Shown one piece after another: positions 1 through 64,000 of a DNA stretch of 64,000 bases (positions within the stretch are counted from its first letter, which is position 1; every line of letters begins with the position of its first letter). The position numbers and the translations under genes are program-made. A model generated the notes under the pieces. The model was not told the origin of the DNA. It ran no database searches and worked only from the letters and a program-made list of their open reading frames with translations. This DNA is from an uncultured bacterium (GTDB taxonomy: Bacteria; Atribacterota; Atribacteria; Atribacterales; Caldatribacteriaceae), in assembly GCA_937922705.1 (NCBI GenBank), contig CALAIW010000023.1:1-64000 (forward strand), in the 5' to 3' direction.

Positions 1-396
1 GGTATGAGCGTAGAAAGCAGCAGGGGTGGCGTCATTCAGGGCAACGTTGGTGACAATGCCAACTCGGAAACCCCTCTTTTTGGCCTTTTCTGCTATGGTC
101 TCAAGAGGACGGCCCGAAGCGTCTTGCGCCAGGACCCCCTCTTTGACCTTGACGCCGCAGGCAATGCTTGTCGCAGAAGAGGCTGAGTCAGGTATTTTGC
201 CATCTCGGGTTTGTGTCCCAAGGAAAACGTGGACTGGAAACTCAGAAAAGGAAGAGTGTTGTGTCATCTCGGTAAAAAGGTCAATAAGTTCCTGTCCTAG
301 CCCATCCCCGATAAAGAGGAAGACGTACCGAGGAGAAGGGAACGACGGGACTACCCAGAGAAGAATGAGAAAAAGGGCAAGGAAAACGCGCCGCAT
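1..396 (-). CDS. alkaline phosphatase, C-terminal part outside window
   Basis: Reading the minus strand from an ATG at 396 gives an open frame of 132 codons that runs off the left edge, so only the N-terminal third is seen. Residues 1-20 form a hydrophobic signal peptide, so the product is exported. FIGDGLG carries the first metal-binding Asp (D31) and PDSASSAT the phosphorylated Ser (S71) of the alkaline phosphatase superfamily. TPAAFYAHT near the edge matches the next conserved block. Such enzymes release phosphate from monoesters outside the cytoplasm. The ATG overlaps the stop of the aldo/keto reductase by one base, so the two are translationally coupled. The family is clear, the substrate is not. 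Confidence 0.9.
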   Translation of the reverse strand, partial: MRRVFLALFLILLWVVPSFPSPRYVFLFIGDGLGQELIDLFTEMTQHSSFSEFPVHVFLGTQTRDGKIPDSASSATSIACGVKVKEGVLAQDASGRPLETIAEKAKKRGFRVGIVTNVALNDATPAAFYAHT

Positions 397-1196
397 CACA
401 GTCGGGTAGCTACTTTTTCTCCTCGATCGAGGCGAGAAATAGCCTCTTTTTCGTCCTCACTAAGGGAGAAATCAAAGATTTCGAGGTTTTCCCTCTGGTG
501 CTTTGGATCCTTTGCTTTAGGAATGGCTACAACCATGTCCTGCTCAATGAGCCAGCGAAGCACAACCTGGGAAACGGTTTTTCCATACTTTTCCGCGATA
601 CTACAAAGCAGAGGGTCTTGCGAGAGCCTTCCGCGGGCAAGGGGAGAGTAAGCGGTAAGAATGACTTTGTGTTTCTGACAGTACTCAAGAAGGGGCTTTT
701 GGGAGAGGTAAGGGTGGTACTCTACCTGATCGGTGAGGATGGGGAAGGGTGCTATGTTTCGAGCTTTATCAAGAAGGTCAACATCGAAGTTACTCACTCC
801 AACAAAGCGGACTTTGCCTTCCTTTTGGAGCTTTTCCATGGCGCTAAGGCTTTCCTCGAGGGGAACGGCTTCATTTGGCCAGTGAATAAGGTAAAGATCT
901 ATGTAATCAGTCCCAAGCTTTCGAAGACTCTCCTCGCAAGAGCGGATGAGGTCCTGAAAGTGAAGGTGGGTGTACCAAACCTTAGTGGTGAGAAACACCA
1001 CGTCTCTAGGAACTCCAGAGTCTTTTACAGCCTTTCCAACCTCTCTTTCGTTGTCGTAGAATTCAGCAGTATCAATGTGGCGGTACCCTAAGGATAAAGC
1101 ACTGAGAACCGCTTGGTATCCTTCTTCACCCCGCAGGTCCCATGTTCCAAGTCCAATGGCTGGAACCCTTGCCCCGTGAAGTTCTATAACCTTCAT
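396..1196 (-). CDS. aldo/keto reductase
   Basis: This 266-residue protein has the AKR TIM barrel. The catalytic Asp and Tyr lie in HIDTAEFYDNE, the Lys in FLTTKVWY and the His in DLYLIHWPN. The later VGVSNFD, DQVEYHPYL, YSPLARGRL and IPKAKD blocks match the NAD(P)H-binding face. Its likely role is reduction of aldehydes, ketones or sugars in the cytoplasm. I place the start at ATG 1196 because GGGGTGAGG lies just upstream; a longer frame to 1223 lacks such a site. It follows a 50-residue ORF and precedes alkaline phosphatase in one minus-strand unit. The substrate cannot be told from sequence. Confidence 0.92.
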   Translation of the reverse strand: MKVIELHGARVPAIGLGTWDLRGEEGYQAVLSALSLGYRHIDTAEFYDNEREVGKAVKDSGVPRDVVFLTTKVWYTHLHFQDLIRSCEESLRKLGTDYIDLYLIHWPNEAVPLEESLSAMEKLQKEGKVRFVGVSNFDVDLLDKARNIAPFPILTDQVEYHPYLSQKPLLEYCQKHKVILTAYSPLARGRLSQDPLLCSIAEKYGKTVSQVVLRWLIEQDMVVAIPKAKDPKHQRENLEIFDFSLSEDEKEAISRLDRGEKVATRL

Positions 1197-1223
1197 GACC
1201 TCACCCCCCTCGGGTTTCTCCAC

Positions 1224-1376
1224 CTATTGTACCTCATTTTTTTTCGTCGGGGACTTTTCGGATGTAACCTTTCTGTGGTTTCGAGGGAGGTTTTCTCTTC
1301 TTTCTTCAAGAATGTAGGCAATGATATCCTGGTAGCTTTTGCGGTCCTTCTGGTTTCCCTGGATTTTGAGCGCCAT
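1224..1376 (-). CDS. small basic protein of 50 residues, unrecognised
   Basis: An ATG at 1376 is preceded by a strong AAAGGAGG site and opens a 50-codon frame ending in TAG at 1224-1226, 27 bases before the aldo/keto reductase start. The product begins MALKIQGNQKDRKSYQDII and is rich in Lys, Arg and Glu. A helical stretch (DIIAYILEERRENL) is followed by a polar tail. It has no signal peptide and no cysteines. The strong ribosome site and spacing suggest a real first gene of the minus-strand unit. I recognise no family. Confidence 0.6.
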   Translation of the reverse strand: MALKIQGNQKDRKSYQDIIAYILEERRENLPRNHRKVTSEKSPTKKNEVQ

Positions 1377-1502
1377 TCTGCTTCCTCCTTTCTTCCATTC
1401 CTATTGTTCGGCACAAAAGTGTGAAAATTTAGGGTCTTGGGGAATAGGATTGTAGAATTCCTGGTTTTTTATCAAAAATAAGTACGAAAGGGGGTTGTAT
1501 GT

Positions 1503-2018
1503 ATGGCAAAAATCCCTCACAAAATGACCCAGGCAAACATGGAAAACGCATATGCTGGGGAATCCCAGGCACACATGCGGTACCTTATCTTTGCTGAAGT
1601 AGCAGAAAAAGAGGGAAGGCCAAATATTGCTCGCCTTTTCCGGGCTATAGCGTACGCAGAGCAGGTTCACGCTACAAACCACTACCGCGCTTTAGGTAAC
1701 ATAAACGATACGGTGGCAAATCTTGACATGGCTATCGCTGGGGAAACCTTTGAGGTTGAGGAGATGTACCCGGTGTACAATGAAGTGGCAAAATTCCAGG
1801 GCGAGAAGGAATCGGTGCAAAGTACCCATTATGCTCTTGAAGCAGAGAAAATCCACGCTCAGATGTACCAGAGGGCTAAGGAAGCCGCCCTGCAGGGAAA
1901 GGACCTTGAGCTTGGGGTGGTTTCGATATGCCCAGTGTGTGGCTACACGGTGGAGGGTGAGGTTCCGGACTTCTGTCCTATTTGTGGGACTCCAAAGCAA
2001 TCGTTTAAGAGTTTTTGA
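1503..2018 (+). CDS. rbr: rubrerythrin
   Basis: This 171-residue protein has an N-terminal ferritin-like four-helix domain (residues 5-135). Its Glu/His diiron ligands are seen in NAYAGESQAHMRY, AYAEQVHATNHY and EAEKIHAQMY. The C-terminal rubredoxin-like domain binds iron through CPVCGY and CPICG. Rubrerythrins reduce hydrogen peroxide in anaerobes with electrons from rubredoxin or NAD(P)H oxidoreductases. The start is ATG 1503 behind GAAAGGGGG. The superoxide reductase gene follows 10 bases later, so superoxide and the peroxide made from it are handled by one transcript. Both domains are complete. Confidence 0.96.
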   Translation: MAKIPHKMTQANMENAYAGESQAHMRYLIFAEVAEKEGRPNIARLFRAIAYAEQVHATNHYRALGNINDTVANLDMAIAGETFEVEEMYPVYNEVAKFQGEKESVQSTHYALEAEKIHAQMYQRAKEAALQGKDLELGVVSICPVCGYTVEGEVPDFCPICGTPKQSFKSF

Positions 2019-2028
2019 GGAGGTGCCT

Positions 2029-2421
2029 ATGGCTTTTGCTGACCTTTTTCAATCGGCAGATTGGAAGCAGGAAAAGCATGTTCCGGTTATCGAAGGACCA
2101 GAGACAGTGAAAAAGGGAGAGGTTGCTCTCTTTCAGGTAACGGTGGGAAAGGAGATTCCTCACCCCAATACGACGGAACACCACATTCGCTGGATTGCCC
2201 TCTATTTTGCCCCCGAGGGAGAGAAATTCCCTTACGAACTTGGAAAAGTAGAATTTACGGCCCACGGTGAGAGTGTTGCTGGAGCAAATCAGGGTCCTGT
2301 GTATACCCAGCCCTATGCTACCTTTGCGGTGAAACTGGACCGTTCTGGAGTGCTCTATGCCGCATCGTACTGTAACATCCATGGTCTGTGGAGGAATGAA
2401 AAGTCCGTTACGGTCACATGA
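2029..2421 (+). CDS. sor: superoxide reductase (1Fe type, neelaredoxin)
   Basis: ATG 2029 follows GAGGAGG and gives 130 residues, shorter than the longest open frame, which begins inside rubrerythrin. The iron site is complete: EKH at 15-17, His45 in HPNTTEHH, the following His pair at 51-52, Cys114 and His117 in CNIHGLW. The N-terminal desulforedoxin domain of 2Fe enzymes is absent, making this the short 1Fe class. It reduces superoxide to peroxide without making oxygen, which suits an anaerobe. It is co-transcribed with rubrerythrin and ends at a 24-base perfect palindrome. Confidence 0.95.
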   Translation: MAFADLFQSADWKQEKHVPVIEGPETVKKGEVALFQVTVGKEIPHPNTTEHHIRWIALYFAPEGEKFPYELGKVEFTAHGESVAGANQGPVYTQPYATFAVKLDRSGVLYAASYCNIHGLWRNEKSVTVT

Positions 2422-2424
2422 AGG

Positions 2425-2448
2425 AAGCCCCCGGATATCCGGGGGCTT
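2425..2448 (+). terminator. 24-base perfect palindrome after the superoxide reductase gene
   Basis: The stem is built of an AGCCCCCGG arm and its exact complement around a central ATAT, starting four bases after the stop. It is very GC-rich and would form a stable hairpin. Only TTTG follows, so it is a weak match to an intrinsic terminator. It may instead protect the mRNA 3' end or bind a dimeric protein. The next start lies 16 bases downstream. Confidence 0.5.
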
Positions 2449-2464
2449 TGAAGGCGTAGGGCCA

Positions 2465-3358
2465 ATGCATGGTGACCACCATCGCGGCGCAAGTGCTTCG
2501 GTACTCCTGGTGAGCATTCTTCTGAATCTTGGTATTTTCCTCCTTGAGGTTTTGGGAGGAATCCTCTCCGGAAGCCTTGCTCTTCTCTCTGATGCCTTTC
2601 ATAACCTCACGGATACCTTGTCTCTTTTTATGGCTTTTTGGGCCATTCGCCTAGCCCAGCGAGGTCAGACCCCCAGAAGGACATATGGGTACCAGAGAGC
2701 CGAGGTTTTAGCTGCTTTTGTCAACGCGCTTTTTCTTTTTGGTGTGAGTGCATATCTTGTGCGTGAGGCTCTGGAGCGCCTTTTGCGCCCTGCACCTCTT
2801 GAGCTTGGTACGGCCCTTGTTGTAGCTTTATTCGGGCTTTTAGGAAATCTTGCCTCGGTAATCCTCCTTTTTCCTTCGTCGCGTAAAAGTCTTGGCGTCC
2901 GAAGTGCCTTTCTTCATCTTCTTTCTGATACCCTCTCGTCATGTGTCGTAGTCTTGGGAATTGTAGTGGCGCGATTTTCCGGTTTTACTGTCTTTGATTC
3001 GCTTCTTGGTCTTGGCATTGCAGCCTTTATTCTGCGCGAGACGGTTCCCCTTTTCCAAGAGACAGTTCGCATCCTCATGCAGGGAGCTCCCCTCCATCTG
3101 AGGCCAGAGCGTATCAAAGAACGCTTGGAAGGTATCCCGGGGGTGGAAAATATCCATCACCTCCATCTTTGGTCGCTGAATGAACACGAGCACTATGCAG
3201 AATTGCATGTGGTAGCACAATGTGCGACCCTTGAAGAGGGAGACACCCTTCGCGAAAACATTGCTGCAGTACTCCGCCAGGAATTTGGTATTCACCACAG
3301 TACCATTCAGCTTGAATGTCGAGCCTGTGACGATCAGAATCTCATTGTGCAGGAGTGA
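2465..3358 (+). CDS. cation diffusion facilitator, probable Zn(II) efflux
   Basis: The product (297 residues) opens with a His-rich tail, MHGDHH. Six membrane segments follow. Metal sites are seen in SDAFHNLTD (second helix) and FLHLLSDTLSS (fifth helix), the HxxxD pairs of the ZitB/CzcD branch. The cytoplasmic domain holds HHLHLWSLNEHEHYAELHV, typical of CDF dimer domains. It would export zinc or a similar divalent metal across the inner membrane in exchange for protons. I chose ATG 2465, since the longer frame from 2357 overlaps the superoxide reductase and the palindrome. The ribosome site is weak (GTAGGGCC). Confidence 0.93.
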   Translation: MHGDHHRGASASVLLVSILLNLGIFLLEVLGGILSGSLALLSDAFHNLTDTLSLFMAFWAIRLAQRGQTPRRTYGYQRAEVLAAFVNALFLFGVSAYLVREALERLLRPAPLELGTALVVALFGLLGNLASVILLFPSSRKSLGVRSAFLHLLSDTLSSCVVVLGIVVARFSGFTVFDSLLGLGIAAFILRETVPLFQETVRILMQGAPLHLRPERIKERLEGIPGVENIHHLHLWSLNEHEHYAELHVVAQCATLEEGDTLRENIAAVLRQEFGIHHSTIQLECRACDDQNLIVQE

Positions 3359-3441
3359 TTCTGTCCTTTGGGTTTTGGTGCCCTCCTTTTGTCTTCTTGT
3401 GCCCTTTTTCTGGACGCTTCCCGTCAAGGGAGTTTTTTGGG

Positions 3442-3447
3442 TATACT
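3442..3447 (+). promoter_or_regulatory. -10 box TATACT upstream of the bTHX gene
   Basis: TATACT lies 32 bases before the bTHX start, in a 120-base gap after the CDF gene. No convincing -35 box is seen; the run TTCCC near 3416 is the nearest and spacing is long. Confidence 0.4.
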
Positions 3448-3478
3448 AAAGGGCAAAAAACAGGAAAGGGGATGAACC

Positions 3479-3583
3479 ATGGGAAAGGGAGACCATCGCA
3501 CACGCCGGGGAAAAATCTTCATGGGAACGTACGGAAAGTCGCGACCACGAAAAAAGAAAAAGAAGGAAAAAGCATCGGCATAA
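3479..3583 (+). CDS. 30S ribosomal protein bTHX
   Basis: A 34-residue frame starting [20 protein letters not shown] and ending in a lysine-rich tail matches the THX family: [19 protein letters not shown] and a basic C-terminus. THX sits in the head of the small ribosomal subunit in Thermus and in plastids (PSRP4). A ribosome site (AGGAAAGGGG) lies upstream. The gene is easily missed because a longer overlapping frame, leading into the lipoprotein, covers it. It stands alone, downstream of a -10 box, and another promoter lies right after its stop. Confidence 0.88.
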
Positions 3584-3585
3584 AG

Positions 3586-3594
3586 TGGTATAAT
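3586..3594 (+). promoter_or_regulatory. extended -10 promoter TGGTATAAT before the lipoprotein gene
   Basis: A perfect TATAAT at 3589-3594 is preceded by TGG, an extended -10. It sits directly after the bTHX stop and 34 bases before the lipoprotein start. No good -35 is seen, which extended -10 promoters can do without. Confidence 0.6.
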
Positions 3595-3627
3595 GAGGAC
3601 ATCCTGTACAAGAAAGGGAGTGGGAAG

Positions 3628-4395
3628 GTGCTTCTTCGAGGAGTTCTTGTGGGGATTCTTTTGGTTTCTGCGGTTTTCGGGCTTTGGGGATGTGGTCCAA
3701 GTGGTGGAGGACCAGGGGTATCTCCTTCCCCTTCCCCTGGAAAAACCCAGGCTCCGCAGATTCTTTCAGTGACGGTTGGAACAAGGGAGCTGACTAGTGG
3801 TGATGCAGTACAGACAGGACAAAACGTTGTCTTCAGCGGTCAGGGTCCAGCAAGCGTGCAGATTCGGGTGTACCTTGGAGGAAACCTTATTGGAACAACT
3901 ACAACTGGTGTAGCAGGAGACTTTACTTTCACCTGGAACTCAGGAACCACGGAAGGGACGTTCACTCTTGAATTCCGGGCAAAAGATCCAGCCCTTCCAG
4001 AAAGCGACCCTGTACCCTTCACTCTGGTTGTCGACGGGACAGGACCATCCCTTGCAGGCATTGTTGCCAGAGCCGATGCTCCGTTGGGAACACCCCCGCA
4101 GGTTGTCGTTACTTTTAGCGAACCCATCGTGGTAAGCGATATGACCCTTTTTACTCTTCCTGCCGGTTTCTGGACTGTTAGTGTGGGCGGAACGTCGGTT
4201 TTTAACCCTACGAATATTCAGCTTGGTCCTGACAAAAAGACGGTAACTATAACGGGAAATGCTCTGAGTGACCAACTTGTCGCTGGAGACCTTGTTACGG
4301 TTATCTTTGTACCTGCTCTTCCTCTTACGGTAACCGATGCGGCCGGGAATCCTTGTGTTACTCCCTCGATGATTACTGGTACCGTATCACCGTAA
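3628..4395 (+). CDS. lipoprotein with Ig-like domains
   Basis: GTG 3628 behind AAAGGGAGTGGGAAG gives 255 residues. Residues 1-21 form a lipoprotein signal ending LWGC, followed by a Gly/Ser/Pro linker (GPSGGG, SPSPSPG). Residues about 45-135 resemble a bacterial Ig-like fold (PQILSVTVGTRELTSGD onward). Residues 140-255 resemble an SbsA-type Ig-like domain (VVVTFSEPIV, TVTDAAGNP). Codons upstream of the GTG stay open but encode the bTHX region in another frame. It is probably an envelope-anchored surface or periplasmic protein of unknown partner. A terminator follows, so it is monocistronic. Confidence 0.75.
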   Translation: MLLRGVLVGILLVSAVFGLWGCGPSGGGPGVSPSPSPGKTQAPQILSVTVGTRELTSGDAVQTGQNVVFSGQGPASVQIRVYLGGNLIGTTTTGVAGDFTFTWNSGTTEGTFTLEFRAKDPALPESDPVPFTLVVDGTGPSLAGIVARADAPLGTPPQVVVTFSEPIVVSDMTLFTLPAGFWTVSVGGTSVFNPTNIQLGPDKKTVTITGNALSDQLVAGDLVTVIFVPALPLTVTDAAGNPCVTPSMITGTVSP

Positions 4396-4402
4396 CCTTA
4401 AA

Positions 4403-4428
4403 GGGGAGGGAATATCCCTCCCCTTCTT
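4403..4428 (+). terminator. intrinsic terminator after the lipoprotein gene
   Basis: GGGGAGGG (4403-4410) pairs with CCCTCCCC (4416-4423) across a 5-base loop, followed by TTCTTC. It lies 8 bases after the stop. Confidence 0.75.
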
Positions 4429-4439
4429 CAGTTCCTGCA

Positions 4440-4550
4440 AACACAGTGTACAATCTTGGGAGAAAGGCTCCGCAAGGAGCATAGGTAACTCGTTGAAGCA
4501 CGTTATGCGATTGCCCTTTTGTTGCCAGTTGTACCCAGGGAGAAAGAGTC
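4440..4550 (+). promoter_or_regulatory. structured 5' leader of the purine permease gene, possible riboswitch
   Basis: The 120 bases between the terminator and the permease start hold no ORF but several pairings. GCTCC-GCAA-GGAGC (4467-4480) is a GNRA-capped hairpin. GCATA (4479-4483) can pair with TATGC (4504-4508). GTACAA (4448-4453) can pair with TTGTAC (4529-4534), and CTTGGG (4455-4460) with CCCAGG (4534-4539), the last two partly exclusive. It does not match the purine, TPP, cobalamin, SAM or M-box consensus as I know them. A ligand-sensing leader is inference. Confidence 0.4.
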
Positions 4551-5753
4551 GTGAAAAGGGATAAGCAGTGGAGGCAGGAAGTACTTGCAGGTTTGGTAAT
4601 GTTTTTTGGGGTTTTTCCTCTCCTCTGTGCACAGAAGAACCCCGTGTTTTTTCTTGCTGCTTCCTTGGGAACGCTCATGGTAGGCTTTTTTGGTGACCTC
4701 CCCTTTGTGGTGCTTCCGTACCTACCTCTTGGCGTGTTTTTTTCTTTTCTCTCTGAGGAGCTGCATCTTCCTCTTCGGGTTGCTCTGGGGACGTTTTTTC
4801 TTGGGGGTAGTCTGGCTTTCCTTGTCTTCCTCTGGCCAGGCTGGAACCGCCTCTTTCGCGCGTTTCCGGTAAATCTTCGTTTTACCTTTTCAGGAAGCCT
4901 TGGATTGCTCCTTCTTGTGCGGGGTCTCCTTGAAGGGCGTCTTCTCGTTAGTGGTACGTCTGGGTGGCTTGAACCTGGGGATTTCCTGCATCCTCGGGCT
5001 CTGGCGGTACTTTTGGGAATTCTCGTCGCCTTTGTGCTTTTTGGTATTCGTTTGAAGGGAGCAGCGCTTTTTGGAATCCTTGTAACCCTTCTCTTTGCCT
5101 ATGCAAAAGGTCTCTGGTCTTTTGAGGAGACAATGGGGGAGAGTTTTCACCTTTCCCTTTCTCCAATTGATATTTCTGGGGTTTTCGAATACGGCATTTT
5201 TGGTGCTGCGTGTACTGTAGCCCTTTTTGCCTTTTTTGAGACTTTAGGGCTTCTTGGAGGTTTGCTCACCCGGTTGAACGAGGACTTTGCAAGGTTTCGC
5301 CGAGGACTCTGCTTTGGAGTCTTAAGCACAATTCCTGGTTTGCTCTTTGGGGTTCCTGGGCTTCTTCCTGCACCAGAGAGTGCTTTGGCCCTTGGGGAAC
5401 GAGGAAAGAGAGGCCTTGCAGGAGTGGTATGTGGGGGGTGCCTCTTGGCTTCCTTCTTTTTCCTTCGATATTTTCCACCTCTTCCAGCTTTTGTGGCTGT
5501 TCCTGCTCTTTGCGTTGGGGGCTTTTCCGTGGCAGAATCCCTAAGCCGTGTTGAGTTTAAGGACGCCCTTGAGGGTATTCCTGCGTTTTGTGCTCTTGGA
5601 GTAACGGTTGCTACCTTGTCGCTTGCTGAGGGTTGTGCTCTTGGAATTTTGACCTATACGGCTCTTTCTCTTATTCTCCGAAGGGGGAAATCTTTGCATC
5701 CCGCTTTCTATCTTTTCTCTGTTTTCGCCTGCATTTTTTTCGTCATTCGGTGA
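4551..5753 (+). CDS. NCS2/AzgA-type purine permease
   Basis: This 400-residue protein is almost entirely hydrophobic, with about 12-14 membrane segments. The opening (EVLAGLVMFFGVFPLL) aligns with the AzgA N-terminal repeat. VALFAFFETLGLLGGL followed by PAPESALALGERGKRGLAG matches the family's FDTIGTLIG and TYIESAAGVAEGGRTG blocks, which line the substrate site. It would import adenine, guanine or hypoxanthine with protons. The polar substrate residues differ from the E. coli proteins, so the exact base is open. The start is GTG 4551 behind AGGGAGAAAGAG. A leader of about 110 bases with hairpins precedes it. Confidence 0.78.
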   Translation: MKRDKQWRQEVLAGLVMFFGVFPLLCAQKNPVFFLAASLGTLMVGFFGDLPFVVLPYLPLGVFFSFLSEELHLPLRVALGTFFLGGSLAFLVFLWPGWNRLFRAFPVNLRFTFSGSLGLLLLVRGLLEGRLLVSGTSGWLEPGDFLHPRALAVLLGILVAFVLFGIRLKGAALFGILVTLLFAYAKGLWSFEETMGESFHLSLSPIDISGVFEYGIFGAACTVALFAFFETLGLLGGLLTRLNEDFARFRRGLCFGVLSTIPGLLFGVPGLLPAPESALALGERGKRGLAGVVCGGCLLASFFFLRYFPPLPAFVAVPALCVGGFSVAESLSRVEFKDALEGIPAFCALGVTVATLSLAEGCALGILTYTALSLILRRGKSLHPAFYLFSVFACIFFVIR

Positions 5754-5762
5754 CAGAGTGTA

Positions 5763-5791
5763 TTGCAAAAGGGGGATAACCTTACTATACT
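5763..5791 (+). promoter_or_regulatory. promoter TTGCAA-17-TATACT of the decarboxylase gene
   Basis: TTGCAA (5763-5768) and TATACT (5786-5791) are spaced by 17 bases, starting 10 bases after the permease stop. Transcription would begin near 5798, about 50 bases before the decarboxylase start. Confidence 0.7.
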
Positions 5792-5847
5792 TCATGCAGA
5801 CCTCATAAAGGGGTACTTTACGTGAAGAACCGGGTGATTGTGCGTAC

Positions 5848-6996
5848 ATGGGGAGATTGCGGGTTCTTGAAAGACAATTGTTTCCGCTTGGTGAGGAACA
5901 GATTTTCGAGCTTGTTTCGCAATTCGGTACTCCTCTTTTGGTTCTTTTGCGGGAACGCATTATAGCAAATTACCGTGCCTTTCAGCGTTTCCTTCCGGGA
6001 GTTGAGGTATTCTATGCGGTAAAGGCTAATCCTCATCCTCTGGTGGTTGGGCTTCTGGCTTCTTTGGGGTCTTCGTTTGATGTAGCTTCAAAGCAAGAAA
6101 TTGCTCTTGTGGCAAGCTTTGGTGTTTCGCCGGAGCGAATGATTTTTGCGAACACTATCAAAAGGCGTGAAGGTATCCTGTATGCCCGGCAGGTTGGGGT
6201 TTCCCTAATGACCTATGACAATGAGGAAGAGCTCAAAAAAATTGCCCGTTTTTATCCTGAAGCTCAACTTATCTTGCGCCTTAAGACTCCCTCGAATGGA
6301 AGCCGGATTGACCTTTCGTACAAGTTTGGTGCTGATCCTCAAGAGGCTCTGGAGCTTTTGCAGCGTGCCCAAGATATGGGGCTTCGTCCTGTCGGCCTAA
6401 GCTTCCATGTGGGTTCGCCCTGTCACAATCCGAAGACGTATGCGACAGCCTTACATATTGTGGAGGACGTTCTTGAAAAGGCTCAGGAACGTGGCCTTTT
6501 TCTCACTCTCATTGATATCGGTGGAGGTTTTCCGCTTCACACCTATGCTGTGGAAGGAGAAGGGAGTCTTGAAGCAGTGAGTGAGATTCTTCGCCCTCTT
6601 CTTGGAGCTTTCCTTTCTCGAGGGTTTCGAGTTCTTGCCGAACCAGGACGGAGCATTGTTGGGAATGCGGGGATTTTAATTACCAGGGTCATCGGAAAGG
6701 CCTGGCGTTCAGGAAAAATCTGGTACTATCTTGACGATGGACTGTATGGAACTTTTTCTGCCATTCCCTTTGATAAGGCGCATTTTTCCTTTTACGCGCT
6801 TAAGGAAAGCGATGGGGAGATTCCTGCAACCCTTGCTGGGCCAACCTGTGATTCTCTTGATGTTGTAGCTGAAGACGTTCTCCTCCCACCCCTTGAGGTT
6901 GATGACCTCATTGTGGTTCCTGATATTGGAGCCTATTCCTGGGCCTCAGCTACAAACTTCAACGGGTTCGATAAACCACAGGTAGTCATGGTATAA
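5848..6996 (+). CDS. PLP-dependent ornithine/lysine decarboxylase (fold III)
   Basis: This 382-residue protein belongs to the alanine-racemase-fold decarboxylases. FYAVKAN holds the PLP lysine, FHVGSPC the stacking His, IDIGGGFP the phosphate-binding glycines and LAEPGRSIV the next cofactor contact. GPTCDSLDVV holds the active-site Cys-Asp from the partner subunit, a motif of ornithine and ornithine/lysine decarboxylases rather than DAP decarboxylase. It probably makes putrescine or cadaverine for polyamines. The ribosome site is weak (GGTGAT 10-15 bases upstream), but an in-frame stop at 5806 leaves no better start. Its last codons overlap the promoter of the SUF genes. Confidence 0.9.
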   Translation: MGRLRVLERQLFPLGEEQIFELVSQFGTPLLVLLRERIIANYRAFQRFLPGVEVFYAVKANPHPLVVGLLASLGSSFDVASKQEIALVASFGVSPERMIFANTIKRREGILYARQVGVSLMTYDNEEELKKIARFYPEAQLILRLKTPSNGSRIDLSYKFGADPQEALELLQRAQDMGLRPVGLSFHVGSPCHNPKTYATALHIVEDVLEKAQERGLFLTLIDIGGGFPLHTYAVEGEGSLEAVSEILRPLLGAFLSRGFRVLAEPGRSIVGNAGILITRVIGKAWRSGKIWYYLDDGLYGTFSAIPFDKAHFSFYALKESDGEIPATLAGPTCDSLDVVAEDVLLPPLEVDDLIVVPDIGAYSWASATNFNGFDKPQVVMV

Positions 6997-6997
6997 T
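6989..6997 (+). promoter_or_regulatory. extended -10 promoter TGGTATAAT of the SUF genes, overlapping a stop codon
   Basis: TATAAT at 6992-6997 contains the TAA stop of the decarboxylase and is preceded by TGG. Transcription would start near 7004, just before the GAGGAGG ribosome site of sufC. Confidence 0.6.
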
Positions 6998-7015
6998 GGG
7001 ACAGAGGAGGAAGCC

Positions 7016-7747
7016 ATGCTTTACGTTGAACAGCTTCGGGTTGCAGTCGGTGATTCGCTGATTCTTGATGGTGTAGACCTTGAAATTGGAGAGGGTGAAG
7101 TTCACGTCCTCCTTGGCCCCAATGGTGCGGGGAAAACAACCCTTCTTATGGCTATTATGGGGATGCCTGGGTACCGTATCGTGGGGGGTCGAATTTTCTT
7201 CCAAGGTAAGGACATCACCTATCTTGACGTAGAGGAACGGGCACGCCTTGGTATCGGCATGGCCTTTCAAAAAGTCCCCACCATAAGTGGTATTACTCTG
7301 CGATCTCTTGGGCGTATCATCCTTGAGAAGCGAGGGATAGCCGACTCTCTTGAAGAAATTGCTGAACGGGTGAATTGTTTGTACCTCCTTGACCGGGATG
7401 TGGGCAAAGGGTTCTCTGGAGGGGAGATGAAACGAGCAGAGCTTTTCCAGCTCCTTTTGCAGCGCCCCCTTTTCTCTATGGTTGATGAGCCAGAGTCAGG
7501 AGTGGATCTCGATAGTATTGCTCTCGTGGGTCGAGCCCTTCGAGAACTCTTCGAGCGGGACCAGGTGCGCACCAAAAAGCGTGCTGGTTTGGTTATAACC
7601 CACACAGGGTATATTCTTGAGTACCTCAACGCCGATCAAGGCCATGTTCTTGTGAATGGTCGAATCGTGTGCAGTGGGAATCCCCGGGACCTTTTCGCTG
7701 ACATCAGGGAAAAGGGATATGGGGAATGTGCGAGGTGTGAACGATGA
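7016..7747 (+). CDS. sufC: SufC-type Fe-S assembly ATPase
   Basis: The 243-residue ABC ATPase has Walker A GPNGAGKTT, signature FSGGEMKRAELFQ and Walker B FSMVDEPESGVD, the Glu-rich form typical of SufC. VITHTGYILEYLNADQGHVLVNGRIVCSG is also SufC-like. It powers the SufB scaffold that builds Fe-S clusters in the cytoplasm. Its stop overlaps the next start by four bases (ATGA). Only sufC and a single sufB-like gene are here; sufD, sufS and sufU are absent, as in the two-gene SMS systems of anaerobic bacteria and archaea. Confidence 0.93.
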   Translation: MLYVEQLRVAVGDSLILDGVDLEIGEGEVHVLLGPNGAGKTTLLMAIMGMPGYRIVGGRIFFQGKDITYLDVEERARLGIGMAFQKVPTISGITLRSLGRIILEKRGIADSLEEIAERVNCLYLLDRDVGKGFSGGEMKRAELFQLLLQRPLFSMVDEPESGVDLDSIALVGRALRELFERDQVRTKKRAGLVITHTGYILEYLNADQGHVLVNGRIVCSGNPRDLFADIREKGYGECARCER

Positions 7748-8988
7748 AAATCCAGGAAGAATACTTTAGGGGTTTACGGGAAAAAGCGGAGAAAGCTCTA
7801 ACCAAAAAGGCTTCCTTTGGTCCGGATATCGATCTCTCAGAGTTTTACCTCTGTTCTCCCCAGGAGCGGATTGGAGATATTCGGGAGGTAGGAGACAAGC
7901 TTAAGGAAGCGGCACTTTATGCTGGGGTAGAGCTTGAGAGTGAAAAAGCAGCTACCTACCTTCAGGTTGACCGCTCTGCGGTATATGAGAAGGTGCAAAA
8001 GGCCTTTGAGGGAAAGCTTGAAATTATGAGTTCTCGAAAAGCACTTGAGAAGTATCCGGAACTTATCGAGTACTGGTGGAGCCTTGTCCCAGTCGATGCT
8101 GACAAGTATACTGCCTTTGCCGAGCTCTGTCCTACGGAGGGGTACTTTATCCGGGTTTTCCCTCACGTTAAAGTTGATCTCCCGCTTCAAGCGTGTCTTC
8201 TTGTCTCTGAGACAGCACGAGTACAGAGTGTTCACAATGTCGTGATTCTTGAAGAGGGTGCCGAAATCAACCTCATTACAGGATGTGCCTCGGTTCGAGG
8301 GGCGGAAAGTGGCGTTCACATTGGAATAAGCGAATTCTACATCGGAAATAATGCTCGTCTCACTTTCACCATGGTGCACAACTGGGGTGAGTCGTTCCAC
8401 GTACGCCCCCGAACGGTTGCAAAACTTGGTAAGAACGCCTTCTTTAGCAGTACCTATGTCCTTTTGAAGCCTCTCGCTTCTATTCAGGCCTTCCCCCAGG
8501 TTATCTTGGAGGGCGAGGAAGCGCAGGCAACATTTCAAAATATCGTTTTTGCCAAGGGGGATTCGTATATCGATCTTGGGTCGACACTCCTTCTCAAGAA
8601 CAAGGGGTGTCGGGGAAGCTCTATCTCTCGGGTCTGTGCTATGGATGCAGCTCAAGTCTTTGCTCGGGGAAGACTTATAGCTTTCCATGACGATGTTCAG
8701 GCACATCTTGAATGCAAAGGGATTCTCTTTTCTGATAGGGCGCAGATTGTTTCCATTCCTGAACTTGAAGTGCATGGGGCTCCGAAGGCGCGTCTTTCGC
8801 ACGAGGCTGCGGTGGGTCCTTTCGAAGAGGAAGCGGTAAATTACCTTAGAGCGCGGGGGTTGAAAAAGGAGGAGGCCCTTTCCCTTTTAACCCAAGGTTT
8901 TTTGAATCTCGATCTTCCTGGCTTGCCACAAGCACTGAGACAGTACATTGAGGAAATTATCCGGGTAACCTCCCGGGATGTACTATAG
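7744..8988 (+). CDS. sufB: SufB/SufD-like Fe-S scaffold protein
   Basis: This 414-residue protein carries the SufBD beta-helix domain over roughly residues 140-390. FVKGDSY-like and CRGSSISRVCAMDAA blocks are recognisable, and the acidic/His region LECKGILFSDRAQIVSIPELE ends the core as in SufB. C299 region GCRGSSIS and the ECKG Cys are candidates for cluster binding. With SufC it would form a BC complex that assembles Fe-S clusters. With no sufD nearby it may act as a homodimer. It is shorter than E. coli SufB (about 495 residues), as expected for the minimal system. Confidence 0.88.
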   Translation: MKIQEEYFRGLREKAEKALTKKASFGPDIDLSEFYLCSPQERIGDIREVGDKLKEAALYAGVELESEKAATYLQVDRSAVYEKVQKAFEGKLEIMSSRKALEKYPELIEYWWSLVPVDADKYTAFAELCPTEGYFIRVFPHVKVDLPLQACLLVSETARVQSVHNVVILEEGAEINLITGCASVRGAESGVHIGISEFYIGNNARLTFTMVHNWGESFHVRPRTVAKLGKNAFFSSTYVLLKPLASIQAFPQVILEGEEAQATFQNIVFAKGDSYIDLGSTLLLKNKGCRGSSISRVCAMDAAQVFARGRLIAFHDDVQAHLECKGILFSDRAQIVSIPELEVHGAPKARLSHEAAVGPFEEEAVNYLRARGLKKEEALSLLTQGFLNLDLPGLPQALRQYIEEIIRVTSRDVL

Positions 8989-9000
8989 GGGTGCAGATGG

Positions 9001-9234
9001 TTGGCAGTTCAGGCCTATATCCTCATTCAGGTCCAAGCTGGAAAGGCTCAGGGAATTAAAAAAGAATTGAGTCAACTTCCCTACTTTCTTCGTGTGGATC
9101 GTATTATGGGACCATTTGACATTATCGCTCTTGTTGAGGTTGAAAGCAATCGAGAAATTGGGGAAGTTGTTCTCAAGGAGATTCATTCCATGAACGGAGT
9201 CAAAAGGACACTGACCTGTCCAGTCATTCCCTGA
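9001..9234 (+). CDS. stand-alone RAM (Lrp/AsnC ligand-binding) domain protein
   Basis: TTG 9001 behind GGGGTG gives 77 residues; an in-frame stop at 8986 rules out a longer start. The frame AYILIQVQAGKAQGIKKEL, then VDRIMGPFDIIALVEV and MNGVKRTLTCPVI match the effector-binding half of Lrp/AsnC regulators, with no DNA-binding helix-turn-helix. Such lone domains bind amino acids and form ring-like oligomers. It lies between sufB and a LexA-like gene in one run and probably modulates another regulator. The partner is unknown. Confidence 0.8.
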   Translation: MAVQAYILIQVQAGKAQGIKKELSQLPYFLRVDRIMGPFDIIALVEVESNREIGEVVLKEIHSMNGVKRTLTCPVIP

Positions 9235-9238
9235 GACC

Positions 9239-9820
9239 ATGAAACGAGGAAACCCTATTTCTCCTATAGAGGAAGAAATCCTCTCCTTCATAAACCGGTA
9301 CTGCCAGGAGGTAGGGTACCCTCCCACAGTACGGGAAATCGGAAAGGCGGTTGGTCTGCATTCTTCTTGCAGTGTTCATTACCACCTTCGGAAACTTGAA
9401 GAAAAGGGTCTTATTAGACGCAAGCCCGCGAAGCCACGGGCTATTGAGCTTGTCTCAGTGAGCGAGGAGGGTGCTTCCTCAGAGAACGTTGTGTTTCTTC
9501 CTTTATTGCAAGGAGTGGTGCAGACCAAAGATGGGGTGCACTTAACCTTCACTCGTACTTTCTTCCCTTTCCCCAAGCACTTGATTGGTGATGGGGAGTA
9601 TTTTGTTTTTTTAGTGCAGAATGGGACTTTCAGCCGCTGGCACATTCTTGAGGGAGATTACCTCCTTATTGAACGAGGAAACCGCTTCGAAGGAGAAGTT
9701 CTTCTTTTTCTTGTAAGCCAGGGGAGGGTATTTATTGAGCGAATGTCTTTTTGGGATGAGGAGGGGAAAGTGATGGGTGATGTTGTAGGAAGAGTCGCAG
9801 GAGTTTGGAGGAGACTCTAA
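9239..9820 (+). CDS. LexA-like repressor lacking self-cleavage residues
   Basis: This 193-residue protein starts with a LexA-type winged helix (residues 1-70: YPPTVREIGKAVGLHS, then VHYHLRKLEEKGLIRR). The C-terminal half aligns with the S24 LexA domain up to EGDYLLIERG. At the nucleophile position the usual GxSM is NGTF, so the Ser is Thr130 or absent. The Lys of the dyad has no equivalent in EVLLFLVSQGR. The Ala-Gly cleavage pair is also replaced (QTKDG). I infer a DNA-binding regulator that cannot cut itself, perhaps controlled by another signal. It may not be the SOS repressor. Confidence 0.78.
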   Translation: MKRGNPISPIEEEILSFINRYCQEVGYPPTVREIGKAVGLHSSCSVHYHLRKLEEKGLIRRKPAKPRAIELVSVSEEGASSENVVFLPLLQGVVQTKDGVHLTFTRTFFPFPKHLIGDGEYFVFLVQNGTFSRWHILEGDYLLIERGNRFEGEVLLFLVSQGRVFIERMSFWDEEGKVMGDVVGRVAGVWRRL

Positions 9821-10236
9821 TGGTAGTTACACGGAAAATCCAGGTAGAAACTAAGGGACACACGGATATCGTTCCGCTTACCGAACAGGTGGTGGAAGTC
9901 CTTAAAGAGTCTGGGCTTTCTTCGGGTATTCTTTGTCTTTTCCTCCCGGGGACAACAGCAATCCTTACCACAACTGAGTTTGAGCCTGGTCTCGTGAAGG
10001 ACATTAAGGATTTTTGGGAAAGGATTGCTCCAGTTACTCAATTCTACGAGCACAACGCTCGCTGGCAGGATGGTAATGGCTATGCTCATGTCCGTGCTCA
10101 GGTATCTGGTCCCTCTTTAGTTGTCCCCTTTGTGGAGGGAAAGCTGCTTCTTGGAACCTGGCAAGATATTGTTCTCGTTGATTTTGATAACCGTCCGCGC
10201 TTACGGACTATTGTTGTCCAAATTGTGGGGGAGTAA
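9820..10236 (+). CDS. YjbQ family (UPF0047) protein
   Basis: Starting at ATG 9820, which overlaps the LexA-like stop and follows GGAGGAGAC, the product has 138 residues. EHNARWQDGNGYAHVRAQVSGPS and LGTWQDIVLVDFDNRPR are the family hallmarks; the His residues form the conserved pocket. E. coli YjbQ has thiamine phosphate synthase activity in vitro and can suppress thiE defects, so a side role beside the thiamine salvage operon is possible. The true function is not settled. Confidence 0.9.
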   Translation: MVVTRKIQVETKGHTDIVPLTEQVVEVLKESGLSSGILCLFLPGTTAILTTTEFEPGLVKDIKDFWERIAPVTQFYEHNARWQDGNGYAHVRAQVSGPSLVVPFVEGKLLLGTWQDIVLVDFDNRPRLRTIVVQIVGE

Positions 10237-10238
10237 CG

Positions 10239-11387
10239 GTGGGAGAGTCCTTTGTCTTTCGTCTGCCTCAGGAAATCTACTTTGGTCCGGGAGAGGGAAA
10301 GCGTGTTGGAGAGCACCTCAGGCGTTTTGGTAAACGACCTCTTGTGGTAGTTGGGAGGCGCTTTGCTCAAGAGTCAGGAATTCTTGATGAGGTACTTCAT
10401 TCCCTCGCTTCTGCATCTTGCGAAGCGGTTGTTTTCAAGGGTGTCCCTCCTGAACCTACCCTTGAAGTTGTTGATGAGGGAGTAAAAATGGCGCGGGAAG
10501 CTTGCTGTGATAGCGTTGTAGCTTTAGGTGGCGGGAGTGTCCTTGACTGTGGGAAGGCTATTGCTGGTGTTGCTCCCAATGGAGAAAGCGTGGTTCCATA
10601 TTTTGAAGGAGCACCGCTTCTGCACCCTCCCCTTCCCTGGATTGCCTTACCCACCACAGCAGGAACAGGGTCAGAAATGACCAATAATGCTGTTTTGACT
10701 GATGCCTCGCGAAAACTTAAAAAAAGCCTTCGCAGTCCTTCTCTTGTTGCTCGGGTAGCTCTCATTGACCCCACATATACCTATTCTCTTCCTCCGTACC
10801 ATACGGCTGTAAGCGGTGTGGATGCTTTGGTACAGGCTATTGAGGCTTATACCAGTCCCCATGCGAATCCCATTACCGATGTCTTGGCCCGTGAAGCTAT
10901 AGGTCTTCTTTGGGAATACCTGCCTCAAGCGGTTCGGGAAGGGAAGAACCCCTTTTTCCGGAAGCAGGTGGCAAAGGGGAGTATGTTCAGTGCCATGGCT
11001 TTTGCCAACGCTTCTTCTGGTCCATGCCATGGTCTTGCCCACATGATTGGCCCAGAGTTTGATATCCCCCATGGTGAAGCCTGTGGGATTCTTTTACCCC
11101 CGGTCATTCGCTTTAACGGTCAAGTTCTCGAGGAACGGTATCGGGATGTTGCCCGATGCATAGGTCTTGAAAAGAAAGAGGGACAGAGCTTTGCAGAAAC
11201 ACTTGCCTCAGCCTTTTTGGAGTTTGTAGCTCAGGTAGGCTTGCGAACAAGGCTCAGGGATTTTGGTGTGCTAAGGGAGGCTCTTACGAGGGTTGTGCGA
11301 GAGGACCGTATCGGACGTAGCATTCTTGAAAACCAACGTCCGATGCGTGTTGCAGACCTCGTCGCGCTTCTTGAAGAAGCCTGGTAG
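10239..11387 (+). CDS. iron-containing alcohol dehydrogenase (type III)
   Basis: The 382-residue protein has the nucleotide-binding VALGGGSVLDCGKAIAG block at residues 90-110 and the LPTTAGTGSEMT stretch. Metal ligands appear in SGVDALVQAIEAY (Asp and neighbours), NASSGPCHGLAHMIG (two His) and FDIPHGEACGILL (His). These are standard for the group III alcohol dehydrogenase family, which interconverts alcohols and aldehydes or ketones with NAD(P)H. GTG 10239 starts two bases after the YjbQ stop. It may act in fermentation; the substrate is unclear. Confidence 0.93.
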   Translation: MGESFVFRLPQEIYFGPGEGKRVGEHLRRFGKRPLVVVGRRFAQESGILDEVLHSLASASCEAVVFKGVPPEPTLEVVDEGVKMAREACCDSVVALGGGSVLDCGKAIAGVAPNGESVVPYFEGAPLLHPPLPWIALPTTAGTGSEMTNNAVLTDASRKLKKSLRSPSLVARVALIDPTYTYSLPPYHTAVSGVDALVQAIEAYTSPHANPITDVLAREAIGLLWEYLPQAVREGKNPFFRKQVAKGSMFSAMAFANASSGPCHGLAHMIGPEFDIPHGEACGILLPPVIRFNGQVLEERYRDVARCIGLEKKEGQSFAETLASAFLEFVAQVGLRTRLRDFGVLREALTRVVREDRIGRSILENQRPMRVADLVALLEEAW

Positions 11388-11397
11388 GAGGGAGAAT

Positions 11398-11730
11398 ATG
11401 GAAGTTGTTCATGAGAAAGATAAGGCATTCCGCGAGGGTGATTGGGGAATTAAGTACCTCTTTCGGGGTCCCAAACTTGACTGTGGTGTCGTGTACCTCA
11501 AGCCGGGGACGAATATGGGAGCACACTACCATAGGGAAGTTGAGGAAACGTTCTTTATCCTTGAAGGCAGGGGAATTCTCAAGCTCAACGACAAAGAGAT
11601 TCCTGTAGAGGCGGGGATGGCTCTTCGGGTAGAACCTGGGGAACGTCATGACCTTTGTGCTCTTGATGTCCCCTTGCGAGGAATTTTTGTAAAAGTTCCG
11701 TATCTTCCGGAAGATAAAGTGTCGTGTTGA
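11398..11730 (+). CDS. small cupin-domain protein
   Basis: ATG 11398 behind GAGGGAGAAT gives 110 residues forming one cupin barrel. MGAHYHREVEETFFILEGRG holds the two His and Glu of motif 1, and VEPGERHDLCAL the His of motif 2, so a metal is likely bound. Single-domain cupins include isomerases, dioxygenases and sugar-binding proteins, so no reaction can be named. It sits after the Fe-alcohol dehydrogenase and overlaps the radical SAM gene by seven bases. Confidence 0.85.
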   Translation: MEVVHEKDKAFREGDWGIKYLFRGPKLDCGVVYLKPGTNMGAHYHREVEETFFILEGRGILKLNDKEIPVEAGMALRVEPGERHDLCALDVPLRGIFVKVPYLPEDKVSC

Positions 11731-12581
11731 GCGAGCTCTATAAGCGTTTACAGAGTTGTTCTTTGTGTCCACGGCGGTGTGGAGTTGACCGGACTCGGGG
11801 GGAACGGGGATTCTGTGGCGGTGGCATGTTGCCCCGGGTAGCGAGTTTCCATCCTCATTTTGGGGAGGAGGACATTCTCAGTGGTTTTCGAGGCTCAGGA
11901 ACTATTTTCTTCTCAGGATGCAATATGGCTTGCGTGTACTGCCAGAACTACACTATCAGCCATTTCCGCGAGGGGATGGAAATCACGGTGGAGGACCTTG
12001 CAGAGATTATGCTTACCCTCGAGAAAAGGGGCTGTCACAACATTAATCTTGTGACACCAACGCACTTCACTCCCCAGATTTTTGATGCCCTTGCTTTAGC
12101 TCGCAAGAGAGGCCTTTCTATTCCCCTTGTGTACAATACGAGTGGATATGAGGATATTGAAGTACTTCGGTCTCTTCGGGGTCTTGTGGACATTTACCTC
12201 CCAGATATGCGATACTCTCTTGAGGAGAGTGCCATACGGTATTCCCAGGCTCCACGATATCCTGAGGTTTGTCGCGAGGCTATTCGCGAGATGTTTGCTC
12301 AAGTGGGGAACGTTGTTTTGGACAGAGAGGGTGTTGCCCGTCGCGGGCTCATTGTCCGTATTCTCATCATACCTTCTCTTGAGAGAGAGGCTAAAGAAAG
12401 TCTTCGGTTTCTTGCTACCGAGATTTCCCGGGACGTCTATGTGACCCTTCTTCGACAGTACCGTCCCGTGTACCGGGCGCAGGACTTTCCAGAAATTGCA
12501 CGTTTTGTGAGTGACCGGGTGTATCAGGACGTATTGGAGTATGGGAAATCCCTGGGTTTGCACAATTTCATTCTTCAGTGA
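11724..12581 (+). CDS. radical SAM protein, PflX/PflA-like
   Basis: GTG 11724 gives 285 residues. An N-terminal Cys cluster (CSLCPRRCGVDRT, ERGFCGGG) precedes the SAM-cluster motif SGCNMACVYCQN, the CxxxCxxC of radical SAM enzymes. LVTPTHFTPQIFDAL and YNTSGYE are typical of the COG1313 (PflX) group, close to glycyl-radical activating enzymes. No pyruvate formate-lyase gene lies nearby, so its target is unknown. The gene overlaps the cupin gene and is followed by a DUF2148 gene. Confidence 0.85.
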   Translation: MLSELYKRLQSCSLCPRRCGVDRTRGERGFCGGGMLPRVASFHPHFGEEDILSGFRGSGTIFFSGCNMACVYCQNYTISHFREGMEITVEDLAEIMLTLEKRGCHNINLVTPTHFTPQIFDALALARKRGLSIPLVYNTSGYEDIEVLRSLRGLVDIYLPDMRYSLEESAIRYSQAPRYPEVCREAIREMFAQVGNVVLDREGVARRGLIVRILIIPSLEREAKESLRFLATEISRDVYVTLLRQYRPVYRAQDFPEIARFVSDRVYQDVLEYGKSLGLHNFILQ

Positions 12582-12595
12582 AGGGAGGAGTGGTG

Positions 12596-13117
12596 GTGCG
12601 GGAGGCTATTCTTGAAGTTGCAAGGCTTATGGCGGTGGCAGCAAAAACAGCTCCAAAAGCAGTGGGGAAAGATTTCGTAACGATACGGATTCTTGAGGGA
12701 GAAGACGTTCGTCGGCTCGGAGAGGCCATGGTGCGGTACGGAGAAGAACAGAATATTCGGGGATTCATTCGGGATGGAAAGAATGTGCTTAACTCTGAAG
12801 TTGTGGTCCTCATAGGATTGAAAGACGCACAACCTGCGGGGCTCGACTGTGGAGCATGTGGGTTTGAGCGATGCAGTGACCTGGTGCCACAGGAACGGAG
12901 GGAATTCAAGGGGCCTCAATGTGTTATGCGGCTTCTGGATCTTGGGATTGCCTTGGGTTCAGCGGTGAAGATAGCCTCACTTCTGAACGTGGATAATCGC
13001 ATCATGTACCGTATAGGGGTTGTAGCGCGAAAAGAGGGAATGGTGTCCGATGACGTGGTGATGGGTATCCCCCTTTCAGCCTGGGGGAAGAACATCTATT
13101 TTGATCGGAAAGAGTAA
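12596..13117 (+). CDS. DUF2148 (ferredoxin-like domain) protein
   Basis: I place the start at GTG 12596, seven bases after GGGAGG; three nearby GTGs are in frame, so this may be off by a few residues. The 173-residue product has the Cys-rich block DCGACGFERCSD and a further Cys in KGPQCVMR, then DLGIALGSAVKIASLLNVDNRIMYRIG, hallmarks of COG4739/DUF2148. The cysteines may hold a 4Fe-4S cluster. It is a frequent anaerobe protein of unknown function. It ends the run that begins with the cupin gene. Confidence 0.88.
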   Translation: MREAILEVARLMAVAAKTAPKAVGKDFVTIRILEGEDVRRLGEAMVRYGEEQNIRGFIRDGKNVLNSEVVVLIGLKDAQPAGLDCGACGFERCSDLVPQERREFKGPQCVMRLLDLGIALGSAVKIASLLNVDNRIMYRIGVVARKEGMVSDDVVMGIPLSAWGKNIYFDRKE

Positions 13118-13128
13118 GGGGTGGAGGT

Positions 13129-13941
13129 ATGCAATTTGGATTGCGTATCCAGGATATTATTGGGCTTATCCTTGCAATACTCATTGTAGCCATTCTCATA
13201 AGCATCATTCTCATCCTTCGGGAAAGTGCTCGAGAAAGGCGGTTGTGGCGGGAGGAGTATGAAGAGGAAGAGGAACTGGAGAAGCGACCAATCCGAAAGG
13301 TACCCTCTCCCAAGGGGAAGAAAAGGGAAGAAGAGGAAACCGTGGGGTTTGGAGAAAAGCCGCGCATAATCCGGCAGAAAGGGGTAGAAGAATACGGAGA
13401 AGAGAAGGTTGAGCCGCTTCCCCCTGAGGAGGTTGAGAGCATTCCTGTTGCCGAGGTGCGAAAAGGGGAACCAAAGCAGGTTATTCTTGAACGAGCCTTG
13501 CGGAAACTCGAGGACCTTGGGGTTGACTTTAGTACCATGAAACCTGTCTTCAGCGAAGATGTAGTGCATTTTTCACCACTCCTTTGGGAGGTGAAGGAGG
13601 AGGTAAAATCGGGCAAGGAACTCGGAGACATTGTCATCCATACGGTTTTCAAAAATCTTCCTGGTTACTCTCCAGACGAAATTATTGAGCGATACCGCTC
13701 TGGGGATGTTTCAGTGGTTGAGAAACTTGAGGCTCGGGTAAAAACACGAGAAGGACGAGATTTCCTTATAGCCACGATGAGCCTCACACATTTCCAGGTT
13801 CCCGAGCTTGACCGCCACTTTCGCCAAGGGAATCTCCAGGAGGAGGAGTACGAGCTTCTGCGAGCGCTGAAATTTGTTGACCGGGTCACCAAGAAGGATT
13901 TTGCCCGAATGGTTTACGCTCGTATCATGGACGAGGACTGA
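13129..13941 (+). CDS. membrane-anchored protein of unknown function
   Basis: This 270-residue product has one N-terminal membrane helix (about residues 8-31), then a highly charged linker of Glu, Lys and Arg (35-110). A soluble domain follows (115-270) with ILERALRKLEDLGVDF, PGYSPDEIIERYRSGD and a helical C-terminus. There is no signal cleavage site, cysteine motif or enzyme motif. The topology suggests a cytoplasmic domain if the N-terminus is outside, or the reverse. GGGGTGGAGG precedes ATG 13129. A tiny membrane ORF and a giant coiled-coil protein follow. I recognise no family. Confidence 0.7.
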   Translation: MQFGLRIQDIIGLILAILIVAILISIILILRESARERRLWREEYEEEEELEKRPIRKVPSPKGKKREEEETVGFGEKPRIIRQKGVEEYGEEKVEPLPPEEVESIPVAEVRKGEPKQVILERALRKLEDLGVDFSTMKPVFSEDVVHFSPLLWEVKEEVKSGKELGDIVIHTVFKNLPGYSPDEIIERYRSGDVSVVEKLEARVKTREGRDFLIATMSLTHFQVPELDRHFRQGNLQEEEYELLRALKFVDRVTKKDFARMVYARIMDED

Positions 13942-13944
13942 AGC

Positions 13945-14070
13945 GTGCGGGATTTGTACTCGCGACGCTGTAAAAGCTGGTTTTGGTTTCTTACCATTCT
14001 CTTTGTCCTTCTTGGTCTTTTTGTCTTCTTTTTCCTTCTCGGCCTTTATGCCCCCTTGAGTGTGCTATAA
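13945..14070 (+). CDS. 41-residue single-pass membrane peptide
   Basis: GTG 13945, three bases after the previous stop, opens a 41-codon frame ending in TAA at 14068-14070. After VRDLYSRRCKSW comes a long hydrophobic stretch (about residues 13-34) and a short outer tail. The positive N-terminus predicts an inside-N topology. The TAA overlaps a TATAAT box, so the gene and the next promoter share bases. It could be a small membrane subunit or a leftover, and the codon use (many Phe, Leu) is typical only of membrane segments. No family is recognised. Confidence 0.5.
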   Translation: MRDLYSRRCKSWFWFLTILFVLLGLFVFFFLLGLYAPLSVL

Positions 14071-14071
14071 T
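14063..14071 (+). promoter_or_regulatory. extended -10 promoter TGCTATAAT before the coiled-coil gene
   Basis: TATAAT at 14066-14071 is preceded by TGC and includes the TAA stop of the 41-residue ORF. It lies 36 bases before the coiled-coil start. No clear -35 is seen. Confidence 0.55.
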
Positions 14072-14107
14072 TCAAAAGAAACCCGAAGTTGAGGGGGGGT
14101 CGCTATT

Positions 14108-16651
14108 TTGAAGAACTGGCTTTCTCTTGTCGTTGCTATTGTTGCCCTTGTCGTTTCACTTATTTTTGTGGTGTCTTTGGGGAACCTCACTCGCGACGTG
14201 CGTGGTATTTCAGATAAGGTGACAGGTATGGAGAAAGCGCTTCCTGGAAGTGTAGCTCTCCTTGAGGAGAAAGTAGCCAAACTTGAGGAGAGTTTTGGAA
14301 AACTTAATGCGCTCTCTGTATCTTTGGGGGAAGCCCAAGCGCGCCTTGAAGCTCTTGAGGGTCTTCAAAAGGAATTTGAGGGTCTTGTACAGAGTGTCGG
14401 TGGAATGGACAAAAATCTGCAACGTGTTGACGGAAAAGTCGCAGATTTGCAAGGGAGAATCGCAACTGTTGAGAATCTTCTCAGTGAGCTTAAGAATCTT
14501 CGGGAGGAAATTTCCTTCATGCTGGAAGAAAGAACCCGTGGCCTCTCCCAGGAGTTTACTGGGCAATTGGCTCGACTTGAAGAAGAGTTGCAAAACGAAA
14601 GGGCACGCCTTGAGGCTTTAGAAAAGCTTGGTATTAATGAGCGCTTCTTGGCCCTTTTGCAGTATGTTGATAGAAAAATCGGGGAGTTACAGGAAAGATT
14701 GCAAGATTTAGAAACTCGTCTGGAAGAGAAGGTGCAGACGCAACTTCAGGGAGTGTTCCAGGAACTTCTTCTTCTTAAAAAGGAGCTTGAAACCGAAAAA
14801 GCTCGACGCGAGGCCTTAGAGGGGTTGAAAAAGGAGATAGAGGATTCTGTAGCTCTTCTTCGAAAGTATGTTGACGAGAAAGTAAAGGAATTTGAGAAGA
14901 CTATTGAGAACTCAAAAGACCAGGTGGAAAACCTTCGAGAGGAAATGCTCCTTACCCTTGAGGAGGAGGTACAAGCCCTTCAAAGAAAGTTCCAGGAGGT
15001 AGAGAAAGAAATTCGGAATCTCGGTGTCGATGAGCGCCTTTCGGCTCTTCTTGAGTACCTTGAGGGAAAACTTAAAGAGCTTTGGAGCGCTTTTGAGGAA
15101 ATCCAGGTGCATGCAGTTACCAAGGGAGATCTTGAGGAAGCCCTTCAGACTCTTGAGGAAAAGCTTAGGACCGTTGAAGAAGAGATACGAAAAAGTGGGG
15201 AGGATTTCGAGCAGCGCCTTGGGAAGTTTGAGAAAGAAAGAGTAGTTGTCCTTGAAGGAAAAGTTGGAGAACTCTCAGTCTCTCTTACTTCTTTCGAAGC
15301 AGCCTTTCAAAAAACCCAAGAAGCCCTCAGAACTGTAGTAGAACAACTGAGCATACTTAAGGGACAGCTTTTGTCTCTGGAAGAGAACGTGGGTGTTTGG
15401 AGAGAGGATATGCTGCAATCATTCCGGAAAGAGATTGAAGCTTTACCTACATCTCAAGACCTTGAGGAAATTCGCAAAGAGCTTGATGCGCTTTTTGCCG
15501 AGCGGGAGGACCTTCGTTTAAGGCTTCAGGAGGCCCTTGCTGAGCATGAGCGTATTGTCAAGGAGATCAGGGAGAGAGAAAAGGATGTCGCTCTTCTTCG
15601 AGAGGAGATGCAAAAGACCACGGGTCCTGAGCTTGAAAACCTTCGAAAACAGCTTGAAACATTTGTAAGTGCGCAGAAGGACCTTGAGGGGGCCTTACGC
15701 AGGACAGAAGAAGAAATTCGGGTTCTTCGAGAAACCTTGCAGGCCAAAGACAAAGAGATGGAGACAATGCTTAGCGGTATCGCTCAGGATGTACAAGTTC
15801 TCTTTGAGCGGCTTGAGGGTCTTGGAAAGCGTTTTGAGGAACTTGGTGCTCTTGTTCCTCTCAAAGAAGTTCTTGGAATTCTTGAGAATCGCTTAGCAGA
15901 AATTGAAAAATTTAGCAAGGATGTCCTCAAAAAGGACCTCGAGACGAGGATGCAGTCTCTTGAGGGGGTTATAGCTACCTTGCGTACAGAGGTTGGTAGA
16001 ATCGCTGAGGAATCTCGAGTTTCGTCGGCAAATTGGCAAAATGTTCTTGAACTCCTTAAGGGTCTTGAAGAGAGTAAGGCCTCTTTAGAGCGAAGGGTAC
16101 AGGAAATCTACGAGCTTATCGAGGGTAAGGAGAAGAAAGAAGAGGTTGAAAAGGATGTGGAGTCGCTTCTCAAGCAGAAAGAAATCTTGCGTCTTGAGAT
16201 TGAAGGGTTGGCCAGGGAGCGTATGGGCCTTGAGAGTGAACTTGAGCGGCGAAAGCGAGAGCTTGCCGATATTGAGAAAAATCTTGCTCAACTCCAGGCT
16301 GAAAAAGGTTCGATAGAGCAGATTCAGAAGCTCGAAGAAGCTAAGAAGGAAGCGGAAAGAGAGATTGAAGAACTGCAGAGCGCCCTTGAAGCCAAGGATG
16401 CTCAAATTGCAAATTTGCAGCAAAGGAATGAGGAACTCACCTTGCAGCTCGAAGAGACCAAGAAGTTTACTTCTTATGTGATCCTCCCTTGGGATAATCT
16501 TTGGAAAATCGCTCGCCGGTACTATCGGGATGGACGAAAATGGACAGTCATTTGGGAGGCGAATCGGGACAAAATCCCAGACCCTGAGAGATTACAGCCC
16601 TATGTTGAGATCCGTATTCCTCGTATCCCAGAAAGTACTTTTGCAAAGTGA
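14108..16651 (+). CDS. giant membrane-anchored coiled-coil protein with C-terminal LysM-like domain
   Basis: TTG 14108 behind GAGGGGGGG gives 847 residues. Residues 5-26 form one membrane helix. Residues about 30-790 are nearly continuous coiled coil, rich in Glu, Lys and Leu with irregular heptads and few prolines. Residues 795-840 (YVILPWDNLWKIARRYYRDGRKW, then ANRDKIPDPERLQP) match a LysM fold that binds peptidoglycan sugars. The likely design is an inner-membrane anchor with a long periplasmic rod reaching the wall. It could tether or space the envelope layers. Coiled-coil searches hit many unrelated proteins, so only the architecture is firm. Confidence 0.8.
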   Translation: MKNWLSLVVAIVALVVSLIFVVSLGNLTRDVRGISDKVTGMEKALPGSVALLEEKVAKLEESFGKLNALSVSLGEAQARLEALEGLQKEFEGLVQSVGGMDKNLQRVDGKVADLQGRIATVENLLSELKNLREEISFMLEERTRGLSQEFTGQLARLEEELQNERARLEALEKLGINERFLALLQYVDRKIGELQERLQDLETRLEEKVQTQLQGVFQELLLLKKELETEKARREALEGLKKEIEDSVALLRKYVDEKVKEFEKTIENSKDQVENLREEMLLTLEEEVQALQRKFQEVEKEIRNLGVDERLSALLEYLEGKLKELWSAFEEIQVHAVTKGDLEEALQTLEEKLRTVEEEIRKSGEDFEQRLGKFEKERVVVLEGKVGELSVSLTSFEAAFQKTQEALRTVVEQLSILKGQLLSLEENVGVWREDMLQSFRKEIEALPTSQDLEEIRKELDALFAEREDLRLRLQEALAEHERIVKEIREREKDVALLREEMQKTTGPELENLRKQLETFVSAQKDLEGALRRTEEEIRVLRETLQAKDKEMETMLSGIAQDVQVLFERLEGLGKRFEELGALVPLKEVLGILENRLAEIEKFSKDVLKKDLETRMQSLEGVIATLRTEVGRIAEESRVSSANWQNVLELLKGLEESKASLERRVQEIYELIEGKEKKEEVEKDVESLLKQKEILRLEIEGLARERMGLESELERRKRELADIEKNLAQLQAEKGSIEQIQKLEEAKKEAEREIEELQSALEAKDAQIANLQQRNEELTLQLEETKKFTSYVILPWDNLWKIARRYYRDGRKWTVIWEANRDKIPDPERLQPYVEIRIPRIPESTFAK

Positions 16652-16664
16652 AGGAGGAATGTTT

Positions 16665-17180
16665 ATGGATCTTGCTGAGGTTATTACCACGCGCCGGAGT
16701 ATTCGAAAGTTTCGGGCCGAGGATGTTACCGAGGAAGATGTGAGAGATATTCTTGAAGCCGCTCGTCTTGCGCCCTCGGCAAATAATCTCCAGCCCTGGA
16801 AATTCATTGTTGTGCGAAACGAGAAGAAACGCCGTCTTATTGCTCAAGCTTGCTTGGGCCAGGAGTTTATCGGTGAAGCACCAGTGGTGATTGTGGCTTG
16901 CGCTACAGGGCGAGGAGGATGGATTGGAGGGTACATGGAAAGCTGGCCGATAGATGTGGCCATTGCTATGACCCATCTTATGCTTGCGGCTTGGGCAAAG
17001 GGTCTTGGGACGTGTTGGATAGGAGCTTTTGACGAGGAAAGGGTTAAGGAAATTTGCCAGATTCCTCCGGAAGTCCGAGTGGTTGCCGTGACTCCTCTGG
17101 GGTATCCGGTCAAGATTCCTCAGGCAACAACTCGTCGACCGCTTGAAAAGATTTACTGTGAGGAAGTTTTTACTGAGTGA
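16665..17180 (+). CDS. nitroreductase family protein (FMN)
   Basis: I start at ATG 16665, seven bases after AAGGAGG; an ATG at 16659 is too close. The 171-residue product begins with VITTRRSIRKFRAEDVTEEDV and has AARLAPSANNLQPWKFIVV, the FMN-binding hallmark. LMLAAWAKGLGTCWIG and VAVTPLGYP complete the fold. It is a short nitroreductase-like flavoprotein, using NAD(P)H to reduce quinones, nitro compounds or an unknown native substrate. Its start lies 13 bases after the coiled-coil stop. Confidence 0.92.
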   Translation: MDLAEVITTRRSIRKFRAEDVTEEDVRDILEAARLAPSANNLQPWKFIVVRNEKKRRLIAQACLGQEFIGEAPVVIVACATGRGGWIGGYMESWPIDVAIAMTHLMLAAWAKGLGTCWIGAFDEERVKEICQIPPEVRVVAVTPLGYPVKIPQATTRRPLEKIYCEEVFTE

Positions 17181-17192
17181 CGGTGGTGAGAA

Positions 17193-17420
17193 GTGGGCAT
17201 ACTCCATCTTGAGGTGGATGACATCCTGACTCTTAAAAAGACGCATCCTTGTGGGAGTCAGAAGTGGCGTGTCACGCGCCTTGGAGTAGACATTGGTATT
17301 AAGTGCCTGGGTTGTGGACGCTTTGTTATGATTCCCCGGAGAAAACTCGAAGGGAAGGTTCGAGAAATTTGCCGGCAAGGTCGTCTCTTAAAGCCAAAAG
17401 AGTGCATTATCGAGGTATAG
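17193..17420 (+). CDS. DUF951 family protein
   Basis: GTG 17193 gives 75 residues. HLEVDDILTLKKTHPCGSQKWRV, then GIKCLGCGRFVMIPRRKLE, define DUF951. The three cysteines (HPCG, KCLGC) suggest a small zinc site. The family typically sits just before ychF, as it does here (3-base gap), and may act in translation or nucleic-acid binding. The function is not established. Confidence 0.9.
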   Translation: MGILHLEVDDILTLKKTHPCGSQKWRVTRLGVDIGIKCLGCGRFVMIPRRKLEGKVREICRQGRLLKPKECIIEV

Positions 17421-17423
17421 AGA

Positions 17424-18521
17424 ATGGGTCTCCAGGTTGGAATTGTTGGGCTTCCAAACTCGGGAAAGACGACGCTCTTTAACCTCCTCACCAAATCTTG
17501 TGCCGAAGTGGCGGGACATCCTTTCTCCACCATTACTCCAAATCGGGGTGTTGTCGAAGTCCCGGACAAACGCCTTGAGATTCTTGCCCAGATACTTCGT
17601 CCCCCCCGAATTGTGCAGGCAACTGTAGAGTTTGTCGATGTTGCCGGACTCGTGGAAGGAGCAAGTAAGGGAGAAGGATTGGGAAATCAGTTCCTGAGTC
17701 ATATTCGAGCTGTCGATGCGGTTGTAGAAGTCCTTCGTTTCTTTATGGATGTAAACGTTCCTCACGTTACAGGGGAAATTCATCCAGTCCGGGATAAAGA
17801 CATTGTGGACACTGAGCTTCTTCTTGCCGATCTTGAGGTAGCTGAAAGACGCTTGGAAAAGCTTTCCGATCTTTTGCGCAAAACAAAGAACGAAAAACTC
17901 GTCGAGGAGAGAGAGGTTCTTGAGCGATGTGTGGAGCATCTTTCTCGAGGTATTCCCCTTCGGGATGTCGACTTTTCCCCAAAAGAACGGGACCTTCTTA
18001 AGCCCTATCAGTTTATCACCGCAAAACCTATTCTTTACGTTGCTAATCTTGACGAAGGGGAACTCTCTCGTAAACTTTTTGAGAGGGTGGAGAAGGAGTT
18101 TCGAGAAAAAAACCTTGTCCTTATTCCCGTCTGGGCAAAGCTTGAGGGGGAACTCGCTGAGCTTGAAGAAGAGGAACGCCAAGCGTTTCTTCAGGAATTT
18201 GGTGTCTCTGGTTTTGGGTTTCTTCGTGTTGTCGAAGAAGCATACCGACTTCTTGGTCTCATCACTTTCTATACCTATGGTGATAAAGAACTCCGAGCTT
18301 GGGAGGTTCTGCGTGGAACCAAGGCTCCTCGAGCAGCTTCAAAAGTCCATACCGACATGGAGAAGGGGTTTATACGAGCTGAGGTTGTCCACTTTAATGA
18401 CCTCGTTGCCTGCGGGTCTCTTGAGCGGGCTAGAGAAGAAGGAAAAGTGCGCTTTGAGGGGAAAGATTACGAAATTCAAGATGGAGACATAGTGTACTTC
18501 CGCTTTACTCCTCCCCGCTGA
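17424..18521 (+). CDS. ychF: YchF (OLA1-like) nucleotide-binding GTPase/ATPase
   Basis: The 365-residue protein starts MGLQVGIVGLPNSGKTTLF, an intact P-loop. VEFVDVAGLVEGASKGEGLGNQFL is the G3 region. The ATP-preferring family replaces the NKxD motif; here NLDE lies at that position. The C-terminal TGS domain is seen in FYTYGDKELRAWEVLRGTKAPRAAS and YEIQDGDIVYFRF. YchF binds ribosomes and affects stress responses and translation start-site choice. The gene overlaps the convergent radical SAM gene by 17 bases. Confidence 0.95.
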   Translation: MGLQVGIVGLPNSGKTTLFNLLTKSCAEVAGHPFSTITPNRGVVEVPDKRLEILAQILRPPRIVQATVEFVDVAGLVEGASKGEGLGNQFLSHIRAVDAVVEVLRFFMDVNVPHVTGEIHPVRDKDIVDTELLLADLEVAERRLEKLSDLLRKTKNEKLVEEREVLERCVEHLSRGIPLRDVDFSPKERDLLKPYQFITAKPILYVANLDEGELSRKLFERVEKEFREKNLVLIPVWAKLEGELAELEEEERQAFLQEFGVSGFGFLRVVEEAYRLLGLITFYTYGDKELRAWEVLRGTKAPRAASKVHTDMEKGFIRAEVVHFNDLVACGSLERAREEGKVRFEGKDYEIQDGDIVYFRFTPPR

Positions 18522-19695
18522 GCATTGCCTCTTGAGTTTGCCATTGCCCTTTGAGTTTTCCCTCTCGGGCGAGGGAACTTAGAAACTTCTTCACCCACTG
18601 AGGAATTGGTGTTGGTTTTTTCTCTCCCCATGGGGTCCCAGGGAGAGGTAAAAAGGTATGTGCGCGGATAGTGGCTCCAAGAGAGACAAGTCTTTCTACA
18701 AGATGTAGAGTTTCAAGGAGGTCTTCTTCCGTCTCTTCTGGGCACCCAAAGATGAGATCCACAACAGCCTGAAACCCCCATCGTTGGATAGTTTCACAGG
18801 CCAGAAGGACGTCTTCGGGGGTATGGCCTCTTCGCATGCGTCGCAGAAGTTCTTTACTTCCTGACTGGGCTCCAATGACCAGTATGCGGTTATCTACGGT
18901 ACCTCGAAGTATGGCTAAAATCTCGTCGGAAACAAATTCTGGACGAATTTCAGAAGGAAAAGAACCAAAGAAGATCCTTCCCTCTTTTCCTAGGAGTTTA
19001 CGAAGAGTGACAAGAAGAGCGTCAATAGCCGCAGGATTTGGCTTTGTTCCGTCTTCCGATCCATAGGCCAAGGCATTTGGGGTTATGAAACGAACATCCA
19101 CACGTTTTCGGTAGCGCTTCATCCCCAGGACATGTTCCACAATAGAATCAATGCTCCGATGACGCATAGTTCGTCCAAAGAGCACTGGAGTCTGGCAGTA
19201 AGCGCACCCGAAAGGACACCCACGGCTGATTTCAATAGGGCCAAAGAATCCAAGGTGATAGGGGAAAGAGGGGAAACAATCTATGGTGACCGGCGAGGCT
19301 TCCAGAACTCCTGGAACAAAATCCCCTCCAATAAACTTTTCTATAATGGAGAGAAAGATTCTTTCTCCCTCCCCGCGGACAAGAAGAGTTCGCGGGGAAG
19401 TAAAATCTTCGGGGATGGCAGTTACATGAGGTCCTCCTCCGCAAATGCAAAGATGAGGATTACTTGGGAGACTGTGCAGAAAGTCCTGGCGCTTCTTTCG
19501 GTCGTATGTCATACTTGAAAAGCATACAAGACATCTGTCGGAGGTTTTGGAGAGGACGTCGAGAGCCTCTCTTTCGTTTTGGGAGAGTACCACCCTGACT
19601 TTGTGCCAGAGGGGAACGGAGGCCAAAGCCCCAAGAAGGGCATTTATGCTCGTCCGGTTTTTAGGGGTGTAAAGAAAAAGGACCATTTGGTTCAC
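18505..19695 (-). CDS. B12-binding/radical SAM protein, MJ_1487-like
   Basis: This 396-residue minus-strand product has a degenerate cobalamin-binding-like N-terminal half (residues 1-140; CICGGGPHVTAIPEDF). A radical SAM domain with the cluster motif ISRGCPFGCAYCQTP follows at about residue 178. TMRHRSIDSIVEHV, FFGSFPSEIRPEFV and ACETIQRWGFQAVVDLIFGCPEETEEDL are typical of the TIGR04013/MJ_1487 group. Its substrate is unknown. The frame opens at GTG 19695; ATG 19686 is an alternative and neither has a clear ribosome site. It converges on ychF and overlaps it, and diverges from the malic enzyme gene. Confidence 0.8.
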   Translation of the reverse strand: MNQMVLFLYTPKNRTSINALLGALASVPLWHKVRVVLSQNEREALDVLSKTSDRCLVCFSSMTYDRKKRQDFLHSLPSNPHLCICGGGPHVTAIPEDFTSPRTLLVRGEGERIFLSIIEKFIGGDFVPGVLEASPVTIDCFPSFPYHLGFFGPIEISRGCPFGCAYCQTPVLFGRTMRHRSIDSIVEHVLGMKRYRKRVDVRFITPNALAYGSEDGTKPNPAAIDALLVTLRKLLGKEGRIFFGSFPSEIRPEFVSDEILAILRGTVDNRILVIGAQSGSKELLRRMRRGHTPEDVLLACETIQRWGFQAVVDLIFGCPEETEEDLLETLHLVERLVSLGATIRAHTFLPLPGTPWGEKKPTPIPQWVKKFLSSLAREGKLKGQWQTQEAMLSGEE

Positions 19696-19783
19696 AGCTG
19701 TATTGTAAGGCTTCTCTCGGGAGATGCAAAGAGGTATGGTACAATTGTCGAGAACTTGAGATAAGGGAGGAAAGAAAGCTTTG

Positions 19784-21124
19784 ATGGAAAGGAAGGGCGC
19801 AAAAGACCTTGAAAGACCGTACCGTAAAGCCTTGAGTTGGCATGCATTCTATCGGGGAAAAGTAGAGATAACTCTTAAGTGCCCGGTCACCAGTTACGAC
19901 GACTTCGCCGTCTGGTACACCCCTGGAGTGGCTGCTGTTTGCCGCGAGATTGCCAAGAACCATCTTCTTTCGCTTCAGTACACGAATCGCTGGAATACAG
20001 TTGCTATTGTTTCCGATGGTTCTCGAGTTCTTGGTCTTGGGAATATTGGTCCAGAAGCTGCTCTTCCGGTTATGGAGGGAAAAGCGCTTCTTTTTCGCTA
20101 CCTTGGTGGTGTTGATGCTTTTCCTCTATGCCTCAGGGTAAAAAATCCTGAAGAGCTTGTCGAAGCAGTGAAGATGCTCGAGCCCAGTTTTGGGGGTATC
20201 AACCTTGAGGACATAGCGCAACCAGCCTGTTTCTTCGTTCTTGAGAGGCTCCAAGAGGAACTTGAGATTCCGGTATGGCACGATGACCAGCAAGGTACTG
20301 CTCTTGTGGTGCTTGCTGGGCTCCTTGGAGCTTTAGATATTGTGGGAAAGAACAAAGAGGAGATTCGGGTTGCTCTTATTGGAGCGGGGGCGTCGAACTT
20401 ACGCATTGCTGATTTACTTATGAAAGCTGGGGTGCGAGGAGAGAATATCGTGCTTTGCGACACGAAAGGTATTCTTAACCGAGATCGAGAAGACCTTGCT
20501 CGAGATAATCCCTGGAAGTGGCAATTCTGCCTCAAGACGAATGGGGAAAATCTCAAGGGTGGAAAACGTGAGGCTATCGAGGGGCGCGATGTGCTTATTG
20601 CCCTTTCTACCCCTGGTCCTGGGGTTATTGAGCCAGAGTGGATTCGCCGAATGAACAAAGATCCCATTGTCTTTGCTTGCGCAAACCCTGTACCTGAGAT
20701 TTGGCCGTGGGAAGCAAAAGCCAATGGGGCTCGAATTGTTGCTACTGGTCGCTCCGATTTTCCAAACCAGATTAACAATTCTTTGGGTTTTCCTGGTCTT
20801 TTCCGGGGTGTTCTGAGCGTTCAGGCTCGAAAAATCACAGATAGTATGTGTTTGGCGGCTGCCTTTGCCTTGTACCATTTTGCGAAGAAACAGGGTCTCC
20901 ATGAGGAGTACATTATCCCCACCATGGATGAGTGGGAAGTATATGTGGAAGAGGCAAAGGCGGTAGCCAAAGTGGCGATGGAAGAAGGCCTTGCACAGAA
21001 AAGGTGTACCCTTGAAGAGATTGAAGAGGAGGCTAGAACTCTTATTCTCCGAACGAGGAGGATGGTAGAAGAAGGGATACGGAGTGGCACTATTCTCCTT
21101 CCCCCAGAGGGTGAGAAAGAGTGA
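19784..21124 (+). CDS. NAD(P)-dependent malic enzyme
   Basis: The protein has 446 residues from ATG 19784; TTG 19781 directly before it is also possible. SYDDFAVWYTPGVAAVCREI holds the catalytic Tyr and GNIGPEAALPVMEGKALLF the catalytic Lys. PVWHDDQQGTALVVLAGLLGAL is the metal-binding acidic patch. The Rossmann site is VALIGAGASNLRIADLL, and GRSDFPNQINNSLGFPG ends the core. It converts malate to pyruvate and CO2, or the reverse. Its stop overlaps the fumarase alpha gene, so malate and fumarate are linked in one operon: fumarate to malate to pyruvate, or carbon fixation in reverse. Confidence 0.95.
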   Translation: MERKGAKDLERPYRKALSWHAFYRGKVEITLKCPVTSYDDFAVWYTPGVAAVCREIAKNHLLSLQYTNRWNTVAIVSDGSRVLGLGNIGPEAALPVMEGKALLFRYLGGVDAFPLCLRVKNPEELVEAVKMLEPSFGGINLEDIAQPACFFVLERLQEELEIPVWHDDQQGTALVVLAGLLGALDIVGKNKEEIRVALIGAGASNLRIADLLMKAGVRGENIVLCDTKGILNRDREDLARDNPWKWQFCLKTNGENLKGGKREAIEGRDVLIALSTPGPGVIEPEWIRRMNKDPIVFACANPVPEIWPWEAKANGARIVATGRSDFPNQINNSLGFPGLFRGVLSVQARKITDSMCLAAAFALYHFAKKQGLHEEYIIPTMDEWEVYVEEAKAVAKVAMEEGLAQKRCTLEEIEEEARTLILRTRRMVEEGIRSGTILLPPEGEKE

Positions 21125-21963
21125 AAGAGATCTGGGTTTATGATATTGTTGAGAAGGTTACCGAAGCCCTTCTTGAAATAAACATTCGAAGCGATGACCT
21201 TCTCCGCCAGAAAATGCTTGATGCTCTTGTACGTGAAGAAAGCGAAGCAGGGAAGGAAATGCTTACCCAGATTCTTGAGAATTACGTGGTCGCAGAGGAG
21301 CAAAGACTTCCCCTCTGTCAAGATACAGGGATGGTCACGGCAGAAGTCCGCGTGGGGAGCGAGGTCTGTATTCGGGGTGGGAGTCTGCGAAAAGCCCTTG
21401 ATGAAGGCATCCGAAGAGCATATCGGGAAGGGTACTTCCGAAAGTCAGTAATTTCTGACCCTTTCTTTGGAAAGAATACCCAGGACAACACACCAGGAAT
21501 ATACTTTTTCACTCTTGAGGAGGGGGATAGCCTTGAGATTGATCTTCTGGTCAAAGGAGGAGGATGTGATAACATTACAACCCTTGGCATGCTTGAGCCG
21601 GGAAGCACCCCTGATGATGTAGAGCGTTTTCTTTTGCGAGAACTCGATAAAAAAGCTTCCCTTGCCTGTCCCCCTCTTATAGTGGGTGTGGGTATTGGGG
21701 GAAATGGAGCATATGCACTGTTTCTTGCCTCTAAGGCCTTGAGTCGTCCCTTAGGCTCTGTGCATCCTGACCCTCGGTATCGGGAGCTTGAAAAGAAGTG
21801 GTGCGAAGACATCAACCGTCTTGGTATTGGTCCACAGGGGGTGGGGGGTCGGGTAACGTGTCTTGAGGTCCGCATTGAAACGTATCCCTGTCACATTGCG
21901 AGTTTTCCAGTCGGAATAGTGTGTAGTTGTCATGTCTTTCGAAGAAAAACACTACGGTGGTAA
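21121..21963 (+). CDS. fumarate hydratase alpha subunit (class I, 4Fe-4S)
   Basis: GTG 21121 overlaps the malic enzyme stop by four bases and gives 280 residues. RLPLCQDTGM holds the first cluster Cys; VKGGGCDNITTLG and SLACPPLIVGVGIGG hold further candidates. DEGIRRAYREGYFRKS and KNTQDNTPG are family-typical. With the beta subunit it hydrates fumarate to malate, or a related dicarboxylate such as tartrate. The 4Fe-4S cluster is oxygen-sensitive, in keeping with an anaerobe. The GGGCDN Cys replaces the more usual Ser. Confidence 0.93.
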   Translation: MKEIWVYDIVEKVTEALLEINIRSDDLLRQKMLDALVREESEAGKEMLTQILENYVVAEEQRLPLCQDTGMVTAEVRVGSEVCIRGGSLRKALDEGIRRAYREGYFRKSVISDPFFGKNTQDNTPGIYFFTLEEGDSLEIDLLVKGGGCDNITTLGMLEPGSTPDDVERFLLRELDKKASLACPPLIVGVGIGGNGAYALFLASKALSRPLGSVHPDPRYRELEKKWCEDINRLGIGPQGVGGRVTCLEVRIETYPCHIASFPVGIVCSCHVFRRKTLRW

Positions 21964-21970
21964 GGAGGAA

Positions 21971-22564
21971 ATGAGTCGAGAATTCATTTTGAAAACCCCT
22001 TTAAGTGTCGAGGATATACTTGCCCTGCGCATTGGGGATAGGGTATTTCTCAATGGAGAGATATATGTTGCGCGGGACGCAACCCACAAAAAAATGCTTA
22101 GCGAGGTAGCGCAGGGAAAGGAGCTTCCTTTCCCTGTTTACGGTTCAGTGTTATACTATGCTGGCCCAACGCCTCCTCCACCTTACGCACCTGTGGGGTC
22201 CATCGGGCCAACAACGAGTCGACGTATGGATTCCTACCTTGCGTTCTTCCTCGAGCGGGGGCTTCGGGCCACAATCGGAAAGGGAGAACGGGAGGAAGAG
22301 GTAAAAAAACTCCTCGAAAAGCACAAAGCAGTGTACTTTATCGCCTGTGGTGGTGCAGGGGCATATCTGGCGACGTTTGTGGTGTCCTGGGAAATTATCG
22401 CCTATGAGGATCTCGGAGCTCAAGCCCTCTTTCGGCTTGTAGTGAAGGATTTTCCTCTTCTTGTGGCCTATGATGCCTTTGGGGGAGATCTCTTTGAGGA
22501 GGGGAAAATCCGGTATCGAAAGATCTTTTTGTACCATTGGGAAGCTTCCCAAAAGGAGGGATAA
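21971..22564 (+). CDS. fumarate hydratase beta subunit
   Basis: ATG 21971 directly follows AAGGAGG; a longer frame to 21932 lies inside the alpha gene. The 197-residue product has LRIGDRVFLNGEIYVARDATHKKM, LYYAGPTPPPPYAPVGSIGPTTSRRM and ACGGAGAYLATFVV, matching the C-terminal half of class I fumarases. It pairs with the alpha subunit seven bases upstream to form the active site. The end of the gene is followed within five bases by a membrane protease gene. Confidence 0.94.
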   Translation: MSREFILKTPLSVEDILALRIGDRVFLNGEIYVARDATHKKMLSEVAQGKELPFPVYGSVLYYAGPTPPPPYAPVGSIGPTTSRRMDSYLAFFLERGLRATIGKGEREEEVKKLLEKHKAVYFIACGGAGAYLATFVVSWEIIAYEDLGAQALFRLVVKDFPLLVAYDAFGGDLFEEGKIRYRKIFLYHWEASQKEG

Positions 22565-22569
22565 GAATC

Positions 22570-23412
22570 GTGTTTTGGGAAATACTCTTTCTCATCCTCT
22601 TTCTCAGCGTATACTTTCCGGCATTACAGCAAAAAATCCTTGAGCAGCGTCGCATCATTATCATACGGGAGTTTGAGAGAAAACGCCGTTCCCGGGTTAT
22701 CGTTCTTATCCACCGCCAGGAATCGGTAAGTTTCCTTGGGTTACCTATCGCTCGATACATCAGTATTGAGGATTCTGAGCGAGTCCTTCGAGCGATTCGT
22801 TTAACCCCTCCTGATATGCCTATTGACCTTATCCTCCACACTCCTGGGGGTCTTGTACTTGCTGCCGAACAGATTGCCTGGGCTATTAAGCGGCATCCGG
22901 CAAAAGTAACCGTTTTTGTTCCTCATTATGCCATGTCAGGAGGGACGCTTATCGCCCTTGCTGCCGACGAGATTGTTATGGATCCTAATGCTGTTCTTGG
23001 TCCTGTGGATCCCCAGATTTCCACGGTTCATGGTCAGTATCCGGCTGCTTCTATTTTACGTGCGCTTGAAGAGCCAAATCCGAATCGAAGTGATGAAACC
23101 CTTATTCTTGGGGACATAGCTCGAAAGGCTATACGCCAGGTGTACCAGGTAGTGTTTGACCTTGTTCGGGATAAAATGCCTGAGGAGAAAGCAAAGGAGG
23201 TTGCTCAGATTCTCTCTGAAGGGCGATGGACGCATGACTTCCCCATTACACCTTCAATAGCGAAAGAACTTGGTCTTCCGGTTCAAGAAGGGCTTCCAGA
23301 GGAGATCTATGAGCTTATGGAGCTTTATCCACAACCTCCACAGCAACGTCCTACTGTTGAATACGTGCCTCTGCCATACCGTCCGTATCGAAGACCAGCG
23401 GCGAAAGAGTGA
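22570..23412 (+). CDS. membrane-bound Clp-fold serine protease (SDH proteinase-like)
   Basis: GTG 22570 gives 280 residues starting with a membrane helix (WEILFLILFLSVYFPAL). The Clp/SppA-type fold follows: PIDLILHTPGGLVLAAEQIAWAI, then VPHYAMSGGTLIALAADEIVMDPNAVLGPVDPQI. The Ser in MSGGT is the likely nucleophile. The family (serine dehydrogenase proteinase/ClpP-like) cleaves membrane or exported peptides. The C-terminal tail is rich in Pro, Tyr and Arg (PQPPQQRP, YRPYRRP), which is unusual. It lies between the fumarase genes and topB with no clear tie to either. Confidence 0.88.
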   Translation: MFWEILFLILFLSVYFPALQQKILEQRRIIIIREFERKRRSRVIVLIHRQESVSFLGLPIARYISIEDSERVLRAIRLTPPDMPIDLILHTPGGLVLAAEQIAWAIKRHPAKVTVFVPHYAMSGGTLIALAADEIVMDPNAVLGPVDPQISTVHGQYPAASILRALEEPNPNRSDETLILGDIARKAIRQVYQVVFDLVRDKMPEEKAKEVAQILSEGRWTHDFPITPSIAKELGLPVQEGLPEEIYELMELYPQPPQQRPTVEYVPLPYRPYRRPAAKE

Positions 23413-23424
23413 AAGGGTGAGGGG

Positions 23425-25569
23425 ATGGGGAAAAAACTTATCATCACTGAAAAGCCGAGTGTGGCAAGGGATATTGCTCGAGCGTTAGGAAAGTTCACCG
23501 ATTGGAAGGAGTACCTGGAAAATGAGGAGTATCGGATTACCTGGGCGGTTGGACACCTTGTTGGTCTTGCCGAGCCAGAAGATTACGATGAGCGGTTCAA
23601 AAAGTGGGACCTTGAGCTCTTGCCGATTATTCCCGAAGTTTTTCGATTGAAACCTCTTGAAAAGGCGGAGAAACGTCTCGAGGTCATTAAAACCCTGGCT
23701 GAGGCAGAAGATACCGAGGCTTTGATCAATGCTTGTGATGCGGGGCGAGAAGGAGAGCTCATTTTTCGGTATATTTACGAATTCCTGGGTTTGCAAAAAC
23801 CTGTATTTCGCCTCTGGCTTTCCTCGATGACCAGAGAGGCAATCCAGGAAGCCTTTGCCCAACTTAAGGAAGCTTCTGAGTACGATCTCCTTGCTCAAGC
23901 GGCAAAGTGTCGTTCTGAAGGAGACTGGCTTGTAGGAATCAATGGAAGTCGAGCTTTTACGACCCGATATCGTCTTTTGCTCTCGGTGGGAAGGGTACAG
24001 ACACCAACCCTTGCTATTCTTGTGCATCGAGAACGAGAAATCCAAAATTTCCGACCTACTCCCTATTGGGAGGTATTTGCCCGTTTTCGATATGGAGACC
24101 TTGAATATGTAGGAAAGTGGCAAGGAGAAGAGGGGCGTCTCTTTGAGAAGGAAAAAGCAGAAGCCCTTCTTGAGAAAGTACGCAAGAAACAAGGAAAGGT
24201 CGTTGAATTTTCCGAATCTAAAACCCAGGAAGCCCATCCCTTACTTTACGACCTCACGGAGCTCCAACGGGATGCCAATAAGCTCTTTGGATACTCAGCA
24301 CAACAGACCCTCGATATTGCTCAGCGTCTCTATGAGCACTATAAGCTCATCACCTACCCCCGTACTGATTCTCGGTATCTTTCTGAGGATCTTCTTGGGC
24401 AGGTAGAGAAAAGTATCGCTATGCTTACTCGATGTGGTTTTGCAGAGTTTACCAAAGGTCTTTCTCCAAAGGAGGCGCTTCTCGATAAACGAGTTTTTGA
24501 CCGTAGTAAGGTTACTGACCACCATGCCATTATTCCTACTGGGGAAGACATTCGCTGGGAAGTGCTGAAAGAGAGCGAGCGTAAAGTTATGGACCTTGTG
24601 GTGCGCCGTTTCCTTGCCGTTTTTTATCCTGCAGCTATCTGGATACACCGGACAATTCGAACAGAAGTTGCCGGCGAAGTTTTTGTGAGTAAGGCTAGGG
24701 TCCTTGCTGAAGGGGGATGGAGGGCGCTCTACCCCCGGGAGGAGGAAGAGTTCCTTCCCGTGGTCCCACGGGGAGAAACGGTGGACACTGTGGAGGCTTG
24801 GAGCGAGGAAAAAGAGACTAAGGCTCCTCCAAGGTATACAGAAGCAACCCTTCTTGCTGCTATGGAAGGTGCTGGGCGCTTTGTTGAAGATGAGGAACTT
24901 CGGGAAATTCTCAAAGAGAGTGGCATTGGAACACCGGCAACACGAGCGGCAATTATTGAGCGCCTTATTGAGGTTGGGTACGTAGAGCGGGTTGGGAAAA
25001 CCCTTATTCCTACCCCAAAGGGCATGGAACTCATTCGCCTTGTGGAGAGCATACCTATACCAGAGCTTGCATCTCCGCAGCTTACCGGGGAATGGGAAAA
25101 GAAACTCAATCTTATCCAGAAGGGACAATTTACTCGGGAACTTTTTATGGAGGGTATAAAAGTGTTCACCCGTGACATAGTGGAAAAAGTAAGGTCCCAG
25201 AATCTTGAAGATATCCGAGGAGCTAAAGGCCGCATGATGGGTTTAGAAAGTCCTGTGGGAATGTGTCCTCTCTGTGGGGCACCAGTGTATGAGAGCAAAA
25301 GAGCTTTCAGTTGCTCCCGATGGAAGGAAGGGTGCCCCTTCACTATTTGGAAAACTATTTCGGGGAAGAAGATTTCTCGTCAGCATGTGCAGAGGCTTTT
25401 GGCCACAGGAAAGACAGGAAAAATCTCGGGATTCCGTTCCAAAAAAGGGAAAAAGTTCTCCGCTATCCTTGTCCTTTCCGAAAATGGAAAAATAGAGTTT
25501 TCCTTTGGCAGTGTACCGTCCCGGGTTCGGGAAAGTGGGAGAGAGAATGGCGAGGATGGTGCAGATTGA
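23425..25569 (+). CDS. topB: DNA topoisomerase III (type IA)
   Basis: The 714-residue protein opens with the Toprim domain (KKLIITEKPSVARDIARALG and NACDAGREGELIF). The catalytic Tyr lies in HYKLITYPRTDSRYLS. The later blocks GIGTPATRAAIIERLIEVGYV and PTPKGMELI are standard. The C-terminus has a zinc-finger-like block (CPLCGAPVYESKRAFSCSRWKEGC) and a basic tail. It relaxes or decatenates DNA by single-strand passage. A GTGAGGGG site lies before ATG 23425. The stop is followed at once by a TATAAT box. Confidence 0.94.
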   Translation: MGKKLIITEKPSVARDIARALGKFTDWKEYLENEEYRITWAVGHLVGLAEPEDYDERFKKWDLELLPIIPEVFRLKPLEKAEKRLEVIKTLAEAEDTEALINACDAGREGELIFRYIYEFLGLQKPVFRLWLSSMTREAIQEAFAQLKEASEYDLLAQAAKCRSEGDWLVGINGSRAFTTRYRLLLSVGRVQTPTLAILVHREREIQNFRPTPYWEVFARFRYGDLEYVGKWQGEEGRLFEKEKAEALLEKVRKKQGKVVEFSESKTQEAHPLLYDLTELQRDANKLFGYSAQQTLDIAQRLYEHYKLITYPRTDSRYLSEDLLGQVEKSIAMLTRCGFAEFTKGLSPKEALLDKRVFDRSKVTDHHAIIPTGEDIRWEVLKESERKVMDLVVRRFLAVFYPAAIWIHRTIRTEVAGEVFVSKARVLAEGGWRALYPREEEEFLPVVPRGETVDTVEAWSEEKETKAPPRYTEATLLAAMEGAGRFVEDEELREILKESGIGTPATRAAIIERLIEVGYVERVGKTLIPTPKGMELIRLVESIPIPELASPQLTGEWEKKLNLIQKGQFTRELFMEGIKVFTRDIVEKVRSQNLEDIRGAKGRMMGLESPVGMCPLCGAPVYESKRAFSCSRWKEGCPFTIWKTISGKKISRQHVQRLLATGKTGKISGFRSKKGKKFSAILVLSENGKIEFSFGSVPSRVRESGRENGEDGAD

Positions 25570-25570
25570 G

Positions 25571-25576
25571 TATAAT
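25571..25576 (+). promoter_or_regulatory. -10 box TATAAT of murA, giving an almost leaderless transcript
   Basis: TATAAT begins one base after the topB stop region and ends nine bases before the murA ATG. A start about seven bases downstream would leave an mRNA leader of about three bases. No ribosome site is present before murA. No strong -35 is seen. Confidence 0.5.
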
Positions 25577-25585
25577 TAGCTTGGT

Positions 25586-26875
25586 ATGGAAGAACCAAAA
25601 AGCCAAAGCGAAGTGAAAGAGTACTTCCGTATCGTGGGCATGCGGCCTCTCGTGGGGAACGTTACTGTGGGGGGGTCGAAAAATGCCGCTTTACCTATCC
25701 TTGCTGCTACTCTTTTGAGTGATGAACCCTCACTCATTCACAATGTTCCAGACCTTCTTGATGTCCAAACTATGGTCATGGTTCTTGAGAGCCTTGGAGT
25801 GCAGGTTGAGCGGGTTGGGCGGCACTCGTACCGTATCATGCCAGCTACTCTTTCTGGATCTGAGCCACCTTATGAGCTCATCCGAAAAATGCGGGCCTCT
25901 TTTCTTGTTACCGGTCCTTTGATCTCTCGTCTTGGAAGAGCTCAGGTTCCGCTTCCTGGAGGGTGTGCGATTGGATCCCGCCCCATTGATTTGCATCTTA
26001 AGGGGTTTACCCATCTTGGGGTTCGCGTTTCCATGCGTTCTGGGTATATTGAGGCTTGGGCGGAAAGGCTCCAGGGGGGAGAAGTGTACTTTGATTTTCC
26101 CAGCGTTGGAGCGACGGAAAACGTCATGATGCTTGCTGCGACTATCGAGGACGAAACAATTATTGCCAATGCTGCCCGAGAACCTGAGGTTGTCGATCTT
26201 GCCCGTTTTCTTACCCTCATGGGGGCTTCGATTGAGGGGGCAGGAACAGATACCGTTGTTGTGCGAGGAAGGAAGAACCTCAAAGGGTGTGAGTATACCA
26301 TTATGAATGATCGCATAGAAGCAGGTACATTCTGTGTGGCTGCAGCTATAACCCGGGGTGATGTGGTGGTCCAGGGTATAGAGGTATCGCTTCTTCGGTC
26401 TGTGGTAACAAAACTCGAAGAGGTTGGTGCAAAGGTTGAAAGAATGGCTGAAGATGTTGTTCGCGTGACTATGCCCTGCCGGCCAAAGCCGACAAATATT
26501 AAGACTATGCCCTATCCTGGCTTTCCAACGGATATGCAGGCACAGTTTATGTCCCTCCTTTGCCTTGCTGAAGGGGTGAGTGTCATTACCGAGACTGTTT
26601 TTGAGAGTCGCTTCGCCCATGTAGGAGAACTTGAGCGGATGGGGGCAAAGATTCAGGTTGAGGGACGGAGTGCTGTGGTTGTGGGTGTGGAGAAACTCAA
26701 TGGAACGCAGGTCACTGCGACAGATCTTCGGGCTGGTGCAGCTCTTGTTCTTGCCGGCCTTGCTGCAGAGGGAGTGACCGAGGTGTATGGGGTGCGCCAC
26801 ATTGATCGGGGATACGAAGACCTTGAGGTAAAGCTTCGGTCTCTTGGTGCATCTATTGAGCGAGTGCGTGAATAG
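25586..26875 (+). CDS. murA: UDP-N-acetylglucosamine 1-carboxyvinyltransferase
   Basis: The 429-residue product carries out the first committed step of peptidoglycan synthesis, adding enolpyruvate to UDP-GlcNAc in the cytoplasm. [15 protein letters not shown] and [16 protein letters not shown] are typical openings. The fosfomycin-target Cys is present in [35 protein letters not shown] and [13 protein letters not shown] complete the site. The N-terminus is about 18 residues longer than usual; GTG 25613 is an alternative, but no ribosome site is seen for either. It begins the envelope run. Confidence 0.96.
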
Positions 26876-26889
26876 CAGGAGGAATGCGC

Positions 26890-27906
26890 ATGTGGAATAA
26901 GCGGCTTGGTATTGACCTGGGAACGGCAACAACTCTCATTTACCTTCATGGGCGGGGGATTGTCCTGAACGAACCATCGGTTGTAGCCATTGCTAAAGAT
27001 TCGAATCAGATTCTTGCCGTTGGGAAAGAAGCGTGGGAAATGGTTGGCAAGACTCCAGAACATATCGTGGCACACCGCCCCTTGCGCGATGGTGTCGTTA
27101 GTAGCTATGAGATTACTCGGAAAATGCTCACTTACTTCATCCAGCGTGTTTGTGGACGGAGCCTCTTTAAACCCGATGTGGTTATCTGTGTCCCTTCAGG
27201 AGGAACGGAAGTCGAGAAGCGAGCTGTTCTTGATGCGGCATACCATGCGGGGGCTCGGAAGGCCTATCTTATCGAGGAACCGATGGCAGCCGCTTTGGGG
27301 GCTGGTCTTGAGATTACTGAACCAACGGGGAACATGGTTATCGATATTGGTGGCGGTACAACAGATGTTGCGGTACTCTCTCTTGGTGGTATTGTGGTAA
27401 GCCAATCCGTTCGAGTGGCGGGGGACAAGATGGACGAAGCTATTGTGCGCCACCTTCGCAAAAAATTTAACTTATTGATTGGTGAGAAGACTGCGGAAGC
27501 AATCAAGATTGAAATTGGTTGGGCTGTTCCTCCGCCAGAGGAAAAGGTCATTCGGGTCAAAGGACGAGACCTTGTTTCGGGACTCCCAAGGGAAATCACT
27601 CTCAGTGCTTCCGAGGTGTACAGGTGCCTTTTGGAGCCGCTCTCATATATTGTAGAGGCGGCACGGGCGGTTCTGGAACACACTCCTCCCGAGCTTGCTG
27701 CTGATATTGGGGAAAAGGGAATCTGCCTTACTGGTGGGGGCTCGCTCCTTCGAGGCATTGATGAGATGCTTGCGAAAGCTTTGGGGGTTCCGGTGTACGT
27801 TGCAGAAGATCCAGTATCGTGCGTTGCACTTGGAGCTGGAAAGGTCCTCGATTACCTGAGGTTCCTCCGGAATGGTTTTCTCTACACTAGAGGGAGGAAT
27901 GTATAG
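26890..27906 (+). CDS. mreB: MreB-type rod-shape actin homologue
   Basis: I start at ATG 26890, seven bases after AGGAGG. The 338 residues match MreB: LGIDLGTATTLIYLHGRG (phosphate 1), MVIDIGGGTTDVAVLSLGG (phosphate 2), LIEEPMAAALGAGL and CLTGGGSLLRGIDEML (adenosine). MreB filaments under the membrane steer wall synthesis, fitting its place after murA. No mreC, mreD or rodA follows; instead come an S55 peptidase and tamB. Rod shape is inferred. Confidence 0.95.
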   Translation: MWNKRLGIDLGTATTLIYLHGRGIVLNEPSVVAIAKDSNQILAVGKEAWEMVGKTPEHIVAHRPLRDGVVSSYEITRKMLTYFIQRVCGRSLFKPDVVICVPSGGTEVEKRAVLDAAYHAGARKAYLIEEPMAAALGAGLEITEPTGNMVIDIGGGTTDVAVLSLGGIVVSQSVRVAGDKMDEAIVRHLRKKFNLLIGEKTAEAIKIEIGWAVPPPEEKVIRVKGRDLVSGLPREITLSASEVYRCLLEPLSYIVEAARAVLEHTPPELAADIGEKGICLTGGGSLLRGIDEMLAKALGVPVYVAEDPVSCVALGAGKVLDYLRFLRNGFLYTRGRNV

Positions 27907-27909
27907 TTT

Positions 27910-29481
27910 TTGCGGTGGCGTAAGATTGTTTTTCCCTGCATTGTAATCTGTGTTCTTTTGAGCATTTCTTCCTCTGTACTGGGTGGGGGAATTTCCTTTT
28001 TTCCTTTCTCTGCTCTTCGCAAAGGGATGAAAGCGATAGGAAAGACTGTCCTCTATGGAACCCAAGTGGAGGAATTTTCCCTCGAAATCATTGATGTGGT
28101 TCGAGCCAAAGACATTACCGACAGCTATTTTGTGGTTCTCGTGACTGACGAGAAAATCCAGAGTCTTGGTGGCATTCTCGCCGGAATGAGTGGGAGTCCG
28201 GTGTACGTTCGAGGGAAGATCGCAGGAGCACTCTCCCACAGTTTCGAAACGAGAGATCACCTTGTGGGTGTAGTGACGCCAATTGAGGCCATGCTCAAAA
28301 TATGGAAAGAAGAAGAGGTTCTTGCTCCACTTGAAAAGGGACAAGAATCAGTGGTTTTGTGCTTTGGGCTTGGATCGCGAGCTTGGGAACGCCTCAACGG
28401 GAGATTTAGAGAAAAGTATGGTCTCAGGAAGATTCTCACCCTTCCAAGGTTTTTCTCCGGTGCAGAGCAAAGCAAAAGTGTCTCTCTTGAACCGGGAAGT
28501 GCTATTGGGGTGCAACTTGTTACTGGCGATGCAGAAATAGTAAGCATTGGTACCCTGACGCTTCGGGATGGGGACCGCTTTCTTGCCCTTGGTCACCCCT
28601 TTCTGCATCGGGGAAAAGCACAGTACTTTCTCTCCTCAGTGTACGTGAACTTTAGCCTCAAGGGTGATGAGTTTCCCTTTAAGGTTGGTACACCCCTTGA
28701 AATTGTGGGTGTGGTTGAGGAGGATCGGAGTACGGGCATAGCTGGGCGTTTTGGGGTTCTCCCGAGGACGACTGAGGTTACGGTGCGAGTGCGGGAGAGG
28801 GCGGTAAAACGAGAATTTCATTTCTCTGTGGTTCAGGAGGAGGATATTCTTGTGGATTTCCTTCCTGAACTTATCCTTGATGCCATTGATCGCACTATTG
28901 ATCGCCAATCCCAAGGCAGCGTGGATGTAAGGTTTCGGGTGATGGGTGGTGAAACGCAAGTGGAGAGAGAGTTTTTCTGGGTCAGTGAGCAGGATATTGC
29001 CACCGTTGCTTCAGATACTCTGCGAAAGATTTTTGAAGTTCTTTTCAAGAACCCGTATCGTTCCCTTGAGGCCCAAAGTATCGATATTGATATTGAAGTG
29101 TTTCCTGAAATACAACGAGGATGGGTTATTTCTTGTGATTTTCCGAGGATTGTCAAACGAGGAGAAACGATTGAAGGGAAGGCGACTGTTTTCCTCTACC
29201 GTCAAGGTATACGAGATGTTACTCTTTACTTCACCCTTCCTCTTGATTGGAGCCCTGGAGAAGCAGAGGTCATTGTGCGAGGGAAAGGAGGGAGTGGGGA
29301 AGAGGTGCAAGAAAGCCTTTTCCCCTCAACCTTTGAAGAGTATGTCACGCAGAAGCTGAGCGCTTTTCAGAGTGATGGAGTTGATCTTGAGGTTTCCACA
29401 AGGGCTTCTTCTTTTAGAACCCATGTGTTCCTTCCTTTTGTTCTTGAGGGAAGTGCTTCCGCAAAGGTATGGGTAAACTAA
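27910..29481 (+). CDS. SpoIVB-like S55 peptidase domain protein
   Basis: TTG 27910 gives 523 residues with a signal peptide (residues 1-25). The S55 domain is seen in GGILAGMSGSPVYVRGKIAGALSH, where Ser94 of GMSGSP is the probable nucleophile, and in FLALGHPFLHRGK. SpoIVB of Bacillus is a sporulation signalling protease. Here the protein is exported in a diderm with no sporulation genes in view, between mreB and tamB. The second half (residues 260-523) has beta-rich, receptor-like segments. A role in envelope protein processing is inference. The ribosome site is distant (GGGAGG, 12 bases). Confidence 0.75.
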   Translation: MRWRKIVFPCIVICVLLSISSSVLGGGISFFPFSALRKGMKAIGKTVLYGTQVEEFSLEIIDVVRAKDITDSYFVVLVTDEKIQSLGGILAGMSGSPVYVRGKIAGALSHSFETRDHLVGVVTPIEAMLKIWKEEEVLAPLEKGQESVVLCFGLGSRAWERLNGRFREKYGLRKILTLPRFFSGAEQSKSVSLEPGSAIGVQLVTGDAEIVSIGTLTLRDGDRFLALGHPFLHRGKAQYFLSSVYVNFSLKGDEFPFKVGTPLEIVGVVEEDRSTGIAGRFGVLPRTTEVTVRVRERAVKREFHFSVVQEEDILVDFLPELILDAIDRTIDRQSQGSVDVRFRVMGGETQVEREFFWVSEQDIATVASDTLRKIFEVLFKNPYRSLEAQSIDIDIEVFPEIQRGWVISCDFPRIVKRGETIEGKATVFLYRQGIRDVTLYFTLPLDWSPGEAEVIVRGKGGSGEEVQESLFPSTFEEYVTQKLSAFQSDGVDLEVSTRASSFRTHVFLPFVLEGSASAKVWVN

Positions 29482-32400
29482 GGGGGAAAAAAATTCTTTG
29501 GGCCTTTGGAGTGGTTGCTTTTCTCCTTTTCCTCCTTGTCCTTGGAGGAGGGAGGTACTTTGCACAAAAATTCATGGAGGAGCTCAAAGCTCGCTACCAC
29601 ATTTTGGTTGAGGTTAAGGAGATCACGCCTCTTTTCCTCGGGTTTTCCTGTAAAGATGTCTCTATCAAGGGTGAACGATTTTCCTTTCAAGCTTCTCGCC
29701 TCCTTGCTCGTCTGAGCTGGAAGAAGGGCATTTCTCTCGTGATTGTTGACGGAGAGTTCTCCCTCTCTCAGGGTCTTGCGGTTCCTCTTGAGTCTCTTCC
29801 ACCCTTCTTCCTTGAAGTTCGAGGAGGTCGTTTTTCAGAGCTGTCCGACTTCCGCTGGGATGGATGGTTGGAGAAATCTGGGAACCTCTTTCGTTTTAGT
29901 GGAACCAGTGGTGATCTTTCTCTTTCAGGAAACGTAGAAGGAGAGAGAGTTACCGTTTCGGGGACCTATCGCACTTCTCCCCTCCAGGGGACCTTTTCTC
30001 TGAGAACTGGGGCTTTTTCTGGAACATTTGGGGAGGTTCATTTTGAGGGGGTTCTCTCTCAGAAGGAAGACGCCTGGCAGATTGTTCCCTTCCTGGTAGC
30101 GGCACAGGGTGGGACATTTTCTGGAAAGTGCGTGCTCCAGAAGGACACTCGCTTTGACCTTTCGGGAGTGGTGCGCGTTTTTGACATGGAGGTACCCCTT
30201 GTCCTTTCAGGTTACCTTGCCTTCCCAGTCTTTGAGGGGAAGTTCCAAAGTGAGAATCTTTCAGGAGATGCAACGGTGAACTTTGCAGATGCCTCTTTCC
30301 GTGTTGCGGTGCATCCTCATTCAGTGTGGCGGGGGTATCGTGTTTCTGGAGTTCTTGAGGGTTGTTTTCGAGACGGCTTTACCGTGGAGTTTCATGATTT
30401 CTCGGTTGATCTTCTTGAGGAGAACCTCTCCTTTACTCTTTCTGGAAAGCTCAAAAGGCAAAAGGAAGCATGGCAAGGCGATATGAAACTTTGTGATTTG
30501 AGAGGGAAAATTGAAGGTTGGGAATTTTACGGGGGAGAACTTGTAGCGCGTCTTGATGGTCAAAGAGTTAGCTTCTCTGGTGTGGGAAAACTTTTGGGGG
30601 GGCTAGTGAGTCTCTCTGGAGAGTATGAAAGAGGGAAACTCTGTGCTTGGGGGAAAGCTGAGGAAATTCCTATTGAGCGTATTGTGGCGGAAAAGGGTTT
30701 GCCTCTTTCTGGTACTGTTTCTACACATTTCTCTCTTGAAGGAGAGTGGGGAAATTTTAAGGTTTCCTTTTCCCTGATTGATGGACATCTCTTTTTTGAG
30801 GGAATAGACCTTGGGGACATTGTCTCTGGAGAGATGGAATCAGAGGGAGATATGGTTGCCCTTAAAGATCTCCTCCTTGTCCAGGGAGGAGGAAAGTTTT
30901 TGGGAACGCTTGTGAAGGATGCTTTGGGCATCCAAGGAGAAGGAGTTTTTGAGGCCTATCCCCTTGAGTTCTCTTGGCGCGAGAGAAAAACCCAGCTTCT
31001 CCTTCATGGTACCGTGGCTTTCCGGTGGGGTGTAGAGCGTTTTCTGAGTTTTGACCTCTTGGTACCTCTCTGGTCCTTTGGAACTTTTGAGGGCCGTGAC
31101 CTCCGCGCTGTAGGAAGATTGCAGAATGGGGAGGTTAGTCTTGAGCATCTTTCACTTCTCTGGGATGGAGGGTTTCTCAAGGCACGTGGGAATCTTGTCC
31201 CTGGGGAGAGGATCGATTTGGAGGGAGAAATCGAAAATCTCCGTGTACCGGAGAATGACTTTCAGGTTAGCGGAGTTATTGAGAGGGCCTATCTTTCCAT
31301 TTCCGGCCCTTGGGAGAATGTGCGCTGGACTCTTAAAGGAAAAGGTTCCCTGCTGGAGACAGCCACTCTAACCCTGGGGAAGGAAGTTACCTTGCAACTT
31401 GCGGGAAGAGTTTCTCTTTCTCGTGTTCTTGAAAGCCAGTCTCCGGTACTTGAGGTGCTCCATCCAGAATTCCTTGAGGAAGGATTCATCACTGTTTGCG
31501 GGGTCAACCTTGCTCTTTTTGGTGGGGAATTCTTCTCAAGGACGTTGGGAACTTTCGATATGGATTTTGTCTTAGACCCGCAAAAGAACCTGTGGCGTTT
31601 TTCTTCGGATACCATTGCCTTTTCCTTTCCCCCGTATGGGAACTTTAAAGGAGAGGTTCGAGGAACGTACGATGGACAGCGTTTTACCTTAGAAAGCGTG
31701 AAGCTTGAGGGAGAGAAAGGGATTTCTCTTTCTGGAAAAGGAAACGTAGATATTGTGGCTAAGAATCTTGATCTTTGGGTTTCGGGGAAAGTAAAAGCAC
31801 TTTTTCCCTTTGAGGGTTACGACATCAACCTTAAGGCCGAGGGAGAATTTCATGTCTTTGGCGACCTTACCTTTCCATCCTGGGAGGGATTGCTCCGGGC
31901 GCACGAGGTGAGAATTTCTGCAATGGGTAGGGAGTTGGTGCTTTTTGAGGACCTTCAGGGGAAAGTCTGCGGGAGTACGCTTTACCTTTCTTGTGGGAAA
32001 GGTACCCTTCTTGGGGGAAAGCTTACAAGGGTTGAGGGCACAGTAACTCCTGATAGTCTTATGCTTTCAGGGGACCTTGAAGGAGAGGGGTCATTCCCTG
32101 GATTTGGGGAAGTTTTTCAGGGTCGATGGTCTGGGAAGTTTGTGCTCTCTGGGGCAAAGGGGAAAGGGTATACCCTTCAGGGGGATCTGGTAGTCTCTCA
32201 GGCTTTTCTCGATACGCGAAAAGCCACGAAGGAAGAAATGCCGAACTTTACTTTGTTTTCTGAGCTTTTTGGAGGATTCCCTATCTCGGTGAAACTTTGC
32301 GTTACTCTTCAGGATACACTCCTTGTAAGAACTGATTTTCTTCGCCTTGTGCTTTCTGGGGGTGTGTCTTTGAGTTTTGAAGAGGGTAAGCTCTCCCTAA

Positions 32401-32966
32401 CTGGAAGGCTTGATGTTGTCGAGGGAACGTACGATCTTGTGGCTTGTACCATACCTCTTGGGGGATATATTACCTTTACGGATTTTGGGGGGTATATGCC
32501 GGAACTGCATCTTGAGGGTCGGAAAAATATTCAAGGATATGACATCCAAGTGCGCATTAGCGGTTCTCTTCCTGACTACAGAATAGATCTTGTCTCTGAT
32601 CCTCCTCTCTTGAAAGAGGAAGTGCTCTCGCTCCTTTTCCTTGGTGACAAGGATGCGTACGTTGCTCTGGATCGAGTTAATCTTGCGCCGCTTTTGGCGA
32701 AGGCTGCTCATTTCCTCTTGAAGAAGAGCTGGACACTGCGTCTGGAACCATTTTTTGACGCGGTAACTTTTGATCCCTTGGATTTTTCCCGGATAACTTT
32801 TGAAAAGAGACTTGGTAAGAATGTAGCCATAGGGTATACTCAAAACTTGAACGGTAAATCAGCCTTCGAGGTAGATATTGACCTGAGCAAGGAATGGTCC
32901 TTCCGCTTCGAGCGGAGGGAAAACGGTGAGCTGGAATGGATGTTTCAGTTCGCCACAAAGTTTTGA
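29469..32966 (+). CDS. tamB: TamB-family intermembrane transport/assembly protein
   Basis: The 1165-residue product has one N-terminal membrane helix (residues 8-30), then a long run of amphipathic beta strands without cysteine motifs. It ends in a TamB/DUF490 domain (LRLVLSGGVSLSFEEGKLSLTGRLDVVEGTYDL region and DIDLSKEWSF) and a terminal Phe. TamB proteins form a hydrophobic groove bridging inner and outer membrane and carry phospholipid or aid outer-membrane protein assembly. It lies just before bamA, its usual partner type. The start ATG 29469 overlaps the S55 gene by 13 bases. Confidence 0.88.
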   Translation: MGKLRGKKILWAFGVVAFLLFLLVLGGGRYFAQKFMEELKARYHILVEVKEITPLFLGFSCKDVSIKGERFSFQASRLLARLSWKKGISLVIVDGEFSLSQGLAVPLESLPPFFLEVRGGRFSELSDFRWDGWLEKSGNLFRFSGTSGDLSLSGNVEGERVTVSGTYRTSPLQGTFSLRTGAFSGTFGEVHFEGVLSQKEDAWQIVPFLVAAQGGTFSGKCVLQKDTRFDLSGVVRVFDMEVPLVLSGYLAFPVFEGKFQSENLSGDATVNFADASFRVAVHPHSVWRGYRVSGVLEGCFRDGFTVEFHDFSVDLLEENLSFTLSGKLKRQKEAWQGDMKLCDLRGKIEGWEFYGGELVARLDGQRVSFSGVGKLLGGLVSLSGEYERGKLCAWGKAEEIPIERIVAEKGLPLSGTVSTHFSLEGEWGNFKVSFSLIDGHLFFEGIDLGDIVSGEMESEGDMVALKDLLLVQGGGKFLGTLVKDALGIQGEGVFEAYPLEFSWRERKTQLLLHGTVAFRWGVERFLSFDLLVPLWSFGTFEGRDLRAVGRLQNGEVSLEHLSLLWDGGFLKARGNLVPGERIDLEGEIENLRVPENDFQVSGVIERAYLSISGPWENVRWTLKGKGSLLETATLTLGKEVTLQLAGRVSLSRVLESQSPVLEVLHPEFLEEGFITVCGVNLALFGGEFFSRTLGTFDMDFVLDPQKNLWRFSSDTIAFSFPPYGNFKGEVRGTYDGQRFTLESVKLEGEKGISLSGKGNVDIVAKNLDLWVSGKVKALFPFEGYDINLKAEGEFHVFGDLTFPSWEGLLRAHEVRISAMGRELVLFEDLQGKVCGSTLYLSCGKGTLLGGKLTRVEGTVTPDSLMLSGDLEGEGSFPGFGEVFQGRWSGKFVLSGAKGKGYTLQGDLVVSQAFLDTRKATKEEMPNFTLFSELFGGFPISVKLCVTLQDTLLVRTDFLRLVLSGGVSLSFEEGKLSLTGRLDVVEGTYDLVACTIPLGGYITFTDFGGYMPELHLEGRKNIQGYDIQVRISGSLPDYRIDLVSDPPLLKEEVLSLLFLGDKDAYVALDRVNLAPLLAKAAHFLLKKSWTLRLEPFFDAVTFDPLDFSRITFEKRLGKNVAIGYTQNLNGKSAFEVDIDLSKEWSFRFERRENGELEWMFQFATKF

Positions 32967-32988
32967 GCTTGAAAGGAGGAGAACTTCT

Positions 32989-34665
32989 GTGCAGGTGCAA
33001 TTCCGGTGGCTCCTGAGAGTCGGGGTACTTTTAGGGGTGCTCTTTTTGGGATTCTGTGTCTGGGCTCAAGGTGTTACGCTTCCCGTTGTAGCGATACGCG
33101 TGGAAGGGAATGAACACATCAATACACAGCTCATTCTTTCTGCCATTTCCCTGAACCTTAAGGAGCCCTTTAACCCCCAAAAGATTGAACAGGATGTTAA
33201 GAGCATCTATGATCTTGGATATTTTTCCAAGGTTTGGGTAGAGACGAAGCGATACCCCGATGGTATTGAGGTTATTTACAAAGTGGAGGAGCTGCCGGTT
33301 ATTCAAGGGATAGATATTCAGGGGAACACGGTACTTACGACCGAGGAAATACGTCAGGCCATGATTGTTGCTCCAGGGCAGGTTATGAATTGGCAAATTT
33401 TTCAACGAGACCTTGAGCGTATTAAGGCTCTCTATAGCAACCGGGGTTTCTTAATGACCGCAGTAGAAAACATTTCTTTTGACGAAAGAGGAGTGCTTCA
33501 TTTTACCATTAAGGAGGGCATTATAGAACGGGTTGATTTTGAAGGTCTGCAAAAAACCAAAGAGTATGTCCTTCGTCGGGAGCTTACATTCACCCCACCG
33601 ATTGTTTTTGACTTTGCCAAGATCAAGGAAAGCATGCGGGCTATATACAACCTGGGATTTTTTGAGGATATTACCATGAAGCTCGAGCCCGGGAGTGACC
33701 GGGACCATGTGGTTGTGAAAGTGAAAGTTGTGGAAAAAGCAACGGGTGAAGCGGGAATCGGAGTTGGGTACAACAGTGAAAAGGGCTGGCTTGGATTTGT
33801 TCGGTATCAGGAAGCAAACTTTGGTGGAAATGCGCAGAAACTCGAGCTCCGATACGAGTTTGGAGCCCGAACGCTTTATCGAATCTCTTTTGAGGAGCCT
33901 TGGCTTTTTGGTGAGCCTATTTTCTTTGGCGTTGCTCTGTACGACAAGGTGGAGAAGAAAAAGAACTGGGTGGACCAGGAGGTTGTGGGAGAATATGAAG
34001 AAGAGCGCCTAGGGGGACAGATTGCTTTAGGCGGGCGCTTTGGGGGTAAATGGCAGTGGCGTATTCAGTATAAATCGGAAGACATTACCATTACACCTCT
34101 TGAGGGGGAACCACCTCAGGGGGACGGAAAAACCAATACTCTCACTCCAACTATTATCTACGACACCCGCGACGATATTTTTAATCCCCATGAGGGCTGG
34201 TACTGTACCCTACAAGTCGAGTTTGCCGGAGGTTTCTTAGGAGGTGATTATGACTATACGAAGTACATTCTGGATGCAAGGAATTACATTAGTGCTGGAG
34301 AGAATGCAGTTCTTGCCCTGAGACTCCTTGGAGGTATCGCTGATCGGGAACTTCCAAGTTTTGAGAAGTTCTCTGTTGGTGGGGTAAGTACTTTGAGAGG
34401 GTATGACCTCTATGAGTTTCAGGGTGACAAAATGCTTGTGGCCAATCTTGAGTATCGCTTCGAAGTAGCGAAGAATACCCAGCTTGTGGTCTTTGGTGAC
34501 GCAGGATATGCTTGGGACTTGTACGAACCTGTAAACTTGAGTGACGTGAAAATAGGTTACGGTGTTGGGCTTCGCTTTGATACCCCCATTGGACCGATTC
34601 GTCTTGACTATGGTATTGGCGAGTCAGGAAGCCAGACATACGTGAGTATTGGACAGACATTTTAG
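32989..34665 (+). CDS. bamA: outer-membrane assembly factor BamA (Omp85)
   Basis: GTG 32989 follows AAAGGAGG and gives 558 residues, with a signal peptide ending near residue 24. Three POTRA domains follow: VVAIRVEGNEHIN, VIQGIDIQGNTVL and IERVDFEGLQKTKEY. The rest is a 16-strand beta barrel with FSVGGVSTLRGYD (the RGY lid motif), DTPIGPIRLDYG and a terminal Phe. E. coli BamA has five POTRAs, so this is a short form. It inserts proteins in the outer membrane, strong evidence for a diderm. tamB lies just upstream and ompH downstream. Confidence 0.96.
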   Translation: MQVQFRWLLRVGVLLGVLFLGFCVWAQGVTLPVVAIRVEGNEHINTQLILSAISLNLKEPFNPQKIEQDVKSIYDLGYFSKVWVETKRYPDGIEVIYKVEELPVIQGIDIQGNTVLTTEEIRQAMIVAPGQVMNWQIFQRDLERIKALYSNRGFLMTAVENISFDERGVLHFTIKEGIIERVDFEGLQKTKEYVLRRELTFTPPIVFDFAKIKESMRAIYNLGFFEDITMKLEPGSDRDHVVVKVKVVEKATGEAGIGVGYNSEKGWLGFVRYQEANFGGNAQKLELRYEFGARTLYRISFEEPWLFGEPIFFGVALYDKVEKKKNWVDQEVVGEYEEERLGGQIALGGRFGGKWQWRIQYKSEDITITPLEGEPPQGDGKTNTLTPTIIYDTRDDIFNPHEGWYCTLQVEFAGGFLGGDYDYTKYILDARNYISAGENAVLALRLLGGIADRELPSFEKFSVGGVSTLRGYDLYEFQGDKMLVANLEYRFEVAKNTQLVVFGDAGYAWDLYEPVNLSDVKIGYGVGLRFDTPIGPIRLDYGIGESGSQTYVSIGQTF

Positions 34666-34685
34666 TGGAGAAAGGAGAAAAACCT

Positions 34686-35225
34686 ATGAAGAGAAGTATC
34701 GTGTATGCATTGTGTGTGATGTTCTTTGTAATCTGCGCAAGTGTGCCTTCCTTTGCTCAGACTAAAAAGGCCACACCTTCTCCATCTGTAGTTATTGGCA
34801 TTGTGGACATCAACAAGGTTTTTGATGCTCATCCCAATACTGCCAAGATCACTGAGGTAGAAAAGAAAATTGCCGAGGAATACCAAAAAAGGCAGCAGGA
34901 ACTCAATGAGAAAGGGAAAGGGAAGACTCGAGAAGAAGTGCAGAAGCTTGAGGAAGAAATGAACGCCGCATGGGCACCAGTGCGGGATGCAATGCTTAAG
35001 GAGCGGCAAGCCCTTATTGAAGAACGATACAACGATATCATTGCTGCTATCCGAAAAGTTGCTGAATCAATGCAGCTTGCGTTGGTTATCCGGAGTACAC
35101 TCCGTATCCCAGTAAATCAGAAAGAAGTACTTGAGATGCCTCTTGTGCTCTATGGAGGCACAGACATTACTGAGGCAGTCATTGCGGAACTCCAGAACAT
35201 TGTGGCGGCAAAGGAAAAGAAGTGA
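34686..35225 (+). CDS. OmpH/Skp-like periplasmic chaperone
   Basis: ATG 34686 behind AAAGGAG gives 179 residues with a signal peptide ending [24 protein letters not shown] is the OmpH opening, followed by a coiled-coil hairpin of Lys/Glu-rich helices (residues 60-120). A C-terminal domain ([27 protein letters not shown]) returns to the trimer body. OmpH/Skp holds unfolded outer-membrane proteins in transit to BamA, which fits its place right after bamA. Its stop overlaps lpxD by four bases. Confidence 0.9.
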
Positions 35226-36253
35226 ATGCTTTGCGACTTAGTGACCTTGCAACGTATCTTGGGGGAGAGCTTTTTGGGGACCCCGACTTTGTAGTACAAG
35301 GTGTTCGGGAACCTCACGAGGCAGGAGAGGAAGACCTTGTCTTTCTCTTCGATGCTCATTTCCTTGAAGAGGTTTGTGCTTCTCGAGCAAAGGCAGTTGT
35401 GGCTGGAAAAGGAATGCGGGAGAGACTCGGAGGAAAATTTGTTCTTGAGGTTGCAAACCCACGGCTTGCCTTTGCACGAGTTCTTACCCTTTTTTATGTT
35501 CCTTTCTACCCCCCTAGAGGGGTCCATCCCCTTGCCTTCGTGCATCCTAAGGCAAAGCTTGGCCATGATGTAGCTATTGGTCCCTTTGCAGTCATTGAAG
35601 AGGATGCTTCCATTGGGGACCGGACCTGCATCTTTCCCCAAGTCTACGTGGGCAGAGGGGTACGCATAGGCAGCGACTGTGTTCTCTATCCACAGGTTGT
35701 AGTTCGGGAATACTGTGTCTTAGGGAATCGGGTAGTCCTCCACAGTGGAGTTGTGGTAGGAGCCGATGGCTTTGGATACGAGTGGGCTGAAAAGGGATAT
35801 GAGAAAGTTCCCCAGATTGGAAGGGTTATTATTGAGGACGATGTTGAAGTTGGTGCCAATACAACTATTGACCGAGCGACTCTTGGCTATACTCGTGTTG
35901 GTCGGGGAACGAAGATTGATAACCTGGTTATGATTGCCCATAATGTTCGTATAGGAGAAAATACCATTATTGTTGCCCAATCGGGTATTGCGGGAAGCAG
36001 CGAGATTGGCGACGGGGTTATCATTGGGGGGCAAGCAGGAATTATCGATCATTGCCGGGTGGGTAAGGGAGCTCGAATTGCAGCTCGAGCTGGGGTGACT
36101 TCTGAAGTATTTCCTGGGGAGACGGTTTCTGGATTCCCTGCCCAAGAACATCATCAAGAGCTCAAAGAACGAGCTCTTGTTCGAAGACTTCCAGAAATAT
36201 GGCAGAGAGTCAAGGAACTTGAGAAACTCGTTCGGAAGCTTCTTGGAGAATGA
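35222..36253 (+). CDS. lpxD: UDP-3-O-acylglucosamine N-acyltransferase
   Basis: GTG 35222 gives 343 residues. The N-terminal uridine-binding domain (residues 1-100) precedes a left-handed beta helix of hexapeptide repeats ([25 protein letters not shown] onward). The catalytic His lies in [26 protein letters not shown] is also typical. A C-terminal helix ends the chain. It adds the second hydroxy-acyl chain in lipid A synthesis. It lies in an ompH-lpxD-lpxC-lpxA run with no fabZ, which sits at 56629 instead. Confidence 0.96.
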
Positions 36254-37113
36254 GTGCCATCACTTCTCAGTGTACTATTAAGCGCTCGGTAACCCTTGTG
36301 GGGCGTGGTCTCCACAGTGGCAGACTCACCCAAGTTACTTTGTGTCCTGGGGCTCCACATCAGGGTATTCTTTTTCGCGTCGTGTGGCGTGGGAAGGAGA
36401 AAACTATTCCTGCTCTCTTTCCGTACGCCGTTTTGGGACCTCGCTCGAGTGTCTTGCAAAATGGCGAAGCATCTGTAGCAACGGTTGAGCACTTTCTGGG
36501 AGCATGCTGGATGGCGGGAATTGATAACCTTGAGGTTATTGTAGAGGGGGAGGAACTCCCGGCAGGCGATGGAAGCGCATTGCACTGGATGCGGGCTTTT
36601 TCCCAGGCAGGGATACAGGAACAAGGGATTGAGCGGAAAGTCCTCTGCATCAATCGGGTTTTTACTGTAGGATCTGGGGAGGGGTATCTTTTTGCCTTTC
36701 CTGCTTCGGAATTCACGGTAACGTATCTTCTAGATGGAACAGCTCTTGGAGAATTTTTTCAGGTGCTGACCCTTCGGGAAGGGGAGTTCCCAGAGGCTGT
36801 TGCCGGGGCCAGGACTTTTGCCTTTTTCTGGGAACGGGAGGAATTAGAACAACGAGGCCTTGGCATGGGTGTTCGAGATACGGCTTTGCTCCTTGACCCC
36901 TTTGGTCTTGGAAATCGGCTTTTGCGTCTGCCTTGCGAAGCTTGTGCTCATAAGATTCTTGACCTTCTTGGGGACCTTATGCTTCTTGGAGTGCGCATCC
37001 AAGGGGGGTTTTTAGGACTTCGTTCAGGGCATGCGCTGAATCACGAGCTGGTGAGAATGCTTTGGGAGGAAATGGGAAATGGGGATCGACAAAACAGCAA
37101 TTATAGATCCTGA
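36250..37113 (+). CDS. lpxC: UDP-3-O-acyl-GlcNAc deacetylase
   Basis: The 287-residue zinc enzyme has [18 protein letters not shown] (Glu80, His81), [11 protein letters not shown] (His234, Asp238) and [10 protein letters not shown] (His261). The zinc ligands and the general base are all present. It makes the first irreversible step in lipid A synthesis and is the target of hydroxamate inhibitors. ATG 36250 overlaps lpxD (ATGA), and the 3' end overlaps lpxA by 35 bases, an unusually long overlap that suggests tight coupling of the two proteins. Confidence 0.96.
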
Positions 37114-37897
37114 AGCGCAAATTGGAGAGAATGTCGAGATAGGACCTTATGTTGTCATTCGGGGAAGGGTTACCATAGGTGATGGGACACGAATTGGTCC
37201 TTTTGCTGTTCTTGAGGGAAATGTAGAGGTTGGTCCCTCTTGCGTTATTGGACACCATGCGGTCATCGGAACCCCCCCGCAAGATGTTGCCTTTCGAGGC
37301 GAAGAGAGTGGGGTGGTTATTGGAGAAGGCACGGTACTTCGAGAATTTGTTACCGTGCATCGGGCAACTGGGGAGGGAAAAGTTACCCATATTGGAAAGT
37401 CTTGCTTTATTATGGCCTACTGTCACATTGCTCATAACTGCTTTGTGGGGAACGAAGTGGTTATGGCCAATGGGGCAAGCCTTGCTGGATACGTTACCAT
37501 CGAAGACTGGGCAACGCTTAGTGGGTTTGTTGGGGTTCATCAGTTCGTACGCATTGGAAAACTCGCCATGGTTGGAGGACTTTCGAAGGTTGTCATGGAT
37601 ATTCCTCCCTATGCTCTTGCAGATGGACATCCAGCAAGGATATTTGGGCTTAATAGGGTAGGTATGCGACGCCGGGGTATTTCTCCCGAGAAACGGGAGA
37701 GTATTGCCCGAGTGTACCGTTTCCTTTTCCGGAGTGGCAGACCTTTGCAGAAGGCAATGGAGGAAATTCAAGGGAAGGGTTTTGACCCCGAGGTGGTTGA
37801 TGAAATCCTTCTTTTCCTGCGCCAGACAAAGCGAGGTATTACCCGATGGGTGAGAGAGGAGATCTGCAACCTTGAAGATGCTCCTTCTGGCTGGTGA
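37079..37897 (+). CDS. lpxA: UDP-GlcNAc O-acyltransferase
   Basis: The 272-residue protein opens with hexapeptide repeats of the left-handed beta helix ([19 protein letters not shown]). VIGTPPQDVAFRGE is the LpxA substrate loop, and AYCHIAHNCFVGN holds the catalytic His119. A C-terminal helical domain follows. It starts lipid A synthesis by acylating UDP-GlcNAc. The start ATG lies inside lpxC. Its order after lpxC rather than before lpxB is as in several non-proteobacterial diderms. Confidence 0.96.
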   Translation: MGIDKTAIIDPEAQIGENVEIGPYVVIRGRVTIGDGTRIGPFAVLEGNVEVGPSCVIGHHAVIGTPPQDVAFRGEESGVVIGEGTVLREFVTVHRATGEGKVTHIGKSCFIMAYCHIAHNCFVGNEVVMANGASLAGYVTIEDWATLSGFVGVHQFVRIGKLAMVGGLSKVVMDIPPYALADGHPARIFGLNRVGMRRRGISPEKRESIARVYRFLFRSGRPLQKAMEEIQGKGFDPEVVDEILLFLRQTKRGITRWVREEICNLEDAPSGW

Positions 37898-38654
37898 AGG
37901 CATTGTACCAGTTCTTGTTAGGAAAGAAGCCGAAAAGTCTTTTGAGGTTACGGTGGTTTCTTACCGCTTTTTGCGCTTACACCCACAGCTCAATCCTGAG
38001 TACCTCCTGGAGTGTCTTTCTCTTGAAGAGCTTTTCGGGGTTCTTGAGAGGGAAAAGCCAGAAGCGCTCTGTCTTGTGGGGAAGGTTCCCAAAGCTCATG
38101 TGTTTGCTTCCCAGAACTCCTCGTTTTTTGCCCTCTGTCGAAGCTTGCGGGATCGAGATATCATAGAAGATTTCATCAGGCTTCTTAAGGACCAAGGTGT
38201 TGAGATTCTCTCGCCCCTTACTTTCCTTAAGACATGGGTCACACAGGAAGGCGTCCTCTTTGGTCCTCCTCCTACCGAAGAGGAATGGCAGGATGTTGCA
38301 TATGGTTTTCGCATTGCCCGGTTCCTTGCCGATGAGGAAATTGGTCAGACCGTTGTGGTGAAGCGGGGTACGATTGTAGCCCTTGAGGGGGCAGAGGGAA
38401 CCGATGAGACTATCCGGAGGGGCCTTTCCTTGGCCCAAGGTGGTATTGTGGTGAAAGTTGCTCGGAGCGACCAGAACTTCCTTGTGGATATCCCTACGGT
38501 TGGAGCAGAAACTATTCGTCTTATTGGAGAGGGAAAAGGGAGACTCATAGCCCTTGAGAGTAGTAAGACACTTCTTGTCGATCGGCAGGAAGTTCGGGAC
38601 CTTTCTGAGCGCTTTGGAGTGACGGTAGTTGGAATGGCGCGATGCAAAAGGTAG
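37878..38654 (+). CDS. lpxI: UDP-2,3-diacylglucosamine pyrophosphatase LpxI (DUF1009)
   Basis: I prefer ATG 37878 over TTG 37872. The 258-residue product begins LLLAGEGIVPVLVRKEA and has REKPEALCLVGKVPK, GVEILSPLTFLKTWVTQEGVLF and FRIARFLADEEIGQTVVVKRGTIVALEGAEGTDE, all LpxI hallmarks. EGAEGTDE holds the conserved acidic residues for metal. It cleaves UDP-diacylglucosamine to lipid X, replacing LpxH of proteobacteria. It overlaps lpxA and lpxB at both ends, placing the first six lipid A steps in a coupled operon. Confidence 0.94.
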   Translation: MLLLAGEGIVPVLVRKEAEKSFEVTVVSYRFLRLHPQLNPEYLLECLSLEELFGVLEREKPEALCLVGKVPKAHVFASQNSSFFALCRSLRDRDIIEDFIRLLKDQGVEILSPLTFLKTWVTQEGVLFGPPPTEEEWQDVAYGFRIARFLADEEIGQTVVVKRGTIVALEGAEGTDETIRRGLSLAQGGIVVKVARSDQNFLVDIPTVGAETIRLIGEGKGRLIALESSKTLLVDRQEVRDLSERFGVTVVGMARCKR

Positions 38655-39748
38655 TCTTCCTTTCATGTGGCGATATTTCTGGGGATCGGTGGGCATCACA
38701 TATCATCCAGCTTCTTCGGAAACGTCTTCCAAGAGTTTCGGTTGTAGCCCTTGGGGGGGAAGAAAGCGCAAAAAGTGGGGCTCACCTTCTTGAGAACACC
38801 GTTTCCCACTCTCTTGTTGGATTTTCGGAGGTACTTCGAGGGTTTTCTTTTTGGAGAAGGACCTGGAATCGTGCACGAGAATTTATTACCAGGGAGCAAC
38901 CAGCGGTGTTCCTTGCTATCGATAGCCCGGGTTTTAATCTACCTCTGGTGCGTTTTTGTGCTCGTAGAGGTATCCCCATAGTATACTTTGCTCCTCCTCA
39001 GGTGTGGGCCTGGGGGCGATGGCGGGGGAAGTTTCTCGCCTCTTATGCTGACTCTATTCTGTACTTTTTCCCCTGGGAGGGAAAGTACTTTGCCGGGGGT
39101 AAGGCTCAGGCGATATGGGTTGGGCATCCTTTGCGGGTGCTTATGGAAGGGAAGGTTCCTACAAGGAGCCTTGATCCCCGAGTAATCCTTGTCCTCCCAG
39201 GAAGCCGAAAGCATGAAGTTACGGCGTTTTTCCCTGTCTTCCGAGAGTTTTTCATCCACTATGGAGTGCACTTTTCAGGGTACCGTTTTGTTCTTGTTTC
39301 TGCTTCTTCGACTTTGCAACCTTTCCTCGAGAGAGAAAAGGGTTCCCTTCCTCTTACCATTGTAGATTGGGAAGCGCTGTACCCCCTCCTTGGGGAAGCG
39401 AAACTGGCCATCTCCACTTCCGGGACGGTTACCCTTGAGGTAGCTCTTGGGGGAATTCCACAAGTTATCGTGTATCGGACGTCTTGGACCAATTTTCTCC
39501 TTGGACGTCTCTTCTTTAGGGGTTCACATATCGGTCTTCCCAATATCCTTCTTGGGAGAGAGATAGCTCCAGAGCTTGTGCAGGGGGGATTAACCCCTAC
39601 TACACTCTTTAGGGCAATACAGCGCATCCTTTCTGATGTAGAGATTTCCCAAAGGGCACGTGTATGGGCAGAGGAAATCAAGAGGCAGCTTGGAGATGGA
39701 AAGACCTTTGAGAAAACTGTTGAGGTGATTTCCCATTACCTGCAATGA
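38642..39748 (+). CDS. lpxB: lipid A disaccharide synthase
   Basis: The 368-residue GT19 glycosyltransferase starts VVFLSCGDISGDRWASHI. LVGFSEVLRGF, AVFLAIDSPGFNLPLVRFCARRGIP and YFAPPQVWAWGRWR are family blocks; PGSRKHEV binds the nucleotide and TSGTVTLEVALGGIPQVIVYRT ends the site. It joins lipid X to UDP-diacylglucosamine at the inner membrane. LpxK and KdtA, the next enzymes, are not in this window. Its stop overlaps an ATG in a frameshifted second LpxB-like gene. Confidence 0.95.
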   Translation: MQKVVFLSCGDISGDRWASHIIQLLRKRLPRVSVVALGGEESAKSGAHLLENTVSHSLVGFSEVLRGFSFWRRTWNRAREFITREQPAVFLAIDSPGFNLPLVRFCARRGIPIVYFAPPQVWAWGRWRGKFLASYADSILYFFPWEGKYFAGGKAQAIWVGHPLRVLMEGKVPTRSLDPRVILVLPGSRKHEVTAFFPVFREFFIHYGVHFSGYRFVLVSASSTLQPFLEREKGSLPLTIVDWEALYPLLGEAKLAISTSGTVTLEVALGGIPQVIVYRTSWTNFLLGRLFFRGSHIGLPNILLGREIAPELVQGGLTPTTLFRAIQRILSDVEISQRARVWAEEIKRQLGDGKTFEKTVEVISHYLQ

Positions 39749-39818
39749 GCGGCCCCTGCTCCTTGTAACGGCAAATAGTCCTGGAGAGATTGCCTACTGG
39801 CTTGCACCATTCCTTGAG

Positions 39819-40859
39819 GTGCTTTCTGAAACTCCCTATCCTCCTCGGGTCTGGGTGTTCACTCCCCCGTGTCAGTTCAGAAGTGGGTGGGAAGAGAGAG
39901 CTGCTTTCAGCTTACCCCTTGTGGAAAGAGTTTTTGGCCCCTTAGAGACTGTGGCTTTTTGCCTGGGAAGGGGTTCGGCATGTTTCCCTTCTCGGGGCCT
40001 TGTCCTCTTTATGGGTGGGGATCTCTTTTACGCTCGCCTTCTTAAAAAGCGGAGCCGGTACCCTTTGTGGGTGTACGATGGATATCCCCGTCGCCTCTCT
40101 GGGGTTGACCGGTACTTTGCCCGTTTCCGCAAGGATTTTTACGCCATTTCCTTTCCGAACAAGGTTTTTCTTGGGGACCTTCTCAAGTCCTTTGTGGATC
40201 GCCATCCTGAAGCCTTGGATCTTCCTCCTGGTGCGCCACGTTTTTGCTTCCTCCCAGGAAGTCGTCCTTTTGCGTATCGTTACCTTTTGCCCTTTTTTAG
40301 ACAATGTGCGGAGAAGCTTTCAGAGCGTTTTCCTCAAGGAATTTTCCTTCTTGCTTTGCCAGCCTTCCTGGGAAAAGATGAAATACCATACTTTCAGGAG
40401 ATATCCAGGATTTTTCTCCTCTTTTTTGGAGAGGCCTCCCGATGCATTGAAGCTGCTGATGTGATAGTTACCGTTCCTGGGTCAAATAATCTTGAAATTG
40501 TATATCGGAAGAAGCGCGCCCTCGTTCTTGTACCACTCTGGGGAAAGGCCCTTTCTGAGGTCCCGGTCACAGGGGTTTTAGAAGTTTTGGGAAAGGTCCC
40601 CTTTTGGGGTAGAATACTAAAGGAAAAGGTAGTCAGAAGGATAATCGATTCTCAAGAGTTTTTAAGTCTCCCGAATAGGATTCTGGGACAGGGCGTTCTT
40701 CCCGAACTTCGGGGGGATATTACCGTCTCCCAGGTGGTGGAAGCAGTTGTGCGGCTCCTTAAGACCGAGGCTTTGGACTTTCCCCTGGAAGACTTCCCAG
40801 GGGGTGCGGTAGAAAGACTTGTTACTTATGTTTTGGAGGAACTCGGTGAAGAAGAGTAA
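39819..40859 (+). CDS. LpxB-like glycosyltransferase, N-terminus split by an apparent frameshift
   Basis: The 346-residue frame from GTG 39819 has FCFLPGSRPFAYRYLLPFFRQC and IVTVPGSNNLEIVYRKKRALVLVPLWGKA, matching LpxB-related proteins of the TIGR03492 type. Homologous coding continues upstream in the same frame to about 39750 (LLLVTANSPGEIAYWLAP), but no ATG, GTG or TTG is there. An ATG at 39745 overlaps the lpxB stop and would connect if the four-C run at 39753-39756 had one more C. So it is a frameshift, an assembly error, or a rare start (ATT 39735, CTG 39756). Function is probably envelope glycolipid synthesis. Confidence 0.75.
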   Translation: MLSETPYPPRVWVFTPPCQFRSGWEERAAFSLPLVERVFGPLETVAFCLGRGSACFPSRGLVLFMGGDLFYARLLKKRSRYPLWVYDGYPRRLSGVDRYFARFRKDFYAISFPNKVFLGDLLKSFVDRHPEALDLPPGAPRFCFLPGSRPFAYRYLLPFFRQCAEKLSERFPQGIFLLALPAFLGKDEIPYFQEISRIFLLFFGEASRCIEAADVIVTVPGSNNLEIVYRKKRALVLVPLWGKALSEVPVTGVLEVLGKVPFWGRILKEKVVRRIIDSQEFLSLPNRILGQGVLPELRGDITVSQVVEAVVRLLKTEALDFPLEDFPGGAVERLVTYVLEELGEEE

Positions 40860-42591
40860 GGGGTATTTTACCCGACTTTTGAGGTATCTTTTCCCTTACT
40901 GGAAGTACATTCTCGGGGCTCTTATTTTGGCGGTTCTTGGGACTTTGCTTAATCTCGCTCTTCCATGGCTTGTCCAGAATACTATTGACCGAGCGCTCAT
41001 TGCTAAGGACCTGAGGCTCCTTGTATTCATCGCCTTAGGAGTTGTTGGAATCTTTTTCGTCAAGGGAGTAACATCATATGTACAGAGCTTCTGGGTATCC
41101 CTTGCAGGGTTTCGGGTTATTACCCGGCTTCGGTCAGAACTCTATCAGCATCTTCACAACCTTTCAGTGGCTTTCTTTCAAGAAAATCCTCCGGGGGAGA
41201 TTATCTCTCGAATGACAAACGATATAGCCGTTTTGCAGAACTTCTTTTCTAGCGCTTTTGTCACTATGTTTATGGATCTTCTCCTTTTTGTCGGTTCTAT
41301 TGTGTTCCTTTTTTTCATCCACTGGAAGCTTGCTCTCCTTTCGGTTATTGTCTTCCCTCTGGTGGGTCTTTGTGTAGATGTTCTTGGGAAGCGCATTCGA
41401 AATGTTTCCCACCTCCTTCAAAATCGTGTTGCTGCTTTAACCTCCCTTGTGGAGCGTACGGTTACCGGTATTAAGGTTATCCAATCCTATGTGGGTGGGC
41501 GATATGAGGTGGAAAAATTTGAGCAAGAGAATGAAATGAATTTTTACCTCGCTATGAAACAGGCAAAGGCTAAAGCGCTTTTTAATCCCCTTGTAGAGCT
41601 CGTTGCTTCCTGTGGTGTGACTGCGGTCATATGGTATGGAGGACGGGAAGTCATCCGGGGTATTCTTACCCCTGGGGAACTTATCGCCTTCTTGGGATAT
41701 TTGGTTATTGCTTCTTCTCCCCTATCCCGGTTTTCCTCGGCTTTTCAGCTCCTCCAACAAGGTCTTGCGTCTCTGGAACGAATCTTTGAGTTTCTTGATA
41801 CAGCGCCTCGCGTTCCTGACTTTGAGGAAGGGATAGAAATTACTGAATTCAAGAACTCTATCCGTTTTCGCGATGTATCCTTCTCCTATCGAGGCGAGAA
41901 GATTCTTAAAGATTTCTCCCTGGAAATTCGCAAAGGTGAAAAGGTTGGTATCGTTGGCCCAAGCGGAGCTGGGAAGAGCACCATCATCAACCTTCTTCTT
42001 CGCTTCTATGACCCTGATTCGGGGAACATCGAGATTGATGACGTGGACATTCGAAATATTAAGCTTTCATCACTGCGAAACCTTATTGGCGTGGTGCTCC
42101 AAGACGCCCTGGTTCTTGGAGGAACAGTTCGAGAGAACATCCTTTATGGAAACCTTAACGCTTCGGAAAGAGAGGTGCTCGAAGCTTCTCTGAGAGCTCG
42201 AGCTCATGAGTTTATTGTGCAACTTGAGCACGGATACGATACCGATGTGGGAGAAGGAGGGTGTCGCCTTTCAGGAGGGCAGAGGCAACGCATTGCCATT
42301 GCCCGCGCTCTTCTTAAGAATCCCCCAATTCTCGTTTTCGATGAAGCAACCTCTAATCTTGACCCTGAGTCGGAACGGTACATTCTCGAGACTATTTCCC
42401 AGATTGAGGCAGATAAAACAGTTATCATTGTTGCGCATTCTCTACGTATGGTTAAAGACCTCGATCGAATTGTTATCGTTGCGGATGGTAGGGTCCAAGG
42501 AGAAGGAACACATGAGGCGCTCCTTTCCTCTCACCCACTCTATCAGGCACTTTTTGGGTTTGAGGATAGAGCTTTAAGGGAAACTCGATAG
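40846..42591 (+). CDS. MsbA-type ABC exporter (half transporter)
   Basis: GTG 40846, six bases after GGAGG, gives 581 residues. The N-terminal six-helix membrane domain (residues 15-310) precedes the ATPase with Walker A GPSGAGKST, signature LSGGQRQRIAIARALL and Walker B ILVFDEATSNLD. The intracellular loop SGVSxAF-like stretches are less clear. Half-transporters of this type act as homodimers and flip lipids. Placed at the end of the lipid A operon, it is the natural candidate for moving lipid A across the inner membrane. Its 3' end overlaps the opposite DUF4416 gene by 49 bases. Confidence 0.9.
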   Translation: MKKSKGYFTRLLRYLFPYWKYILGALILAVLGTLLNLALPWLVQNTIDRALIAKDLRLLVFIALGVVGIFFVKGVTSYVQSFWVSLAGFRVITRLRSELYQHLHNLSVAFFQENPPGEIISRMTNDIAVLQNFFSSAFVTMFMDLLLFVGSIVFLFFIHWKLALLSVIVFPLVGLCVDVLGKRIRNVSHLLQNRVAALTSLVERTVTGIKVIQSYVGGRYEVEKFEQENEMNFYLAMKQAKAKALFNPLVELVASCGVTAVIWYGGREVIRGILTPGELIAFLGYLVIASSPLSRFSSAFQLLQQGLASLERIFEFLDTAPRVPDFEEGIEITEFKNSIRFRDVSFSYRGEKILKDFSLEIRKGEKVGIVGPSGAGKSTIINLLLRFYDPDSGNIEIDDVDIRNIKLSSLRNLIGVVLQDALVLGGTVRENILYGNLNASEREVLEASLRARAHEFIVQLEHGYDTDVGEGGCRLSGGQRQRIAIARALLKNPPILVFDEATSNLDPESERYILETISQIEADKTVIIVAHSLRMVKDLDRIVIVADGRVQGEGTHEALLSSHPLYQALFGFEDRALRETR

Positions 42592-43091
42592 AGATCACGA
42601 ATTTTTCGGAGTATTGGCCGGTACGCTTCGCTCTGGTAATCTGGATACGTATATGGAAAAGGGCGAAAGTCGCCTTTTTCCCATTTGATGGTTGCTTCAG
42701 CGTAGATTCCTTTTCCGATGTATACACGGTGAGAAAAGTTCTTAGTGGTAGCGAGGACAATTTTTCCTCCATCAAAGTAACCGGGGTCAAGGTTAATGCG
42801 ACGGGGGTGGGTTGCATCAGCAGTAGCCTTTTCAAGCTCGTTGGTGAAGAGTTTAACGTCAGGAAGAATCCCAGGATCTACAAGGTTCTGGAACACGAGG
42901 AACACGCGAAGGAGTTTTTCGCCAATTTCACGATAGTAGTCAGTGTACATAAAGGGGATGGGGTCACTCTGCCACTCAATGGCTCCAAAACGCATGGTAA
43001 GGTGAGGAATAACGGAGGCAAGGACTTTTTCATCTTCGTACAGGGTAGCAACAAAGAGCTTTACCGGCTGTGGGGGTCGCACCTCTCCCAT
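42543..43091 (-). CDS. DUF4416 family protein
   Basis: I use ATG 43091 behind AAAGGGTGATCC; a longer frame to 43127 lacks a ribosome site. The 182-residue product has PVKLFVATLYEDEKV, RFGAIEWQSDPIPFMYTDYY and RRINLDPGYFDGGKIVLATTKNFSHRVY, then YAEATIKWEKGDFRPFPYTYPDYQ, all DUF4416 hallmarks. The family occurs in thermophilic and anaerobic bacteria and has no known function. It is transcribed against the exporter and away from the ferritin-like gene, sharing a short gap with a TATAAT on its own strand (43107-43112). Confidence 0.88.
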   Translation of the reverse strand: MGEVRPPQPVKLFVATLYEDEKVLASVIPHLTMRFGAIEWQSDPIPFMYTDYYREIGEKLLRVFLVFQNLVDPGILPDVKLFTNELEKATADATHPRRINLDPGYFDGGKIVLATTKNFSHRVYIGKGIYAEATIKWEKGDFRPFPYTYPDYQSEAYRPILRKIRDLYRVSLKALSSNPKSA

Positions 43092-43128
43092 AAGGATCAC
43101 CCTTTCATTATACCAAGAATGGTACAAT

Positions 43129-43143
43129 AAGGTAGTATACCTT
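43129..43143. promoter_or_regulatory. inverted repeat AAGGTA-GTA-TACCTT in the divergent region
   Basis: A perfect 6-base inverted repeat with a 3-base centre lies between the DUF4416 and ferritin-like genes, directly before the ferritin-like ribosome site and after a TACAAT (43123-43128). Its size fits a small dimeric repressor or an mRNA hairpin hiding the ribosome site. Function is inference. Confidence 0.35.
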
Positions 43144-43159
43144 GGAGGTGATGTTTTCT

Positions 43160-43639
43160 ATGGCTTTTCGCTTCTCCCCAAAGGAAATTCTCACCATGGC
43201 CACGGAGCTTGAGCGGCGAGGTATTGCTTTTTACGAGGAGCTTGAAAAAAAGGCTTCTGATGAAAAAGGGAAAGAGATTTTCCGCTTCCTTGCCGATGAG
43301 GAGCGACGACACCTTGAGATTTTCTTGGGACTTCTTGGAAGCGTTGCCGAAACTTTTCTTGACACTGATGAAGAGGCATCTCGATACCTTGGAGCTATCG
43401 TAGAGAGTGGAGTGCTTCGCAAGGTTCTTGGCGGAGAAGTGCACCCTGGAATTCTTGGGATTTCCGAGGCACTTGATATTGGTATCCAGGTAGAAAAGGA
43501 AAGCATCCTGTTTTACCAGGGTTTTCTTCCTTTTGTGACCCCAGAAAAAAGGAAGTGGGTTGAAGAGGTTGTAGCTGAGGAGAAGCGACACTTCATTCGA
43601 CTGAGTGCTCTCAAAGAGGAAATCGTGGGGGTTGATTGA
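43160..43639 (+). CDS. ferritin-like (rubrerythrin-type) diiron protein
   Basis: ATG 43160 gives 159 residues; ATG 43151 is in frame but close to GGAGGTGAT. The four-helix body has paired iron sites: MATELERRGIAFYEEL, LADEERRHLEIF, VEKESILFYQ and VAEEKRHFIRL, the ExxH patterns of COG1633. It lacks the rubredoxin tail of true rubrerythrin at 1503. It probably handles peroxide or iron. It heads a redox group with the DJ-1/peroxiredoxin fusion and PDO, all within 20 bases of each other. Confidence 0.9.
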   Translation: MAFRFSPKEILTMATELERRGIAFYEELEKKASDEKGKEIFRFLADEERRHLEIFLGLLGSVAETFLDTDEEASRYLGAIVESGVLRKVLGGEVHPGILGISEALDIGIQVEKESILFYQGFLPFVTPEKRKWVEEVVAEEKRHFIRLSALKEEIVGVD

Positions 43640-43642
43640 GGC

Positions 43643-44611
43643 ATGAACCGTCGACGTATTATCATCCTTGTAGAAAACCAGTACCAAGAGCTTGAACTTT
43701 GGTATCCTCTCTTACGTCTTCAAGAGGAGGGTATAGAGGCGAAACTCGTTGGTCCTGGGCTTGAGGAAACGTTTCTTGGTCGTCATGGGTTCCCTGCAAA
43801 GGCGGAAATGGTTACATCTTCGGTATCTCCGCGGGATTTCGACGGGGTTATTATTCCGGGGGGTTTTGCTCCTGATTACCTTCGCCGGCTTCCAGTGGTG
43901 ACCAATCTCGTACGGGAGATGTACCAGCAGGGAAAGCTCATTGGGGCCCTTTCCCGGGGACCTTGGGTGCTCATTTCTGCAGACATTGTTCGGGGAAAAC
44001 GCCTCACCGGGCTTATTTCTCTTCGAGACGATGTGAATAATGCAGGGGGTGAGTTTGTCGATGCCCCGGTAGTTGTTGATGGGAATATTATCACCGCCCG
44101 TGGACCTAACGAGTTGCCTCATTTTATGCAAGAAGTACTTGCTTTTCTCTGGCGAAGCCGGCCCCGGCTTAATGAACCGCATCCCGATGGTTGGCTTGTC
44201 GATAGTACAGGTAACGTTCTCTCTCTTGCGCAAGTCATAAGGGGTAGGCCCTCCCTCCTTCTCTTTTTTGATTCCAGCTTCAGTCCTCGTGGTATCAACC
44301 TCCTTCCAAAGTACCATGAGTGGGCAAAGCGAGTGGAAGAAAAGGGTGGTCTTTTTATCGGGATCAGCACAGACAGTATATTCACCCACCGGGAGTTTCA
44401 GAACCGCTTCCCCCTTCCTTTTCCTCTCTACAGCGATATCTTCCTTGAAGTGACAAAAGCTTTTGGTGTTCTTGGGAATAACGGCCTTGCCGAGTGGGCT
44501 ATTTTCCTTATCGATGCTCATGGAGTGCTCCGTTTTGCTGAGCGTTGCCCTGGGGGAGATATTGAAAATCTCCCCGGTTTTCAGCGAAAGTTTGAAAGTC
44601 TCTTTGGATAG
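43643..44611 (+). CDS. DJ-1/PfpI and peroxiredoxin-like fusion lacking catalytic cysteines
   Basis: This 322-residue protein joins two domains. Residues 5-172 match DJ-1/PfpI (IIILVENQYQELELWYPLLRL, GVIIPGGFAPDYLRR, GEFVDAPVVVDGNIITARGPNEL). The nucleophile elbow normally AICHGP is ALSRGP here, so Cys is Ser104 and His is Arg105. Residues 182-322 match AhpC/TSA peroxiredoxins (SLLLFFDSSFSPRGINLLPKYHEW, FIGISTDSIFTHREF). The peroxidatic Cys position is Gly217. One Cys (AERC) remains in the whole chain. Thiol chemistry by the usual routes is lost in both domains; a binding or chaperone role is likelier. It lies between a ferritin-like protein and PDO. Confidence 0.82.
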   Translation: MNRRRIIILVENQYQELELWYPLLRLQEEGIEAKLVGPGLEETFLGRHGFPAKAEMVTSSVSPRDFDGVIIPGGFAPDYLRRLPVVTNLVREMYQQGKLIGALSRGPWVLISADIVRGKRLTGLISLRDDVNNAGGEFVDAPVVVDGNIITARGPNELPHFMQEVLAFLWRSRPRLNEPHPDGWLVDSTGNVLSLAQVIRGRPSLLLFFDSSFSPRGINLLPKYHEWAKRVEEKGGLFIGISTDSIFTHREFQNRFPLPFPLYSDIFLEVTKAFGVLGNNGLAEWAIFLIDAHGVLRFAERCPGGDIENLPGFQRKFESLFG

Positions 44612-44623
44612 GGGGTTAGAAAG

Positions 44624-45265
44624 ATGTTTCTTGCAGACAAGGATCGTAAAGCCCTTGAGGCGTATCTTCGTGAAAACCTTGTGCATCCCGTGACCATTCG
44701 CTTTTTCACCCAGGAACTTGAGTGTGCCACGTGCAGTGATGTACGAACATTGCTTGAGGAAGTAGTTGCCCTTTCTCCACTTCTTTCTCTTGTGGTACAT
44801 AACTTTCTTTTGGAGAAAGAGGTTGCTGCAGCATTTCGCATTGATAAGATTCCAGCTTTTACTGTAGAAGGGGAGAAGGACTATGGCATCCGCTTTTTTG
44901 GCATTCCTTCAGGATACGAATTTTCAGGGTTTGTAGAAACCCTTGTCTCTGTCTCTCGGAGAACGACGGACTTGTCCGAGAGTACCAAAGCCTTTCTGGG
45001 GACCCTTAACAGGGATGTGCACATTCAGGTTTTTGTAACACCAACTTGCCCCTTCTGTCCACAGGCAGTCGTTTTGGGCCACAAAATGGCCCTTGAGGGA
45101 GAGCGAGTTTCATCAAGCATGGTAGAGATTCTTGAGTTCCCTCATCTTGCTTACCGATACGGGGTACGAGCGGTTCCCAAGATTGTGATTAATGAGACCG
45201 TAGCCATTGAGGGGGCTGTGCCTGAAGCTTTTCTTGTGCAAAAAATTATAGAAGCTTTGGGGTGA
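44624..45265 (+). CDS. pdo: protein disulfide oxidoreductase (two thioredoxin folds)
   Basis: The 213-residue protein has two thioredoxin folds, each with a CxxC: ECATC (Cys34, Cys37) and TPTCPFC (Cys142, Cys145). DKIPAFTVEGEKDYGIRFFGIPSGYEF is the PDO hallmark from hyperthermophilic archaea and bacteria. It forms and swaps disulfides in cytoplasmic proteins and suggests a hot habitat. The first CxxC (CATC) is unusual; archaeal proteins have CQYC-like motifs. It follows the cysteine-poor fusion by 12 bases and may share electrons with the ferritin-like neighbour. Confidence 0.93.
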   Translation: MFLADKDRKALEAYLRENLVHPVTIRFFTQELECATCSDVRTLLEEVVALSPLLSLVVHNFLLEKEVAAAFRIDKIPAFTVEGEKDYGIRFFGIPSGYEFSGFVETLVSVSRRTTDLSESTKAFLGTLNRDVHIQVFVTPTCPFCPQAVVLGHKMALEGERVSSSMVEILEFPHLAYRYGVRAVPKIVINETVAIEGAVPEAFLVQKIIEALG

Positions 45266-45278
45266 GAGGGGGTTGTCT

Positions 45279-46316
45279 ATGAAAGCAGCAGTTATGAAAG
45301 GCTTGCGACACATTGAAATTGAGGAACTTCCCACTCCTATTCCAAAGGAGGGCGAAGTTCTTATCCGGATTCGCAGCGTCGGTGTATGTGGGTCAGATGT
45401 GCACTACTTTGTTGAGGGACGTATTGGGGATTTCGTAGTTGAACCTCCGTTTATCCTGGGCCATGAATGCTCGGGAGAAGTTGTGGAAGTAGGGAAAGGA
45501 GTAACGCACCTTAAGCCTGGGGATCGGGTGACTATGGAGCCTGGTATTCCCTGTGGAAAGTGCGAATTCTGCCGCTTGGGACGGTATAATCTCTGTCCTC
45601 ATGTGGTCTTTTGGGCTACACCTCCGGTGCATGGGACATTCTGTGAGTATGTGGTGCATCCAGCGCATTTCACCTATCCTATTGCTCCAGAGGTGAGTTT
45701 TGAAGAAGCAGCGCTTGTTGAGCCCTTTGCAGTAGGAATGTATGCGGTGCACCGGGCACAGGCAAAGCCCGGTGATGTTGCCCTTGTTCTTGGTAGTGGT
45801 CCGATTGGACTTGTAACCATTCAAGCACTCTCTGTCCGAGGAGTGACCGAGATTATTGCTGTTGATATTGTGGATATGCGCCTTGAAAAGGCGAAAGAAC
45901 TCGGAGCAAAACATGTGATAAATGCCGTTCGTGAAGATGTGCAAGGTGCGGTGCTGTCGATTACTGAAGGGAAGGGAGCCGATGTGGTTTTTGAAACTGC
46001 TGGAAGCGTTCAAACCGCGCAGCTTACTGTGGAGCTTGCCAAAAGAGGTGGCAAGGTTGTGCTCGTTGGTCTTCCATCGGTTACCCATTTTGATTTCGGG
46101 TTCATCAGGATTCTCGATAAGGAACTTGATATCCTAGGGGTTTTCCGATACGCCAATATGTACAAGGGTTGTGTTGACCTTGTAAATAGTGGTCGAGTCA
46201 ATCTCCGTGCTCTTATAACCCATCGCTTTCCCCTAGAGAAGACTCAAGAAGCGCTTCTTTTCGCCCATGAACATAAGGCCGAGTCTATAAAAGTTGTGGT
46301 GAACCTCGAGGGTTGA
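45279..46316 (+). CDS. zinc-dependent polyol (sorbitol/xylitol-type) dehydrogenase
   Basis: ATG 45279 behind GAGAGGGGG gives 345 residues. VGVCGSDVHYF holds the catalytic zinc Cys, ILGHECSGEVVEVG the His and Glu, and PGIPCGKCEFCRLGRYNLCP the four structural-zinc cysteines. The Rossmann domain has VLGSGPIGLVTIQ and the NAD-selecting Asp in VDIVDMRL. The closest relatives are sorbitol, xylitol and related polyol dehydrogenases. The exact sugar alcohol cannot be told. A riboswitch-led operon starts directly after it. Confidence 0.92.
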   Translation: MKAAVMKGLRHIEIEELPTPIPKEGEVLIRIRSVGVCGSDVHYFVEGRIGDFVVEPPFILGHECSGEVVEVGKGVTHLKPGDRVTMEPGIPCGKCEFCRLGRYNLCPHVVFWATPPVHGTFCEYVVHPAHFTYPIAPEVSFEEAALVEPFAVGMYAVHRAQAKPGDVALVLGSGPIGLVTIQALSVRGVTEIIAVDIVDMRLEKAKELGAKHVINAVREDVQGAVLSITEGKGADVVFETAGSVQTAQLTVELAKRGGKVVLVGLPSVTHFDFGFIRILDKELDILGVFRYANMYKGCVDLVNSGRVNLRALITHRFPLEKTQEALLFAHEHKAESIKVVVNLEG

Positions 46317-46322
46317 CAATCT

Positions 46323-46331
46323 TGGTATAAT
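46323..46331 (+). promoter_or_regulatory. extended -10 promoter TGGTATAAT of the thiamine operon
   Basis: TATAAT at 46326-46331 with TGG just before it starts about seven bases after the polyol dehydrogenase stop. A TTGACA at 46313-46318 is only 7 bases upstream, too close to be its -35. Transcription would begin near 46338, just before the TPP aptamer. Confidence 0.65.
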
Positions 46332-46356
46332 GGAAGGCGAAAGGTGAATACTGGAG

Positions 46357-46449
46357 GCCAGGGGAGCTCCATAACGCGGGGCTGAGAGGAGAGCGCAAGC
46401 TCTCGACCCTTTGAACCTGATCTGGTTAATGCCAGCGTAGGGAGTTGGC
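46357..46449 (+). ncRNA. TPP riboswitch (THI element)
   Basis: The thi-box parts are all present in order: GGGGAGC, CGGGGCTGAGAG, a variable P3 hairpin GAGAGC-GCAA-GCTCTC, then ACCCTTTGAACCTGATCTGG and TAATGCCAGCGTAGGGA. The ends GCCAG (46357-46361) and TTGGC (46445-46449) close P1. TPP binding would fold this structure and favour the terminator 14 bases downstream, shutting off thiamine precursor uptake and salvage when TPP is plentiful. Confidence 0.97.
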
Positions 46450-46462
46450 TTGGTTATTTTGG

Positions 46463-46495
46463 GCCATCTGCCGTCCTGGCAGATGGCTTTTTTTT
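46463..46495 (+). terminator. riboswitch-controlled intrinsic terminator
   Basis: A 10-base-pair stem, GCCATCTGCC (46463-46472) with GGCAGATGGC (46478-46487) around GTCCT, is followed by eight T. It lies between the TPP aptamer and the thiW ribosome site (GGAGG 46496-46500). It is the expression platform of the riboswitch. Confidence 0.92.
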
Positions 46496-46508
46496 GGAGG
46501 TGAGAAGG

Positions 46509-47006
46509 ATGCATCGGCTTTGGTATACTGGTCTTTTTGCCGCCCTTGCAGTGGTAGCCTCAAGCTTCCATTTCCCTGTAGGTCCTGTGAAGGTCTTTCC
46601 TTTCCAGCACGCTATCAATGTTCTTGCGGGGATTACTGTTGGCCCATGGTATGGAGCTCTTGCCGCTTTTGTTGCAGGGATCATTCGCATACTCCTTGGC
46701 ACAGGGACAGTGTTTGCGTTTCCTGGAGGAATTCCTGGAGTGATATGTGTTGGGCTTGCATACCGCTTTCTCAAGAGGGATTTTGCAGGATTTTTTGAGC
46801 CTGTGGGGACAGGAGTCTTTGGAGCAATGTTGAGTGCTTACCTTGTTGCTCCTCTTGTGGGGAGGGGAGGGACGCTTCTCTTTTTCCAGACGGCTTTTCT
46901 GGCAAGCAGCATCCCGGGAAGCATTCTTGGTTTTCTTCTCGTGAAAGCTCTGCGACGTGTATTGCATAAGGAACTCTCTCTTGAAGGGAGGTGTTCTAGG
47001 TGCTAG
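46509..47006 (+). CDS. thiW: ThiW, ECF transporter S component for thiazole
   Basis: The ATG at 46509, 8 bases after GGAGG, gives 165 residues with about five membrane helices. ALAVVASSFHFPVGPVKVFPFQHAINVLAGITVGPWYGA and GTGTVFAFPGGIPGV are typical of ThiW. It binds the thiazole precursor and works with the shared ECF energising module, which is not in this window. It is the first gene behind the TPP riboswitch and next to the thiazole kinase. It overlaps cytX by seven bases. Confidence 0.93.
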   Translation: MHRLWYTGLFAALAVVASSFHFPVGPVKVFPFQHAINVLAGITVGPWYGALAAFVAGIIRILLGTGTVFAFPGGIPGVICVGLAYRFLKRDFAGFFEPVGTGVFGAMLSAYLVAPLVGRGGTLLFFQTAFLASSIPGSILGFLLVKALRRVLHKELSLEGRCSRC

Positions 47007-48247
47007 AAACGCTTCGTCCGGTACCTCAAGAGAAGCGCTATCTCTCGGGGTTTGATCTCTTTCTCCTCTGGGTCGGTGCTGCAGTGGCGGTATCGGAAAT
47101 CTGGGCAGGGAGCCTCCTTGCTCCCTTAGGTTTCGTAGGAGGGATGCTTGCTATTCTCGTTGGACACCTGGTGGGAAACACGCCTTTTGCCTTGGGGGGA
47201 GTGCTTGGAAGCGATTTCGGTGTACCAGCCATGGTTTCTGTCCGGTTGGCTTTTGGAAAATGGGGTTCGTATCTTGCGTCGTTTTTAAATATTCTGCAGC
47301 TTGTTGGCTGGACGGCTGTCATGATTATTATCTGCGCCAAGGCAGGGGACGCAATTCTTCAATCCCTCTTTGGCGTTTCAAGTTTCAGGCTCCTTTTGGT
47401 TGTGGCAGGTGTGGTGAGTACCTTCTGGGCGCTTATTGAAACCTCCTGGTGGCGGTGGATGCAGCGGATTGCGGTCCTTGCTCTTTCTGCCCTTTCTGGA
47501 GTTATGACCTTTGTGGCGCTGCGAGGAGTCTCTTTTGGGGAGCTCCTTCGTCTCCGGGGGGATGGTTCTCTCCCCTGGGGGGCTGGTTTTGATCTTGTTG
47601 TGGCGATGCCCATTTCATGGCTTCCTCTTGTGGCGGATTACTCGCGCTTTGCCCGAAGCACAAAGGAGGCTTTCTGGGGGACATGGTGGGGGTACTTTGT
47701 AGCTAGCTCCTGGATGTATACCGTGGGCCTTGTGAGTGCTCTAACAACAGGGCGGGCTGACCCTCTTCCAGCTATGGTGGCCCTTGGTCTTGGCTTTGCG
47801 GCTCTGCTTATCGTTCTTTTTTCCACCTTTACTACGACGTTCCTTGATATCTATTCTGCTTCTGTTTCCTTTCTTAACGTTTACCCAAAGATGAAAGAAA
47901 AGCTTGCTACTGTCCTCTTTGGAGCCTTCGGAACCCTTCTTGCCCTAGTTTTTCCTATGGAGAGGTATGAGAGTTTTCTTTTTCTTATCGGTGCAGTATT
48001 TACCCCCCTTTTTGGTGTGGTTATTGCCGATTACTTTGTGCTCCGTCGCAGAAAGGCCGAAGTTGTAAGCTTTTACGAGCAGTGTCCTCCCCTTGTCTGG
48101 GAAGCGGTTGTGTCCTGGGCTTTTGGTGTGGGAGTGTATGTTCTGTTCCTTAGGACCTTTCCTGCCCTTGGGGCATCTATCCCAAGTTTTCTTCTCTCTG
48201 GGACACTCTACCTTCTTTTAAGGAGGCGAAAACAGTGGACCTTGTAA
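47000..48247 (+). CDS. cytX: CytX, NCS1-type hydroxymethylpyrimidine transporter
   Basis: GTG 47000 gives 415 residues with about 12 membrane helices. The opening SGFDLFLLWVGAAVAVSEIWAGSLLAPLG, LGSDFGVPAMVSVRLAFGKWGSYLASFLNILQLVGWTAVMI and AMPISWLPLVADYSRFARS match CytX. It would import the pyrimidine (HMP) precursor with a cation. Together with ThiW it brings both halves of thiamine, which explains why the cell keeps kinases and ThiE but no thiC or thiG here. Confidence 0.92.
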   Translation: MLETLRPVPQEKRYLSGFDLFLLWVGAAVAVSEIWAGSLLAPLGFVGGMLAILVGHLVGNTPFALGGVLGSDFGVPAMVSVRLAFGKWGSYLASFLNILQLVGWTAVMIIICAKAGDAILQSLFGVSSFRLLLVVAGVVSTFWALIETSWWRWMQRIAVLALSALSGVMTFVALRGVSFGELLRLRGDGSLPWGAGFDLVVAMPISWLPLVADYSRFARSTKEAFWGTWWGYFVASSWMYTVGLVSALTTGRADPLPAMVALGLGFAALLIVLFSTFTTTFLDIYSASVSFLNVYPKMKEKLATVLFGAFGTLLALVFPMERYESFLFLIGAVFTPLFGVVIADYFVLRRRKAEVVSFYEQCPPLVWEAVVSWAFGVGVYVLFLRTFPALGASIPSFLLSGTLYLLLRRRKQWTL

Positions 48248-49041
48248 GGCGGTGTGCAGAAGCGCTCTCTCTTGTGCGAAAGAAAAAACCCCTTGTGCAT
48301 CACATAACGAATATTGTAGCGGCCAATGACAGCGCAAACGCTATGCTTGCCTTGGGGGCGTTGCCGGTTATGGCCTTTGCTCAGGAAGAAGTAGAGGAAA
48401 TGGTCGCTCAGGCTCAGGCACTCGTTGTAAACCTTGGAACTCTTACGGTTAATCTTGTAGAGAGTGCTCTTAAAGCAGGAAAAAGGGCAAATGATCTTGG
48501 TATTCCTGTAGTTCTTGATCCAGTAGGTGCAGGAGCAACCCGTTTCCGAACAGAGAGCGCCCTCTTTTTTCTTCATCGGATTCGTGTTACCATCCTTCGG
48601 GGGAACGTCGGGGAGATCAAGGCTCTCCTTGGACTTTCTTCTCGTATGCGGGGTGTGGAGTCAGAAGAAGACGAGGCCAATCGTGCCTCTATTGCTCGGG
48701 AAGCAGGAGGGACATTCTCCACGGTTTCGGTGGTTACTGGAGCGGTGGATTTTGTAAGCGATGGAACAAGGGTGGTTGCAGTGCACAATGGACACCCTAT
48801 GCTTACCAGGGTCACAGGTACAGGGTGTGTGGCAACTTCTCTTTGTGGTGCCTTTGTGGGGGCAGTGGGTGATCCCTTTCTTGCTTCATTGGCTGCCTTA
48901 GGTTTTCTTGGAGTGTGCGCAGAGCGGGCTATCTCTTTTGCAACGGGTCCGGGGAGTTTCCGAATGCATCTTTTTGATGCTATGTACACACTTCAAGAAG
49001 ACGAGTTTGCCGAAAAACTCTGCCTTGAGGTGTTCCAATGA
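48235..49041 (+). CDS. thiM: hydroxyethylthiazole kinase
   Basis: GTG 48235 overlaps cytX and gives 268 residues. PLVHHITNIVAANDSANAMLALGALPVMA opens the ribokinase-like fold; VVLDPVGAGATRFRTES is a hallmark and MLTRVTGTGCVATSLCGAF holds the anion hole with the catalytic Cys. It phosphorylates salvaged thiazole alcohol for ThiE. The stop overlaps thiE by four bases. Confidence 0.95.
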   Translation: MDLVRRCAEALSLVRKKKPLVHHITNIVAANDSANAMLALGALPVMAFAQEEVEEMVAQAQALVVNLGTLTVNLVESALKAGKRANDLGIPVVLDPVGAGATRFRTESALFFLHRIRVTILRGNVGEIKALLGLSSRMRGVESEEDEANRASIAREAGGTFSTVSVVTGAVDFVSDGTRVVAVHNGHPMLTRVTGTGCVATSLCGAFVGAVGDPFLASLAALGFLGVCAERAISFATGPGSFRMHLFDAMYTLQEDEFAEKLCLEVFQ

Positions 49042-49682
49042 GAAAGGATTTCTCCTTGTATGTGATTACCGATCGGAACGTTCAGAAAAAAACAAACCTT
49101 GAGGTTGTAGAAGAAGCTATTGCTGGTGGGGCCTCCGTCATTCAGCTTCGGGAAAAGACCCTTTCCACACGTGAATTCTTTGAGGAGGCGCTTCTTCTCA
49201 GAAGGTACACGAAGCGCTATGGGGTGCTTTTTATCGTGAATGACCGGATAGACATAGCGCTTGCTAGTGGAGCCGATGGAGTGCACCTGGGTCCTGAGGA
49301 CCTTCCTCTTTCCTATGCGCGGCGTATTGCTCCTCATCTTGTCATCGGGTACTCTTGTAGTACCAAAGAGGAAGCGCAAGAAGCGGAACGTCTTGGTGCC
49401 GATTACCTTGGGGTTGGGGCAGTCTTTCCTACGATGACAAAGAGGGACGCGGGGCCTCCGATTGGTCTTGAACGCCTTCGGGAAATCGTGTCGTCTGTGA
49501 CGATTCCGGTTGTAGCTATTGGAGGTATTACTCCTGAGAATGTCGAGGCAGTGCTCGCTACAGGTGTTGCTGGGGTGGCGGTAGTATCGGCTATCGTAGG
49601 AGCGCCTTCGGTGCGAGGAGCAACCGCTCTTTTTCGAGAAAAGATTGACGCGTTTTTGAGGAGAAGCCGTGGAACTTCGTGA
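49038..49682 (+). CDS. thiE: thiamine phosphate synthase
   Basis: The 214-residue TIM barrel has SLYVITDR, GGASVIQLREKTLSTREF, FIVNDRIDIALASGADGVHLGPEDLP, IGYSCSTKEEAQEAERLGADYLGVGAVFPT and VVAIGGITPENV, all ThiE hallmarks. It couples the pyrimidine diphosphate (from ThiD) to thiazole phosphate (from ThiM). It overlaps thiL by 14 bases. Confidence 0.96.
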   Translation: MRKDFSLYVITDRNVQKKTNLEVVEEAIAGGASVIQLREKTLSTREFFEEALLLRRYTKRYGVLFIVNDRIDIALASGADGVHLGPEDLPLSYARRIAPHLVIGYSCSTKEEAQEAERLGADYLGVGAVFPTMTKRDAGPPIGLERLREIVSSVTIPVVAIGGITPENVEAVLATGVAGVAVVSAIVGAPSVRGATALFREKIDAFLRRSRGTS

Positions 49683-50658
49683 TTTTGGGGAGTTTGGTCT
49701 CATCGCCCATATTCGAAAGCTTTTCCCCGAGATTGGGGATGACTGTGCCGTTCTGCCAGGACGTAGCGGTTTTTTCCTCCTTGCCACCGTGGATAGCCAG
49801 GTTGAGGGAACACATTTTCGACTTTCCCTTATTCCCCCCTTCTCCCTTGGTAGGCGGCTTCTTGTTGCCAACTTAAGTGACATTGCTGCGATGGGTGGTA
49901 TCCCAAGATATGCACTCACTTCCTTTGTCCTTCGGGAGGACATTCCTTTTTCCTGGTTTGAGGAATTCCTTTTAGGATTGCAGGAAGAAGCTCTTCGCTA
50001 TGGGGTTACAGTCGTTGGGGGAAATCTTGCTCGGACAGCTGGTCCGGTGACTCTTGACCTTGTCCTCCTTGGAGAAGTTGAAGATGACCGCCCTCTTCTC
50101 CTTCGTTCTAATGCTCGTCCGGGAGATTGTATTTTCGTCACAGGTTATCTGGGAGAGGCAAAAGCAGGTTTTCTCCTCGTAGAACAGGGCGAGGAGCGTT
50201 CTGAATACCAACCGCTTCGAGAGCGATTTTTCACCGCTTCACCACGTCTTAGTGTTGGTAGGTTTTTAGGGTCACTTGGAGAACGAATCGCCCTTATAGA
50301 TGTTTCTGATGGTCTTTTGCAGGATCTTGGGCATATTCTTGAGGAAAGTAAAGTGGGAGCAGTACTTGAAAAAGAGGCTCTTCCTGTATCTTCACTCCTT
50401 GCTCAATTCTGTAAGGAAAAGCACTATGACCCCTTGGACTTTGTGTTCCGAGGGGGAGAGGATTTTGAGCTCCTTTTTACCGCGCCGCCACACCTTGAGG
50501 AGATTATTCTTCGGAGTATTCCTGGTCGTTTGGGGATTCCAGTTTCAAGGATAGGGAACATCATCCCTGAGGAAGGCAAAATCTTCATAGAAGAGGACGG
50601 GAAACTCCTTCCTCTTAGTACCCTTGGTTTTGATCACTTTGTGCGAAAGGAGAGGTAG
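49669..50658 (+). CDS. thiL: thiamine monophosphate kinase
   Basis: GTG 49669 gives 329 residues. IGDDCAVLPG, LATVDSQVEGTHFR, RRLLVANLSDIAAMGG and VTVVGGNLARTAGPVTLDLVLLG are typical, as are LIDVSDGLLQDLGHIL and FRGGEDFELLF, which hold the metal-binding Asp residues. It makes TPP from thiamine phosphate, the last step and the riboswitch ligand. Its presence means the product of ThiE is used without dephosphorylation. Confidence 0.96.
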   Translation: MELRDFGEFGLIAHIRKLFPEIGDDCAVLPGRSGFFLLATVDSQVEGTHFRLSLIPPFSLGRRLLVANLSDIAAMGGIPRYALTSFVLREDIPFSWFEEFLLGLQEEALRYGVTVVGGNLARTAGPVTLDLVLLGEVEDDRPLLLRSNARPGDCIFVTGYLGEAKAGFLLVEQGEERSEYQPLRERFFTASPRLSVGRFLGSLGERIALIDVSDGLLQDLGHILEESKVGAVLEKEALPVSSLLAQFCKEKHYDPLDFVFRGGEDFELLFTAPPHLEEIILRSIPGRLGIPVSRIGNIIPEEGKIFIEEDGKLLPLSTLGFDHFVRKER

Positions 50659-50661
50659 AGG

Positions 50662-51489
50662 TTGCGAAGAGTGCTTACCATTGCGGGGTCAGACTCAGGA
50701 GGCGGAGCAGGTATTCAAGCAGACCTCAAAACTTTTTGTGCCTTTGGGGTGTATGGCATGACTGCTATCACCGCAGTAACTGCGCAAAATACAAAGGGTG
50801 TTGATGCTGTCTTTCCGCTCCCTCCCTCCCTTGTAGCGCAGCAAATAGAAAGTGTCATGGTGGATATAGGTGTAGACGCGGCAAAAACTGGAATGCTTTT
50901 TAGCGCTCCTATTGTTGAGGCAGTGGTTACGACGCTCAAGAAGTGGCCAGTGGATAAACTTGTCGTAGATCCTGTGATGGTTGCAAAAAGCGGAGCTTTA
51001 CTCCTTGAAAGAGATGCGGTGGAGGCAGTGGTTACAAAACTTCTGCCCCTTGCTTTTCTTGTGACCCCGAATCTTGAAGAGGCTTCGGTTTTAGCTGGGT
51101 TTTCAGTACGGTCTCTTGGAGATATGGAGCGTGCTGCTCGGAAAATATGGGAAAGGGGTCCCCGCTATGTTCTCGTCAAAGGGGGGCATCTTCCTGGGGA
51201 GGAAGTAACTGATGTGCTTTTCGATGGTAAGCGTTTTGCATACTTTTCTGGTCCTCGCATTGTTACTCCTCACACCCATGGCACGGGTTGTACGTATTCG
51301 GCAGCCATATGTGCGCTTCTTGCTTTGGGGTATGAAGTGGAAGAAGCCGTTGCACGAGCAAAGGAGTACATGACGGTGGTTATTACCCATGCACTTCCCC
51401 TTGGTCACGGATTTGGTCCAACGAACCACCTTGCTCCTCTTTTTCTGAAGGCTGGTCGTAATCCTCAAGAAGGTGGGCAATGCTGGTGA
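50662..51489 (+). CDS. thiD: hydroxymethylpyrimidine (phosphate) kinase
   Basis: TTG 50662 gives 275 residues. VLTIAGSDSGGGAGIQADLKTF, YGMTAITAVTAQNT, AKTGMLFS, VVDPVMVAKSG, LVTPNLEEASVLAG and THGTGCTYSAAICALLALG are ThiD hallmarks. It phosphorylates HMP twice for ThiE. The C-terminus lacks a fused ThiE or TenA domain. It closes the salvage operon and overlaps the DUF72 gene by ten bases. Confidence 0.95.
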   Translation: MRRVLTIAGSDSGGGAGIQADLKTFCAFGVYGMTAITAVTAQNTKGVDAVFPLPPSLVAQQIESVMVDIGVDAAKTGMLFSAPIVEAVVTTLKKWPVDKLVVDPVMVAKSGALLLERDAVEAVVTKLLPLAFLVTPNLEEASVLAGFSVRSLGDMERAARKIWERGPRYVLVKGGHLPGEEVTDVLFDGKRFAYFSGPRIVTPHTHGTGCTYSAAICALLALGYEVEEAVARAKEYMTVVITHALPLGHGFGPTNHLAPLFLKAGRNPQEGGQCW

Positions 51490-52211
51490 AAGTTTGGGTT
51501 GGAACCTCCGGGTGGATGTACGACCACTGGCAAGAGGTTTTATACCCGAAGGAACTTCCCAAGAGGAACTGGCTTTCCTTTTACGCTCGAATCTTCGACA
51601 CTGTCGAAATCAACGCTTCTTTCTACCATCTTCCCAAAGAGAAGACTTTTGAGCGTTGGTACCATGAAACCCCCTCTTCCTTCCTTTTTGCGGTGAAGGC
51701 CACGCGGTATATCACCCACCTGAAAAAGCTTAAAGACGTAGAGGAAGTCCTTGGTCTTTTCTACAGGCGGGTGGAATTCTTGCGGGAGAAGTGTGGGCCC
51801 CTTCTTTTTCAGTTCCCTCCACGTTTCTCTTTCGACAAGGAAAACTTGCAGTCTTTCCTTAGCAAGCTTTCTCCATCGTTTCGGCACGTTTTTGAGTTTC
51901 GTCATCCAAGCTTTTTCTGTGAGGAACTGTACGAACTCCTTACAAGGCATAGTATCGCTTTGTGCTTCGCTGATACCCCTTTCTTCCCCTACGCTGAGGT
52001 TGTCACGGCTTCTTTTGTATACCTTCGTCTTCATGGGTCTCAAAGTCTCTATACGCACCGGTATAGCGAAGAAGAGCTTTACCTTTGGGCGCAGAAAATC
52101 AGGGTGTGGCGGGAAAGGTACGAAGTATACTGCTATTTCGATAACGACTACGCCGGATTTGCTGTAGAAAACGCCCTGACGCTCACCAAATACCTCAATC
52201 AAGCTTCCTAA
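51480..52211 (+). CDS. DUF72 (YecE-like) protein
   Basis: The 243-residue TIM-barrel-like protein has VWVGTSGWMYDHWQEVLYP, YARIFDTVEINASFYHLP, LLFQFPPRFSF, HVFEFRHPSF and YLRLHGSQSLYTHRYS, the DUF72/COG1801 blocks. The family is widespread with no assigned reaction. It overlaps thiD by ten bases and so may be read from the thiamine transcript, although no functional link is known. It converges with the OsmC gene with a 4-base overlap. Confidence 0.9.
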   Translation: MLVKVWVGTSGWMYDHWQEVLYPKELPKRNWLSFYARIFDTVEINASFYHLPKEKTFERWYHETPSSFLFAVKATRYITHLKKLKDVEEVLGLFYRRVEFLREKCGPLLFQFPPRFSFDKENLQSFLSKLSPSFRHVFEFRHPSFFCEELYELLTRHSIALCFADTPFFPYAEVVTASFVYLRLHGSQSLYTHRYSEEELYLWAQKIRVWRERYEVYCYFDNDYAGFAVENALTLTKYLNQAS

Positions 52212-52600
52212 TCCCGAAGAAGGGTCTTGACGTCCTCTACCCCTCCTTTTAGGGTATTCATAACGGTGCAAGCTCGCTCCCCGGCAGTAAGGAGTCGTTC
52301 TTTCTCCTCGCGAGTAAGGTTTCCGGTAAACTCAACCTCCATGGTAATACGGGCAATGCGAGAAGGTGCAGAGGCCAATTCTCCCTCAAGGGAAATGGTA
52401 ACCTTTTCAAGAGGAAAGTTTTTCGTTTTAGCATATGCAAATACTGTTCCTGCGAAGCAACTTCCCAAAGCAGCAAGGATGTACTCTGTGGGCCAGTGAC
52501 CAACCTCACTCTCAGCACCGCTACTTCTGAAAAAGATGGTGTCCTCGCCAATACGTGCTTCGACTCTTCCTCGCTGGGCAATGAGCTCAACACGGGCCAT
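52208..52600 (-). CDS. OsmC/Ohr family protein
   Basis: ATG 52600 follows GAGGTGACAAA; a GTG three codons upstream is the alternative. The 130-residue product has GHWPTEYILAALGSCFAGTV and LLTAGERACTVMNTLKGG, each with one of the two redox cysteines of the OsmC family. These reduce organic hydroperoxides. It completes the peroxide-defence set with rubrerythrin and the ferritin-like protein. The gene is single and faces the DUF72 gene. Confidence 0.92.
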   Translation of the reverse strand: MARVELIAQRGRVEARIGEDTIFFRSSGAESEVGHWPTEYILAALGSCFAGTVFAYAKTKNFPLEKVTISLEGELASAPSRIARITMEVEFTGNLTREEKERLLTAGERACTVMNTLKGGVEDVKTLLRD

Positions 52601-52615
52601 TTTTGTCACCTCGGA

Positions 52616-52644
52616 TTGAATGTTTCTTTAAGATACTGTAACAT
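52616..52644 (+). promoter_or_regulatory. promoter TTGAAT-17-TAACAT before the lipoprotein gene
   Basis: TTGAAT (52616-52621) and TAACAT (52639-52644) are separated by 17 bases, in the 77-base gap between osmC and the divergent lipoprotein gene, whose GGGAGGATAGG ribosome site and ATG follow. Confidence 0.5.
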
Positions 52645-52677
52645 GGAAGCAAACTTTTTATTTCCGGGAGGATAGGA

Positions 52678-53295
52678 ATGCGTACGAAGGTGCTCTGGAG
52701 AATACTTCTTCTTGTTTTTTGTGCCCTAATGCTTCAAGGTTGTGCTCGGGTGGAACTTGCCGTTCAGGTGAGTTCGGATGCTACTATTCCTCGCGCAAGG
52801 ATTGCAGTATATGTTAAAGATTACACCGTTTTTACTCAACTTAAGCAAGCAGCTTCGGCCGAATACGCTAAGCTTCCTCCTGAGGAGCGGGGATACGTTC
52901 TCTTGCAAGCTCGAGACGATGTTTCACCCTATGTTGTTGCCTGGGAGTGGCGTTTCCCAAATGAGGAGAAAGCTCGGGCATTTACCGAGCAATTCTTGGG
53001 GAAATCAGCCCGACTCTACAAGGAGCAGGACCTTGTTATCATCGAAGCACATCTCAGAGGGGAAGAACTTGAAAGTGCTCTACGATCCCTTGGGGCAGAC
53101 AAGATCAAGCCCTTTCTTGGATCTATTACGCTCACTCTTAAAGTGTACATGCCTGGGGAAATTCTAAGCTATATCGATGGGTCTCTTGAGAGGAATACAG
53201 TGTGGAAACAAGAATTTAACCTTGGCCAAATTTACAAGGAAAGACCAACCATCGACATTGAAGTTGTCGCCCGGGAGGGTGGTTCTGCATTGTGA
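52678..53295 (+). CDS. lipoprotein, LppM-like
   Basis: The 205-residue product begins with a lipoprotein signal ending LMLQGC (Cys about residue 22). The mature part (ARVELAVQVSSDATIPRARIAVYVKDY, EWRFPNEEKARAFTEQFL, DLVIIEAHLRG) is a single alpha/beta domain resembling LppM-type lipoproteins, ending with LTLKVYMPGEILSYIDGSLERNTVWKQEFNL. It would sit on the outer face of the inner membrane or in the outer membrane. The function is unknown. It overlaps the URO-D-like gene by four bases. Confidence 0.75.
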   Translation: MRTKVLWRILLLVFCALMLQGCARVELAVQVSSDATIPRARIAVYVKDYTVFTQLKQAASAEYAKLPPEERGYVLLQARDDVSPYVVAWEWRFPNEEKARAFTEQFLGKSARLYKEQDLVIIEAHLRGEELESALRSLGADKIKPFLGSITLTLKVYMPGEILSYIDGSLERNTVWKQEFNLGQIYKERPTIDIEVVAREGGSAL

Positions 53296-54305
53296 CTCGA
53301 AGGGAACGGGTCCTTAAGGCTTTGGCTTTTGAGGAAACTGATATCGTGCCATACCAGGTTGATTTTACCATTCCGGCACGAGAGAAGATGGTTTCCTACC
53401 TTGGGGATACACATTTCATAGAGAAGATTGGGAATCACCTTGCCTATGTGAAGGCTATTCCTCCTTATGGTGTTAAGGAGGTTGCTCCAGGTTTTTTCCA
53501 GGATGAATGGGGGGTGGTGTGGAATCGTACTGTTGATCCGGATATTGGAAATCCCACGCCGGTGCTTTCTCGTCCGACGCTTGTGGGATACCACTTTCCG
53601 GACCCTACGGATCCTTCTCGGTACAAGCATATTCCTTCCTTTGTAGAAGCGCACCGGGATGCATTCAAACTCCTTCGAGAGACATACACGCTTTTTGAGC
53701 GAGCCTGGAGCTTGCGGGGTATGGAAGAGTTCTTGAGTGACATGCTCGTCAATGAAAGTTTTGTGAAAGACCTTCTTGATGCCATTACCGCTTTTCACCT
53801 CGAGGTTATTGACCGGGCTTTGGATTTTGGCCTCGATGGGGTCCTCTTTGGAGATGACTGGGGATGGCAGGGTGGGCTCATTATGGGACCCAGGCTCTGG
53901 CGAAAGTATATAAAGCCAAGGTTTGCAGAAATGATTGCCCTCGTGCGGGAGAAAGGCAAAAAGGCGTTTCTCCACTGTTGTGGGAAGGTCCAGGAGATTT
54001 TTCCGGATCTTGTAGAAATTGGTCTTCACGTGTTTAATCCTTTTCAGCCTGAGGTTATGGATATTTTCGTTTTAAAGCGGGAGTACTATGGAAAGCTCGC
54101 TTTTTGGGGTGGTGTGAGTATCCAGAGGCTACTCCCCTTTGGAACGCCTGAAGAAGTTCAAAAAGAGACACGACGCATTCTTAAGGAGCTTGGGCGTGGT
54201 GGAGGATACATTGCTGCGCCCTCTCATGCGCTTCCTCGAGATATTCCCTGCGAGAACATTGTTGCACTGTGCGAAGTTCTCACGAATCAGGGAAGCTTTG
54301 AGTAA
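53292..54305 (+). CDS. uroporphyrinogen decarboxylase-like (methyltransferase-type) protein
   Basis: GTG 53292 gives 337 residues of the URO-D fold: TRRERVLKALAFEETDIVPYQVDF opens it, GVLFGDDWGWQGGLIMGPRLWRKYIKPR and FLHCCGKVQEIFPDLVEIGLHVFNPFQPEVMD follow, and FWGGVSIQRLLPFGTPEEV ends the core. Heme pathway neighbours are absent. The sequence is closer to the corrinoid methyltransferase (MtaA/CmuA) side of the family, with His and Cys in HCCGK as zinc ligand candidates. It may move methyl groups from a small substrate. It converges on the VanW gene, overlapping by 26 bases. Confidence 0.82.
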   Translation: MTRRERVLKALAFEETDIVPYQVDFTIPAREKMVSYLGDTHFIEKIGNHLAYVKAIPPYGVKEVAPGFFQDEWGVVWNRTVDPDIGNPTPVLSRPTLVGYHFPDPTDPSRYKHIPSFVEAHRDAFKLLRETYTLFERAWSLRGMEEFLSDMLVNESFVKDLLDAITAFHLEVIDRALDFGLDGVLFGDDWGWQGGLIMGPRLWRKYIKPRFAEMIALVREKGKKAFLHCCGKVQEIFPDLVEIGLHVFNPFQPEVMDIFVLKREYYGKLAFWGGVSIQRLLPFGTPEEVQKETRRILKELGRGGGYIAAPSHALPRDIPCENIVALCEVLTNQGSFE

Positions 54306-55473
54306 CTTCCTGGGCGAAATCCCATGGGATGAGGTATGTATCGGTAAAAGAGAGGCTCTGTGCTCCTCGACGAGCGATGGAGGTCTCCACAGTAAGAATT
54401 CCTTCGTTTTCTCCTAATTGTGCAATTTTTCGAAGCTTTTGACGTATCTTTGTAGTCACTACGTTTTCTTTTTCTCCCCAGATTTCGCAGACGAGCAAAT
54501 TACCCTTTATGTACGCAAGTATCACCACATTCTGAGAGGCAAAGCGGAAACGCAGGTCTTTGCTGCCATAGCTCACCGCAGCGTCAAGCCCTGGAGGAAC
54601 GTAGTTTGTGGTGGGAGAGTATCCTGAGTGAGGGTGACGCTCAAGAATTTCAGCCTCTGTTCTAAGGAGCGCGTTGTAAAGCGTTGTCGCAACTTGGCAT
54701 ACACCACCGCCATACCCTGGGACAAGGCGACCATTGGATAGAATTTGCGTTCTGCGGTATCCGTCCTCTTTTTCTGCTTTTCCAACCACAGCATTAAAGG
54801 AGAATATCGCTCCTCTGGGAAGGAAGGTCCCAGAAATGGAGGAAGCGGCTTTATTGATGTTAAAGACGACGTCCTCATCTCGTCCCTCAAGGGAGGTAGC
54901 AAAAGAAGCGAGAAGATGGGCAATACCGCGTTCTTTCAGCACTTCTTCGTTGCCTCTTTCTGGAGGGATAGGATCAAAGGCATCCACGGTAATAGTGTCG
55001 CTCCAGGTAGCGAAAGCGTCTTCCAAGGCTTTAAGCGTTTGCTCTATGTTAAGCTCTCTCCCCATTTGGGCTGGTATGAAACGGTCCTCCTTCCAGAAGG
55101 CGCTCTGAGGAAAAAGAAGGGTTTTCTCTCTAAGGTCCTGCAAGAAGGCAAGAACGTTCTTTTCGTCCCAACGAACGCAAGGGGTAACTTGCTCCCCTCT
55201 TTTGGCCATACGTTTCATCGCTGTAATGTTCCAGTGGACTCCAAGGGCCTCTTTGGGAACCTCAAGGGCTTTCCCGTCAATAACGATTGTGAGAGGGGTG
55301 CTTTTCCAGCGCTCTTCTAGAGCTTGAAGGAAGGCAGCGAGATCTCTCCTTGCTACGGTTACAGTATTTTCCTTAAGCTGGAAAGTGACGCTCCCCATAC
55401 CCATAAGGGAAAAAAGGTATATCCCGAGGACAAGGGAAGCGCAAATGATGCAAAAAAGGATTTTTCCTCTCAC
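54280..55473 (-). CDS. VanW family protein with peptidoglycan-binding domain
   Basis: GTG 55473 gives 397 residues with a membrane helix (residues 5-25). A central PG-binding-type region (residues 60-190) precedes the VanW domain: GAIFSFNAVVGKAEKEDGYRRTQIL, PGYGGGVCQVATTLYNALLRT and ERHPHSGYSPTTNYVPPGLDAAVSYGSKDLRF. A G5-like tail ends it. VanW proteins occur in the envelope of many bacteria; a role in wall or polysaccharide work is likely but unproven. It overlaps the upstream parvulin gene by four bases and is transcribed with it. Confidence 0.87.
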   Translation of the reverse strand: MRGKILFCIICASLVLGIYLFSLMGMGSVTFQLKENTVTVARRDLAAFLQALEERWKSTPLTIVIDGKALEVPKEALGVHWNITAMKRMAKRGEQVTPCVRWDEKNVLAFLQDLREKTLLFPQSAFWKEDRFIPAQMGRELNIEQTLKALEDAFATWSDTITVDAFDPIPPERGNEEVLKERGIAHLLASFATSLEGRDEDVVFNINKAASSISGTFLPRGAIFSFNAVVGKAEKEDGYRRTQILSNGRLVPGYGGGVCQVATTLYNALLRTEAEILERHPHSGYSPTTNYVPPGLDAAVSYGSKDLRFRFASQNVVILAYIKGNLLVCEIWGEKENVVTTKIRQKLRKIAQLGENEGILTVETSIARRGAQSLSFTDTYLIPWDFAQEVTQSFPDS

Positions 55474-56495
55474 TCCGTACCCCCCTCAGAGGCTGTACCT
55501 GAGGGAGTTGGGGTAGGAGGTTGCAAAGCCTCGGAAATGGTGATGGTGCTCTTTTTCCGAAGCTCTGCAAGAAGGTGATCGGTCCTCACCCTCCTTTGCT
55601 CTGCAAGGAGGTACTGACGAATGGTATCTTTAACCTCTTCAAAAGGCTTGGTTTCCCTAGGTTTCCACTCAAGGACCCGGTACACAACGTAGGTACTCTC
55701 TACCTGGATTGGAGGAGTTACGTTTCGTGGGTCTTCTTTAATCTTTTCCAGAGTTTCGCGGACTTCCTGGGGAAGCGATGTCTCGGAAACCCAGCCGATG
55801 TCGCCGCCCTTTTGTGCCGCCTCATCAAGAGAGACCTCTCGAGCTACTTTGGCAAAATCCTCTCCAAGATACAAGCGACGTAAAGCTTTTTCAGCATCTT
55901 CTTTGGTGAGAAAAGTCATCCTGAGGAGATGGTACTGAGCGGGAGTAGTAAAAAGATCCCGATGTTCCTCATAGTACTTTGCGACTTCTGCATCGGGAAT
56001 CGGGAGATCGGCGACGAGGCTCTCGATAAGCTTTTGAATCATAAGCTCCCGGCGAACGGACTCCCGAAGTGCAGAGATAGTCAGTCCCTGGTACTCAAGG
56101 TACCTTCGAAATTCGCTTTCTGAGGGAAACTGGGCGCGGATTTTCTCGATTTCTGCTTCAATATCCCGCGAAGAAACCCGGATTCTCCTGGCTTGGGCCT
56201 CCTGATAGAGGAGTTCGTTGTTAATGAGATTCTCAAGGACCAAGCGACGAATAAGATCAAAAGTCTTTTCGTCCCAGGAACTCAGCGTTTTTGAATCATA
56301 CTGACTTAAAAAATTTCGAAAAGCCTGGTCAAGGGCATAGAAGCTGATAGCGGTATTATTCACTGTTGCTGCTATGGCTTGTCCTGCACGACCAGACCGC
56401 CGATACGAACCGTATCCATAGTAGATGGTGACAGCGAAAGCAACCACAACGATGATAAGGATAATATCAAGATTTTTGCGCAGTTTCCTCATCAT
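55470..56495 (-). CDS. SurA/PrsA-like parvulin peptidyl-prolyl isomerase
   Basis: ATG 56495 behind GGTGGAGAC gives 341 residues. One membrane helix (residues 10-30) anchors it. A SurA-N-like helical chaperone part (residues 45-190) precedes a parvulin domain (AQYHLLRMTFLTKEDAEKAL, FAKVAREVSLDEAAQKGGDIGWVSETSLP, YVVYRVLEWKPRETKPFEEV). The tail is Pro/Thr/Ser-rich (PPTPTPSGTASEG). It helps exported proteins fold in the periplasm, fitting the Bam, TamB and OmpH set elsewhere. A strong minus-strand promoter lies upstream. Confidence 0.88.
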   Translation of the reverse strand: MMRKLRKNLDIILIIVVVAFAVTIYYGYGSYRRSGRAGQAIAATVNNTAISFYALDQAFRNFLSQYDSKTLSSWDEKTFDLIRRLVLENLINNELLYQEAQARRIRVSSRDIEAEIEKIRAQFPSESEFRRYLEYQGLTISALRESVRRELMIQKLIESLVADLPIPDAEVAKYYEEHRDLFTTPAQYHLLRMTFLTKEDAEKALRRLYLGEDFAKVAREVSLDEAAQKGGDIGWVSETSLPQEVRETLEKIKEDPRNVTPPIQVESTYVVYRVLEWKPRETKPFEEVKDTIRQYLLAEQRRVRTDHLLAELRKKSTITISEALQPPTPTPSGTASEGGTE

Positions 56496-56542
56496 ACAGT
56501 CTCCACCTCGTGAGCCCATTTTCCGGGAAATTTCTTGCTACA

Positions 56543-56571
56543 ATACTACTCGAGTGGTCTTGCCTTGTCAA
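56543..56571 (-). promoter_or_regulatory. minus-strand promoter TTGACA-17-TAGTAT
   Basis: A perfect TTGACA (56571-56566) and TAGTAT (56548-56543), spaced by 17 bases, drive the parvulin-VanW unit. The -35 shares bases with the plus-strand -35 at 56565-56570. Confidence 0.75.
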
Positions 56572-56593
56572 TTTTGGGGAGTTTCGATAGAGT
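56565..56593 (+). promoter_or_regulatory. plus-strand promoter TTGTCA-17-TAGAGT of the fab genes
   Basis: TTGTCA (56565-56570) and TAGAGT (56588-56593) are 17 bases apart and lie about 35 bases before fabZ. Five bases of the -35 are shared with the opposite promoter, so the two cannot be used at once. Confidence 0.55.
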
Positions 56594-56628
56594 ATTAGAA
56601 ATATTGCGCATCAGTGGAGGTTCAAGGG

Positions 56629-57075
56629 ATGGAGATGGATATTCGAAAAATTCAGGAGATTCTTCCTCATCGTTTTCCATTCCTCCTTGTGGATCGAATT
56701 GTTGCTCTTGAGGAGGGAAAGGCTATAGGGGTGAAGAACGTCACTGCAAACGAGTGGTTCTTTCAGGGGCATTTCCCTGGAAGACCCATTATGCCTGGGG
56801 TGCTCATTCTTGAGAGCATGGCTCAGGTTGGGGCGACCATGATGATGTACATGGAGGAATTTCGAGGATGCATTCCATACTTTGCTTCTCTTGATAATGT
56901 TCGTTTCCGTCGTCCTGTAGTCCCGGGAGACCAGCTTGTTATGGAAGTAACTCTCCTCAAAATGAAGGGAAGAGTGGGAAAACTTAAGGGTGTGGCAAGA
57001 GTTGGAGAACATATTGTGGCTGAGGCAGAGCTTGGATTTTCCCTTGTTCGGGAAGATAAGGGGGAAGTATCTTGA
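56629..57075 (+). CDS. fabZ: 3-hydroxyacyl-ACP dehydratase
   Basis: ATG 56629, eight bases after GGAGG, gives 148 residues. [14 protein letters not shown] opens the hot-dog fold; [23 protein letters not shown] holds the catalytic His48 and Glu62. It removes water from hydroxyacyl-ACP in fatty acid elongation and competes with LpxA for the same substrate, so its level affects lipid A output. In many bacteria fabZ lies between lpxD and lpxA; here it heads the fatty acid genes instead. It overlaps fabH by four bases. Confidence 0.96.
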
Positions 57076-58055
57076 GGACACAGTGGGTTCGTGTTCTTGG
57101 AACAGGCTCGAGTGTTCCGGAGAAAGTAGTAACCAACTTCGATCTTGAGCGCATGGTAGACACAAGTGACGAGTGGATTACCACGCGAACTGGAATCAAG
57201 GAACGACGTATTGCTGCTCCCTCGGAAGCGACGTCAACCTTCGCTCTTTTGGCTTCTCGAAAGGCCCTTGAGAGTGCTCATGTGGACCCAGATGAACTTC
57301 ACTGCATCATAGTTGCTACCGTCACACCAGATATGCTCTTTCCCTCTACGGCTTGTATTTTGCAGGAGGCTCTGGGGGCAAAGAATGCCTTTGCCTTTGA
57401 CCTTGAGGCAGGGTGTACTGGGTTTGTATATGCCCTTGCTGTGGCTGAAAAGTATCTCCTTTCTGAGGGGAAGGGAAAAGCCCTTGTGGTTGGCGCAGAA
57501 ACTCTCTCTAAAATTGTAGATTGGCAAGATAGAGCAACATGTGTGCTCTTTGGCGACGGGGCAGGAGCAGCAGTCCTTGGTCTTGATGAGCGTCCAGGGA
57601 TCATTGCAACCTATCTTGGAGCTGATGGGGGCGGTGCCCATCTTTTGGAGTTACCCGCTGGGGGTTCTCGAATGCCGGCTTCCCTGGAGACAGTGGAAAA
57701 GAGACTCCACTACATCAAGATGAATGGTAATGAAGTCTTCAAATTTGCTGTACGGGTGGTTGAGGAAGCTTCGCGAAAGGTTCTTGCCAAGGCTCAAAAA
57801 ACTATTGATGATGTGAGTCTTTTCATTCCTCACCAGGCAAACATTCGAATCATTCAGTCGGCGGCGAAGCGACTTGGAATACCTGAGGAAAAGGTTTTTG
57901 TTAACGTCGACCGATATGGGAACACTTCTGCGGCTTCTATACCCATCGCTCTTGATGAAGCCCTGAGGGAGCAGCGTATCAGAGAGGGAGATATTGTTCT
58001 CCTCGTGGGTTTTGGTGCAGGCCTTACCTGGGGAGCTGCACTTATAGAGTGGTAA
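57072..58055 (+). CDS. fabH: beta-ketoacyl-ACP synthase III
   Basis: TTG 57072 gives 327 residues. [33 protein letters not shown] and [13 protein letters not shown] (catalytic Cys115) are FabH blocks, and [10 protein letters not shown] and [13 protein letters not shown] hold the His and Asn. It starts fatty acid chains from acetyl-CoA and malonyl-ACP, or branched starters. fabD, fabG and acpP are not in view, so the rest of the pathway lies elsewhere. Confidence 0.96.
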
Positions 58056-58070
58056 AAGGAGGTTGGACAG

Positions 58071-59312
58071 TTGGCACGACGAGTCGTTGTTACTGGTATT
58101 GGAGTTATCAGTCCTGTGGGAACGGGGAAAGAGAAGTTCTGGCAATCGCTCCTTGAAGGGAAATCGGGAATTGGTATCATCCAAAGTTTTGACCCTACGC
58201 CTTTTGAGACAAAAATTGCTGGAGAAGTAAAGGACTTTAACCCAGAGGATTTTCTCCCTAAAAAGGAAGCCAGACGCATGGATCGATTCTCGCAGTTTGC
58301 CGTCTGTGCATCCCTTATGGCTCTGGAAGATGCACAGTTGGACCTCAACCGGGTCAATCGGGAACGAGCAGGGGTTATCCTTGGCTCGGGCATTGGAGGT
58401 ATTCGTACCTTTGAGGAGCAATATCGAGTGCTTCTTGAGCGTGGACCTCAAAAGGTAAGCGCTCTTTTCATCCCCATGATGATTGTCAACATGGGAGCAG
58501 CAAACGTAGCTATTCAGCTTGGCTTGAAAGGGCCAAATAGTTGCGTCTCTACTGCTTGTGAAGCATCGACACATGCTCTGGGAGAAGCTCTACGCATTAT
58601 CCAACGTGGTGAGGCAGATTTTATGATTGCAGTTGGTGCTGAGGCTTCCATCACTCCTCTTGCTATTGCTGGTTTCTGTGCTATGAAGGCACTCTCGACT
58701 CGCAACGATGCACCTGAAAAAGCCTCCCGGCCCTTTGATCGGAATAGAGACGGATTCGTTATGGCTGAGGGGGCATGTGCCCTTATTCTTGAAGCAGAGG
58801 AAGTAGCCCTTGCGAGAGGCGCACGAATCTATGCAGAGCTTAAAGGATATGCATCAACCTGTGATGCGTACCATATCACTGCTCCTGACCCAGAAGGTGA
58901 GGGAGCAGCACGAGCCATGCGCCTTGCTCTTGAGGATAGTGGGGTATCACCAGAAGAGGTAGATTACATCAATGCTCATGGTACTTCAACGCCCCTTAAC
59001 GATCGCACCGAAACTCTGGCTATCAAGAAAGTTTTTGGTGAGCGAGCGTATCGGATTAAAATCAGTTCCACCAAATCTATGGTTGGGCATCTTCTCGGAG
59101 CAGCAGGAGCCATCGAAGCTGCGGCTACTGTCCTTTCCATTTACCATGGTATAGTGCATCCTACCATCAACCTCGAGGAGCCTGATCCTGAGTGTGACCT
59201 TGACTACACTCCGTGGAAGGCCTGTCCTCTTGAAATTCGTAACGCCCTCTCCAACTCCTTCGGTTTTGGAGGGCACAATGGAACTTTGGTGTTTGGAAAA
59301 TACAAGGGGTGA
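58071..59312 (+). CDS. fabF: beta-ketoacyl-ACP synthase II
   Basis: TTG 58071 follows AAAGGAGG and gives 413 residues. RRVVVTGIGVISPVG opens the thiolase fold; GPNSCVSTACEASTHALGEAL holds the catalytic Cys, INAHGTSTPLNDRTE and SSTKSMVGHLLGAAGAIEA the two His residues, and ALSNSFGFGGHNGTLVF the end. It elongates acyl-ACP. It overlaps plsY by four bases. Confidence 0.96.
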   Translation: MARRVVVTGIGVISPVGTGKEKFWQSLLEGKSGIGIIQSFDPTPFETKIAGEVKDFNPEDFLPKKEARRMDRFSQFAVCASLMALEDAQLDLNRVNRERAGVILGSGIGGIRTFEEQYRVLLERGPQKVSALFIPMMIVNMGAANVAIQLGLKGPNSCVSTACEASTHALGEALRIIQRGEADFMIAVGAEASITPLAIAGFCAMKALSTRNDAPEKASRPFDRNRDGFVMAEGACALILEAEEVALARGARIYAELKGYASTCDAYHITAPDPEGEGAARAMRLALEDSGVSPEEVDYINAHGTSTPLNDRTETLAIKKVFGERAYRIKISSTKSMVGHLLGAAGAIEAAATVLSIYHGIVHPTINLEEPDPECDLDYTPWKACPLEIRNALSNSFGFGGHNGTLVFGKYKG

Positions 59313-59941
59313 ATACAGTGGAGTTTCTGGTTTTTCCAGTGAATTACCTTCTTGGTTCGTTGCCCTGTGGGTTGGTTGTAGCCTGGGCCTTTCGAGGTGT
59401 AGACCTTCGCAAGTACGGGAGTGGTAACATTGGAGCAACAAATGTTTCCCGAGTAGCAGGGTTTTTTCCGGCTCTTCTTGCAGGCGTGGGGGATGCGCTA
59501 AAGGGTTTCCTCGGAGCATATCTTGCTTTTCGGTTTTTGGGAACGTCTCCACTTTTTCTGATTGCTGCCTTTCTTGTTGTTGTGGGACATGACTGGTCGT
59601 GCTTTTTGAAGTTCAGGGGCGGTAAGGGAGTGGCTACAACCCTTGGCGTGCTTTTTTTCCTCTCCTGGCAGGTGGCTTTGCTTTGTTTCCTTGTCTGGGT
59701 TTTTGTGGCGGGGTTGACACGATACTCTTCTCTTGGATCCCTGAGTGGAGCAGCTGCCATGCCAATTCTCCTCTTCCTTTTTCACCGACCTTCGGTATTT
59801 GTTTGGTGGGGAATACTGGCAGCAGTCTGTGTGTTTATAAGGCACAAAGATAACATTTTCCGGCTTGTTCAGGGAAAAGAGCTCAAAATTGGTGAGAAAG
59901 GACGTGGAAGCAATGAGCGAGGGAATTTTGGAATTGAATGA
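59309..59941 (+). CDS. plsY: glycerol-3-phosphate acyltransferase PlsY
   Basis: The 210-residue membrane protein has about five helices. YLLGSLPCGLVVAW, RKYGSGNIGATNVSRVAG, LVVVGHDWSCFLKFRGGKGVATTLGV are the three conserved PlsY motifs. It acylates glycerol 3-phosphate with acyl phosphate, made by PlsX (not in view). This ties the fab genes to membrane lipid synthesis. The C-terminus is highly charged (GEKGRGSNERGN) and overlaps the thioredoxin gene by 29 bases. Confidence 0.94.
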   Translation: MNTVEFLVFPVNYLLGSLPCGLVVAWAFRGVDLRKYGSGNIGATNVSRVAGFFPALLAGVGDALKGFLGAYLAFRFLGTSPLFLIAAFLVVVGHDWSCFLKFRGGKGVATTLGVLFFLSWQVALLCFLVWVFVAGLTRYSSLGSLSGAAAMPILLFLFHRPSVFVWWGILAAVCVFIRHKDNIFRLVQGKELKIGEKGRGSNERGNFGIE

Positions 59942-60248
59942 AGCGAATTTTGAGGCAGAGGTTCTTCATTCTCACATTCCAGTTCTTGTGGATTTCTGGG
60001 CAACCTGGTGCATGCCTTGCCGAATGATAGCCCCAATTGTCCAGGAGATTGCCCGAGAGTGGGCTGGTCGGATTAAAGTAGGAAAGGTTAATACCGATGA
60101 TGCTCCGTCCTTAGCCATAAGGTATGGTGTTCATGCTATTCCTACGTTGATTTTCTTCCAGGGTGGGAAGGAGATCGAGCGAGTTGTAGGATATGTGTCC
60201 AAAAAGGCTCTTGAAGAGAGACTGCGAAAAATTTTGGGCGAGTCATAG
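59913..60248 (+). CDS. trxA: thioredoxin
   Basis: ATG 59913 lies inside the plsY end and gives 111 residues. DFWATWCMPCRMIAP holds the active site, WCMPC (Cys33, Cys36), where the standard is WCGPC; a change at this position shifts the redox potential. HAIPTLIFFQGGKE has the cis-Pro. It reduces protein disulfides in the cytoplasm. The next gene starts inside its 3' end. Confidence 0.94.
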   Translation: MSEGILELNEANFEAEVLHSHIPVLVDFWATWCMPCRMIAPIVQEIAREWAGRIKVGKVNTDDAPSLAIRYGVHAIPTLIFFQGGKEIERVVGYVSKKALEERLRKILGES

Positions 60249-60930
60249 CCTGTTCTTTCTTTTCCTCTTCATTGGCTTTCTTGGCTGGATGTACGAGGCA
60301 GAAGCCATAGAACTCCATGGAGAAAAGGTGTTCGCCCTGCATGTTCCTCGTCTTTTGCGAGAGAATGCTCGGGCAGGGAGAAAAATTGCCCTTACCTTTG
60401 ATGACGTGCCCAATGGGCACACCCGAGAAATCCTTGCAGTACTTAAAGAGTTTGAGGTGCGGGCGACATTTTTCCTCATTGGAGCGCAGGTAGTACGTCA
60501 TCCAGAGCTTGCCCGTTCCATTGTTGCTGCAGGACACGAAATTGGAAACCACTCTTTTTCACATGTTCTTACGAGGAATTGTACAGAGGAGGCAATTCTA
60601 GAGGATATTGCCAAAGCCGAAAAGGTTATTCTTGAAGCCACTGGTTGTGTACCTTTGTACTTTCGGCCTCCTACTGGACTGGTAACCCAGAGTGTGCAAC
60701 GGGCTTGTGGGAAGTTAGGGTACAGTATCGTTCTCTGGAGTGTGGACTCAGAAGACTGGAAGGCAGAAGACGACGATGCAGTGATTACCCGTGTTCTTGA
60801 GAATATACGACCTGGGGCTATTGTTCTTTTGCATCCTCTTCCTCGTACTGTTCGAGTACTTCCCCAGATACTTCGAGGACTTAAGCGAAGAGGATACGAA
60901 ATTGTTCCTGTTTCTGCTCTTTTTGAATAG
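60193..60930 (+). CDS. polysaccharide deacetylase (NodB fold), exported
   Basis: The frame from ATG 60193 gives 245 residues, overlapping the thioredoxin gene by 56 bases; TTG 60208 is another possible start and no strong ribosome site decides. A hydrophobic signal (FFLFLFIGFLGW) lies at about residues 20-33. The CE4 motifs are IALTFDDVPNG (Asp pair), GHEIGNHSFSH (metal His pair), YFRPPTG and VLWSVDSEDW. The standard TFDDGP is TFDDVP here. It removes acetyl groups from chitin-like or wall sugars outside the cytoplasm. Confidence 0.87.
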   Translation: MCPKRLLKRDCEKFWASHSLFFLFLFIGFLGWMYEAEAIELHGEKVFALHVPRLLRENARAGRKIALTFDDVPNGHTREILAVLKEFEVRATFFLIGAQVVRHPELARSIVAAGHEIGNHSFSHVLTRNCTEEAILEDIAKAEKVILEATGCVPLYFRPPTGLVTQSVQRACGKLGYSIVLWSVDSEDWKAEDDDAVITRVLENIRPGAIVLLHPLPRTVRVLPQILRGLKRRGYEIVPVSALFE

Positions 60931-60932
60931 TG

Positions 60933-61931
60933 ATGGAGCGACTTTTATGGCCAAAAGAGTGGGTCTTTCTCGAAGAGGCTCTCCAGGATTTTCGTGGGAC
61001 AATTGTAGCTATTGCCCCATCTGACCGAGGAAAGACAACCCTTGTGCGCCTTCTGGTACAGATGTTCCTCAAAAGGGGCAAGCGGGTTGGGTGGGTTGAT
61101 ACAGACCCGGGTCAATCGTATGTAGGTCCTCCTACAACGCTTGGAGCTTCTGTGCTTTTGGGACCTGTAGACTTTAGAGATCTCCTTTTTACTCCGTGTT
61201 TTCGGTTCTTTGGAGATACAACGCCAGAGAGAGATATTGTCGCTTTTGCTCAGCTTGCTTGGGACCTTGTGCGTGTGGTAAGGAAACGAAGCGATGTTAC
61301 CCTTGTGGACACTTGTGGGCTTTTTCACTCACCTCTTGGGTATTACCTGAAGACTATGAAAATACGCATCATTGACCCAGAAATTGTTCTCGCTATCGGA
61401 GAAAAAGAAGAGTTTGCTCCTTTTGCAACCTTTTTGAAGGAACGTCTTCTTGTCCTTCCTGTACCTTCTGAGGTTTCGGAGAAGTGCTACGAGATACGTC
61501 GAGGGCACCGGAGAAGACTCTTTTCGCGGTACTTTTCTTCTGGAAGAGAGCTCTATTTCCCAATAGCTGCCCTTCGTTTTTCCCTTCCCTGTTACCCTTC
61601 GTTTTTCCTCTGGAAGATGGAAGAAGTGGAGGGAGGAGTTCGATTCGCCAGTCTTGGGGAGGAAGTTTTCCTGTCTCGTCAAATGGAAGAGATAGGGGTC
61701 GTCTGTGGACTTTTTAGCGAAGACGGAAAAGAGCTTGGTCTTGGGATTTTTGAGCGGATACTTTGGGAAGAAGGACGCATCTCCGTCTTTGGAGTTCAAT
61801 GTGTTCCTGGAAGGGTTGAGGCAATAGTTCCCGGAGTTATAAAAGTGGACAGAAGTGGAGAAGAGAGAGGTCGCTTCAGCATATCTTCCTCTCCATTCCG
61901 CTTTCTCAGGTTTCCACGGCAAGGGTTGTGA
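60933..61931 (+). CDS. GRC3/CLP1-like polynucleotide 5'-kinase (P-loop)
   Basis: The 332-residue protein has the P-loop APSDRGKTTL at about residue 30, then GWVDTDPGQSYVGPPTTLGA, the DxDPGQ motif of the GRC3/NOL9/CLP1 family. VTLVDTCGLFH is a Walker B. Eukaryal CLP1 and GRC3 phosphorylate the 5' end of RNA in splicing and rRNA processing; bacterial and archaeal versions are less studied. A C-terminal beta-rich domain (residues 230-332) is present as in family members. GTG 60930 is an alternative start. The target is unknown. Confidence 0.82.
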   Translation: MERLLWPKEWVFLEEALQDFRGTIVAIAPSDRGKTTLVRLLVQMFLKRGKRVGWVDTDPGQSYVGPPTTLGASVLLGPVDFRDLLFTPCFRFFGDTTPERDIVAFAQLAWDLVRVVRKRSDVTLVDTCGLFHSPLGYYLKTMKIRIIDPEIVLAIGEKEEFAPFATFLKERLLVLPVPSEVSEKCYEIRRGHRRRLFSRYFSSGRELYFPIAALRFSLPCYPSFFLWKMEEVEGGVRFASLGEEVFLSRQMEEIGVVCGLFSEDGKELGLGIFERILWEEGRISVFGVQCVPGRVEAIVPGVIKVDRSGEERGRFSISSSPFRFLRFPRQGL

Positions 61932-62111
61932 CTCCTGGAGTTCAGAAAGCCTTTCTTGTAAACTCTGGCGTTTTTGAGTTTAGGGGCAATAGGACCATCT
62001 GTACCAAGTGCGTAGGAGGGGTTCTCTGAGGCGGCTTGAGAAAGGAGACGCAGTTGGTTTTCACAGGATTGTGCCGGATTCAGTATAATACCCTAAAAGG
62101 AAGGTGAAGGC
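61932..62111 (+). other. 180-base gap, possibly holding a broken or small ORF
   Basis: A GTG at 61928, overlapping the kinase stop, opens 33 codons (VTPGVQKAFLVNSGVF..., with CTKC) to a TGA at 62027-62029. The following bases read well in another frame (RRLEKGDAVGFHRIVPDSV) to a TAA inside the next TATAAT. This looks like one short gene split by a shift, or chance. Otherwise I see only the manC promoter. Confidence 0.25.
62060..62089 (+). promoter_or_regulatory. promoter TTCACA-18-TATAAT of manC
   Basis: TTCACA (62060-62065) and a perfect TATAAT (62084-62089) are 18 bases apart. Transcription would start near 62096, just before the AAAGGAAGGTGAAGG ribosome site of manC. Confidence 0.6.
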
Positions 62112-63182
62112 ATGCCCTTTGCAGTTATCATGGCCGGTGGGAAAGGGGAGCGTCTGTGGCCACTGAGCCGAAAACACAGGCCGAAGCAGTTTATGCGGCT
62201 CTGGGGGAGAAGTCTTCTTGCCCACACTGTAGAACGTGTTCTTCCTGTGGTGGGGGCTGAAAATATCTACATCGTCACTCAGAGGGAGTATGCGACACCG
62301 ATTCTTGAGGAGCTTTCTTTTCTTTCGCCCGAGAATCTCCTTCTTGAACCAATGGGGAAGAATACTGCGCCTTGTGTTGGTTTTGCTGCTCTCTTCCTTT
62401 CCCATGCTTTTTCGCCTCATGAAGTCATGATTGTCCTCCCTGCGGATCACGTGATTCTCAATACAGAGCGTTTTCAGAGAGCCTTAGAGCTTGCCATAGA
62501 GGTTGCTGCAAGTGGTAATTGGCTTGTGACCTTTGGCATTGTTCCTGATTACCCACACCCTGGCTATGGGTACATTCGTTGTGGGAATCTTTTCCGTGAG
62601 GATACCAGAGGTCGGGTGTACCACGGGGCGGGGTTTACTGAAAAGCCGGACCGGAGAAAAGCCGAAGAGTATCTCCGCCTTGGAGGATATCTTTGGAACA
62701 GCGGTATGTTTGTGTGGACTGCATCGGCAATCCTCGCGGCCATAGAGCAATGGGCTCCGGAAATTGCAGTGGGACTTCGGGAAATTGAGAAAGCTTTAGG
62801 GACTTCGGAAGAAGCCGAGGTCCTCGAGAGGGTTTTTGAGGCTTTTCCCTCTATTTCGATTGACTATGCTGTTATGGAAAAAGCTCCAAATGTTCTTGTT
62901 GTTTCTGGAGGGTTTGGGTGGAGTGACGTGGGCTCTTGGGAGAGCTTTCGCAACATTCTCCCTAAAGACGCTTTCGGAAATGCTGCTTTGGGAGAGTGTG
63001 TAACTCTTGAAAGCAAGGGTTGCATCCTTTGGACAAAGAAACCTGTAGTGCTCTTTGGGGTAGAAGACATGGTTCTTGTGGAAGAAGAGGACGTTATTTT
63101 CCTTATGTCTCGAGAAAAGGATCAGAAAGTGCGTTCTCTTTTGCAGTACCTGAAAGAAAGGGGTAAGGAGAAGTATCTGTAG
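62112..63182 (+). CDS. manC: mannose-1-phosphate guanylyltransferase
   Basis: The 356-residue nucleotidyltransferase opens with VIMAGGKGERLWPLSRKHRPKQF, the GGxGxRLWPLSR site. ENLLLEPMGKNTAPCVGFAA, VLPADHVI, YGYIRCG, FTEKPDRRKAEEYL and YLWNSGMFVW are typical, and DYAVMEKAPNVLVVSGGFGWSDVGSW ends the core. It makes GDP-mannose for exopolysaccharide, LPS or glycoconjugates. It lacks the fused phosphomannose isomerase cupin domain of larger proteins, so it is the single-function short form. Confidence 0.95.
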   Translation: MPFAVIMAGGKGERLWPLSRKHRPKQFMRLWGRSLLAHTVERVLPVVGAENIYIVTQREYATPILEELSFLSPENLLLEPMGKNTAPCVGFAALFLSHAFSPHEVMIVLPADHVILNTERFQRALELAIEVAASGNWLVTFGIVPDYPHPGYGYIRCGNLFREDTRGRVYHGAGFTEKPDRRKAEEYLRLGGYLWNSGMFVWTASAILAAIEQWAPEIAVGLREIEKALGTSEEAEVLERVFEAFPSISIDYAVMEKAPNVLVVSGGFGWSDVGSWESFRNILPKDAFGNAALGECVTLESKGCILWTKKPVVLFGVEDMVLVEEEDVIFLMSREKDQKVRSLLQYLKERGKEKYL

Positions 63183-63184
63183 CG

Positions 63185-64000
63185 ATGGCCGAGATTCTCG
63201 TAGCGACTGAAGAAGCTATCCAGAAAGCGGCAAATCTCTTGAGGAATGGAAAACTCGTTGCCTTTCCTACCGAGACAGTTTACGGTCTTGGGGCTTGTGC
63301 ATTGAACTCTCAGGCAGTAGCAAGGATTTTTGAGGTTAAAGAACGACCGTTTTTTGACCCTCTCATTGTTCATGTTGCTGACCTTGCCATGGTACGGGAA
63401 GTCTGTGATTTTTCAGATCCCAGGGCTCTGCGCCTTGCCGAAAGGTTCTGGCCTGGGCCACTGACTCTTGTTCTTCCTAAAAAGCCTCTTGTCCCTGATA
63501 TTGTGACCGCAGGTCTTCCCACCGTTGCGGTGCGCATGCCTGCCCATCCTGTAGCCTTGCAACTTATCCAAAAAGCTCAGGTGCCTGTAGCTGCTCCAAG
63601 CGCGAACCGATTTGGGCGCTTAAGTCCGACTCTTGCTGTGCATGTTGCACGGCAAATTGGGGATCGGATTGAACTTATTCTCGATGGAGGGAAATGTCCG
63701 GTAGGAGTAGAATCAACCATTCTTGAGCTCACCAACGGTCCGGTTCTTTTGCGGCCTGGCGGAATTCCTCTTGAGGAAATAGAGAAGGTTATCGGGAGGG
63801 TGGAAAAGGCTTCTTTCTCGGGCATTCCTCGCTCGCCAGGTCAGCTCCCTTTTCACTACGCTCCTTCTGTGCCCCTTCGGATTACTTCCCAAGAAACACC
63901 CCCTCCGCCGGGACTTCGAGTGGGACTTCTTGCCTTTTCCTCAGTACAGTACCCGGAACGTTTTGCCCATGTTGAAATCCTCTCACCTTCTGGGGACCTT
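63185..64000 (+). CDS. tsaC: threonylcarbamoyl-AMP synthase (Sua5/TsaC), C-terminus outside window
   Basis: ATG 63185, two bases after manC, opens 272 codons that run off the right edge. KLVAFPTETVYGLGACALN is the YrdC/Sua5 hallmark, with AVRMPAHPVALQLIQ, APSANRFGRLSPT and VESTILELTNG forming the ATP and threonine sites. RSPGQLPFHYAPSVPLRI begins the linker to the Sua5 C-terminal domain. It makes threonylcarbamoyl-AMP for t6A37 of tRNAs. The window ends inside the C-terminal domain, about 70-80 residues short of the usual length. Confidence 0.94.
   Translation, partial: MAEILVATEEAIQKAANLLRNGKLVAFPTETVYGLGACALNSQAVARIFEVKERPFFDPLIVHVADLAMVREVCDFSDPRALRLAERFWPGPLTLVLPKKPLVPDIVTAGLPTVAVRMPAHPVALQLIQKAQVPVAAPSANRFGRLSPTLAVHVARQIGDRIELILDGGKCPVGVESTILELTNGPVLLRPGGIPLEEIEKVIGRVEKASFSGIPRSPGQLPFHYAPSVPLRITSQETPPPPGLRVGLLAFSSVQYPERFAHVEILSPSGDL

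Follow-up and report, generated by a model that had tools for sequence, protein, structure and literature searches.

Proteins of the PfpI/YhbO type, represented by PH1704, E. coli YhbO and P. aeruginosa PfpI, belong to the DJ-1 family, whose members are debated as enzymes, redox sensors or chaperones. The activity of P. aeruginosa PfpI is abolished by the substitutions C112A, H113A and H113E, and a further residue, Asp86', is supplied by the adjacent protomer (PMC11987610). Cysteine-free DJ-1-type proteins with cysteine-independent roles are already known. The C-terminal domain of large-subunit catalases is an Hsp31-derived chaperone fused to a redox enzyme and is without Cys in native Neurospora CAT-3 (PMC10135305), while Arabidopsis AtDJ1C lacks Cys in both of its domains and yet is essential (PMC3160306). 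Among peroxiredoxins, Bcp1, Bcp3 and Bcp4 of Sulfolobus receive electrons from a protein disulfide oxidoreductase, or PDO (PMC7465337). In a literature search, which excluded most subscription papers, neither a DJ-1–peroxiredoxin fusion nor such a peroxiredoxin pseudoenzyme was found described, and the literature on Atribacteria rubrerythrin and on the Anabaena DJ-1/ferritin protein likewise contained no account of one. A fusion of this kind with both active sites dead, as described below, appears to be undescribed.

The window, by which the whole analysed stretch of 64,000 nucleotides is meant, contains such a fusion gene, with the following main parts:

43643..44611, + strand: PfpI/DJ-1–peroxiredoxin fusion of 322 amino acids, an uninterrupted ORF from ATG to TAG
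43652..44140, + strand: PfpI/DJ-1 half, residues 4-166 (PF01965, E 1.6e-44; TIGR01382; Foldseek 1g2i)
44177..44536, + strand: peroxiredoxin (AhpC/TSA) half, residues 179-298 (PF00578, E 2.6e-17)

Both Pfam matches are well above the curated cut-offs, and the PfpI half also passes the TIGR01382 PfpI subfamily model (151.7 bits, cut-off 139). The fusion does not reach the equivalog deglyc_PfpI (130 against 330 bits) and passes none of the peroxiredoxin equivalog models. The PF00578 match was present in 17/17 fusion orthologues tested. An AlphaFold2 model, for which the input alignment held 17 fusions and 18 single-domain relatives, gave a mean pLDDT of 95.1 and a pTM of 0.90, which suggests that the two halves are held in a fixed arrangement. 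With Foldseek the PfpI half was found to have the fold of PH1704 (1g2i; TM (target) 0.96, 1.0 A rmsd, 165 columns), with 3fse, the PfpI-ferritin protein of Anabaena, not far behind. Modelled alone (pLDDT 96.0), the other half has a peroxiredoxin fold; its best PDB match is Sulfolobus Bcp4 (3hjp, TM 0.85), followed closely by AhpE.

In comparison with the PfpI/YhbO type, to which it has 37% identity, the fusion conserves the GG-x-AP-D and DD motifs but has Ser-Arg in place of Cys-His, Leu at the PH1704 Tyr120 position and an attached peroxiredoxin fold. The closest PDB PfpI domain by sequence, at 38%, is that of Anabaena Ava_4496 (3fse). Both proteins are fusions; however, the Anabaena protein retains Cys-His and its partner domain is ferritin-like rather than a peroxiredoxin, whereas here a separate ferritin-like gene sits just upstream. 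By structure and by sequence, the C-terminal half is best matched by archaeal Bcp-type peroxiredoxins (Bcp4 and the Aeropyrum protein 2cx3) and M. tuberculosis AhpE, from which it differs by the loss of the peroxidatic Cys, the motif Pro and the conserved Arg. The catalase C-terminal domain is, like the fusion, a DJ-1-superfamily domain joined to a redox enzyme fold, Cys-free in CAT-3 and with a non-catalytic role, but its partner is an active catalase and its chaperone activity has been measured. AtDJ1C is also of the PfpI/YhbO clade and without Cys, but it is a tandem DJ-1 protein of plastids with no peroxiredoxin half.

The positions in the PfpI half that bear on catalysis are:

43946..43963, + strand: nucleophile elbow ALSRGP, residues 102-107, from the alignment with PH1704
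43952..43954, + strand: codon of Ser104 (TCC), at the PfpI Cys position
43955..43957, + strand: codon of Arg105 (CGG), at the PfpI His position
43874..43876, + strand: Asp78, at the position of the acid given by the neighbouring protomer in PfpI

The PH1704 stretch ASICHGP aligns with GALSRGP, so that Cys100-His101 corresponds to Ser104-Arg105. The nucleophilic Cys of DJ-1/PfpI enzymes, be they glyoxalases, deglycases or proteases, is therefore replaced by Ser104, and the His that follows it in the PfpI type by Arg105. This Arg was seen throughout the Caldatribacterium family (f1 among the four families f1 to f4 of the order Atribacterales), with His at the same position in all remaining fusions. 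On our reading of the alignment, Asp78 would be the equivalent of Asp86' of P. aeruginosa PfpI; it is retained in f1 to f3 and is Ala in f4. The position of PH1704 Glu12, which is Glu22 in P. aeruginosa PfpI, is taken by Gln15, followed by Glu16. This change was considered as a third ancestral loss and rejected, since Gln also occupies the position in 11/23 Cys-bearing single-domain relatives. The aromatic residue at the Tyr120 position is Phe or Tyr in 21/23 single-domain relatives and is gone from all fusions; its absence even from the Cys-bearing fusions indicates that remodelling of the pocket accompanied the fusion or came shortly after it. Position 124 of the fusions varies freely (Leu, Asn, Ser, Val, Ala), and Glu11, Tyr14, Gln15, Glu16, Trp20, Arg25, Glu28, Arg81 and Asp130 are invariant among them.

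In the peroxiredoxin half, three positions were located:

44291..44293, + strand: Gly217, at the peroxidatic Cys position (FSPRG against FSPVC in 2cx3)
44495..44497, + strand: Trp285, at the position of the conserved active-site Arg (LAEWAIFLID against VAKRAVFIV in 2cx3)
44546..44548, + strand: Cys302, the sole Cys of the protein, within ERCPGGDIENLPGF

In the alignment with 2cx3, FFPAAFSPVCTKEL is matched with FFDSSFSPRGINLL, which places the peroxidatic Cys at Gly217. The PxxxT/SxxC motif reads DSSFSPRG, with Pro replaced by Asp210, Ser214 retained and Cys replaced by Gly217. No Cys was found at the peroxidatic position in any of the orthologues (0/23; Gly, Ala, Ser, Ile or Phe instead). The position of Trp285 holds Trp in 22/23 and Thr in one (L021). 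Cys302 is Cys in 21/23 and Trp in both genomes of genus g9.

The first-pass annotation of this DNA had recognised the two domains, had read Ser104-Arg105 at the elbow and Gly217 at the peroxidatic site, and had counted a single Cys; all of this is borne out by the Pfam DJ-1_PfpI and AhpC-TSA matches, the confident models and the alignments with PH1704 and 2cx3. To these can be added the replacements of Pro by Asp210 and Arg by Trp285, two losses that it did not list. Its description as cysteine-free holds for both catalytic cysteines, but not for the protein as a whole, owing to the conserved Cys302. As PfpI activity needs both Cys and His, judging from the dead P. aeruginosa mutants, classical thiol catalysis at the two sites has very probably been lost from the protein of the window.

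Orthologues were searched for in the genome of the window and in 60 other genomes. Full-length fusions were found in 22 of 24 further genomes of the Atribacterales, anaerobes that have been little studied, making 23 with the window, all open and of the same architecture; the existence of these 22 excludes chance or a frame error as the origin of the gene. The other two genomes of the order hold an internally deleted copy (G019) and none (G010, 75% complete). In the other families of the phylum that were searched, only single-domain PfpI or nothing was found. Two peptide patterns of the PfpI half, which would miss any fusion whose PfpI half has diverged, were scanned against 84,980 named species genomes and picked up fusions in Atribacteria only. 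The fusions of two named Caldatribacterium species are 86-87% identical to that of the window, which therefore belongs in that genus or next to it. Outside Atribacterales the same PfpI domain stands alone, with Cys-His in every row examined.

A tree of the PfpI half was built with the elbow columns removed from 23 fusions and 23 single-domain relatives. It placed all fusions in a single clade (support 100/99), and all 23 single-domain relatives have Cys-His. Within the fusion clade the elbow is His-His in f4, Gly-His in f2, Gly-His in genus g6 of f3, Cys-His in genera g8 and g9 of f3 and Ser-Arg in f1. Eight genomes of g8 and g9, in a sister family, retain Cys-His, and as these also have the Asp, their PfpI half could yet be enzymatically active. 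The fewest elbow changes within the clade number four, and a Cys-bearing ancestral elbow is the shortest reading, by one step on our own count; on this reconstruction there would have been about four losses of the elbow Cys, one to Ser, two to Gly and one to His. The peroxidatic Cys, missing from 23/23, was lost at or before the Atribacterales ancestor, and the two cysteine losses, reconstructed in this way, are of different age. It had been asked whether the substitutions are fixed in relatives. This is so for the missing peroxidatic Cys, but Ser-Arg is fixed only in f1 (11/11), where the codon of Ser104 varies among the genomes (TCC, TCT, TCA) and the residue is constant. Relatives with Cys, which the first-pass annotation had named as evidence against its own reading, were found for the elbow, in g8 and g9, and not for the peroxidatic site. 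The two losses, which had been presented together, are both real but are separate events. A link of PDO to the loss of the elbow Cys was considered and is not strict, as f1 and f4 have PDO and lack the Cys, but f2 and g6 lack both. Thermophily as a driver was also set aside, as in proteins encoded around the locus the IVYWREL content of Cys-less genomes was only a little higher, and the measure was too noisy to rely on.

Several active-site residues are gone from both halves, as might be expected of a gene in decay, and the one deleted copy (G019, L128:4673-6223) could be taken in the same sense. In that copy the fusion and the adjacent dehydrogenase gene are internally deleted by about 61 and 97 codons, respectively, on one short MAG contig; the pairing of the two deletions suggests that this is probably an assembly collapse and not decay. 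Nei-Gojobori dN/dS was calculated for pairs with finite dS, with dS-saturated pairs excluded and the pairs being non-independent. In the family without the elbow Cys it was 0.017-0.069 for the PfpI half and 0.056-0.111 for the peroxiredoxin half; in g8 and g9, which have this Cys, the corresponding values were 0.030-0.083 and 0.074-0.178. The PfpI half is thus under about the same constraint without the Cys as with it. With dN/dS far below 1 in both halves, 23 open frames and a conserved gene cluster, decay is so improbable that it can be set aside. The first-pass suggestion that the gene has not decayed therefore stands, as the dN/dS values contradict a frame free of selection, which it had named as a possible refutation. 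A role outside catalysis explains the gene better than decay does, and the binding or chaperone function proposed there would be a candidate.

The fusion gene lies in a compact cluster with the following further features:

43121..43130, + strand: TGGTACAATA, a tentative -10-like element upstream of the ferritin-like gene; unchanged across the five genomes of the genus that were aligned, and absent from the hits of the consensus scan
43142..43639, + strand: ferritin-like (rubrerythrin-family) diiron protein with no rubredoxin domain (PF02915, E 1.1e-13)
44624..45265, + strand: PDO with motifs CATC and CPFC (TIGR02187, 256 bits, cut-off 185)
45273..46316, + strand: zinc-dependent medium-chain dehydrogenase (PF08240, PF00107)
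46461..46489, + strand: predicted terminator-like hairpin 3' of the dehydrogenase gene, a 13-pair stem followed by a T run and the strongest match of the scan

The gaps between these genes are 3 bases (ferritin-like/fusion), 12 bases (fusion/PDO) and 7 bases (PDO/dehydrogenase), and the ferritin-like protein and PDO that had been named as neighbours are indeed present. In the ferritin-like gene the start that relatives share is probably a later ATG, at 43160. Its product has the diiron ligand pattern with two ExxH motifs, the putative ligands E24, E54, H57, E88/E118/E120, E147 and H150 being invariant in 24 rows, and its nearest solved structure is TM1526 (1vjx). A PDB sequence search with this protein returned 1vjx and 2fzf only, with no match to the ferritin-like domain of 3fse. 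Profile and motifs together point to the two thioredoxin folds and two CxxC motifs of a PDO, both motifs being invariant in 12 rows; no other PDO in the genome of the window passes the cut-off. In the dehydrogenase the zinc ligands are likewise constant, with Cys39, His64, Glu65 and Cys94/97/100/108 invariant in 20 rows. The catalytic residues of the neighbours are thus retained, and only the fusion is catalytically stripped.

The order ferritin-like gene, fusion, (PDO), zinc dehydrogenase is kept in all four families wherever the contigs reach. A PDO over the cut-off occurs once per f1 and f4 genome, adjoining the fusion (the copy of G011 is cut by a contig edge), and is absent from f2 and f3; G010 has neither PDO nor fusion. 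In one Cys-bearing genome (G017, L126:6062-7240) a transposase, IS4-like by eye, lies between the fusion and the dehydrogenase gene, both of which are intact. A DUF4416 gene on the - strand and the ferritin-like gene on the + strand diverge from a short promoter region at 43091-43160 of the window, with -10-like elements on both strands that are conserved in five genomes of the genus. Downstream of the cluster, at 46494-50658, lies an apparent thiamine set (ThiW-like, NCS1 transporter-like, ThiM, ThiE and ThiL, named from their sequences), the order of which is conserved in several relatives.

Our tentative preference is that the fold of the pseudoenzyme has been retained as an oligomeric scaffold or adaptor for the neighbouring proteins. 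A Cys-bearing PfpI would have been fused, before the Atribacterales radiation, to a peroxiredoxin whose peroxidatic Cys had been lost or was soon lost. The PfpI nucleophile would then have ceased to be needed and would have disappeared on several occasions, one of which gave the Caldatribacterium family its Ser-Arg. The PfpI half could serve as a rigid oligomeric core, its relatives forming trimers and hexamers, with the peroxiredoxin half, from a PDO-reduced type, docking the ferritin-like protein, PDO where present and the zinc dehydrogenase. Bcp4 works with PDO, and PDO is the next gene after the fusion here; from this position and the electron transfer in Sulfolobus, the Bcp4-like half looks like an old PDO substrate that is now a docking module. 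In the family of the window, a salt bridge between Arg105 and Asp78 of the adjacent subunit may have taken the place of the catalytic His, which would convert the old active site into an assembly contact. The ferritin-like gene always precedes the fusion, and in 3fse the closest PDB PfpI domain is itself joined to a ferritin-like domain. PDO cannot be a necessary partner, as it is missing in f2 and f3. It counts against a scaffold that the conserved order may reflect co-expression alone, and that the ferritin-like protein did not match the 3fse ferritin-like domain in the PDB sequence search. Ferritin-like or peroxiredoxin-half-like genes were looked for at 73 single-domain PfpI loci and seen only at L056, with one weak peroxiredoxin match (L108), which indicates that PfpI, ferritin and peroxiredoxin are not a general partnership. 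At the former locus (L056:8001-12489), which is deltaproteobacterial, two ferritin-like genes lie near a single-domain PfpI gene, another instance of PfpI and ferritin occurring together.

Other functions were weighed against the scaffold. A holdase-type chaperone, in which the joined folds would hold on to proteins that unfold in heat or oxidative stress, with no thiol chemistry, has precedents in the Hsp31-derived catalase domain, a chaperone on a redox enzyme that is Cys-free in CAT-3 (PMC10135305), and in the essential AtDJ1C (PMC3160306). Such a general chaperone would need no fixed partners, however, and the fusion gene has the same neighbours throughout; the model also shows nothing like the disordered loop at the C-terminus to which the catalase domain owes its activity, so that we regard this role as unlikely. 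The invariant residues of the PfpI half listed above, and the constancy of the dehydrogenase as a neighbour, would also suit a non-catalytic sensor, its pocket, which apart from the nucleophile is conserved, binding an aldehyde, sugar phosphate or peroxide product and regulating the dehydrogenase or the ferritin-like protein. Loss of the Tyr120-position aromatic, free variation at position 124 and four elbow states would be odd for a conserved ligand site, and a sensor is accordingly considered improbable.

Residual or new catalysis would involve Ser104 as a nucleophile, or mixed disulfides of Cys302 with PDO or substrates. Ser104 is invariant in the 11 f1 genomes despite its varying codon, and PDO adjoins the fusion in f1 and f4, but it is the near invariance of Cys302 (21/23) that mainly keeps this explanation alive. 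Against it, the general base His has become Arg, other families have Gly or His at position 104, and C112A and H113A PfpI are dead (PMC11987610). Cys302 in turn is kept in families without PDO, is Trp in g9 and lies after the last strand rather than at the peroxidatic site. Catalysis of either kind is thus quite improbable. A wider form of the preferred scaffold reading is that the doubly inactive fusion is the structural hub of an Atribacterales redox complex of ferritin-like protein, PDO and dehydrogenase, with the nucleophile losses marking a shift from enzyme to scaffold; this we hold to be doubtful. If true, two genera would preserve the intermediate, with an intact PfpI active site and a dead peroxiredoxin half.

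Repeated loss of Cys under strong selection, with Cys-bearing sisters, makes the fusions a natural series for roles of the DJ-1 and peroxiredoxin folds that are free of thiols. It should also be noted that annotation as 'deglycase/protease' or 'peroxiredoxin' is likely to be wrong for most of them.

The fusion is not the sole DJ-1 or peroxiredoxin protein of the cell, as two others were seen in the same genome. A 227-aa peroxiredoxin (G000:C7:64000-65700, L170) with an intact FTPVC motif follows a Fur-family-like regulator gene, named from its sequence, and is probably the true peroxide defence of the cell. A tandem DJ-1 protein (G000:C11:13500-16200, L168, ORF 582-1907, - strand) has Gly-Asp in domain 1 (GSIGDGALV) and Cys-His in domain 2 (AGICHAPIA), and this half-dead tandem was also seen in the relatives G002 and G014.
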